Positions 1 through 33,298 of a stretch of 33,298 bases of DNA are shown here, in pieces. The notes beneath the pieces are model-generated. The model saw only the letters and a program-made list of their open reading frames with translations. It was not told where the DNA came from and searched no databases. How positions within the stretch are numbered: the first letter of the stretch is position 1; each line of letters begins with the position of its first letter. A program made the position numbers and the translations under genes. This DNA comes from a virus, in the IMG/VR virus record IMGVR_UViG_3300030101_003967, positions 1-33,298 of that record; one strand, 5' to 3'.

Positions 1-177
1 AAAGCAGTAAATCCTGTTGAGGTTATTGGTGAGTTAGATAAAGAAGTCATTACATCATCTGTACCATCAAAGTTTATGTACGCCTTGTCATTTGCACCAT
101 CATAACCATACCTTAATGGTTGTTTTATAGTTTCATCTTGAGCCACATTATTATTATTTCCTGATTGATCTGCCCAT
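1..177. repeat. Left copy of contig-terminal direct repeat
   Basis: This stretch recurs at 33122-33298 with a single difference, C at 81 against T at 33202. The difference is synonymous (Ala GCG versus GCA on the coding strand). Both copies lie inside one open reading frame that joins across the ends. The simplest reading is assembly overlap of a circular or circularly permuted genome. A physical terminal redundancy is less likely because the repeat cuts through a gene. Confidence 0.95.
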
Positions 178-713
178 GCACTAACTCTTTTTGTTGGTAT
201 GTCAAATGTCACGCCACTATCTGCTTTTAACCAAACAACTAAATCACTAAAGTCTGATGGGTAAACTGATACTGGTCTAAAACATTTTGTAAAAGCACTC
301 ATTGTAAATACAAATTTTATTTGTACTAATCTATCATTTGCTACTTCTTTTACTCTTTCTATCTCTAAACTTTCATCATTTAGGTATGCTTCTACTGTTA
401 CATCTTGATAAAATTTTAAAACCATATCAAACCATTCCATAGCTAAATCTTGTAAGTTATCCCATCTTTTTTGTAAGGTAACTACTGATTGTGCTGCTTG
501 TGGGTATAAGTTGTAAAAATTTATTTCAAACTCATATTCCTCTCTACCATCATATATTTCTGGTATTATAGATGTAGGAGGTTGTATAAGCATTAATGGG
601 TACTTAGTATCATGATCTTCATTAACATCTGACTCATAGCCAAACTTGACATCACCATAAGTCCATTTGCTTTCAAAAACTGTTATTAAATCTGATAATC
701 TTGTTATTGCCAT
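1..713 (-). CDS. Tail-associated LamG-domain protein, N-terminal part (continues at 33121)
   Basis: On the circular genome this gene runs from the ATG at 713 down to 1 (equal to 33122), then from 33121 to 32707, giving about 375 aa. The reading frame is unbroken across the junction. Residues 1 to about 145 form a compact alpha/beta region rich in Trp and Tyr that resembles small tail-completion proteins, though I cannot name its family. A typical concanavalin A/LamG-like start follows near residue 158 (VVWLKADSGV, then WADQSGNNNN). Such domains bind carbohydrates or surface proteins, so a role in host adhesion on the virion is likely. The start overlaps the preceding chaperone extension stop as TAATG. 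The hybrid architecture is inferred from sequence pattern only. Confidence 0.85.
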   Translation of the reverse strand, partial: MAITRLSDLITVFESKWTYGDVKFGYESDVNEDHDTKYPLMLIQPPTSIIPEIYDGREEYEFEINFYNLYPQAAQSVVTLQKRWDNLQDLAMEWFDMVLKFYQDVTVEAYLNDESLEIERVKEVANDRLVQIKFVFTMSAFTKCFRPVSVYPSDFSDLVVWLKADSGVTFDIPTKRVSAWADQSGNNNNVAQDETIKQPLRYGYDGANDKAYINFDGTDDVMTSLSNSPITSTGFTA

Positions 714-1596
714 TATTGTCCTAGTTGTATGTTGTTTTTATTATGTATTTTTTCTTGAACAGCTATTTCATAATCATTTTTTGCACTTATCCAACTTAAA
801 TAAGTTAATACTTTGTACAAATCTGTTTTCTTCACGCTATCCACATTATTATGTCCATCTTTTTTAAATACTCCTTTTTCTGCTACCATATACAAGCTAT
901 TTAACCAACCATAAGGTTTTATAAATTTATTGTACAATCCTACTGTTGAAACTCTGTTTTTTCCTCCTCCTCCTTTGTTTCCCCCACCAAATACGTTTGG
1001 AAAGTCTTTGTTAATCTTACGCTTTGCAAAGTCAAAAAAAAACTGAACTCCCAAACTATATCCATTGTAAGTTCTTTAAACTTCTCTGTTTTGGAGGGTA
1101 TAACATCATCATCATACTCCTCATCTATCTTTCTACACAATATCGCCATTTGTTCTGGTAAAACATCAAATCTACCATGTTTCATAATTTGTATTGTGCT
1201 TTCAAGGTGTGTTGACTCTATATAATCTCCAAATGTGCTTCTCTTTAGAAACTCTTTTGGAAAAAAATACGTTTCACCTTCAAACTCAAATCTATCTATT
1301 CCTTTTGGTTTATATTCTTCTAATAGCTTTCCAACTGTAGAAACTGCTTGTGTTACACTTTCTATATCTAATTTTTGAAACATATTCACATTTATACCAG
1401 TTAGATATAAAAATATATCTCTATTCATTCTCAAAACCTCCACCTCACTATGTTCTACTTCTATAGGATTACCTTCTTCATCTTTTTCATTGTACTTGCT
1501 TATAATAGCATATAAACCATACCACCATTTTAGAGTTATGTCCTTCCACTCTGTTGGTATTTCATAAGTTGTGTCTTGAATTTTTATTTCTACCAT
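713..1596 (-). CDS. Putative tail assembly chaperone, -1 frameshift product (GT-like)
   Basis: A -1 shift at T TTT TTT (1042-1036) would join the first 187 residues of the 218-aa frame to 107 residues ending at 713, giving about 294 aa. The second frame is closed by a stop at 1078-1076. Its only start-like codon is a TTG at 1054, so independent translation is unlikely and frameshifting explains it best. The extension has a Gly-rich linker (GGGNKGGGGK) and then a helical region with WLNSLYMVAEKGVF, like the T part of GT proteins that recruits tail-tube subunits. This matches the lambda G/GT arrangement; efficiency cannot be judged from sequence. Confidence 0.7.
940..1596 (-). CDS. Putative tail assembly chaperone, short form (G-like)
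   Basis: This 218-aa acidic protein is in the position and has the form of a gpG-type tail chaperone, which coats the tape measure before tail-tube polymerisation. The N-terminus (MVEIKIQDTTYEIPTEWKDI) resembles short tail-chaperone domains of Bacteroidetes phages. Near its end the codons AGT TTT TTT TTG (1044-1033) contain a T9 run, a good slippery site for a -1 shift into the frame ending at 713. The zero frame ends in a Glu-rich tail. It lies 2 nt downstream of the 149-aa gene. Unusually it sits just after terminase and far from the tape measure. The assignment rests on the overlapping-frame architecture and weak sequence resemblance. Confidence 0.7.
   Translation of the reverse strand: MVEIKIQDTTYEIPTEWKDITLKWWYGLYAIISKYNEKDEEGNPIEVEHSEVEVLRMNRDIFLYLTGINVNMFQKLDIESVTQAVSTVGKLLEEYKPKGIDRFEFEGETYFFPKEFLKRSTFGDYIESTHLESTIQIMKHGRFDVLPEQMAILCRKIDEEYDDDVIPSKTEKFKELTMDIVWEFSFFLTLQSVRLTKTFQTYLVGETKEEEEKTEFQQ
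1036..1042 (-). promoter_or_regulatory. Slippery heptamer for -1 ribosomal frameshift
   Basis: The coding strand has nine T in a row (1042-1034) between CAG and GAC. In the zero frame this reads AGT TTT TTT TTG, so T TTT TTT is an ideal X XXY YYZ heptamer on which both P- and A-site tRNAs can re-pair after slipping back one base. I did not identify a convincing stimulatory stem-loop downstream. Confidence 0.7.
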
Positions 1597-1598
1597 AA

Positions 1599-2048
1599 TT
1601 AATTTTTAGTTAGATGTTCTTGTTGTATTTGTTTTATTAATTCTTCTTCTTCTAAATCATCTATTAGAATATCTGCCAAACTACCAGTAACATCTTCTGT
1701 TATTACTGTAACTTTTTCTAAATCATTTTTTACATCATCTGCATTAATTTTGTTTTTTAAAGCAGTCAAATAACCAATACAAGAGTAAAAACTCATATTT
1801 GGTATTAAAAAAAGAAATTCTTGCGTTACATCTTTGTTTTTTAACATTGTAGAGTGAAAACTGTTAGAATATGCATAAACTGCACTTAAAATATCTAAAA
1901 AATCTTTATATTTACCACTTTCTGCATTTTCTGTAGCAAAATACATAATTTTTTTAAGTCTAAGCAAATATTGCTCAATAACATCTTTATGTCTGTCATT
2001 TAAGTATTTTACTTCACTCATTTTCACTATTTCATTATAATTTTTCAA
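1599..2048 (-). CDS. Unknown protein between terminase and tail chaperone
   Basis: This 149-aa protein is mostly helical, with an acidic C-terminus (DDLEEEELIKQ) and no recognisable catalytic motif. It lies 65 nt after the terminase large subunit and 2 nt before the chaperone, so it is probably co-expressed with structural genes. By position it could be a tail chaperone partner or a tail-assembly factor. I do not recognise the family. The ATG at 2048 is preceded by an A-rich leader, and a second ATG follows at codon 10. Confidence 0.7.
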   Translation of the reverse strand: MKNYNEIVKMSEVKYLNDRHKDVIEQYLLRLKKIMYFATENAESGKYKDFLDILSAVYAYSNSFHSTMLKNKDVTQEFLFLIPNMSFYSCIGYLTALKNKINADDVKNDLEKVTVITEDVTGSLADILIDDLEEEELIKQIQQEHLTKN

Positions 2049-2113
2049 AACTTAGCAAAATTAGTAAACAAAGTATGAATTTTTTTCCTAATTTATAGAT
2101 AAACTGCAAAAAA

Positions 2114-3559
2114 TTAACTAAAAAAAACAATTTTACCATTATTACTCCAAATTTCTTTATTTATAGCCATAACTAAGCAATCTACCATATCATCATGCCT
2201 TGCAGATGGAAATTTTGTTAATTGATTTAAAAACTCTCTGTTCCAATCACCATTTAACAAACTTACTCTACCACTTTCAAGTGATGCACTAATATCTGCT
2301 ACTCTGGCTACTTTATCTTTTGTTGGTGGCTTATCTTCTTTTACATTTAGTCCAGTTTCTCTAATTAGTGTTTGCACTATTGACTTACCAGATGCTTTTG
2401 GTTCTACAAATATTCTGCTTTTGTTTGTGTAACCATTTTTTTGTACCCATTGTGGTATAAATTTTACAAGTTCTGGAAACTCTTTATGTACATTAATACA
2501 ATCAATTATTTGCCACCTATTATGTTTGTAGGTGTAAGCAAGTAAAGCAGAGGGGTCATTTTTTTGATTTGCAGTATATGCAGGATCAATAACAAAGTTT
2601 ACTGTTGCTTCATCTACTCTAAATCTATCTATCTTAAACCAATCTTTATGTATCATACCAGAGTCTAGTGGTGTTGGTGTTTGCATTAGCTGTCCTGCAT
2701 AACCATAACTACCTAAAGCACTTTTGTAATCATCTAATACTTTTTTATTAAATCTATCTGTCCAAAACAAACCAGTTTCTTTATCATAATATTTTTTTAG
2801 TAGTGGAGGTTTGATATTTTTTTCTGATTCATTAGTTGCAGGTATGCAAACATGATTGTAGTTTATTCTTGTTTCTCTATCTATTAAGAATCCAGTTAAA
2901 TCTTCTTCATGCACTCTTTGCATTATAATTATTCTCACTCCAATATCTGCTTGATTCAATCTTGAGTAAAATGTTGTTCTATACCACTCGTTTGCATTAT
3001 CTCTTTCTGTTGCAGAGTTTGCCATTTGTGGTGATAGAGGGTCATCTACTATAAGAAAGTCACCACCCTGCCCAGTTACTGTACCACCCACAGATGTTGC
3101 CCTTCTCATTCCAATATGATTATTTTCGTATCTCTCTTTTAGGTTTTGATCTTTCTTAATATGAAAAACATCTCCCCATCTTCTTTTGAACCAATCGCTA
3201 AAAATTATATCTCTGGACTTTGTTGCAAGTTCTATAGATAGTGTTGCAGAGTAGGATGAAGTTATAAATCTTAGTTTTGGTGATTTAATCCATGCCCATA
3301 CTGGAAACATTACAGTTACTATTAGAGATTTAGTGCTACGAAAGGGTACGTTAATAATTATGTCTTTTGTTTTTGGTTTTTGTGCAATTATTCTCTCACA
3401 TTCTTTTTGCAACAAATCACAAATATATTCATGATGCCAATTTGTAGATAGTGGTACTGATGGTTCTACCACATGCCATGCTTGTTTAAAAAACTCATAG
3501 AAACTCATCTCACAAAGTTTCTTGTTTAAGGCAAACTTTAGTGCTTGTTTTTTATTCAT
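2114..3559 (-). CDS. terL: Terminase large subunit
   Basis: This 481-aa packaging motor has both expected domains. The ATPase half has a Walker A-like P-loop NVPFRSTKS at residues 70-78, Walker B FLIVDDP at 168-174 and a coupling motif IIMQRVHEED near 211-220. The nuclease half has acidic residues in VIDPAYT (D325), FVEPKASG (E386) and RHDDMVD (D456/D457), the layout of RNase H-like terminase nucleases. It cuts concatemeric DNA and pumps it into proheads. Its start overlaps the methyltransferase stop by 8 nt. The length is typical and the gene looks intact. Confidence 0.96.
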   Translation of the reverse strand: MNKKQALKFALNKKLCEMSFYEFFKQAWHVVEPSVPLSTNWHHEYICDLLQKECERIIAQKPKTKDIIINVPFRSTKSLIVTVMFPVWAWIKSPKLRFITSSYSATLSIELATKSRDIIFSDWFKRRWGDVFHIKKDQNLKERYENNHIGMRRATSVGGTVTGQGGDFLIVDDPLSPQMANSATERDNANEWYRTTFYSRLNQADIGVRIIIMQRVHEEDLTGFLIDRETRINYNHVCIPATNESEKNIKPPLLKKYYDKETGLFWTDRFNKKVLDDYKSALGSYGYAGQLMQTPTPLDSGMIHKDWFKIDRFRVDEATVNFVIDPAYTANQKNDPSALLAYTYKHNRWQIIDCINVHKEFPELVKFIPQWVQKNGYTNKSRIFVEPKASGKSIVQTLIRETGLNVKEDKPPTKDKVARVADISASLESGRVSLLNGDWNREFLNQLTKFPSARHDDMVDCLVMAINKEIWSNNGKIVFFS

Positions 3560-4181
3560 TTATAGATAATAATATTTCTTTACACAAGTCATAAGGTATT
3601 TTACTTCTTTCATAATTTCCCTTCAGACCTTGTGTGCCAGTTTGTGAACCTCTAGGTGCTGATACATGACAACTATCACCATTTTTACACATTTTTCTTG
3701 GACTCCATCCACTTGGATTAAAAATACTTTTTAAGTTATTAGTCCATATATCTGTTGGTTTCATTCTTGTATCTCCATATTGACAATATGTTACTGTTGC
3801 TCTTGGTAATTTTTGCATAAAACTTAATTTTCTAAGTTTTCCTCTTGGGTTCTCAATAAAAAAATAATCTGGTTTATAGTAATCTATAATTTCTAATGTT
3901 TTTCTAACAATTTGACAACCTAAAATTGCATCTAATGTTTTTGGTGTATGGTCTTTGTTCCAATGTTTACCAATACTTGCTACACTAAAATATGTACATG
4001 GAGGAGATGCCCATATTATATTAGGCTTGAATGGAATTTTTTTATAATCAAATTCTAATATATTTGTTACATAATCTATTTTTTTAAAATTATTTATATC
4101 TACTGTAAATGTTTTATGACCTAATTCTTCAGCTACTTTACTAAAAGACCTGCTACCTGCAAATAATTCTAATATTTTCAT
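3552..4181 (-). CDS. C5 cytosine-specific DNA methyltransferase (short)
   Basis: This 209-aa protein transfers a methyl group from S-adenosylmethionine to cytosine C5. Motif I is LELFAGSRSFSK (residues 4-15). Motif IV is ASPPCTYFS with catalytic Cys62, and motif VI is ENPRG at 110-114 in place of the usual ENV. A motif VIII-like segment lies at TYCQYGDTRMKPT (131-143), and a C-terminal IPYDLC segment returns to the SAM pocket. It is short for the family, with little room for a target-recognition domain. It overlaps terS by 4 nt (ATGA) and terL by 8 nt, so it is translated with the terminase. Likely roles are shielding phage DNA from host restriction or marking DNA at packaging; the target is unknown. 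Confidence 0.88.
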   Translation of the reverse strand: MKILELFAGSRSFSKVAEELGHKTFTVDINNFKKIDYVTNILEFDYKKIPFKPNIIWASPPCTYFSVASIGKHWNKDHTPKTLDAILGCQIVRKTLEIIDYYKPDYFFIENPRGKLRKLSFMQKLPRATVTYCQYGDTRMKPTDIWTNNLKSIFNPSGWSPRKMCKNGDSCHVSAPRGSQTGTQGLKGNYERSKIPYDLCKEILLSINE

Positions 4182-4609
4182 AATTCATCTAATTCTGTGT
4201 AATCAATATCTTCTGCATCTTCCAGACCTCTAATCTGTTTTTTAATATCATCAAGAGTTGCACCTTCATTTAAATTTATTTCTATTTTAGTGTCAGTATC
4301 TTTTTTTATTTCTGTTGCAGAAAGTTTTGGTATAGCATAGTTCATAAGTTTAGCTATAGCATCTATGTAGGCACGTGGATCTTCATCAAATAATATATCA
4401 AGTGCCATTTTAATCTTTACTGGTTGACCCTCCAAAGCATATGCCAAAGACTTTCTAGTCATTCTAGCTACTTGTTTCATTTCAGTATTTTTTGGTTCAA
4501 GTGCTTTTGGAGTCTTGTTGTAGTTTTGGTCTATCTTGCCAATAGAATCATACTTAACTCTTTTTTTCATAGCTTCTTTACCAACATATTTTTTACTATC
4601 ATCATTCAT
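4178..4609 (-). CDS. terS: Terminase small subunit (putative)
   Basis: This 143-aa charged protein is placed where a small terminase is expected, as the first gene of the packaging cluster. The N-terminus is basic. The central helical region (residues 45-90, with ALDILFDEDPRAYIDAIAKL) resembles phage DNA-packaging proteins that oligomerise on pac or cos DNA. The C-terminus is acidic, as often seen where TerS contacts TerL. I chose the ATG at 4609; the frame could start from a TTG at 4624, which is less likely. Function is inferred from position and general form. Confidence 0.7.
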   Translation of the reverse strand: MNDDSKKYVGKEAMKKRVKYDSIGKIDQNYNKTPKALEPKNTEMKQVARMTRKSLAYALEGQPVKIKMALDILFDEDPRAYIDAIAKLMNYAIPKLSATEIKKDTDTKIEINLNEGATLDDIKKQIRGLEDAEDIDYTELDEL

Positions 4610-4882
4610 GTTGCCAATATACAATAAACATTCTAACTATATTCACAATAAATATATAAAATTGAACATCTAATTTTTAACATTATGTTCCGATTGTAGA
4701 TAAATTATGCAAAACTATAATTTTAAAACAGTACCTTCGTGATCCTTATAAAGTATAACTAAACACAATATACTTTTTATCTCTTTTTACCCTAAAACAT
4801 AGTATTTATAAAATTGAACTTTAGTTCTGTGTGTGTCCGTTTGTGGGGTTAAGAACAGGAGATATATTTTTTTACGGATTTG

Positions 4883-4916
4883 CAAACATACAAAAATATT
4901 TTCAATAATTTAACAA
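4883..4916 (-). promoter_or_regulatory. Bacteroidetes-type promoter for the late/packaging block
   Basis: On the minus strand a TATGTTTG -7 element (4890-4883) matches TAnnTTTG, with TTG at 4916-4914 and a 23-nt spacer. T-tracts and TTAACA repeats lie upstream. The flanks TTTTTTGTTAAAT and TTGTATGTTTGCA closely resemble the promoter at 7421-7448. It would give a leader of about 270 nt before terS. Pattern match only. Confidence 0.65.
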
Positions 4917-5143
4917 AAAAAACAAAAAAATGTTAACAATTTTTAAATATATTAACAAAAAAAATTATTTTTTTAAAAAAAGTTTGTTTTTTTCTTGCAT
5001 ATAAAGAAAAATTTTGCAGATCATACAACACTTTTTTTTTACTTTCTATTAAAAGTTAGCTAATTAATATAATAACTTTTAAAGCGTCTTGATGTGTGTA
5101 AAGTGTATAGTATTTAAAAGATAATTATAATACTTTAGACAAT

Positions 5144-5172
5144 AAAAAAAGCACCTTAAAAAAGATGCTTTT
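5144..5172 (-). terminator. Intrinsic terminator after the early small-gene operon
   Basis: On the minus strand GCATCTT (5168-5162) pairs with AAGGTGC (5157-5151), with one G-U pair and a 4-nt loop, and four A-T pairs extend the stem. A T-run follows (5150-5144). It lies 24 nt beyond the last small gene. Confidence 0.8.
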
Positions 5173-5195
5173 AATACTAATATGTTTTATTTGTT

Positions 5196-5384
5196 TTATT
5201 CTAAATCATATATTTCTGTTTGTAATTCGTCAATTAAAGAAAGTATTTTATTAATTTTTTCACTTTCTTTGTTGTTATTGGTTTCATGATCGTATTTAAA
5301 ATATTTATAATTAATCCCGCTTATAATTTCATTATATACATCATCTAAATAATTTAATATTTCTTTTTTTATTTCTTTTTTCAT
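5196..5384 (-). CDS. Small acidic helical protein, last gene of early operon
   Basis: This 62-aa protein is Lys/Glu/Asn-rich with helices at both ends and no known motif. The leader before its ATG (AACACTTTAAAAAAATAAAATT) is nearly the same as that before the gene at 5643, which supports this start. It is the promoter-distal gene of the ten-gene early operon and is followed by a terminator. Function unknown. Confidence 0.7.
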   Translation of the reverse strand: MKKEIKKEILNYLDDVYNEIISGINYKYFKYDHETNNNKESEKINKILSLIDELQTEIYDLE

Positions 5385-5424
5385 AATTTTATTTTTTTAA
5401 AGTGTTTTTATTAATTTATTTTTT

Positions 5425-5643
5425 TTAAAAAGGTAGTTCAAATTTTAAATTGTATATTAATTCTTTAATTTGTTTATTTGTATAATCTTTAGAAGATTTA
5501 ACAACATTTAAAAGCGTTTTAATATGTATTTTATTATCATAATGTTTTTTTATATCGTTGTTATTATTTAAAACTTCTATTTCTGTTAATATCCAGAAAC
5601 TAAGCTCGTTAATTAAATTTCTTTTTTGTTTTGATATTTTCAT
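5425..5643 (-). CDS. Small helical protein of the early operon
   Basis: This is a 72-aa basic protein of unknown function. An ATG at 5685 is also in frame, but 5643 is preferred: it is preceded by the repeated leader AACACTTTAAAAAATAAAATT, and 5685 lies inside the upstream 30-codon gene. Size, charge and leader resemble the next gene (5196-5384), so they may be diverged relatives, although protein similarity is low. Confidence 0.7.
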   Translation of the reverse strand: MKISKQKRNLINELSFWILTEIEVLNNNNDIKKHYDNKIHIKTLLNVVKSSKDYTNKQIKELIYNLKFELPF

Positions 5644-5675
5644 AATTTTATTTTTTAAAGTGTTAGTATTAATTT

Positions 5676-5768
5676 TTAAAAGCATCCCTTAAATAATAAT
5701 GTTATAATAAACAATATTAAATAAAAAGTGTTGCTGTAATTTGTTAATGGTAATTCATTTCTAGCCAT
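5676..5768 (-). CDS. 30-aa membrane micropeptide
   Basis: A short frame begins MARNELPLTN and continues into a hydrophobic segment (FYLILFIITLLF) ending KGCF. It is preceded by a good A-rich leader and fills the gap between two early genes exactly, 4 nt after the upstream stop. One transmembrane helix is likely. It could act at the host inner membrane, for example in superinfection exclusion, but that is speculation. Confidence 0.55.
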   Translation of the reverse strand: MARNELPLTNYSNTFYLILFIITLLFKGCF

Positions 5769-5772
5769 AATT

Positions 5773-6072
5773 TTAATTTTTATAATTAATATTTATTTTA
5801 TTTCCGTTCCATTCCTTACCGTTTAAATACCATTTAAAATTTCTTTGATATATATTTACATTTGGCAAGCCGTTCAACCGTTCTTTTGTTGTTGGTGTGA
5901 ACCATCCGCAATTAGTAATTATTAAAGTATTATCTTCATGTAAAATTGCTATTATATTATCATGTAATTTTAAATAATATTTTTTGTTAAGTTCTCTTAC
6001 TTTCATGTTTTGGCGTGTAAATATTCGCCTATTTAAAAAAGCATTTATACTGTCATTTGTTATTTTTCTCAT
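5773..6072 (-). CDS. DUF8033-like early protein
   Basis: This 99-aa protein fits a conserved small phage domain: an N-terminal TNDSINAFLNRRIF segment, a central LKLHDNIIAIL strand pair, then NCGWFTPTTKERLNGLP and a C-terminal YLNGKEWNG. I recall the same layout from phages of varied hosts (DUF8033), whose biochemical role is unknown. It lies mid-way in the early operon, consistent with a host-modifying role. The ATG at 6072 is preceded by AACACTAAATACAAAACA, similar to neighbouring leaders. The family assignment is from memory of the pattern. Confidence 0.75.
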   Translation of the reverse strand: MRKITNDSINAFLNRRIFTRQNMKVRELNKKYYLKLHDNIIAILHEDNTLIITNCGWFTPTTKERLNGLPNVNIYQRNFKWYLNGKEWNGNKININYKN

Positions 6073-6095
6073 TGTTTTGTATTTAGTGTTATTAT

Positions 6096-6488
6096 TTATT
6101 TTAAGTTGTTTATAAAATCATCTATTTGTGTTTCTAATTTATGCCACTGATCTCTTGCTTCTTGACTTGCTAAAAGTGAAGCGAGTAATTCAGAATTAAT
6201 ATTTTCTAAACTATAACCCATTTCACAAGCTATATTTATTGACTCGTTTAATGATGCGTCATTTTTTTGCAAATATTTAATAGCATTTGAATAATATATT
6301 ATATCAATGTTGAAAGCTCCGTTATCTTCTAAAATATCTCTTAATATATATATATCAATTTTTTCTATTTCTTCTAGTTCTTCTTCTGTAATATAGTCGC
6401 AAATTTCAAAATCTAAATCATTATTGTGATCTAAATATTTTAAATAATCGTATAAAGTTTTTACTTCTTTTTTTGTTGTTAATTCCAT
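6096..6488 (-). CDS. Acidic helical early protein
   Basis: This is a 130-aa acidic, all-helical protein, the largest of the early operon. The N-terminal half contains clustered Glu/Asp (ITEEELEEIEKIDIYIL); the C-terminal half is helical with SLLASQEARDQWHKLETQID. No enzyme motif is visible. Acidic proteins of this size include DNA mimics that block host DNA-binding enzymes, which is one hypothesis for an early phage gene. The start follows an A-rich leader. Function unknown. Confidence 0.75.
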   Translation of the reverse strand: MELTTKKEVKTLYDYLKYLDHNNDLDFEICDYITEEELEEIEKIDIYILRDILEDNGAFNIDIIYYSNAIKYLQKNDASLNESINIACEMGYSLENINSELLASLLASQEARDQWHKLETQIDDFINNLK

Positions 6489-6520
6489 AATTTTTTATTT
6501 GTGTTTAGTTATTAATTTTT

Positions 6521-6730
6521 TTATTGTTCTTCTCTTTCTGCATCTGCTTTTGCTTCAAGATAATTTTCTTTTTGTATTGCATTCCATTCATAATCTTCTA
6601 AAGGTTCGCAATATTCCAGACAATATTGACACCTGTCAGAATTGTCAACCCTTGCACCGCAACAATTGGAAACATAGTCAGAACCGAAATCTTCAGGCGT
6701 TGAAAGTTTGTATTTATCATAATTTTTCAT
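6521..6730 (-). CDS. Small zinc-ribbon protein
   Basis: This 69-aa protein carries Cys23, Cys24, Cys34, Cys37 and Cys41 in CCGARVDNSDRCQYCLEYC. This CCGA plus CxxC pattern is common in small phage zinc-ribbon proteins. The C-terminus is acidic and helical. It probably binds zinc and a nucleic acid or protein partner. It lies between the 55-aa and 130-aa genes of the early operon. Confidence 0.8.
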   Translation of the reverse strand: MKNYDKYKLSTPEDFGSDYVSNCCGARVDNSDRCQYCLEYCEPLEDYEWNAIQKENYLEAKADAEREEQ

Positions 6731-6733
6731 AAT

Positions 6734-6901
6734 TTATTTTTTTTTAGTTTTAATTATTTTTACATTATTATATCTATTTCTAACTGGATTAGTATTTAGT
6801 ATTTTAAAAAATGTATTTTCTGCTTCATATACATTTAAATTTTTAATCTCTCTTACTATCTCATTGACATTGTTTATTTCTACTACTTTGTATTTTTTCA
6901 T
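6734..6901 (-). CDS. Small basic early protein (55 aa)
   Basis: The frame runs from ATG (MKKYKVVEINNVNEIVREIK) to a lysine-rich end (IIKTKKK) and fits exactly between two early genes, 2 nt after the upstream stop and 3 nt before the next start. The leader AAAACTAAAAACAAATAACT supports translation. No family is recognised; the basic tail may bind nucleic acid. Confidence 0.65.
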   Translation of the reverse strand: MKKYKVVEINNVNEIVREIKNLNVYEAENTFFKILNTNPVRNRYNNVKIIKTKKK

Positions 6902-6903
6902 AG

Positions 6904-7041
6904 TTATTTGTTTTTAGTTTTATTTAAAGTCCTTGTATAATCGCAAAAATTTTTATTAGAATTGCAATTGATACAAATATTATCATATTTACTTTTTTTA
7001 TATTCTTTGCAAACTTTTATTTTTTTTATTTTTATTTTCAT
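6904..7041 (-). CDS. 45-aa four-cysteine protein
   Basis: This small, very basic protein has Cys11, Cys23, Cys26 and Cys33, which could hold a zinc ion. The start at 7041 lies 3 nt after the upstream stop and follows an A-rich leader. Function is unknown; nucleic-acid binding is possible. Confidence 0.6.
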   Translation of the reverse strand: MKIKIKKIKVCKEYKKSKYDNICINCNSNKNFCDYTRTLNKTKNK

Positions 7042-7044
7042 TAT

Positions 7045-7221
7045 TTATTTTAATTTAGTTATAAATGATAAAAGTCTTTTATCAAAATTATTTTTTTTGT
7101 TTCTTTCTTTCTGTTCTTTACGATCTTTAAATTCTTGATTTACTTTTATTGAAGTATTCCAATCTAATTTTTTTAATCTGTCTATCTCTTTTTGATATTC
7201 TTTTAATTTTTTTGTGTTCAT
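7045..7221 (-). CDS. Lysine-rich helical early protein (58 aa)
   Basis: The predicted protein starts MNTKKLKEYQKEIDRLKK, is strongly basic and probably one long amphipathic helix, with a hydrophobic C-terminal end (RLLSFITKLK). It lies 7 nt downstream of the first early gene. No family is recognised. Confidence 0.6.
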   Translation of the reverse strand: MNTKKLKEYQKEIDRLKKLDWNTSIKVNQEFKDRKEQKERNKKNNFDKRLLSFITKLK

Positions 7222-7228
7222 AGTTTTA

Positions 7229-7381
7229 TTATTTAATATTATTAATTTTGTTTTCTTCTTTTTGTTTATCTTCTAAAATATGCTTTATATTTATGCTTTG
7301 CACAACTGGAAAGCCATTTTTTAAAAGAGTGTAAATAGTTTTTTTGTTTTTTCTTTTTTGTTGTGTGATTTTTAATTTCAT
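7229..7381 (-). CDS. First gene of the early operon (50 aa, basic)
   Basis: The frame begins MKLKITQQKRKNKK and continues TIYTLLKNGFPVVQSINIKH. It is the first gene after the strong promoter at 7421-7448, so its product should appear very early. The leader AACACTTTAAAAA before the ATG is shared with the genes at 5384 and 5643. The protein is basic, without a recognised domain. Confidence 0.65.
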   Translation of the reverse strand: MKLKITQQKRKNKKTIYTLLKNGFPVVQSINIKHILEDKQKEENKINNIK

Positions 7382-7420
7382 TTTTTAAAGTGTTTAAGTT
7401 TTTTGTAATTATTTACAATG

Positions 7421-7448
7421 CAAATATACAACTTTTTTTAATATTCAA
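7421..7448 (-). promoter_or_regulatory. Strong Bacteroidetes-type early promoter
   Basis: TATATTTG (7428-7421) is a perfect TAnnTTTG element and TTG (7448-7446) lies 17 nt upstream. A T-rich upstream tract adds support. The first gene starts 40 nt downstream. Confidence 0.8.
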
Positions 7449-7560
7449 CAAAAAAAGTAATAAAATGTTAAAAAAGATATTAATATTTATTTTGTTAATA
7501 ACTTGACAATCAACGCCTTATATAGAACGCACACACACGCACACGATAACAGCAGACCCA

Positions 7561-7592
7561 GCAGTTTCACCAGCAGTTTCAGGGCAGTTTCA
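7561..7592. repeat. Three direct GCAGTTTCA repeats
   Basis: The 9-mer GCAGTTTCA occurs at 7561-7569, 7573-7581 and 7584-7592, spaced 12 and 11 nt, close to one helical turn. A fourth copy (7655-7663) lies in the end of the nuclease gene, where it encodes Glu-Thr-Ala. Helical phasing suggests an iteron-like protein-binding array. Confidence 0.7.
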
Positions 7593-7629
7593 CAGCAGAT
7601 CTTTTTACAAAAAATTTTTTTAAAATATT

Positions 7630-7977
7630 TTATTGAATTTTTAAATACCAGTCAGCAGTTTCAATGCACTCATCAAGACCTTTAACAACCTTTGCAAAGT
7701 AACCTGCTTCATTTAAATATGCAACCCATTCCTTTTGTTCTTTAGTTGGATATGATTTTTTATTCGCTTTGATTTCTAAAAAACATCCTGCATATTTGTG
7801 ATTGACTTTTAGTATTTGCATGTCAGGAAATCCTTTGACATAACCTGTTTTTTTAGCTAACACAGCTTGTTTCATAGAGGTTCTTATACCTCCCAAAGAA
7901 GCACAGTATCTAACTTGAGGATAATTGTATTTAAGGTAAGTACAGAACGCTGCTTGTACTGATGCTTCAGGTTTCAT
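7630..7977 (-). CDS. VRR-NUC domain nuclease
   Basis: This 115-aa stand-alone VRR-NUC protein belongs to the PD-(D/E)xK superfamily. Key pieces are an N-terminal Glu in EASVQAAFCTYL, GFPDMQI with the metal-binding Asp, CFLEIKANKK with the ExK motif, and the conserved TKEQKEWVAYLNEAGY helix. Phage VRR-NUC proteins act on branched or structured DNA during replication and recombination and may serve as Holliday-junction resolvases. It is the last gene of the replication block, and its start overlaps the preceding HTH gene stop as TAATG. The length is typical. Confidence 0.92.
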   Translation of the reverse strand: MKPEASVQAAFCTYLKYNYPQVRYCASLGGIRTSMKQAVLAKKTGYVKGFPDMQILKVNHKYAGCFLEIKANKKSYPTKEQKEWVAYLNEAGYFAKVVKGLDECIETADWYLKIQ

Positions 7978-8249
7978 TAATGATGGTTGTAAACAGATTT
8001 ACCTACCCTGCGTACCCCCCTATACCCCCCATCACCCCCTGCATAGGTTGTCTTTTTGATAAGTTGATACATTAATGGTTGTGATACGTTGTACTTTCTA
8101 GCCAAAGAAGATATAGTTATCTTTTCTGTAGCATTATTATATTCATCTCTTATTGCTTGTGCTTCTTCCTCTGTAAACTTTCTTCTGGAGTAACCTCCAC
8201 CTCTCATGTCTTTTCTATCTTCTAATTTTATTTTTCTAATCTTTGGCAT
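7977..8249 (-). CDS. Helix-turn-helix DNA-binding protein
   Basis: This 90-aa basic protein has an HTH near residues 44-66 (ITISSLARKYNVSQPLMYQL), like resolvase/Hin-type or sigma-like HTH proteins. The flanks are Arg/Gly-rich. It probably binds DNA as a regulator or recombination helper. The downstream VRR-NUC start overlaps its stop, so the two are translationally coupled. The exact role is unknown. Confidence 0.8.
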   Translation of the reverse strand: MPKIRKIKLEDRKDMRGGGYSRRKFTEEEAQAIRDEYNNATEKITISSLARKYNVSQPLMYQLIKKTTYAGGDGGYRGVRRVGKSVYNHH

Positions 8250-8251
8250 AT

Positions 8252-8407
8252 CTATTTATTTTCTGTATATATTAATACCATATCAGTATCACATTCTTCA
8301 TTAGTGCAACTGTAATTACTAACTATACCATCTCCTTCTAAATCATAATCTTCATAGTCATTATCACCACCCCACAATAATTCTGCTTCACATTTTTTAC
8401 AATTCAT
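8252..8407 (-). CDS. 51-aa zinc-finger-like protein
   Basis: The frame starts MNCKKCEAELLWGG and has Cys3, Cys6, Cys34 and Cys39, a likely zinc site, with an acidic middle (DNDYEDYDLEGDG). It lies 2 nt from both neighbours, which supports it as a real gene. Small acidic zinc ribbons of this type are common in phage replication blocks; function unknown. Confidence 0.7.
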   Translation of the reverse strand: MNCKKCEAELLWGGDNDYEDYDLEGDGIVSNYSCTNEECDTDMVLIYTENK

Positions 8408-8409
8408 AT

Positions 8410-8652
8410 TTAATAATTTGTAAAGCCATATTGATCTTCAATATCAACTTTTATTATTTCTACTTTAAATTTATCTGGTTTTTTTTTATGCAAGTACAAT
8501 ATTCTATTCATTATTGTTTCATCGTTTTTCATTTCGTTTATATCATCTGTTGTTGCAAAAGTATCTATCACTCCTTCTACTGGTCTTCTTGTCACACCTA
8601 CCTTATTACTAATCTTATAAGTAGCAAATATTCTAAATATTGGCTTTGGCAT
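8410..8652 (-). CDS. Unknown 80-aa protein
   Basis: This mixed alpha/beta protein (MPKPIFRIFATYKISNKVGV) has a central acidic helix and a C-terminal strand (FKVEIIKVDIED). Its start overlaps the end of the DUF3310 gene by 20 nt. No family is recognised; it could be a small nucleotide-metabolism or accessory protein. Confidence 0.7.
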   Translation of the reverse strand: MPKPIFRIFATYKISNKVGVTRRPVEGVIDTFATTDDINEMKNDETIMNRILYLHKKKPDKFKVEIIKVDIEDQYGFTNY

Positions 8653-8956
8653 TTTTAATTTTATCTAACTCAAACTCTAAATGATTTATAGCTTTTTGTA
8701 TGCAATCTATAGCAGTTTCATGCTTCCTAGAACAACGCAATATATAACTTGTTGCTGTTCCTAAATTATAACTAAGATTAAAATCCTCTATAATCTTTCT
8801 TGCTTCATAACCATAAACATTACCTATGTAATAGTTTGGTGTTTTATTTTCTTTATAATCTATTCCTAATTCTTCTTTTGACATAAACATTTTTGGATTA
8901 ATTGATTTATTTCTATCAAAGTCATAATAATATTTACTGTGTTTTTCTTTTTTCAT
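8633..8956 (-). CDS. DUF3310-family protein
   Basis: This 107-aa protein shows the DUF3310 pattern from residue 39: TPNYYIGNVYGYEARKI, then DFNLSYNLGTATSYILR and a C-terminal AINHLEFELDKI helix. DUF3310 proteins are widespread in phages and are sometimes labelled nucleotide kinase-like, but the activity is unproven. Here the family's usual HYQ segment is NYY and the C-terminal helix has diverged. It overlaps the upstream membrane-protein gene by 24 nt and the downstream gene by 20 nt. Confidence 0.8.
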   Translation of the reverse strand: MKKEKHSKYYYDFDRNKSINPKMFMSKEELGIDYKENKTPNYYIGNVYGYEARKIIEDFNLSYNLGTATSYILRCSRKHETAIDCIQKAINHLEFELDKIKNAKANI

Positions 8957-9125
8957 TTATCCTATCATGCTCTAAACCACCTGTTAAAGTGTTTTCATAT
9001 TGTTTTATGTTTGATTCTAACCTCTCATCATTCTTGCTTTCATCCAAAGATGCGATGCAATGTAATAAAATACTTATAAAAAATACTATAAAAACTATAC
9101 ATAATAAAATACAAAACATAATCAT
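8934..9125 (-). CDS. Small single-span membrane protein (63 aa)
   Basis: The first 27 residues are strongly hydrophobic (FCILLCIVFIVFFISILL); the rest is charged and probably cytoplasmic or periplasmic. The start overlaps the stop of the 29-codon gene as ATGA, and the end overlaps the DUF3310 gene. The two short membrane genes may act together. Function unknown. Confidence 0.6.
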   Translation of the reverse strand: MIMFCILLCIVFIVFFISILLHCIASLDESKNDERLESNIKQYENTLTGGLEHDRINEKRKTQ

Positions 9126-9211
9126 TTGTCAAATTTTTTTGCTGCCTGATTATAACCATACATCCAACCAAAAAAACAAGAAGCTATCATTAATAATACT
9201 GTTGTAAACAT
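9122..9211 (-). CDS. 29-aa membrane micropeptide
   Basis: The frame MFTTVLLMIASCFFGWMYGY followed by NQAAKKFDK encodes one transmembrane helix with a short charged tail. Its stop overlaps the next ATG (ATGA), arguing for a real, coupled gene. It lies 37 nt after the upstream replication gene. Confidence 0.55.
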   Translation of the reverse strand: MFTTVLLMIASCFFGWMYGYNQAAKKFDK

Positions 9212-9248
9212 TTCTCAAATTTATAAAAATAATTTATATATAATAATT

Positions 9249-9611
9249 TTATCTTAACAATTTAGGTTCTGGTCTAAAATGTGGTACTGTTTTAGGATCA
9301 GCACCTGCATCTACTTTTGCTCTAGCATCCCATATCAAATCTTTATGACTTCTTAACCACTTCATATATGTTGGTACATTAAGATGTATAAAATCTTTGT
9401 CATGTGGACTTCTAACACCTAATCTAAAAGCATTGACAGCATCTTGAAAGTAAAAATTTTTATATGTTTTACTCAAATCTTCTGCTAAACTTTGTGCCAT
9501 AATAACTTTTGTTTCTGCATCTACATTATGTTGACCTAACTCTATATAGGTTTTACTTAATAAATCTAAACACAAATCTTCTAATTCTTCTCTTGTTTTT
9601 GTTTTTATCAT
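9249..9611 (-). CDS. Conserved replication-block partner protein
   Basis: This 120-aa helical protein has a region (FYFQDAVNAFRLGVRSPHDK, then NVPTYMKWLRSHKD) that recurs in Bacteroidetes phages directly after DnaD/HTH replication proteins. It overlaps that gene by 4 nt (ATGA). It may help load the host helicase or form a complex with the DnaD-like protein. This role is inferred from context only. Confidence 0.75.
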   Translation of the reverse strand: MIKTKTREELEDLCLDLLSKTYIELGQHNVDAETKVIMAQSLAEDLSKTYKNFYFQDAVNAFRLGVRSPHDKDFIHLNVPTYMKWLRSHKDLIWDARAKVDAGADPKTVPHFRPEPKLLR

Positions 9612-10240
9612 TTTCTACCTTTTTTTAACAATTCTTTAGCTTCCATATGCGAACTTAAGTGCATATGTACTTTACTAATACTCTTTGTTGTGTTTCTTTT
9701 TTCCCAAGTTCTCACACATGCTTTCCAGTTTTTCATTTTGTTTTTACCTACTTTCCAATCTTTACTTTCATAAAAATCAAAGAAAGTTTCTGCATCTAAA
9801 CCATTACCTCTGTCTTTACAATACTTGGCAATTTCAACAATAGTTGGTTTTTTAAAACGCCCTTTATTATTACTATATGTAATATTATTATTAATACTTG
9901 TATTATTATCCTTAAACTTTTCTTTAATACCCTCCCTATCTTTTTCTTTAATACCCCCTTTAAGAATACTTATATACCTCCTATCAATTTCTTTAGTACC
10001 CTTTTTGTATGTGTAAGTAGTTGATATATAACCATTTACAATAAGTTCTTTGATCCACTTAGAAATAGTTACAATACTCTTACCATATAGTTTTGAAAAG
10101 TATCTGTTTGTTGCAAAGCACTCACCATTCATATTTAATAATGCAGTTATTTCTGCATACAATAGTTTTGCATGGGCAGTAAGATTTTTGTCATATCTAA
10201 CTTCTGCAGATATGATTGCATAATAGTTTGGTTGTTCCAT
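9608..10240 (-). CDS. DnaD-like/winged-helix replication protein
   Basis: This 210-aa protein has an N-terminal winged helix (residues 5-90, with LTAHAKLLYAEITALLNMNG and GKSIVTISKWIKELI) of the type found in phage replication initiators and helicase loaders. After an Asn/Lys-rich linker, the C-terminal region has FFDFYESKDWKVGKNKMKNW and ACVRTWEKR, a segment common at the end of phage DnaD-like proteins. With no phage helicase or polymerase, it probably recruits host DnaB. The start is 2 nt after the preceding stop. Confidence 0.82.
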   Translation of the reverse strand: MEQPNYYAIISAEVRYDKNLTAHAKLLYAEITALLNMNGECFATNRYFSKLYGKSIVTISKWIKELIVNGYISTTYTYKKGTKEIDRRYISILKGGIKEKDREGIKEKFKDNNTSINNNITYSNNKGRFKKPTIVEIAKYCKDRGNGLDAETFFDFYESKDWKVGKNKMKNWKACVRTWEKRNTTKSISKVHMHLSSHMEAKELLKKGRK

Positions 10241-10241
10241 G

Positions 10242-10451
10242 TTATCTACTAAACAATTGATTAGAGAACCATAATATATTTTTCTTACCTTTATTATTTT
10301 CGTAAGATTTTAACTGGCGATCTGCAAATTCTTTTGCTTTTTCATTAATATGAGTTATGTTTTGATTATCTATATATTGTTCGTAAAACTCATACCATTT
10401 AGCTTTTCTTTTGTAGTAATAATGTTCTAGTCTTAATTTTTTTTCATCCAT
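10242..10451 (-). CDS. Unknown basic 69-aa protein
   Basis: This Tyr/Lys-rich helical protein (MDEKKLRLEHYYYKRKAKWY) has no known motif. It is preceded by an ACTAAAACTTTAAATT leader and a 184-nt gap, so it may be the first gene of a sub-operon with the DnaD-like gene. Function unknown. Confidence 0.65.
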   Translation of the reverse strand: MDEKKLRLEHYYYKRKAKWYEFYEQYIDNQNITHINEKAKEFADRQLKSYENNKGKKNILWFSNQLFSR

Positions 10452-10635
10452 AATTTAAAGTTTTAGTTTATAAAAAAGGAAAGAAAGAAGGAGTCACCAT
10501 CAAGTTTAAATTGTAAATTAATTTTATTAATACTCAATTATTTGTTGTTTATCAATAGTGACCTGTAATTGTTTCAAAGTATAACCGCCATTATTAAATT
10601 AAATAAATTACAACCTCCTTTCTAACCTATATTAT
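10452..10635. other. 184-nt non-coding gap inside replication block
   Basis: No ATG-started gene of useful length is present. On the minus strand GAAAGGAGG (10624-10616), a strong Shine-Dalgarno-like sequence, lies 21 nt before a 5-codon frame. Further on, GTCACTATTGA can pair with TTGATGGTGAC (11 bp, three G-U) across about 50 nt, and pyrimidine-rich sequence follows. It could be a structured leader or small RNA; the evidence is weak. Confidence 0.4.
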
Positions 10636-10803
10636 CTATGTTAAATGTTTATTTATCACCTCATCTTTTCTATCTAACTCATTCTCTAAATCAGCAATAT
10701 AATTTTTTTGTTTTACAAAAACTATAGCTGCACCCATAATATTGCCAATTAAAATACATAATAATATTATAGACAGTATAGATAAGTTAGAATGGTAAAT
10801 CAT
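10636..10803 (-). CDS. 55-aa single-span membrane protein with charged tail
   Basis: The frame starts MIYHSNLSIL and runs through SIILLCILIGNIMGAAIVFV, a clear transmembrane helix, into a charged helical tail (YIADLENELDRKDEVINKHL). It overlaps the SSB-like gene by 17 nt, its ATG sitting inside the codons for the acidic tail. The layout resembles small Rz-like or phage membrane-anchoring proteins, but no family is certain. Confidence 0.6.
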   Translation of the reverse strand: MIYHSNLSILSIILLCILIGNIMGAAIVFVKQKNYIADLENELDRKDEVINKHLT

Positions 10804-11053
10804 CTTCCTCTGTTTGTTGTTTCTTTTTTTCTGGCTTCCAAGTATCTACCTCAACATAGTGGGTTTTACCATACTGATCCACATCTCTTTTTTTAACAGT
10901 CTTTAATTTAACATACTCCTTACCATCATATTTAAAGATATAATCTTTTGCATTATCTCTTAAATCTGACAGGCATAAAGTTTGTTGAATCAAATTACCA
11001 TCAAACTTTTCTATACCACTACCTACATAAATTTTTTCTTTTGTTTCTGACAT
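10787..11053 (-). CDS. SSB-like single-strand DNA-binding protein (putative)
   Basis: This 88-aa protein ends in EEDDLPF, very close to the acidic DDxPF tail by which SSB proteins recruit replication partners. The body is beta-rich with Lys/Tyr (YIFKYDGKEYVKLKTVKKRD), consistent with a small OB-fold. It is shorter than bacterial SSB. It overlaps the DnaA-like gene by 35 nt and sits in the replication block. The tail is the strongest evidence. Confidence 0.65.
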   Translation of the reverse strand: MSETKEKIYVGSGIEKFDGNLIQQTLCLSDLRDNAKDYIFKYDGKEYVKLKTVKKRDVDQYGKTHYVEVDTWKPEKKKQQTEEDDLPF

Positions 11054-11468
11054 TTTCTTTGTTTTTTAAGTTATACAATTGTTTTAATTTTTTATTTATT
11101 TCTTTACTTTGTTGTTGTAAAATTCTTATTGTTTCATCTACTTGTGTTTGTTCTATTTTTTGTTCTACAGTTTTGTACATTTGTTTTTCTTGATAACCTT
11201 TTAAGTTTTTAAATATTTCAAATGTTCTTACATGATGTATTATAGAAGCATGGTGTAGATTTGCAATCTTACCCACCTCAACTAAACTTAAATCAAATTT
11301 AGTTCTAAGAATATAAACAAAAAGTCTTTTTGCGTAAATTAAGTTTTGCTTTCTACTATTGCTGCATATATAATCTTTATTATCTATATCATATAAATCA
11401 GCTATTTCTTGTAAAATTATATCTTGATAATTTTCGCTGTACATTAATTTTAATTGTTTTTCTTCCAT
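11019..11468 (-). CDS. Stand-alone DnaA domain IV (DNA-binding) protein
   Basis: This 149-aa protein contains a DnaA C-terminal-like domain at about residues 36-88: SRKQNLIYAKRLFVYILR, then LSLVEVGKIANLHHASIIHH. This matches the DnaA-box-binding helix-turn-helix and its HxS-hH signature. The AAA+ ATPase domain of DnaA is absent. The C-terminal 60 residues form a probable coiled coil and basic tail. It may bind the phage origin or compete with host DnaA. It precedes the SSB-like gene with a 35-nt overlap. Confidence 0.82.
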   Translation of the reverse strand: MEEKQLKLMYSENYQDIILQEIADLYDIDNKDYICSNSRKQNLIYAKRLFVYILRTKFDLSLVEVGKIANLHHASIIHHVRTFEIFKNLKGYQEKQMYKTVEQKIEQTQVDETIRILQQQSKEINKKLKQLYNLKNKENVRNKRKNLCR

Positions 11469-11471
11469 TTT

Positions 11472-11720
11472 TTAGTTTTGTTTTAAATCATACACTATTG
11501 TATCAACTATATCCTGAACTTCTAAACCCATAAATACTGACAATCTATAAGCATGTATAAATCTTATTAGTGTTGGTTCTTCTATATACTTTTTACTAGT
11601 AGCATAGTTTACACCCATAATTTTACACAGCTTAAAATTAGATATTCCTTGTATTCTAAGTAATGCTTCAAACTCATTTCTAGCACATCTTATTTTATCT
11701 AAAGAATATTTTTTAGTCAT
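11472..11720 (-). CDS. Small helix-turn-helix protein
   Basis: This 82-aa protein has a Cro/CI-like HTH at residues 26-48 (ISNFKLCKIMGVNYATSKKY). It is short, without a peptidase or dimerisation domain. It could regulate the replication block or serve as a simple repressor. Its ATG overlaps the upstream stop by 8 nt. No integrase or antirepressor partner was seen. Confidence 0.75.
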   Translation of the reverse strand: MTKKYSLDKIRCARNEFEALLRIQGISNFKLCKIMGVNYATSKKYIEEPTLIRFIHAYRLSVFMGLEVQDIVDTIVYDLKQN

Positions 11721-11928
11721 TATTTGGTTTTTTTATGTTCTTAATCATCACATCTTCAGATACCTTAAACTTACTTACATCTCTTAAATGAAAATCTATT
11801 AGTTGATCTTTTGTAAAAAAATCTGCAGATTCTGCTAAACTTATTTGACCTATAAAGTTTTTACTTAAAAAAACATTACAATAATCTGGATTATCTATGC
11901 TTCTAAAAACTTCTATTTCCAAATACAT
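11713..11928 (-). CDS. Unknown 71-aa protein
   Basis: I chose the ATG at 11928 (MYLEIEVFRSIDNPDYCNVF) over an upstream ATG at 11985, because it overlaps the upstream gene less and the protein then begins with a clean beta strand. It is a mixed alpha/beta protein with no recognised motif. It overlaps the HTH gene by 8 nt, suggesting coupled expression. Confidence 0.65.
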   Translation of the reverse strand: MYLEIEVFRSIDNPDYCNVFLSKNFIGQISLAESADFFTKDQLIDFHLRDVSKFKVSEDVMIKNIKKPNND

Positions 11929-12169
11929 TGTCTTTACACATTTTTTTGTATTGGTCTTGTGGGTCTGTTTTGATTTCATTTTCAAATATTTTTTTTACTA
12001 TTTCTTCAGCTTCTAGTTCTGTATAATCATTTAAATTGCTAAGTATTGTATCTTTTTCTAACTGTGATAATGATGTTCTGTCAATCATACTATCAATGAT
12101 GACCAACTGTCTATAAGTTATAGGTGTTGGCTCACCATCAATAATATCATTAATCCAATCATCTGACAT
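11903..12169 (-). CDS. Unknown acidic 88-aa protein
   Basis: This acidic helical protein (MSDDWINDIIDGEPTPITYR) has no recognised domain. Its start overlaps the stop of the putative annealing protein as TAATG and it overlaps the next gene, so the three are translated in series. It could be an accessory factor for recombination. Confidence 0.7.
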   Translation of the reverse strand: MSDDWINDIIDGEPTPITYRQLVIIDSMIDRTSLSQLEKDTILSNLNDYTELEAEEIVKKIFENEIKTDPQDQYKKMCKDNVFGNRSF

Positions 12170-12672
12170 TAGTCAACAATCTCATCTTGACCAAACACAT
12201 TCCCTTGCTCATAGAATCCTGCAATTTTTAAGACTACTCTACTCATTGCTCTTTTCTCTGCCATAGCTACAGGAAACTTTTTACCACCTCCCATAAGATT
12301 TGCTTCAGATGCTTCACCAAAACTCATCATGTTTCTTACTTCAGTTTTGTTGATCTTCATTGTAGCAACTGCTTTTAATACTACATGAGTTTTATCTAAG
12401 TCCATTACTACAGGTTCATAAGCAACTGTAATACCTTTTTTGCTTACAATCTTATCAATACCAGACCTTGTGATGATTACAAATCCTCTTTTGTCTTTGT
12501 AAACATCTTCTTTAACAAGACCATTTTCTTTAAATAATCTTCTTAGTGCATCTTCTCTTGTTTCTGTAACTGTTTCTGTTGTTTCTGTTTTGTTTGTTTT
12601 TCTGCTCATTTTGTTATTGTTTAATTGATTAATACTCTGTTGTTCTTCATAAAGTTGTTTCATTTCTCCCAT
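12169..12672 (-). CDS. Putative ssDNA-annealing or recombination protein
   Basis: In this 167-aa protein the first 40 residues are polar, followed by an alpha/beta region (GFVIITRSGIDKIVSKKG) and a motif MSFGEASEANLMGG with FPVAMAEKRAMSRVVLKIAG. A closing AEKRAxxRxVLKxxG segment is common in phage Rad52/Erf-like proteins, so annealing of single strands is the leading guess. It is the first long gene behind the promoter at 12794-12823. A second possible start is Met22, also preceded by an A-rich leader. Other phage DNA-repair families cannot be excluded. Confidence 0.6.
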   Translation of the reverse strand: MGEMKQLYEEQQSINQLNNNKMSRKTNKTETTETVTETREDALRRLFKENGLVKEDVYKDKRGFVIITRSGIDKIVSKKGITVAYEPVVMDLDKTHVVLKAVATMKINKTEVRNMMSFGEASEANLMGGGKKFPVAMAEKRAMSRVVLKIAGFYEQGNVFGQDEIVD

Positions 12673-12691
12673 AATTGTTTTGTTTTAGTTA

Positions 12692-12757
12692 TTAATTTTC
12701 TTTTAATTCTGAAACTATCCATAAGATAATTCCTGTTATTACTGCCCATCCAAACAT
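12692..12757 (-). CDS. 21-aa hydrophobic leader peptide
   Basis: MFGWAVITGIILWIVSELKEN is preceded by AAACAAAACTAAAAAAT, matching the translation leaders of other genes. It is the first frame after the promoter. It is probably a membrane micropeptide or a leader peptide that affects the next gene 19 nt downstream. Confidence 0.45.
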   Translation of the reverse strand: MFGWAVITGIILWIVSELKEN

Positions 12758-12793
12758 ATTTTTTAGTTTTGTTTATATTTAGTTTGTTGGTGA

Positions 12794-12823
12794 CAAAATT
12801 ATAAAATTGAAACTAACTACCAA
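12794..12823 (-). promoter_or_regulatory. Promoter of the replication block
   Basis: TAATTTTG (12801-12794) fits TAnnTTTG, and TTG (12823-12821) lies 19 nt upstream. The first frame begins 37 nt downstream. Confidence 0.75.
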
Positions 12824-12831
12824 ACTTTTTT

Positions 12832-12853
12832 AACATTTTTTTTACAAAATGTT
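12832..12853. promoter_or_regulatory. Inverted repeat beside replication promoter
   Basis: AACATTTT (12832-12839) and AAAATGTT (12846-12853) form perfect 8-bp arms around 6 nt, just upstream of the -33 element. No minus-strand T-run follows, so an operator is more likely than a terminator. Confidence 0.45.
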
Positions 12854-12893
12854 TATGTGCTAGAAGTAAATTGTATGAAAATTATGTGATATT

Positions 12894-13988
12894 TTAGAAA
12901 TAATGTACTAAACGAGCCACTTGACCACTTGTTTTTTCGTGTATAAAACCTTCAACAGCTTTCGGTACACCAGTAAAACCTTTTCTACTGTGCCAACTGT
13001 CAGTACCACTAGGTGATCTCATATATTCTACTGTAACACCTATAAAATCTTTTGCATCTCTCCATTTATGTTTTACTTTATGATGTAAATGATGTAAATA
13101 CCAGTATCTATATTTGGTATTACTCCACATCTCTGGTCTTTCTTGTGCCATAAGTAGAGGTAAATTATCCATTTTTGCACCATCTCCATGTTCTATACCA
13201 ATAAGATTTGTACCATACTCATAATATTTTCTATAAGCTACACTAATGTCAAATGTAACCTCACCATCTTTTCTAAACCAACTTTTGAGTGCATGTGCTA
13301 AATGAAAGCCACTTTGATAATCGTGATTACTCATACTATGTACTACATCTACAGGTGCAACCTCTCTTAAAATCTCTACACACTTTACATATAATCCTAA
13401 AGCAAACTCAAAGTGCATCCACCATTTACCATCAACATCTTGATTAGTACCCTTTGTAGTTGTATTATAAACATTATCGACATGCAAAACATCGTTTCCT
13501 ACGCAAAATAATATTCTTTCTATACCAAACCCTTCTGACTTGCTTAAAAGTCCTTCTAAACCTTCTATAACACGCATACAAGCAGTTTCAACATCATAGT
13601 TATTACCAGTTTCTACTTTGTTTGCATATTTACCTATATGTATATCTGCAGGATTTATAACTAATAAGTGACCTCCTTTATTCTTATTTCTTATTGGCTT
13701 TTTGTAGTATGGTGAATGTTTTTCTATTAGAGTACATACATTATCTAAAATATCTTTTTTATCTATAGATACATCTTCTTTTGTTACTATGCTAAATCTG
13801 TACTCACCACTAGCAGATTGCCAATGCTTTACAGATACTACATCTTTTTTATCTATACCTCTCTCATATAAGTGTGTTTCTAGTGCTGTGTTTCCATTTA
13901 TGTTAGCTGTGCTGTCAGCCCTGCTTTCTAAGATCATTTCAACCTCCTCCTCACTCAATCTTAAACGCTTTCCATATTGTTTTGTCAT
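12894..13988 (-). CDS. Calcineurin-like metallophosphoesterase
   Basis: This 364-aa protein has the metal-binding motifs of the metallophosphoesterase fold in order: ADIHIGK (D115, H117), VGNDVL (G164-N165-D166), SNHDYQ (N221-H222-D223), GIEHGDG (H267) and HHLHHK (H300, H302). Phage homologues, often in replication regions, are presumed phosphodiesterases or nucleases, but the substrate is unknown. It is alone in its transcription unit, with a complex leader upstream (13989-14162) and the replication promoter downstream. The ATG at 13988 is clear. Confidence 0.88.
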   Translation of the reverse strand: MTKQYGKRLRLSEEEVEMILESRADSTANINGNTALETHLYERGIDKKDVVSVKHWQSASGEYRFSIVTKEDVSIDKKDILDNVCTLIEKHSPYYKKPIRNKNKGGHLLVINPADIHIGKYANKVETGNNYDVETACMRVIEGLEGLLSKSEGFGIERILFCVGNDVLHVDNVYNTTTKGTNQDVDGKWWMHFEFALGLYVKCVEILREVAPVDVVHSMSNHDYQSGFHLAHALKSWFRKDGEVTFDISVAYRKYYEYGTNLIGIEHGDGAKMDNLPLLMAQERPEMWSNTKYRYWYLHHLHHKVKHKWRDAKDFIGVTVEYMRSPSGTDSWHSRKGFTGVPKAVEGFIHEKTSGQVARLVHYF

Positions 13989-14044
13989 TTTTGTAAGTTA
14001 TTGATTTGGACAAATCTATACAAAAAAGTAGCCATATATTGCAC

Positions 14045-14069
14045 AAAAAAGGGAAGTTATTAACTCCCC
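14045..14069 (-). terminator. Intrinsic terminator in leader of the phosphoesterase gene
   Basis: On the minus strand GGGGAGTT (14069-14062) pairs with AACTTCCC (14058-14051), one G-U pair, 3-nt loop, followed by six T (14050-14045). It can end the lysis operon and also lies downstream of the promoter at 14123-14154, so it may attenuate that transcript. Confidence 0.85.
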
Positions 14070-14098
14070 TTTCTTAACTAAACTAAACACTTTGAGAA

Positions 14099-14117
14099 TT
14101 TTGTGAGAACCACAAAA
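14099..14117. promoter_or_regulatory. Hairpin at the predicted transcript start
   Basis: TTTTGTG (14099-14105) and CACAAAA (14111-14117) form a 7-bp stem with a 5-nt loop near the expected start of the transcript from the 14123-14154 promoter. It may stabilise the 5' end or form part of a leader RNA. Confidence 0.45.
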
Positions 14118-14122
14118 CAGAG

Positions 14123-14154
14123 CAAAGATAATTAAATATATATTAATTATCCAA
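14123..14154 (-). promoter_or_regulatory. Promoter containing a perfect operator-like inverted repeat
   Basis: TATCTTTG (14130-14123) matches TAnnTTTG and TTG (14154-14152) lies 21 nt upstream. GATAATTAA (14127-14135) and TTAATTATC (14143-14151) form perfect 9-bp arms, 7 nt apart, exactly between the two promoter elements. A dimeric repressor bound here would block RNA polymerase. Confidence 0.75.
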
Positions 14155-14162
14155 GCATAAAA

Positions 14163-14387
14163 CTATTTTTTTTCTAAAAGACTATACAATATGACAAGTG
14201 CTATTAAACCTACAACACCATTGTCACCTAATAAATTAATTACTTCCATTACATTTGCTATTACTGACATGCCTAATACAGGACTGCCAAATAAAATTTC
14301 AGCCATTACGCCAAAAGATAATAAACCTACAAATAACGCTGTCATTTTACCTATAAAACTATTTACTAAATTGAATATATTTTCCAT
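14163..14387 (-). CDS. Holin-like two-span membrane protein
   Basis: I start this 74-aa protein at 14387 (MENIFNLVNSFIGKMTALFV); an upstream ATG at 14459 would overlap the endolysin and lacks a good leader. Hydrophobic helices lie at about residues 15-33 and 54-70. It directly follows the endolysin and ends the late operon before a terminator. A holin or antiholin role is likely from position and topology. Confidence 0.65.
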   Translation of the reverse strand: MENIFNLVNSFIGKMTALFVGLLSFGVMAEILFGSPVLGMSVIANVMEVINLLGDNGVVGLIALVILYSLLEKK

Positions 14388-14421
14388 TTTGAATATTTTT
14401 AAATTAATAATTAATAAAGAA

Positions 14422-14775
14422 TTAGTAAAGCCAAATAACTGGATTTGCTTTACTTTCATCTATGTCAGCATGAATGAATGAGTCGTGCAACCCAAACCTT
14501 CTAAAGCCAACAAACCCCAAAGCATCTAATATTATTGCTCTGCTTTTACTGTCGCTGCATTTTATATCTACAGCTAACCCTTTTATATGTGATGAGGTTG
14601 GATTTTTTATAGATTCTGGATGGTTTTGACATCTATAACCACTTGATATGACAAATGGTAATTTTGCCATTTTTCTTGCTTGTTCAAGCATGTCTAATAA
14701 TTCTTTGTTTATGTTATTGTGATTACAACCACATTTACAAGCAAACTCTTTGAGTTTAAAATATTTGTAAGACAT
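14422..14775 (-). CDS. Endolysin: M15-family peptidase
   Basis: This 117-aa peptidoglycan peptidase is of the M15_3 (VanY/D-Ala-D-Ala carboxypeptidase-like) type. It starts with FKLKEFACKCGC and has SSGYRCQNH, then SHIKGLAVDI with zinc ligands H63 and D70, and FIHADID with H102 and the catalytic-side Asp104. There is no signal peptide, so release depends on a holin. It lies between the 130-aa holin-like protein and the 74-aa membrane protein. The length suits a single-domain lysin of a Gram-negative phage. Confidence 0.93.
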   Translation of the reverse strand: MSYKYFKLKEFACKCGCNHNNINKELLDMLEQARKMAKLPFVISSGYRCQNHPESIKNPTSSHIKGLAVDIKCSDSKSRAIILDALGFVGFRRFGLHDSFIHADIDESKANPVIWLY

Positions 14776-14776
14776 A

Positions 14777-15169
14777 TTATTTTTTTATTTTTTCAAATGA
14801 CCTACCTCCAAAGTAAGCACCTATTACAGTTATCAAAACAAGTTGTAGTAAATCTACCCAACTTGCCTTTACTTCAAAATCTATAACTCCTGCATCTATA
14901 AATATAAGTAAAACTGTACTAAAAACTAAAAATATTAGTACAAGTGGTCTTATATTTTTGCTCAACCAACTATCACTATTCATGTCTTGAGTCCATCTTG
15001 TAGTAACTTCTTTTTGCATTTCCGCTTCAAAGCTACTTACCATATGCTCAATTTTTCTTTTTGCTTCTAGTCTTTCTTCTTCTGTAGTGGTCAAATTATC
15101 AACAACATCTCCAACACCTTTAATTAGTTCGGTTGCACCACTACTAAATATTTTTGACAATATACTCAT
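14777..15169 (-). CDS. Holin of the GTA_holin_3TM type
   Basis: This 130-aa protein begins MSILSKIFSSGATELIKGVG, then a charged helix (TTEEERLEAKRKIEHMV) and two clear hydrophobic helices (about residues 71-92 and 103-121). This resembles the 3TM holins known from gene transfer agents and many phages. It would perforate the inner membrane to release the M15 endolysin, whose gene begins 1 nt downstream. Confidence 0.85.
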   Translation of the reverse strand: MSILSKIFSSGATELIKGVGDVVDNLTTTEEERLEAKRKIEHMVSSFEAEMQKEVTTRWTQDMNSDSWLSKNIRPLVLIFLVFSTVLLIFIDAGVIDFEVKASWVDLLQLVLITVIGAYFGGRSFEKIKK

Positions 15170-15436
15170 TTATCTATTATAAACCCTATCTTCTATCCTA
15201 TCTAAAGTTTTTTGCATTTTTTCAATATCTTCTTGAGTTTGAATTATTGTATTTTTTATTAATTGGTCATGCAATTCATATTCTTTTGCTGTAATAATTG
15301 GTTTTGGCAATTCTTTTGCTATGGCTATTTCACTTTTTAAAGACAAATACATAGTTACAACGATAGCTATTGTTGCACCTATTGACACAAAACTTTCTAA
15401 AGATAATCTAATTTTTGTGTTTTTGCCTATTTCCAT
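15170..15436 (-). CDS. Lysis-cassette membrane protein with coiled-coil tail
   Basis: This 88-aa protein has one transmembrane helix (FVSIGATIAIVVTMYLSL, residues 16-33) and then a charged helical tail (IQTQEDIEKMQKTLDRIEDR). This layout fits an i-spanin-like or XhlA-like lysis accessory protein. It is immediately upstream of the holin gene. A firm family cannot be given. Confidence 0.7.
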   Translation of the reverse strand: MEIGKNTKIRLSLESFVSIGATIAIVVTMYLSLKSEIAIAKELPKPIITAKEYELHDQLIKNTIIQTQEDIEKMQKTLDRIEDRVYNR

Positions 15437-15438
15437 AA

Positions 15439-16416
15439 TTACTTTTTTAGAATTTTAGCAACTATATTTTCAAACTCTTGTTTTATTTCTTCTTCTTCTT
15501 CTTTCATATCATGATCTCCATAAGTAAATTTAATTAACATTTTTTCTTCTCCTTCTTCGACCATAAGTTCTAACTCACCTAGTGTATGTAATTCAGCCAT
15601 TTGTTTTTCTGTGAAGTTTACATGCAAATCATGCTCATCATCACCATAATATTTTTTTTCTTTTTTCATGTTGTTTTTTTCTTTTTTTGTGTTTTTCATA
15701 GGATGTTTATCTGGTAATAAATCTGTATCATGTTTACCACTTCTATACCTACCATTTCTCATTGCAAATAAGAAAGAGTTTACTCTTGCTATTGCCCATT
15801 GATCTGGGCTTGTAATACCCTCTCTTACGCTTTCTGGATTAGTATAATAAGCACCAACACCTCTTAAAAAAACTTTTTCTAATTTTGCTACTGTTACTCT
15901 TGGATTCCAATCTTTCTTCAAGTCCTTTACATCTTCATTATGCTTCTCCATTTTATTTTTAAGTGTTGCTTTTATTCTATCACTTACTTCTCTTTTTTCT
16001 TGATTTTTAGGATTGTCAATTCTGTCTAATTTTTTTATTGCCCACTCTATCATTTCTGATCCTCCCCAAGCATCCCACATTATACCTCCACAACCCTCAT
16101 CATAAGGTACATCTTTGTGTTGTTGATGTCTTTTAAAAGATGCAACCCTTGCAATCGTTCTCCTTGTCAACTTTTCTCTGTTTGAAATTTGTCTGGCTCT
16201 TGTCCACCCTACGATAGTTCCACAAGAACTACCATTTTCTTCTTTGTACTTGATTGCTCTTTTAGCATTTGTACTTGCAGCTTGTGGGTAATCATCATAA
16301 GTTTCTTCTGCGTAGTAATCTTTGTTAGAAGTTTCACACTCTAATTTAGTAGAATACTGACATCTACCAGTTTCACCAAACTTCCATTTACCATTTTCAC
16401 ATTCGTAACAAGGCAT
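15439..16416 (-). CDS. Structural or capsid-associated protein with two conserved phage modules
   Basis: This 325-aa protein has an N-terminal Cys motif (CYECENGKWKFGETGRC). Residues 48-130 (NAKRAIKYKEENG, ARARQISNREKL, CGGIMWDAWGG) form a module I recall from many phage capsid-region proteins. Residues 178-225 (VFLRGVGAYYTNPES, then WAIARVNSFLFAMRNGRY) form a second widespread module. The C-terminus is very charged and acidic. It may be an internal or maturation protein. Neither module has a firm function that I can cite. Confidence 0.7.
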   Translation of the reverse strand: MPCYECENGKWKFGETGRCQYSTKLECETSNKDYYAEETYDDYPQAASTNAKRAIKYKEENGSSCGTIVGWTRARQISNREKLTRRTIARVASFKRHQQHKDVPYDEGCGGIMWDAWGGSEMIEWAIKKLDRIDNPKNQEKREVSDRIKATLKNKMEKHNEDVKDLKKDWNPRVTVAKLEKVFLRGVGAYYTNPESVREGITSPDQWAIARVNSFLFAMRNGRYRSGKHDTDLLPDKHPMKNTKKEKNNMKKEKKYYGDDEHDLHVNFTEKQMAELHTLGELELMVEEGEEKMLIKFTYGDHDMKEEEEEIKQEFENIVAKILKK

Positions 16417-16418
16417 AA

Positions 16419-16550
16419 TTATATACTGTATAATTTATAAATTTTTACTCCTTTTACTTCATGTACAAATTCTCTTTTGTACTTATCTTCTTTTACTTTC
16501 ACATTACCATACTTGGGGTTGCGTGAGTTGAGTTTACGTTTTTTAGCCAT
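16419..16550 (-). CDS. 43-aa basic protein
   Basis: The frame begins MAKKRKLNSRNPKYGNVKVK and is very rich in Lys and Arg. It fits exactly between two structural genes (2 nt to the next start). It may be a small virion or DNA-binding protein. No family is recognised. Confidence 0.65.
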   Translation of the reverse strand: MAKKRKLNSRNPKYGNVKVKEDKYKREFVHEVKGVKIYKLYSI

Positions 16551-16551
16551 C

Positions 16552-17019
16552 TTATGTAGTAACTATAATAAATTCTACATCTACTGGATCTGTTGCGTGT
16601 GATGATTGACCAGAAATTCTTTGAACATCTGCAAAAGTTATTTGATTAGAAGATGTTTTAGCATCTAAATCTGGTGACATCAAAACTAATGCACAATATG
16701 GTTCTACCTTAAAATACACATAATCTGCACCATTATATAATTGTAGATTTAAATTATTAGTATCATCTAAATTTTTAATTCTAAAATATTTATAATCTGC
16801 TTTTACTACCTGTCCTTCACCATCTACTGTGCTTAATGCTAATATATTGGTAAAAGTTGCACCTTCACCACCTTTACCTGCAATACTCATAAGTCTTTGT
16901 ATTACTTCACCATTAGATGTATATGTTTTTGTACAGCTACTACCATAATCTACACCATTTAATGAATAGTTTTCTGTTATTGTTACTGTTAAATCTGCTG
17001 TTTCTACTGTTGTTGCCAT
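16552..17019 (-). CDS. Putative virion beta-rich protein
   Basis: This 155-aa protein is almost all beta (Thr/Val-rich: MATTVETADLTVTITENYSL). It lies in a run of head-associated genes after the portal. It could be a head decoration or fibre protein. It has no signal peptide and no recognised domain. Confidence 0.7.
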   Translation of the reverse strand: MATTVETADLTVTITENYSLNGVDYGSSCTKTYTSNGEVIQRLMSIAGKGGEGATFTNILALSTVDGEGQVVKADYKYFRIKNLDDTNNLNLQLYNGADYVYFKVEPYCALVLMSPDLDAKTSSNQITFADVQRISGQSSHATDPVDVEFIIVTT

Positions 17020-17030
17020 GTTTTATTTTT

Positions 17031-17675
17031 TTAATATGTATAAGTTTCTACTGTTAAGTTCACAAAAATTGTTGACCCTGCTCCTTCGGCTTCTTTAAAC
17101 ATTGGAAATAAAATATCTCCTGCTGATATAGATGCTTGAGTTATTGTTGTTTCTTCAAAAGCTACTAGTTTACTATCATTACCCAATCCAGATACTGTTA
17201 TTTCATCAATAACGACAGGAACTACATTAGATATATTGTTAACTACAGGTGTTATTTTACAAATAGCAATCGTAATATCATTTGTACCATTGCTAGTAAG
17301 CCAACCTTTTATTCTTTGTACTGTAGATGCAAAAGGTACTACATGACCTGAACCTGCTCTAAAAAAACTTTTTGGTAATATTGACCCTGAAGATACTACA
17401 GCAGAACCAAAATCTTGATCCCATTGATATGGTGCTTTATTGTCAGCTAAATCTTCACCATAAGAATAATTATTTAACCCTGAATCAATATAACCTTGCA
17501 TTTTATAATTAGTTACACCAACTAAAGATTTAGATATATACTCTAAACTACCATCTGTTGTACCACTACCATCACTTGCTCCCTTAGACAAAACTGTATC
17601 ATTTGTTGCAGCTTCAAAACCTTTTGGGTTATGTCTATTAGCATCTTGTAAATTTTTATGTTCGTTTGCAGCCAT
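17031..17675 (-). CDS. Putative head fibre or decoration protein
   Basis: This 214-aa protein starts MAANEHKNLQDANRHNPKGF, a start I recall from structural proteins of flavobacterial phages. The N-terminus (residues 1-70) looks like a virion-anchoring peptide, and the C-terminal half is beta-rich (VQRIKGWLTSNGTNDITIAI), like a small receptor- or glycan-binding domain. It follows the head-tail adaptor and precedes another beta-rich gene. Role inferred from context. Confidence 0.65.
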   Translation of the reverse strand: MAANEHKNLQDANRHNPKGFEAATNDTVLSKGASDGSGTTDGSLEYISKSLVGVTNYKMQGYIDSGLNNYSYGEDLADNKAPYQWDQDFGSAVVSSGSILPKSFFRAGSGHVVPFASTVQRIKGWLTSNGTNDITIAICKITPVVNNISNVVPVVIDEITVSGLGNDSKLVAFEETTITQASISAGDILFPMFKEAEGAGSTIFVNLTVETYTY

Positions 17676-17687
17676 AATTTATTTTAT

Positions 17688-18269
17688 TTAACAATCATCA
17701 CATGGACAAAAATCTTTCCAACTTGTATATGTTCTTGGTCTTTGATAAATACTATCATACATAATTATACCATGATTTTTATATGTATGACCCCTTCTTG
17801 GTCTATCTGATTCATATGTAGGATATTGACCATCTTGATCCTCATCTTCCATAAAATCTATCATATCTTTTAAATAAATTTCTGATTTTCTATATGTATC
17901 TTGTTTATAAGCATTTAGTTCAGAAGGGTCTATAATAGTAGCAAACTCATCTATATTATTAACGATACCTGCACTTGTACTATTATTTTGTACTTCGCTT
18001 ATAACTTCAAATCTTACAAACCAACATAAAGTTCTAGTAAGAAAATCATTCATTAATGTTAGATTTGCAGTAGTTAAAGTATTATTATGATGTTGTGTTT
18101 TTATTTCTTCATAAAACTTTTTACCTAATGCAGGTTTTATGTGTGCTAACTCTGCAAGTAAAATTGTGTTTGTAGATATTAATGCAGTATCTGTGTTAGC
18201 ATTTGTAAAACTATTACTGATTACTTCTGCTGCAGTTACTAAAGTAGAATATTGATTTACGTTTGCCAT
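17688..18269 (-). CDS. Head-tail adaptor-like protein (DUF6712-like)
   Basis: This 193-aa helical protein lies directly after the portal gene. LAELAHIKPALGKKFYEEI and WFVRFEVISEVQ resemble the DUF6712-like connector proteins of Bacteroidetes phages, which occupy the head-tail adaptor position. The C-terminal CPCDDC cluster is unusual and may bind metal. The assignment combines position with weak sequence resemblance. Confidence 0.65.
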   Translation of the reverse strand: MANVNQYSTLVTAAEVISNSFTNANTDTALISTNTILLAELAHIKPALGKKFYEEIKTQHHNNTLTTANLTLMNDFLTRTLCWFVRFEVISEVQNNSTSAGIVNNIDEFATIIDPSELNAYKQDTYRKSEIYLKDMIDFMEDEDQDGQYPTYESDRPRRGHTYKNHGIIMYDSIYQRPRTYTSWKDFCPCDDC

Positions 18270-18274
18270 ATATA

Positions 18275-19600
18275 TTATTCGTTATTAGTTTCAATTTCTG
18301 TTACCTGTAAACTCTCATCCTCATCTGGACTATCATCATCATCATCTCTTGTTACTATAATTTGCTCTCTATCAGTTAAGAACATATTACCTTCTTCTAA
18401 CATAGGTAAATCTTCATCTAACATTCTTCTCTGCTCATTTATAGTTAATACTTTAGAAGGATCTATTTGTGTAGCAAAACTAATAGGTGGCTCATACTGT
18501 ATAACTAAATCTTCTGGTAAATACCCTAGTTCTTTAAATAATAATTTTCTTATACCATTTAACAACAAATCAGATGTATCTTTAATTACAGTAGTCATTG
18601 CTAAATCATAAGCTATTCTTATTTCACTTCCTGTATTATTCATTTTACCACTAGATACTAAACCACTCAAAGATGGTTGCCATCTATGTGCTGTTACAAT
18701 ATTTTGGTCTGTAATACGTTGTAAGTCTATCCAACTACCTTCTTGGTCATCCTTAATAATATTTACGTTAGCAGGTGAAGTGTCACCATTTTTTACTATA
18801 AACATTATTTTACCATTGTTACCATCTCCAACAAATTTCTTTTGTGCTTCTTTAACCAACTTCTTTGCTTCTTTTTCTCCCATATCACCACTAATCTCTA
18901 CTATTGCAGATGGTTGAAAACCATTTTTAAATTTAGTGTGATTCCATTTACCTATCTCATAATCTACTGCTACATGCTCAAGTGCAGCTATGTAATCTGG
19001 TAAACCATAAAAAGTAAAGGTTGGTTCATAATCCTTAAATTGTAAAACAAATCTATTACTTCTTACGCTTGGGTACAAGGGTATAATAGATAGTTTGTCT
19101 TTCATTGTATTGTACTTTGCCCAATCAGGATGTACATACACTTCTTTTTTATTCTTAGACATTCTAACAGTAGTTGCATCTAAATGATATAAATTTAAAC
19201 CACCATCATACAATACACCTTCTAAATAAGCATTACCAAAAGTGTAGTAATCATCTGCTAATTTTTTAAATACATCTCTTAGAGATTCGCCATCTGCATT
19301 TACATCTTTAATATAATCTTTTATTTCTTCGTTGTTTGTAACAAATTTAGCACCACTTGTGAATACAGCTTTTTGTGCTAAAACACTTCTATGAGTAGAA
19401 GATTTTCTTTTTAATTCAGCTAAATATTGAGGAAATAAGTTATTTGTACCAAAAGGAATAAACTTAGTTCTTACTCTTGATAAGTCTAAAGGTTCTTCAA
19501 TATGTTCTGGTATAGCTAAGTTAAAAACACCAAACTCAAAAGTATTAGTCTTTTGATTTGTTTTTACTTGACTTTTTACTGCTTTTTTTCTTTGGCTCAT
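18275..19600 (-). CDS. Portal protein
   Basis: This 441-aa protein has the layout of phage portals: an N-terminal polar arm, LKRKSSTHRSVLAQKAVFTS, LADDYYTFGNAYLEGVLYD, and a C-terminal region with ISFATQIDPSKVLTINEQRR. The acidic end (DDDDDSPDEDE) is typical of portal C-termini. Portals form the 12-mer ring for DNA entry and exit. It lies after capsid and tail-tube genes instead of next to terminase. Its start overlaps the 70-aa gene by 56 nt in a different frame. Confidence 0.85.
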   Translation of the reverse strand: MSQRKKAVKSQVKTNQKTNTFEFGVFNLAIPEHIEEPLDLSRVRTKFIPFGTNNLFPQYLAELKRKSSTHRSVLAQKAVFTSGAKFVTNNEEIKDYIKDVNADGESLRDVFKKLADDYYTFGNAYLEGVLYDGGLNLYHLDATTVRMSKNKKEVYVHPDWAKYNTMKDKLSIIPLYPSVRSNRFVLQFKDYEPTFTFYGLPDYIAALEHVAVDYEIGKWNHTKFKNGFQPSAIVEISGDMGEKEAKKLVKEAQKKFVGDGNNGKIMFIVKNGDTSPANVNIIKDDQEGSWIDLQRITDQNIVTAHRWQPSLSGLVSSGKMNNTGSEIRIAYDLAMTTVIKDTSDLLLNGIRKLLFKELGYLPEDLVIQYEPPISFATQIDPSKVLTINEQRRMLDEDLPMLEEGNMFLTDREQIIVTRDDDDDSPDEDESLQVTEIETNNE

Positions 19601-19757
19601 CTTTTTTAGTTGTAGTTGTTATTTTTTCTACTAAATCAGTCATACCTAGATCTTCATAAGCATAAGCTAATTCTTCTTGACTTGCTGTTGACCATTTTAT
19701 TTTAAAATCACCTTTATAAGAAACTCCAGATGATAATACTGCTTTATATTTTGCCAT
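19545..19757 (-). CDS. 70-aa protein overlapping the portal gene
   Basis: I chose the ATG at 19757 (MAKYKAVLSSGVSYKGDFKI) over an ATG-like codon at 19814 that lacks a leader. The N-terminal half is a mixed domain; the C-terminal third is nearly all Lys and Ser (KKKSSKKSSKNKSKD). The end overlaps the portal start by 56 nt. It may be a head-completion or small DNA-binding protein. The portal frame is +1 relative to it, so a -1 fusion is not possible. Confidence 0.7.
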   Translation of the reverse strand: MAKYKAVLSSGVSYKGDFKIKWSTASQEELAYAYEDLGMTDLVEKITTTTKKDEPKKKSSKKSSKNKSKD

Positions 19758-19817
19758 AATTGTATATATTTTTAAATGTTGTGAATTTACTATATTATTG
19801 TTACAATCACACATTTC

Positions 19818-19877
19818 AAAAAAAAAGATATTAATAGGATAAGGTTAATACTTTTACGAACAAAGTTCAACCTATTA
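19818..19877 (-). terminator. Stem-loop with T-run after tail-tube gene
   Basis: On the minus strand TAATAGG (19877-19871) can pair with CCTATTA (19838-19832) across a 32-nt loop that contains a second possible pair, AGGTT/AACCT. Nine T follow (19826-19818). It lies in the 138-nt gap after the tail-tube gene and may lower transcription of the portal. Confidence 0.5.
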
Positions 19878-19895
19878 TTATATCTTAATTTTATA

Positions 19896-20474
19896 TTAAG
19901 TAGTAGTTGCTGTTAAAGCTGAAGTGTCAACAGTCAAAGTACCAGAGTATAATCTTGGTAACTCAAATTGTCTTGCTACTAAATTAATAGTTATCATATT
20001 CTCATCACTATACGCTGCACCAGTAGTTCCCTCCATACCTGCAAGATTTAAGAAAGTTTGATTTTTTAGTAAAACATCTTCATTTCTAAATCTCTCACTT
20101 AAACCTACAACAAAATTTGTACCATTCGTATCAGTAACTATTGCCATCATACACTCATTAAGCATCTTTTGTAATTCATGAAACTTAGGATCGTTCATTC
20201 TTGGTAAACTAAAAGATAACGCACATTCGAAAGCAGTAGAACCATTTTCTTTTGTTGCAGTTATATTTAAAGTAGGAGTTTCATTTTTAAACTCATATAC
20301 AAACCAACTAGCTGTACCACCTCCATTTCCTATACTAGAATAACCATGTGTATCGGCAGTTGCATCTACTGTAGCAGTATCTCCTGCAGCAAAACTTCTC
20401 AAGCATATTTGAGTAATCCCACCAGTAGATTGTAAATCTGCACATTGTATTGCTAAACCTGTATCTATTGCCAT
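19896..20474 (-). CDS. Probable major tail tube protein
   Basis: This 192-aa beta-rich protein starts MAIDTGLAIQCADLQSTGGI and has CLRSFAAGDT, then a central helix (DPKFHELQKMLNECMMAIV) and further strands (DENMITINLVARQFELP). A beta-sandwich with one helix is the pattern of tail-tube proteins and also fits some head-completion proteins. It follows the major capsid after a strong hairpin, as expected for a high-copy virion protein. No other good tail-tube candidate exists. Confidence 0.6.
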   Translation of the reverse strand: MAIDTGLAIQCADLQSTGGITQICLRSFAAGDTATVDATADTHGYSSIGNGGGTASWFVYEFKNETPTLNITATKENGSTAFECALSFSLPRMNDPKFHELQKMLNECMMAIVTDTNGTNFVVGLSERFRNEDVLLKNQTFLNLAGMEGTTGAAYSDENMITINLVARQFELPRLYSGTLTVDTSALTATTT

Positions 20475-20503
20475 ATTATTGTTTTTTTATTGATTATTAA
20501 ATA

Positions 20504-20527
20504 AGAGGGGGATTTAACACCCCCTCT
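20504..20527 (-). terminator. Perfect GC hairpin between capsid and tail-tube genes
   Basis: AGAGGGGG (20527-20520) and CCCCCTCT (20511-20504) form an 8-bp perfect stem, the most GC-rich structure in the genome. No strong T-run follows, so it may protect the 3' end of capsid mRNA or partly stop transcription, leaving capsid more abundant than downstream products. Confidence 0.7.
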
Positions 20528-20540
20528 GTTATTATTTAGT

Positions 20541-21557
20541 TTATATAAATATCGCCCACTTATATAGTGAATCATATAAATACTGTACTCCTAACTTGAA
20601 GTAACCTCTAAAGAACATTTTTTCTTCTAAATCATCATAGAATACTTTAAATGAACCTTCAGGATCTGTAACATCAGAACCAATAATTAAATTGTCTGTT
20701 GCTGTATAACAGATACCTTGAGTATAGTTAGTAGTTACCCCACCTGCTGTGTTAGCAAATAAATCTGGGTCTGTGTCAGCTAAGATTGTGTCCCACTCAT
20801 ACATAGGAATAATCTCAATACCTCTAAACTTAACTACTTGATAGCCATCTTGAGTATTTGTAATTGCTAAGTCTGCAGAAGTACCTTCTAAGTTTTGTAG
20901 ATACTTGTTATAAACTAGAGGTGTTACATAGAATCTTTTATCTGCTGCTGCAATTTGTTGTAATGCTGCAGGTGCTTCATCAAAAAGTTTTCTTAAAGCT
21001 GTAATAACTTCAGCACTTGTTGGCTCATTGTCTGCTGCTGCATCTACTGTAAATCTTGGAGCAGAACCTGCACCCATTAACTTCATCCAACCATCCATAT
21101 TACCATAACCTGCAACACCAGAAGCTGTATCATCACCCCATGCTAATCTTACTACATCTTGACCTATACCTTTTACAGCACGATCTACAATTGCATCTGC
21201 TAATTGAGTACCTTCTACATTCATTACATCTACACCATTTCTGTACATTTCTTCAATGTAAGTTCCAAAGAACTCTTTAGAACATTGCTCAAGAGCAACT
21301 CTCATTCTTCCTGCTGTTATAGTTTTCTCATCAATATCAAATTGAGTTGACCCACTTGTTGATGAACAACCATCATATTTTGCTACGATTTTTGTTAGAG
21401 CAGCAGAAGTAAACACATTCATTTTGTGTTTAACATTAGGAATAACTCTATAGTTACGCATAATATCATCACTTCTAAATACTGGCTCATAAAAAATCTC
21501 ATTTAGATTCGCACCTGAATAAGTTGCGAATGTTCCTTTATTTGCTACGTTTGCCAT
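20541..21557 (-). CDS. Major capsid protein
   Basis: This 338-aa protein lies directly after protease/scaffold. Features consistent with an HK97-like capsid are the N-terminal arm, a long helix with FFGTYIEEMYRNGVDVMNV, the P-domain-like LADAIVDRAVKGIGQDVVRL, and FRGIEIIPMYEWDTIL late in the sequence. No protease cut site can be identified with certainty. The identification rests on gene order plus overall pattern. Confidence 0.82.
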   Translation of the reverse strand: MANVANKGTFATYSGANLNEIFYEPVFRSDDIMRNYRVIPNVKHKMNVFTSAALTKIVAKYDGCSSTSGSTQFDIDEKTITAGRMRVALEQCSKEFFGTYIEEMYRNGVDVMNVEGTQLADAIVDRAVKGIGQDVVRLAWGDDTASGVAGYGNMDGWMKLMGAGSAPRFTVDAAADNEPTSAEVITALRKLFDEAPAALQQIAAADKRFYVTPLVYNKYLQNLEGTSADLAITNTQDGYQVVKFRGIEIIPMYEWDTILADTDPDLFANTAGGVTTNYTQGICYTATDNLIIGSDVTDPEGSFKVFYDDLEEKMFFRGYFKLGVQYLYDSLYKWAIFI

Positions 21558-21570
21558 TTTTTATTATTTT

Positions 21571-21981
21571 TTAGTTATTAAATTTATTTCTCATCATTTG
21601 TGCCATAGCATTGTAAAAACCTGCATTAGCATCTTCTTTTTTGTTTTCAACTACTGCAGGGTCACCATCAGTTTCTATTTCAGTACCTTTAGCATCTGCC
21701 TTATTGATTTTTGCGTTCAACGCTTCTACTTCGTTAGTTAAAGTTTCGTTACTACCTTTAGCACTAACTAATTCATTTTCTAATGAAGTAATTTTTTCTG
21801 ATAACTCTATATTCTTAGCTTCAAAGTCAGAAATTTTATTTTTAATTTCATCATTATCTCCAAGATTAACAGTTATCTCTGTGTCATTAGCAACTTCTTC
21901 AGAAACCTTTACATCAGATTTTACTGCTGCAACAATTTCTTCTACTTTACTATTGAACCATTCTTTTAACTCGTTAGTCAT
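21571..21981 (-). CDS. Nested scaffold protein from internal start
   Basis: ATG at codon 209 of the protease frame (21981) is preceded by AATAATAACATAAAAAACAA, which closely matches the leaders of independent genes here and would encode asparagine- and lysine-rich linker residues in the long form. It would give a 136-aa scaffold, the same arrangement as lambda C/Nu3. The full-length protein would supply the protease in smaller amounts. This is inferred from the leader match and the domain boundary. Confidence 0.6.
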   Translation of the reverse strand: MTNELKEWFNSKVEEIVAAVKSDVKVSEEVANDTEITVNLGDNDEIKNKISDFEAKNIELSEKITSLENELVSAKGSNETLTNEVEALNAKINKADAKGTEIETDGDPAVVENKKEDANAGFYNAMAQMMRNKFNN

Positions 21982-22605
21982 TTTTTTGTTTTTTATGTTA
22001 TTATTAAATTTGTTTTGAATTTCCTCGTTTGTGATGTTCTTAAATTTAGATACATCATACTTAGCAGCAATCTTCATAGCATCTGAAATACTATCTACAA
22101 AGCCAAGTTCATACGCTTCATCTGCACTTAACCAAGTTTCGTTATCCATCATCTCTGCAATAGCTTCATATGATAGTCCTGTCTTTTTTACATATATTTC
22201 TGTTAGTTCGTTAGATATTTTCTCAAGTGTAGCAGCAGATTTACGCATTTCTTTTGCATCACCCATAACACCTCCCCAAGCATTGTGTATCATAAAAAGA
22301 GAATTTTCTGCCATTATAACCTCATCTGCACCAAGTGCAATTATTGTAGCAATACTAGCAGCTATACCTTCAATATATACAGTTGTGTTGTAAGTTCTTT
22401 TCTTAAGTACGTTATGAATAGCCATGCCATTAAAAACATCACCACCTAAACTGTTTATACGTATATTGATTGGTCTATCTCCTAAACCTTTGATTTCTTC
22501 TATAAATTTTTGAGCAGTTACCCCATGCGAACCTATCTCATCAAATATGTAAACTTCAGCAACTTTATTTGCGTTATTTTGAATGTTATACCAGTTGTTT
22601 TTCAT
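21571..22605 (-). CDS. ClpP-like prohead protease fused to scaffold
   Basis: In this 344-aa protein, residues 1-185 are a ClpP/S14-like serine protease: INSLGGDVFNGMAI, catalytic Ser84 in GIAASIAT, His107 in FMIHNAWGG and Asp162 in LSADEAYELG. Residues 209-344 are a coiled-coil acidic scaffold (DFEAKNIELSEKITSLENEL). The protease matures the prohead and the scaffold guides capsid assembly. A second start inside the frame can make scaffold alone. The gene lies 13 nt upstream of the capsid gene. Confidence 0.93.
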   Translation of the reverse strand: MKNNWYNIQNNANKVAEVYIFDEIGSHGVTAQKFIEEIKGLGDRPINIRINSLGGDVFNGMAIHNVLKKRTYNTTVYIEGIAASIATIIALGADEVIMAENSLFMIHNAWGGVMGDAKEMRKSAATLEKISNELTEIYVKKTGLSYEAIAEMMDNETWLSADEAYELGFVDSISDAMKIAAKYDVSKFKNITNEEIQNKFNNNIKNKKMTNELKEWFNSKVEEIVAAVKSDVKVSEEVANDTEITVNLGDNDEIKNKISDFEAKNIELSEKITSLENELVSAKGSNETLTNEVEALNAKINKADAKGTEIETDGDPAVVENKKEDANAGFYNAMAQMMRNKFNN

Positions 22606-22612
22606 AGATGCA

Positions 22613-22634
22613 AAAATAGATTTAAATCTATTTT
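22613..22634. promoter_or_regulatory. Perfect 22-bp palindrome before protease gene
   Basis: AAAATAGATTTAAATCTATTTT is its own reverse complement. It lies 8 nt upstream of the protease start, and TTTTTGC follows on the minus strand. It can form an RNA hairpin (terminator or translation block) or bind a dimeric protein. Confidence 0.6.
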
Positions 22635-22662
22635 ATACTTACCTAATTTGTGTACAAAACTT

Positions 22663-22995
22663 TTAGTAGGATATATTATTGATGGTTACAGACTTTTTTC
22701 TTTCCTTGTAAACAATATTTTGTGCTTGACTTTCGCTTATTTCATACTTTATAGATAAGTCCATAAAAGTACAAGTTCTATTACCTTTGTTAGTTACTAA
22801 CATTCTGTCAAAATCAACAATAATCATATAGTTTCTAACTCTTTTAGGTTCAATAATACCTCTCTCAACTAGATGCCTTATCATATCTTTACAAGTAGGT
22901 GAATCACCAAATCTTTTTTCTAGTTCTACACCAACAGTTTCAATGTAATCATAAACTACCTCTACGTTATTTTGTCTTTGTTTTTTTTGAGCCAA
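22663..22995 (-). CDS. Conserved small protein with probable TTG start
   Basis: This 110-aa protein opens with TTG at 22995, overlapping the 97-aa gene by 29 nt; the next in-frame ATG is codon 38, too late for the N-terminal helix. It is alpha/beta (VEVVYDYIETVGVELEKRF) with a C-terminal HTH-like part (FMDLSIKYEISESQAQNIV). It may bind DNA and could regulate late genes. No family is recognised. Confidence 0.7.
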   Translation of the reverse strand: MAQKKQRQNNVEVVYDYIETVGVELEKRFGDSPTCKDMIRHLVERGIIEPKRVRNYMIIVDFDRMLVTNKGNRTCTFMDLSIKYEISESQAQNIVYKERKKSVTINNISY

Positions 22996-23260
22996 CAGTT
23001 TTAGTTTTTTTGTTTTTTGTTGTTTTCCACTCCTCTGCTATTGTTTCCCAAAATTTTACTACTGCTTTTCTACAAGAACTGCAATTTAAATCTTGTTTAT
23101 GAGAAGGAAATAAAACATGCCATTCTGCAAACATAATATCTAATGCAACTGCATTATATTTAGAAAAATTATTTATGTTATGTTTGTTTTTAGAAACAGC
23201 ATTTTCTATCATTTCTCTTTTGTTTTTGTTGTAATTTTTTGCTATTTGTTTAAAATCCAT
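22967..23260 (-). CDS. Conserved Bacteroidetes-phage protein with CSSC motif
   Basis: In this 97-aa protein the segment FAEWHVLFPSHKQDLNCSSC, then RKAVVKFW, is a pattern I recall from several Bacteroidetes phages, always next to a Cys-rich partner like the one upstream. The CSSC pair may bind metal or form a redox site. The tail is Lys/Thr-rich. Function unknown. Confidence 0.75.
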   Translation of the reverse strand: MDFKQIAKNYNKNKREMIENAVSKNKHNINNFSKYNAVALDIMFAEWHVLFPSHKQDLNCSSCRKAVVKFWETIAEEWKTTKNKKTKTVGSKKTKTK

Positions 23261-23270
23261 ATGTAATTGT

Positions 23271-23465
23271 TTACCATTTATTTAAAGGACACTTGCCAAA
23301 AAATTCTTTGGTTAAAGATGTTTTTGCATCTAAAAAACACATACATTCTGCACATCTCGAACCTCTGTGAATTATTGGTCTTTTTAATAATAAAAAGTTT
23401 CTGTACATATTACAACTTTTACAAATAGCTAATCTCTCTAATTTTGTTTTTTTATCCACAAACAT
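23271..23465 (-). CDS. Small Cys-rich zinc-ribbon protein
   Basis: This 64-aa protein has CKSC, CAEC and a further C plus GKCPLNKW at the end, a likely zinc ribbon. Such proteins commonly accompany the CSSC protein in Bacteroidetes phages. It lies 10 nt before that gene and 3 nt after the membrane protein stop. It may join proteins of the virion or help late transcription; unproven. Confidence 0.75.
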   Translation of the reverse strand: MFVDKKTKLERLAICKSCNMYRNFLLLKRPIIHRGSRCAECMCFLDAKTSLTKEFFGKCPLNKW

Positions 23466-23468
23466 TTG

Positions 23469-23684
23469 TTAATTTTTTTTATAATTTTTAATAAACTCTA
23501 GTATGATGTTAATTTTTTCTTTTATTTGTTGCATATTTTCTGCATTTTTTTCATGATGTTTTGAAAATGTATTTTTAACTTCATGAATACTAAAAAAGAA
23601 AAATTTATATAATGCATATAATGCTCCTATGAGTAAAACCAATGTTAACCCATAACTCTCTATAATCTTAAATATTTCTTCCAT
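23469..23684 (-). CDS. Small membrane protein downstream of tape measure
   Basis: This 71-aa protein has a hydrophobic helix (GLTLVLLIGALYALYKFFFF, residues 12-31) and then a basic helix (KNAENMQQIKEKINIILEFI). It resembles small holin-associated or phage-entry membrane proteins. It starts 14 nt after the tape measure stop, with an ACTAAAACAATT leader. Confidence 0.7.
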   Translation of the reverse strand: MEEIFKIIESYGLTLVLLIGALYALYKFFFFSIHEVKNTFSKHHEKNAENMQQIKEKINIILEFIKNYKKN

Positions 23685-23697
23685 AATTGTTTTAGTT

Positions 23698-26280
23698 TTA
23701 AAATGTTACTTGCGATTCTATCACGCTTACTGATTGTTGTGCTTGAGTTATATCTGATTCAACCACAACAACTTTACTACCTTGACTTACAGCACCCATC
23801 ATTTGATTTTGACCTACAGCATTAAATTGCTGTTGTGTAAATGATGGCATATTTAAAAGACCACCATCTGCAAACTTAACACCTCCTCCTGCAGAGTTCA
23901 TTGCTGACAATTGACTTCTAAACATTGCTGTACTTCTTTTATTTATTACTGCTTCACCTCCTTCTAATTCTACCACTCTACCACCTACTGCAAACTTCTC
24001 ACCACCAAAGGCATGTGACTTACCATGTACCATACCTCCGTTAGCAAACTTCTCTACAATACCTCCATCTGCAAAAACACTACCTAATGTTTTTATGTTT
24101 GCAAATAAAGAAACAAGCGTACTTAAAGTAGTTATCATTGCTATAATGTTCGCAGGGAAAGGTAGTTTTGCTTGTGAAGCAACTCCTAATGACATTTCAG
24201 ATAATGCTTGTAAATTGTTTGCAATTGCAGCAGTAGAAGATAATGCTATTCCTACCCTTCTTATACCCTGCATTTTTTCATCTTCACCTGCTAAAGTTAT
24301 TAGCTGATCTCCTAATGAAGCAACACTATCAATGTTTTGTTGTCTAGCTTGTTTCTCTGTTTCCATATTTTGGAGTTTCAGAGCATTTAATTGTTTTTCT
24401 AACTGCACTCTTTGTTCGTAAGTGAGTTGCTCATCTTGAAGTAAATTGTTAAGTAAATCTACCTGAAAATCTCTTAGCTTCTGTTCTTGTTCCTCAATAG
24501 TTGCTGTACCATTAATAACATCTTCCATTAAAGAGTTAAAATAATCATCAGAAACAGTTGTTAAAAAATCAGTTGCTATGGCATTATCTTCTTTTGCTTT
24601 TGTGTTTTCTTTAATAGCTTTTGTAGATTTTACCACTATAGGAGTGCTTTTGCTTTCAACTTCAGAGTTTTCTGTTAACTTAATTCCAAGTTTTTCTGCT
24701 GTTTTTAAAGCATCTTCATATCTTTTAGCATAGGTTTTAGATTCTTCTTCTAACTTTTTAATTCTAGTTTCATCCATGTCAATTTGACCTTGCGTTTTGT
24801 CAATTACACTATTTTTACCTATGACAATATTTCTTTCTCCTTCTTCTAATTTTCGTAAGTTATCATTTCTCCTTACATTTAATTCAAAAATTTCTTTTTC
24901 AATTTTTTGTTGTTCTTTCATTATATCAGTCAAAGTTTCTTCTGCAGCAGCAATTTTTATCTTTTCTACTAATTGTTTATTAGCATTAGCTTGATGTTCA
25001 CTTAATTCTTTTAGTGTATCTTTTTCAGTTATAAGGTTAGGTAAGTATGCACCATATTCAATATTCAATTGTTGTATGGCTCTGTTTCTAGTTTCTTGAG
25101 AGGTTGATGTGTCTTTTAAGACAGCAAATAATGCGTTCATTTCATCTCTTTCGGCTTCTAATTTTTCTGACATAGGTATGTCAACAAAATCACTTACAAC
25201 ATTTAGTAAGTTAGCAAACCCATCTACTGCTCTTTGTAAAGATTTCCCTAGAACAGACTCTGTAAAATTAATTAGTAAACCTTCAAACGCAGAATTTAAT
25301 CTCTTGAAAGCACCCTCTAAATTATCACCAACTATAGCTGCCATTGCTTCTGCTGCACCATTTGAACTTAACATTGCATCTCTTAATGCTAAGGTAGAAT
25401 CAGTATTTGAAATCATTTGCTCAAAAGCTGCTGCTTGTCTTAAATCAACAACCTCCATAATATCAGCCATACTACCACCTTCTTCTACAAATTTATTCAT
25501 AGCAGGTATTAATTGATCGTAAGAATGTATAGTTTGACCAAAAGATTTTACTAAATCAGAATTTGGATCTTGCATTTTAAGAAGTATATTTCTTAAAGAT
25601 GTACCTGCTATAGATGCTTCTATACCTGCATCTGTTAGTTTTGACATTATTGCTGTTGTATCTTCAAGAGAAAATCCAGATGCTTTTGCAATAGGTGCTA
25701 CCTTTGTCATCGATGTTTGAAACTTTTCTATATCCATTGCAGAAGATGTAAAAGATACAGCCATTACATCTACCACTCTTTGTGTTTCACTAGCATCTAA
25801 TCCAAAACCTCTAACACTTGCACCTGCTACAGTTGCTGCTCTAGCTAGATCAGAACCTGTTGCTGTTGCTAAATCAAGAGTAGCTTTTTGAGCATCTAAT
25901 ATTTCTTGTGTTGTAAAACCTAGCTTACCAAAGTTAGTTTGTAATTCTGCAACTTGTTGTGCTGTAAAGAATGTCGTTCTACCTAAATCTTCTGCTGTTT
26001 GAGATAGTTTCAAAAAATCTTCTGTAGATGCACCAGTAATAGCTTTTACTTTTGACATTTGAAATTCAAAATCTCTAAATGTTTTTATTGAACTTGTTAT
26101 AAATCTATTTATTTGCCTAAAAGCAGCTACAGCACCTAATATACCTGCACCCATTGCTGCTATATTTTTAGTCAGACCTCCTACTCTTTTAGTTGCTTTA
26201 TCTGTGGTTTTACCTAGATTTTCAAGTTGTCTTTGTCCTTTGACCTGAACCTGAACTATTATTTTTTCTGTATTTGACAT
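23698..26280 (-). CDS. Tape measure protein (TP901 family)
   Basis: This 860-aa protein sets tail length. It has the TP901-type tape-measure core (residues about 60-350: FRDFEFQMSKVKAITGAS, GRTTFFTAQQVAELQTNFGK, GTSLRNILLKMQDP), long coiled coils (about 440-660), a hydrophobic region near 700-740 and a Gly-rich FADGGIVEKFANGG repeat near the C-terminus that is common in Bacteroidetes phage tape measures. It is close in length to lambda gpH (853 aa), suggesting a siphovirus tail of about 130-150 nm. It lies upstream of the capsid genes, an inverted order. Confidence 0.95.
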   Translation of the reverse strand: MSNTEKIIVQVQVKGQRQLENLGKTTDKATKRVGGLTKNIAAMGAGILGAVAAFRQINRFITSSIKTFRDFEFQMSKVKAITGASTEDFLKLSQTAEDLGRTTFFTAQQVAELQTNFGKLGFTTQEILDAQKATLDLATATGSDLARAATVAGASVRGFGLDASETQRVVDVMAVSFTSSAMDIEKFQTSMTKVAPIAKASGFSLEDTTAIMSKLTDAGIEASIAGTSLRNILLKMQDPNSDLVKSFGQTIHSYDQLIPAMNKFVEEGGSMADIMEVVDLRQAAAFEQMISNTDSTLALRDAMLSSNGAAEAMAAIVGDNLEGAFKRLNSAFEGLLINFTESVLGKSLQRAVDGFANLLNVVSDFVDIPMSEKLEAERDEMNALFAVLKDTSTSQETRNRAIQQLNIEYGAYLPNLITEKDTLKELSEHQANANKQLVEKIKIAAAEETLTDIMKEQQKIEKEIFELNVRRNDNLRKLEEGERNIVIGKNSVIDKTQGQIDMDETRIKKLEEESKTYAKRYEDALKTAEKLGIKLTENSEVESKSTPIVVKSTKAIKENTKAKEDNAIATDFLTTVSDDYFNSLMEDVINGTATIEEQEQKLRDFQVDLLNNLLQDEQLTYEQRVQLEKQLNALKLQNMETEKQARQQNIDSVASLGDQLITLAGEDEKMQGIRRVGIALSSTAAIANNLQALSEMSLGVASQAKLPFPANIIAMITTLSTLVSLFANIKTLGSVFADGGIVEKFANGGMVHGKSHAFGGEKFAVGGRVVELEGGEAVINKRSTAMFRSQLSAMNSAGGGVKFADGGLLNMPSFTQQQFNAVGQNQMMGAVSQGSKVVVVESDITQAQQSVSVIESQVTF

Positions 26281-26292
26281 ATATATTATATA

Positions 26293-26790
26293 TTAAAATT
26301 GTTCTACAACTGTTGTTTTTGGATTGTTTTTTCTAATTATTTCACTCATCATGTTTGCTGCATCTACACCAATTGATGGTGCTAATTTGTTTACAATATC
26401 ATCTTTGTGTTTTCTTACAGTATGACCTGCAAAATCTGTTCTTCTTAATCTATTCCCCTCTGACCAAAAAACATAAGGTTTACCATAACCTCTTTCTTTT
26501 AGTTTTTTAAATATAGGTGCTGCTGCTCTTAAAGGTAACCCTTTATGTCTTGCCCATTTTTTTATTGCAGGTAGATTTGGTGCTTGTGCAAAAGCAGGAT
26601 TATTTACAGCTTTCCAATAACTTACAGAAGAACGTACATTTAAAACATTATCTCTACTTACATGGTATCTTATACCATCTATTAATTTACGACTAGCAAC
26701 ATGCTTTTGTGCAATAAGTTCTTCTTTAAGACCTTTTCTAAGCATCTTTCCTACTTCATGCAATGTTCTATTTGTGTGTTTAAATTTCAT
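26293..26790 (-). CDS. Basic tail-associated protein
   Basis: This 165-aa very basic protein (MKFKHTNRTLHEVGKMLRKG) is placed just upstream of the tape measure. IRYHVSRDNVLNVRSSVSYW and KKLKERGYGKPYVFWSEG look like a tail-completion protein of the HK97 gp10 type, though this is uncertain. The start overlaps the upstream stop as TAATG. Confidence 0.65.
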   Translation of the reverse strand: MKFKHTNRTLHEVGKMLRKGLKEELIAQKHVASRKLIDGIRYHVSRDNVLNVRSSVSYWKAVNNPAFAQAPNLPAIKKWARHKGLPLRAAAPIFKKLKERGYGKPYVFWSEGNRLRRTDFAGHTVRKHKDDIVNKLAPSIGVDAANMMSEIIRKNNPKTTVVEQF

Positions 26791-27578
26791 TATTCTGCAG
26801 GTATTTGAGGATCATCAACTTGTTCTAATGAAACATTTTGTATATTAGATTTATAAACAGTAGAAAAATTATCATTAATGTCTGATACCTGTGTAGGTAT
26901 TAAATACTCATCTTTTCTTTTAACAGATATTTCTTGTACAGCCATTGTATTTCCTCTTACACCTGCTGTATGTCCTGATTGAAAAACATTTGTAAAATCA
27001 ATAAGTATTATATCTTGTGGTGTTTTAGCAGTAAATTCTGATGTTAATATCATAGCAGGTAAAGTAGTTGCAGGATTATCTGTTAAAACAAAACTTTCTT
27101 CTGTATTTTTTAAGTAAATATCATCAACCTCATAATAACTAAGTATAGAGCAAGTACCACCTGTGGTTTGAAAATTTTGCAATCTGATAGAAACCCTATA
27201 TTCAAATCCTACAATTAATCCTGTTAACTTTTGATATATACCTCCATGTGTTAATGGAGAACCCGTTCCTGAACCACTTCTAAAAATAATATAGTTTGTA
27301 AATGAAGATGGTGCAACAACAGAACCATAAGGACTACCACTTGTATGATATTTAAACCAAGTGTTTAATTTATAAGTAGTGTTACTTACAACATCATGTG
27401 ACCAGTCTGTTGCAGTAGTTGCTCTATCCGTTGCAGTAGATAAATGTTGTGTTATAAAAGAATTACCCAAAGCAACATGCTCTGTATCATAAACATTTAA
27501 AGAAACATTTGTTATCAAACCTTCTTTTTTTGGAAGTCCAGTCAAACTATCTATTTGTTGTTCAATTTTAACTGCCAT
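26790..27578 (-). CDS. Tail-region beta-rich protein
   Basis: I start this 262-aa protein at 27578 (MAVKIEQQIDSLTGLPKKEG); an upstream codon at 27614 would overlap the previous gene and has no leader. Residues 70-175 (NTTYKLNTWFKYHTSG, GIYQKLTGLIVGFEYRVSIR) look like a carbohydrate-binding jelly roll, echoing the N-terminal region of the 1062-aa neighbour. It is probably part of the tail tip or a receptor-binding subunit. Confidence 0.65.
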   Translation of the reverse strand: MAVKIEQQIDSLTGLPKKEGLITNVSLNVYDTEHVALGNSFITQHLSTATDRATTATDWSHDVVSNTTYKLNTWFKYHTSGSPYGSVVAPSSFTNYIIFRSGSGTGSPLTHGGIYQKLTGLIVGFEYRVSIRLQNFQTTGGTCSILSYYEVDDIYLKNTEESFVLTDNPATTLPAMILTSEFTAKTPQDIILIDFTNVFQSGHTAGVRGNTMAVQEISVKRKDEYLIPTQVSDINDNFSTVYKSNIQNVSLEQVDDPQIPAE

Positions 27579-27579
27579 A

Positions 27580-30500
27580 TTATTGTATTGATAAAGGGTT
27601 AGGATTATCTCCAAAGCTAAGTGGATCTTCTACTGTTGGTGGTGGTGTAGCACCAAAAGTACCAACATCTATCCATTCTATAAGTTCAACTTTTGTAGAT
27701 TGATTTTTATGTGGTTGATAATCAATTATTTTATTTAATCTCCAATAACATCCATCTACATATATTAGTTTTGTAAAATCTAAACCTACAATGTCAGATA
27801 TTTTTATATCGAAGTAAGATGTTTGTATTCTAGGTTTTACCTTAAATTGTTCAATCATATACTTGTAGTAAGTTTCAAACAAACCTTTGACAGTAACTGG
27901 ATTACCTAAATTACCATTGTTATCATCAAATGTTTGTGCAGTTATGTTGCCATAACATAAATTTGGTGAATCTGGATCTAATCTATTGTAAGATGTTGCT
28001 TGAGGATAAATAGGAAATATAGGATTTGGGATGCTACCAGATGAATTTGCAGACACTTGTTTATTATGACCTACCCACATATGAACCATAAATCCTTTGG
28101 TGTGGTTTTGACCATAAGTTGCATTTGGACTATACTTGTTCCAAAACAACAATCTTGGTTTGTAATCACGACCTTTGTTACATCTTCCCATTAAATTAAC
28201 ATCATTGTTACATTCCCAAAGTATTGCATTTTTTGCTGAATTTATCACTCTACTGCCATCTGAACTTACACCCTCCATATCTCTATCTGAACCACATACA
28301 GTACCCGAAAAGAAAGGATTTTCGTAAACTGAAAGACCTTTTTCAAATGATGTGTCTAGGTTTTCTTGATATGGAAAAGTGTCTGTTATGCCGTTAAAAT
28401 ATTGTTCACCCATAGCAGCAACTTTACCATCTTTACTATCTTCTTTATAATTAAACTGAATCTGTCTTTTTAAACCTGTTTTAAGTTCTTTATACTCTGA
28501 TGTTTTACTTCTATCTAATTTATATGTCCAATCAATTGCACTTGCATAAGTTTTGTAAAAGTCATCAAAAGGTTCTATAGTAACCTGTCTGCTTGTTTCA
28601 TCTGTTGTAATCTTTAAATTAAAAGCATGTGCTATACCTTTAATAAAATCTATCTGCCTATACTCAGGATTTATAAGTTTTGCTAAATCAAATTTTTGAC
28701 CCCACTCTAAGTAATCTGGATTTAACAAATACTGTATAGAACCTCCATTACCATCTAACTCAACATCATAGCTATAAAAAGTTCCTGATGCTGCAGGATG
28801 TTGTCTGTTGTGATAAAATCTTATGTAAGGCAAAACTCTATCACCTTTATTTAACCATATAGTTTCATTAAAATCTACATCTAATTCTTTATTTTTTCCT
28901 TCAAAACTACCACTACCTGATTGTAAAGCAAATGCATGTGGATTAAATTCATGTTCTTGATATGCAGGTGGACTTTGAAATGAAAAAACAGTTTCACCTA
29001 TTGTTTTTACTAGCACACCTATTTGTACTTTTGTATCATGTAGATGCCAAGAAGGATCAGAACCAGAGCCAGAATAAACTAAATTATTTATTGTTAGTTT
29101 TAAACCTTTAAACTTTATAGTGTAGTAACCATACTCTGGAGCATAAAAATACCCATTACTGTTTCTATATCCATATACTGTATTACCCCAGTCACTTGAT
29201 GTTGAATGTAATGGATCGCAATTACCTATTTCTCCACAACCATAATTATCTATTGTTACTGTAGATGAATCTTCAATTTCAAACCAATGTAGTTTTGTAA
29301 AATTACCTGTTGTTGACTGACCAGAAAAAGTTCCAGTAGTAGGGTATCTGACAGTATTTACTGTTGATACTGATATGTCATTTGCTTGTATAGGAATACT
29401 TGCAGAACCTAATCTTGCCTTGAAAGAATATCTATCTGTTCTTTCTGAGGGATTATTGTATTTTGCATTTGGAAGTAACCATACTAATTTCTTGAACATA
29501 TCTGTGTTCATAAAATTAGAATTTATTGTATAACCAATATTGTTAAATATTTTGTCAATAGTATTTTTTACCCATATTGCAGGTCGCCAATCTGATGTAG
29601 GTAGAGGTGTACCATATGGATTTTGAAACTCATCATAACCATAATACCCATTAAAACCTGTAGCAGAAGTGTTACCTGCATTTGCTAACTTTTCAGTTTT
29701 TGTAAATAAAAATTGTACAGTAGCTTGATTTCCATCTGGATTGAAATCACCATAGCTTACTATTGGGTATGTTATGTGTGATGCGTTTGATTCGCAGTTA
29801 GTTTGCTCCCAACCTTTACTACCTTTTATTTCAAATACATTGCAATTTAATGGTGTGCCAGAATCAATATCTGTACCCCAATCTATTTCTGCTAAACTTT
29901 TTTCTTCTATGAGAGATGCCCAACTCATATTGTTGCCAAAAAAAACACAATTATAAAAAACTGCTTTTGTTCCAAGACCTCCTGATCCTGTAATTTTTAA
30001 AAGACCATCTAAAGAGTATAAATTATTTACCAATATTCTACACTTTTTTAAAGTTGTTAAATTTGCATCAAAATCAGATTTACTGTCATAAAAGTTTTTT
30101 AACATCTTGTTGTTATGCTTAGTAGCAGGTATTTTAAATGTTTTACTAAAAGTACCACTTGTTGATGTAATGTTTTTTATATCTGAAATTTGAAAGTTTA
30201 AAGATAAAGGAAAGTCAACATGGTCACCCACATCTAATTCACCTACAACACTTTTATCCCAAGAAATCTCTGTAAGTGGAAATGCTTTTACAAATGACAA
30301 ATAACCATTGAATCCATTACCACATAATATTCTAAGTGCAACCTGTGAAGCATGACTACCACCTTGAGTCCATTCTACTGTATGTGTTCCTGCTGCAGTA
30401 TTTAAAACTATGTCATCAAAACCTCCTGAAGCTGTAGGTGTGTTTGAGTGTTGATACAATCTTAAAAAATTTGTACCACCAGAAGTAGGAGTAGAGTTAT

Positions 30501-30768
30501 ACCCAACTTTATATTCAAGTTTATACCTTCTACCCACTTCGAAATATTTACCACTCGCTTTTGTGTTTCTTAATATTCTTTGGTTAAAAGGTAAAGTTGC
30601 ACAGAAGTGTGCTTGATTTGCAGTTATAAACCATCCTCCACTTGGTGGACAAGAAGTGTAACCAACATTCCAACCTCCACCAGTAAAAGCAAACTCCTCA
30701 TTTGTAAGCATTTGTGTTCCTGCTGCAGCACTTAAATTATAATCTAATACTTCTAATTTTATTGACAT
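27580..30768 (-). CDS. Large tail-tip/baseplate protein
   Basis: In this 1062-aa protein the N-terminal 150 residues look like a CBM4/9-like carbohydrate-binding module (TNEEFAFTGGGWNVGY, RYKLEYKVGYNS). The DFPLSLNFQISDIKNITSTS segment, then GTFSKTFKIPATKHN, is one I associate with Bacteroidetes phage baseplate or tail-tip proteins. The C-terminal half has beta-rich structure and aromatic runs. It probably forms the central tail tip that contacts the host. It sits between the 642-aa and 262-aa genes. Confidence 0.75.
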   Translation of the reverse strand: MSIKLEVLDYNLSAAAGTQMLTNEEFAFTGGGWNVGYTSCPPSGGWFITANQAHFCATLPFNQRILRNTKASGKYFEVGRRYKLEYKVGYNSTPTSGGTNFLRLYQHSNTPTASGGFDDIVLNTAAGTHTVEWTQGGSHASQVALRILCGNGFNGYLSFVKAFPLTEISWDKSVVGELDVGDHVDFPLSLNFQISDIKNITSTSGTFSKTFKIPATKHNNKMLKNFYDSKSDFDANLTTLKKCRILVNNLYSLDGLLKITGSGGLGTKAVFYNCVFFGNNMSWASLIEEKSLAEIDWGTDIDSGTPLNCNVFEIKGSKGWEQTNCESNASHITYPIVSYGDFNPDGNQATVQFLFTKTEKLANAGNTSATGFNGYYGYDEFQNPYGTPLPTSDWRPAIWVKNTIDKIFNNIGYTINSNFMNTDMFKKLVWLLPNAKYNNPSERTDRYSFKARLGSASIPIQANDISVSTVNTVRYPTTGTFSGQSTTGNFTKLHWFEIEDSSTVTIDNYGCGEIGNCDPLHSTSSDWGNTVYGYRNSNGYFYAPEYGYYTIKFKGLKLTINNLVYSGSGSDPSWHLHDTKVQIGVLVKTIGETVFSFQSPPAYQEHEFNPHAFALQSGSGSFEGKNKELDVDFNETIWLNKGDRVLPYIRFYHNRQHPAASGTFYSYDVELDGNGGSIQYLLNPDYLEWGQKFDLAKLINPEYRQIDFIKGIAHAFNLKITTDETSRQVTIEPFDDFYKTYASAIDWTYKLDRSKTSEYKELKTGLKRQIQFNYKEDSKDGKVAAMGEQYFNGITDTFPYQENLDTSFEKGLSVYENPFFSGTVCGSDRDMEGVSSDGSRVINSAKNAILWECNNDVNLMGRCNKGRDYKPRLLFWNKYSPNATYGQNHTKGFMVHMWVGHNKQVSANSSGSIPNPIFPIYPQATSYNRLDPDSPNLCYGNITAQTFDDNNGNLGNPVTVKGLFETYYKYMIEQFKVKPRIQTSYFDIKISDIVGLDFTKLIYVDGCYWRLNKIIDYQPHKNQSTKVELIEWIDVGTFGATPPPTVEDPLSFGDNPNPLSIQ

Positions 30769-30774
30769 ATTGAA

Positions 30775-32703
30775 TTAATTTCTTTGTGTATTTTGTTCAA
30801 ATGAATATACAAATTCTATATTAAACTTTACCAAACCCTGACTTTGATCTACTGTTGTTATATCACTATTTGTTATTATTATTGGAATATATTCTTTAGG
30901 AGTAGGTCTTTGTTGATTTGATATATGATTATTAATTCTTGCTGCTTCTGTGTCTTTTTCTACCCAAACATTTGGTGATGTTATTATTTCTTCCAACCAT
31001 TTTGCAACACGCTTTTGTAAAGGGTCTGTATATACACTAACTGCTCTTTCTGCATTTACATTCATAACTTCTCTACCTCCTTTATAAAAATCACCACCTC
31101 TCATTGTATTATTTATAAAGTCATCATAAGGTATAACAGAACCTGATGCATGAAAAGCATTTGATTGTGCCATTGTAATTCTTGGTTTTTTTCTATCTAT
31201 TGTATCTTTTGAAACACTTAAACTCTCAACTACATCTCTTTTTGCTGTATAAGAGTCTATACCACCCTGTCTATTTAACCAATGAAATCTAACATAATCT
31301 ACTGGAGTATGATTTCTATTTGCTACTTGTTCTGAAAGATAGTATGCTTGATTTGTTTCTTCCCTATCTATCTCATAATAATATTTATCAGTAAGTTGAT
31401 CTTCAGATCCATCTGGTCTTTTACCTTCTAAGTGACAACTATAAAATACTGTTGTTGAGTTTATTTGATTTGTTAAAGCACCACCACTATCATTTTTACC
31501 ATTATTATTGATATAATTAGGAGATATATTTTGTATCTGATTTATAAACATACCATCTGTTCTATAAGACCCACCATAGTTGTGTGTACCTCCACTATAA
31601 ATGTCTGTTAGTGTATCTGTAAAATCATCTACATAAACTACGTTTTGAGAAACATTACCTGCTGTAAAAGTTTCAATTTTCATTCTAAGTGTCTGAAAAC
31701 CTACATTTGTAGTCGAACCTACTTGATCGCCATTTCTATATGGATAAGCTAAGTGAAACTGCACAAACTCTGCTTTTTCTAACATTCTAACAGGTTTTTT
31801 AAAAACATGATTATCTTGATGTGTAGTTGTTAAGCTAAAACTATGATTTGGACAGTTTGTCAAAAATCTAATAGCATTATTACTAGCAACAACAGTTCCC
31901 CCTATTGCAAACCAAGAGTTACTTGCCCCTCCTCTATAGTACCATCCATCTTCACCAATTGTTGGTGCGGAATTTATAAAATGATTTATATTACTAAATT
32001 TTCTCCATTTTGTTGTTTCATGTATAAAACCATTTGCATCTAAAATATCTGCTGAACAAGCTATTCTAATCATAACGTAAGAACCATTTTCGGTTACGTT
32101 ATATTGACTTATTGGATGACCACCTGCAGTAGGATTACCACTATTACCTGCAACTACATTATCTTGAACCTGCAACCCACCATTCATACCACCATACTCA
32201 TAGCTTTTCCATGTTCCCATATTTATTGGACATAAAGAATAAGAAAGTTGATCTTGTACTAATTCACTATAATCTATAGTAAACCTATGACCTTGAGGTG
32301 CTGTACCTGTTTGATAATGCCTATTTGAAATATCTCTTGATTTTTTTATTTTACCAATAAGTTTCCAATGCTCATAATCAGGCATATTAAAGTTAGATGT
32401 ATGAGCATTAAATCCTTGATTATAAAGGTAACGAGGTAATCTTGATGCAAAAATATAAAAATTTATATTGACAACATCTCCATATGTAATTCCTCCAGAA
32501 ATAAAACTATTACTTGCACTAGCTTCTACTCCCTCTGTAACACTACCATCATTCTTATAATAAACCACACCAAATAGTGCAGGTAAGTTTGCACTATAGA
32601 CTGCAGAAGAAGTAAGGTTTCTAAAAGCGAATTTTGGATAATTTGACCAAGCAAGATACATATCTTGTAATACTTTAAATTCTCCATCTTGTAAATATCC
32701 CAT
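30775..32703 (-). CDS. Large tail-tip/adhesion protein
   Basis: This 642-aa protein is rich in Asn, Ser, Gly and aromatics, with little charge. YVRFHWLNRQGGIDSYTAKR is a segment I recall from Bacteroidetes phage tail proteins. Near the C-terminus EYIPIIITNSDITTVDQSQG is followed by a beta strand. It lies 3 nt after the LamG adhesin and 6 nt before the 1062-aa protein, so they may form one adhesion device. No enzymatic motif was seen. Confidence 0.7.
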   Translation of the reverse strand: MGYLQDGEFKVLQDMYLAWSNYPKFAFRNLTSSAVYSANLPALFGVVYYKNDGSVTEGVEASASNSFISGGITYGDVVNINFYIFASRLPRYLYNQGFNAHTSNFNMPDYEHWKLIGKIKKSRDISNRHYQTGTAPQGHRFTIDYSELVQDQLSYSLCPINMGTWKSYEYGGMNGGLQVQDNVVAGNSGNPTAGGHPISQYNVTENGSYVMIRIACSADILDANGFIHETTKWRKFSNINHFINSAPTIGEDGWYYRGGASNSWFAIGGTVVASNNAIRFLTNCPNHSFSLTTTHQDNHVFKKPVRMLEKAEFVQFHLAYPYRNGDQVGSTTNVGFQTLRMKIETFTAGNVSQNVVYVDDFTDTLTDIYSGGTHNYGGSYRTDGMFINQIQNISPNYINNNGKNDSGGALTNQINSTTVFYSCHLEGKRPDGSEDQLTDKYYYEIDREETNQAYYLSEQVANRNHTPVDYVRFHWLNRQGGIDSYTAKRDVVESLSVSKDTIDRKKPRITMAQSNAFHASGSVIPYDDFINNTMRGGDFYKGGREVMNVNAERAVSVYTDPLQKRVAKWLEEIITSPNVWVEKDTEAARINNHISNQQRPTPKEYIPIIITNSDITTVDQSQGLVKFNIEFVYSFEQNTQRN

Positions 32704-32706
32704 GTC

Positions 32707-33298
32707 TTAATATATTTTATATTTTGTGTTTAAATAATTGTTTATGTCTGTCCATTCAACATCTTCTAAAACTCTATTGTAAATTATTAGTTCTGCAAGA
32801 TTTGCTTTTGCTAATCTACCGATAAAAAAAGTTTCTTGATTAAAAGTTGTATTTGCTTCCCACCCAGAAATATCATGTGTACTACCAATAGAACCATTTA
32901 GAGCCATTTGTATAACCCCTGTGTTTCTCCACTCCATTCTTACTATAGCATAATTACTTGAAACACCTGTATTTACCGAAGCTGTACTTCCTTGATCGTT
33001 AGAAACTGCTGTATAAAATTTATTATTGTTAAATCCTAAAACTATAGTAGCTGTACCACTATCAGTATAACTAAAAACTCTTTGCAATCCTGCATCTGCT
33101 GTATGTTGTTTTGCAACAAAAAAAGCAGTAAATCCTGTTGAGGTTATTGGTGAGTTAGATAAAGAAGTCATTACATCATCTGTACCATCAAAGTTTATGT
33201 ATGCCTTGTCATTTGCACCATCATAACCATACCTTAATGGTTGTTTTATAGTTTCATCTTGAGCCACATTATTATTATTTCCTGATTGATCTGCCCAT
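32707..33298 (-). CDS. Tail-associated LamG-domain protein, C-terminal part (joins 1..713)
   Basis: This is the C-terminal part of the gene that starts at 713; bases 33122-33298 duplicate 1-177. It holds most of the LamG jelly roll: INFDGTDD, FTAFFVAKQ, FIGRLAKANLAELIIYNRVL and a C-terminal YLNTKYKIY, all typical of Bacteroidetes LamG-like proteins. The ATG-like codon at 33267 is not a usable start because it lies in the middle of the joined frame. The downstream tail-tip gene starts 4 nt later, so both are probably on one late transcript. Predicted role: receptor or glycan binding at the tail. Confidence 0.85.
   Translation of the reverse strand, partial: WADQSGNNNNVAQDETIKQPLRYGYDGANDKAYINFDGTDDVMTSLSNSPITSTGFTAFFVAKQHTADAGLQRVFSYTDSGTATIVLGFNNNKFYTAVSNDQGSTASVNTGVSSNYAIVRMEWRNTGVIQMALNGSIGSTHDISGWEANTTFNQETFFIGRLAKANLAELIIYNRVLEDVEWTDINNYLNTKYKIY
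33122..33298. repeat. Right copy of contig-terminal direct repeat
   Basis: This is the second copy of bases 1-177, identical except for T at 33202. Removing one copy gives a circular genome of about 33,121 bp. The mismatch suggests two closely related genomes in the sampled population, or a sequencing error. Confidence 0.95.

Follow-up and report, generated by a model that had tools for sequence, protein, structure and literature searches.

The DNA analysed here (the window) was a single virus record of IMG/VR, 33,298 bases long and with a genome AT content of 70%, in which essentially all genes were located on the minus strand. A gap of 174 nt (13989-14162) separates its lysis genes from its exonuclease gene, and the question raised by this gap is which RNA is made from it and what that RNA does. 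A preliminary description of the sequence had proposed a repressed promoter making a small RNA or, alternatively, an attenuated leader of the downstream gene.

Gene order and promoters

The structural genes were followed by the lysis genes (holin and endolysin matches), the gap, the exonuclease gene, and a replication and recombination block. The final gene of the upstream lysis/late block (14163..14378, minus strand) encoded a small hydrophobic protein without a family match, and the endolysin and holin were found beyond it, at 14422-15169. The gene on the other side of the gap (12894..13988, minus strand) encoded an exonuclease/phosphoesterase (phrog_704, E 2.8e-69). Two other proteins of the window are possible replication or transcription regulators; one was made up for the most part of the C-terminal DNA-binding domain of DnaA (PF08299; 11019-11468), and the other was a 90-aa protein (7977-8249) with a sub-threshold helix-turn-helix (HTH) match. 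The minus strand of the gap contained TTG-N21-TATCTTTG, followed by a hairpin, a U-rich stretch, a 14-bp stem with terminal U's, and the weak box TAGATTTG.

The promoter P1 (14123..14154, minus strand) was composed of TTG at 14154-14152, 21 nt, and TATCTTTG at 14130-14123, and the promoter with a 21-nt spacer that had been described at first was therefore present. RNA mapping in F. johnsoniae has given a -7 consensus of TAHHTTTG with the RNA start 4–5 nt downstream, and AT-rich motifs near -18 and -28 with no clear -33 element (PMC6847099). The box TATCTTTG fits this -7 element of the Bacteroidetes primary sigma factor, whose -33 region is poorly conserved, and P1 showed no material difference from such promoters (PMC6847099). 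By the 4–5 nt rule of F. johnsoniae (PMC6847099), the predicted RNA start is 14118 or 14117, the first base or bases of the hairpin. The letters of the -7 box were nearly invariant among 59 distinct relatives of P1. P1 looks like an ordinary host promoter, of the standard Bacteroidetes kind and predicted to be strong. The promoter scan, which was scored against the E. coli consensus, was uninformative for the promoters of the window.

A second promoter-like box, P2 (TAGATTTG, 14011..14018, minus strand), was found past the terminator and 5' of the exonuclease gene. It had been described as a weaker -7 match, and it is weak because it carries a G where the F. johnsoniae consensus TAHHTTTG almost never does (PMC6847099). 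The same position was occupied by TATATTTG in the relatives L006 and L065. A small inverted repeat, GATTTG-TC-CAAATC (14003-14016), overlaps P2 and was variable in the close relatives L004, L005, and L007.

The palindrome at P1

A perfect inverted repeat of 9 bp, GATAATTAA-N7-TTAATTATC, was found at 14127..14151. The preliminary description had placed it between the two promoter elements; the repeat is perfect as described, but it does not lie wholly between the elements, as the -7 box begins with TATC and these four bases belong to the right arm. Perfect repeats of at least 9 bp with a loop of 3–12 occurred at chance level in the window (3, vs 3.65 in dinucleotide shuffles), and 53 of 2000 shuffles of the 174-nt gap held such a repeat. 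The left arm was conserved at 7/7 in 16 of the 59 distinct P1 relatives, as against 0.5% of shuffles; these included L065 and L007, in which the arm is non-coding. It fell to 4/7 or fewer, the random level, in about 21 of the 59 relatives, nearly all of which retained the -7 box, the hairpin, and the terminator. The spacer of the palindrome in this comparison was 11 nt in the group of the window and 9 nt elsewhere. In the largest (main) clade, part of the left arm was coding, as the end of a reading frame (DNCKK-stop). In promoters of the F. johnsoniae type, AT-rich DNA is usual at the position of this arm (about -29). Conservation of arm and spacing, as looked for in a repressor operator, was not found among the 59 relatives, and the 82-, 90-, and 110-aa phage proteins gave only sub-threshold HTH matches. 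The palindrome is probably incidental and belongs to an AT-rich promoter region; an essential operator is the less likely reading. It may act as an operator in the clade of the window itself; the palindrome is not what the family conserves.

Structure and conservation of the RNA

The RNA predicted from P1 (14045..14118, minus strand) is about 74 nt long and was studied by folding, a covariance model, and covariation in relatives. At its predicted 5' end, folding gave the hairpin H1, GUUUUGUG-GUUCU-CACAAAAU (14098..14118, minus strand), followed by a U-rich single-stranded linker, UCUCAAAGUGUUUAGUUUAGUU (14076..14097, minus strand), which is a candidate seed antisense to early-gene leaders. The linker was followed by an intrinsic terminator, AAGAAAGGGGAGUU-AAU-AACUUCCCUUUUUU (14045..14075, minus strand), with a 14-bp stem ending in U's, which is also the 3' end of the lysis operon. 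The fold of the hairpin and terminator region had a z-score of -4.0. A simple terminator scan gave no flag at 14045-14075, probably because the U's of the terminator pair with A's of the stem; folding showed the stable stem with its U tract that marks an intrinsic terminator. The hairpin at the start and the terminator within about 70 nt, ahead of the phosphoesterase gene, were thus both present as originally described, and both were conserved.

The letters of H1 were found to vary by clade (GGUAGG..CCUAUC, GAUGAG..CUCAUC, UGUAGG..CCUACA, and UUUUGUG..CACAAAA), and the hairpin was retained. In 28 distinct RNAs of the main clade, 95.3% of cells were paired, and double-sided changes were found at 6 pairs compared with 1.9 in shuffles; none of 500 shuffles reached these values on all five measures, and the pairing collapsed when the partner strand was slid. 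For the terminator, 99.7% of cells were paired across 28 relatives. A covariance model trained on the 28 main-clade RNAs, none of which came from the clade of the window, found the RNA of the window at 14121-14045 (29.6 bits, E 3e-4) as well as those of L007, L022, L006, and L065. It found no other good copy within the window, and Rfam gave no match there.

A search with the exonuclease yielded 80 viral loci and a scan for the linker-terminator motif yielded 110 viral stretches. The RNA was found 80–110 nt upstream of the exonuclease start in 110 of 116 loci, and in 2 more the contig end cuts it off. In the other 4 loci (L168, L178, L195, and L220), an unrelated gene was found about 100 nt after the RNA motif, which reads as a DEDD-type 3'-5' exonuclease as judged by eye. 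This replacement gene has an HTH-like N-terminus, and the promoter, the RNA, and the terminator were retained beside it. In L006, the exonuclease was 93% identical to that of the window, the upstream lysis gene and the promoter differed (TATATTTG, without the palindrome), and the RNA layout was alike; this comparison suggests recombination at the lysis/exonuclease junction. A scan of bacterial genome contigs gave a single relative, L085, which lacked the RNA. In 198 bacterial genomes belonging to the class of the L085 genome, together with the metagenome-assembled genome holding L085, homologs of the RNA were limited to weak look-alikes of an antisense start and terminator, in 1 of the 198 genomes and in the assembled genome.

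At this locus, a structured RNA was conserved together with a promoter and a terminator of its own, as looked for in a trans-acting base-pairing small RNA. The suggestion of a small RNA in the preliminary description was well supported by the conserved promoter, by the covarying hairpin and terminator, by the occurrence in more than 100 contigs, and by the retention of the RNA when the downstream gene is replaced. P1 most likely makes a regulatory RNA of about 74 nt that is common to more than 100 uncultured marine phage contigs.

Complementarity of the linker to early-gene starts in relatives

Reverse complementation of the main-clade linker, UUUUCAUUGUUUAUAGUUUUC, gave GAAAACUAUAAACAAUGAAAA, a sequence similar to the start of the replication initiator gene of those phages (L071, AAAACUAUAACACAAUGAAAG; L024, AAAACUAAAAACAAUGAAAC). 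The linkers were compared with all start regions (-25 to +15) by RNAduplex energies, which ignore accessibility, with dinucleotide-shuffled linkers as the control; the starts were those of ORF calls except in hemulen, and phages of one clade are not independent in these tests. In several relatives, 40–60% of the early genes paired strongly, compared with about 5% with shuffled linkers. In L211, 10 of 20 early starts were at -13 or below (expected 1.2; 0/300 shuffled linkers), with 9/20 in L213, 8/19 in L227, and 6/10 in L230 (each 0/300), whereas the late genes of these four phages gave 0–1 strong pairs. When the leaders were shuffled instead of the linkers, L211, L225, L204, and L171 each gave 0/150 and L227 gave 2/150. 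The CAU of the main-clade linker in register with AUG was the best of 51 offsets. The strongest recurrent targets of the main clade were the 130-aa gene, the replication initiator, and the 120-aa, 99-aa, and Erf-like genes; for the replication initiator, 79% of 42 were at -13 or below, with a main-clade median of -15.3.

When linkers were set against own and foreign starts, the main clade and hemulen were strongest on the diagonal. Linkers also showed a smaller generic fit to foreign flavophage starts (Z about -1 to -2; the outgroup start sets were those of Elizabethkingia phage TCUEAP1 and Cellulophaga phi38:1), and the weak covariance-model matches in host genomes were antisense to gene starts. 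Part of the linker-start signal is generic.

In phages of the L071/L175 type (L285:200-262, L288), the replication initiator was found to have its own terminator-like hairpin followed by AAAAACTATAACACAATG, and the antisense of AAAAACTATAACACAATG resembles the linker and terminator of the RNA. An inverted copy of such a replication-initiator leader may have given rise to the RNA.

Complementarity in the window and its clade

The linker of the window, AGUGUUUAGUUUAGUUAAG, differs from the main-clade linker and contains no CAU; it would cover the A-rich leader AACUAAACUAAACA and not AUG. The linker of the sister phage L007 is nearly identical to it, and in L007 10 of the 25 early starts were at -12 or below (expected 0.77; 0/400, and 0/200 with leader shuffles), as against 1 of 23 late starts, with A contents of 0.54 and 0.53 in early and late leaders, respectively. 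The late genes of L007 leaned towards pairing on the mean (13/400). In the window, the mean against shuffled linkers gave 19/300 (12/400 with a slightly different start set) and the count test gave 4 vs 0.53 expected (1/400); the test against shuffled leaders was not significant (34/150), and the best score of the linker was not on its own genes in the own-vs-foreign test. L022 was positive (5/400) and the close relative L276 was weak (50/400), and the test of L006 was empty, with only 3 usable early starts. The targeting claim is therefore supported by the family more than by the window.

The predicted targets in the window were all located on the minus strand. The gene after the exonuclease (12169..12672) paired with the linker at its start at -14.8 kcal/mol; it was called Erf-like by resemblance, with no Pfam or PHROG match, and its orthologs were recurrent targets in the main clade. 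The 99-aa gene (5773..6072) gave -13.7 (orthologs, median -13.2), followed by a 50-aa ORF (7229..7381) with -12.5 and the 130-aa gene (6096..6488) with -12.2 and a 10-nt perfect match, AACTAAACAC; orthologs of the latter were the strongest main-clade targets (median -17.3, n=5). The replication initiator (9608..10240, minus strand; phrog_19658) was not a predicted target in the window (-5.9). The 99-aa protein matched Kyanoviridae Gp96 (PF23790, E 5.7e-14), a family named from cyanophages.

A possible second case in Lillamyvirus

Lillamyvirus (Flavobacterium phages) shares the order endolysin-terminator-exonuclease with the window. Its endolysin-exonuclease interval, joined across the record ends, contained a terminator as well as a TATATTTG box for the exonuclease, and no P1 was found on the exonuclease strand of this interval. 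The other strand contained a TATTATATTTG box directed back through the endolysin terminator, with a U-rich stretch between the box and that terminator (L082:1-95 with L083:4000-4040), and this opposite-strand layout was found in seven related contigs (L088, L093, L094, L102, L103, L105, and L106). In hemulen, pairing of the U-rich stretch with the early starts of this phage (2/300 and 1/300) did not extend to its late starts (154/300). This element is a candidate RNA of about 75 nt, of similar design and at the equivalent place; it differs from the RNA of the window in being on the other strand, in having no 5' hairpin, and in being missed by the covariance model.

Discussion

We propose, at slightly better than even confidence, that P1 makes a trans-acting phage small RNA whose linker pairs with early-gene leaders and represses early genes. 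P1 would transcribe a phage RNA of about 74 nt ending at the intrinsic terminator, in which the 5' hairpin and the terminator would flank the U-rich single-stranded linker. Pairing of the linker in trans would involve early mRNAs (those of recombination, replication, and small early genes) at their A-rich leaders and start codons, and it would most likely block their translation and help the early-to-late switch. That the RNA may switch off early genes follows from its unpaired middle, which is complementary to early-gene start regions. Repression is favoured because the duplex would cover the start codon or the A-rich leader, where structure tends to reduce translation in F. johnsoniae (PMC6847099). 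The RNA is located at the 3' end of the lysis operon and shares its terminator, so that late transcripts reaching this point would contain the linker too. The promoter, the structured RNA, its conservation, and the complementarity to early starts in relatives are supported by the sequences; the complementarity in the window itself is weakly supported. From these, we infer that the RNA is transcribed, that it pairs with its targets in the cell, that it represses and does not activate them, and at what time it acts.

The RNA could be real and act in another way, by binding a host mRNA or protein or as a stable by-product of the late-operon terminator, in which case its likeness to gene starts would reflect the A-rich leader style of Bacteroidetes. 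We regard this as unlikely, though to be taken seriously, as U-rich linkers fit many A-rich starts, foreign ones included, generic antisense-start and terminator matches were found in host genomes, and the signal of the window itself was weak. Such a general fit does not explain why dinucleotide-preserving shuffles of linker or leader abolished the signal in several phages, or why strong pairs in L007 were confined almost entirely to early starts when early and late leaders are equal in A. An attenuated leader, with P1 driving the early genes and the terminator controlling read-through, is improbable. Promoter, terminator, and gene do stand in the correct order within 165 nt, and the 5' arm of the terminator paired weakly upstream in truncated folds; a mutually exclusive antiterminator fold was not found, however, and the alternatives were weak and inconsistent. 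Moreover, most relatives carry a second promoter-like box 3' of the terminator, Lillamyvirus retains the terminator and this box without P1 or a leader on that strand, and the RNA is retained when the exonuclease gene is replaced. The leader proposed in the preliminary description is disfavoured on these grounds.

The operator of the same description, at which a phage or host HTH repressor would bind GATAATTAA-N7-TTAATTATC and shut P1, fared worse, and we hold it to be very improbable. The perfect repeat overlapping the -7 box and the left arm intact in 16 of 59 relatives speak for it. Set against this are the chance level of such repeats in the window, the change of spacer from 11 to 9 nt, an arm that is partly coding in the main clade, the AT-richness of F. 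johnsoniae promoters at -18/-28 in any case (PMC6847099), and the absence of any HTH match above threshold in the 82-, 90-, and 110-aa proteins; the relatives without the palindrome retained the promoter, the RNA, and the gene, an outcome named beforehand as contrary to a repressed promoter. The linker might also mirror the start region of a small gene on the opposite strand, since in many main-clade phages the complementary strand shows a good start context, AAAACTATAAACAATGAAAACAAAG. This is highly improbable, as the frame has 4 codons in many phages (ATGAAACAAAGATAG) and is shifted in others, the ATG is absent in L233, L238, L251, the window, and L007, and the conserved promoter and the terminator U's lie on the RNA strand.

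The trans-acting RNA proposed here would work most like P22 sar RNA and lambda OOP RNA, as a phage small RNA with a predicted set of many target genes. The sar RNA is a phage transcript of only 68/69 nt; by pairing with a phage mRNA, it prevents the ant protein from being made. OOP RNA is a 77-nt phage RNA that has its own promoter, adjoins early genes, and is negative for an early gene (PMC12197685). Unlike sar, which has one target, the present RNA has many predicted early targets through a shared leader and belongs to another host phylum; unlike OOP, a cis-antisense RNA of cII, it is encoded away from its predicted targets, and the pairing is short and imperfect. The 6S RNA of lambda pR'-tR' starts from a promoter shortly before a terminator, at a module boundary by the lysis genes, and serves Q antitermination. 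The present locus is alike in this promoter-terminator boundary layout, but it showed neither an antiterminator fold nor a Q-like site.

Small RNAs of flavophages were not found described in the open-access literature, and small RNAs of Bacteroidetes phages appear little studied. A wider proposal, which we put forward tentatively and consider somewhat doubtful, is that two groups of Flavobacteriia phages each keep an RNA at the lysis/early junction, on opposite strands, as a general anti-early translational regulator. If true, the seed would be the antisense of a leader common to many early genes, so that one RNA could turn down the whole early regulon, and an anti-early RNA of this kind would suit hosts in which A-rich leaders take the place of Shine-Dalgarno sites. 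A culturable system for this idea is available in the Lillamyvirus isolates and the Flavobacterium strains that they infect. If the main proposal of a trans-acting RNA is right, uncultured marine flavophages would carry a widespread RNA that gives simple control of many early genes together in bacteria without Shine-Dalgarno signals.
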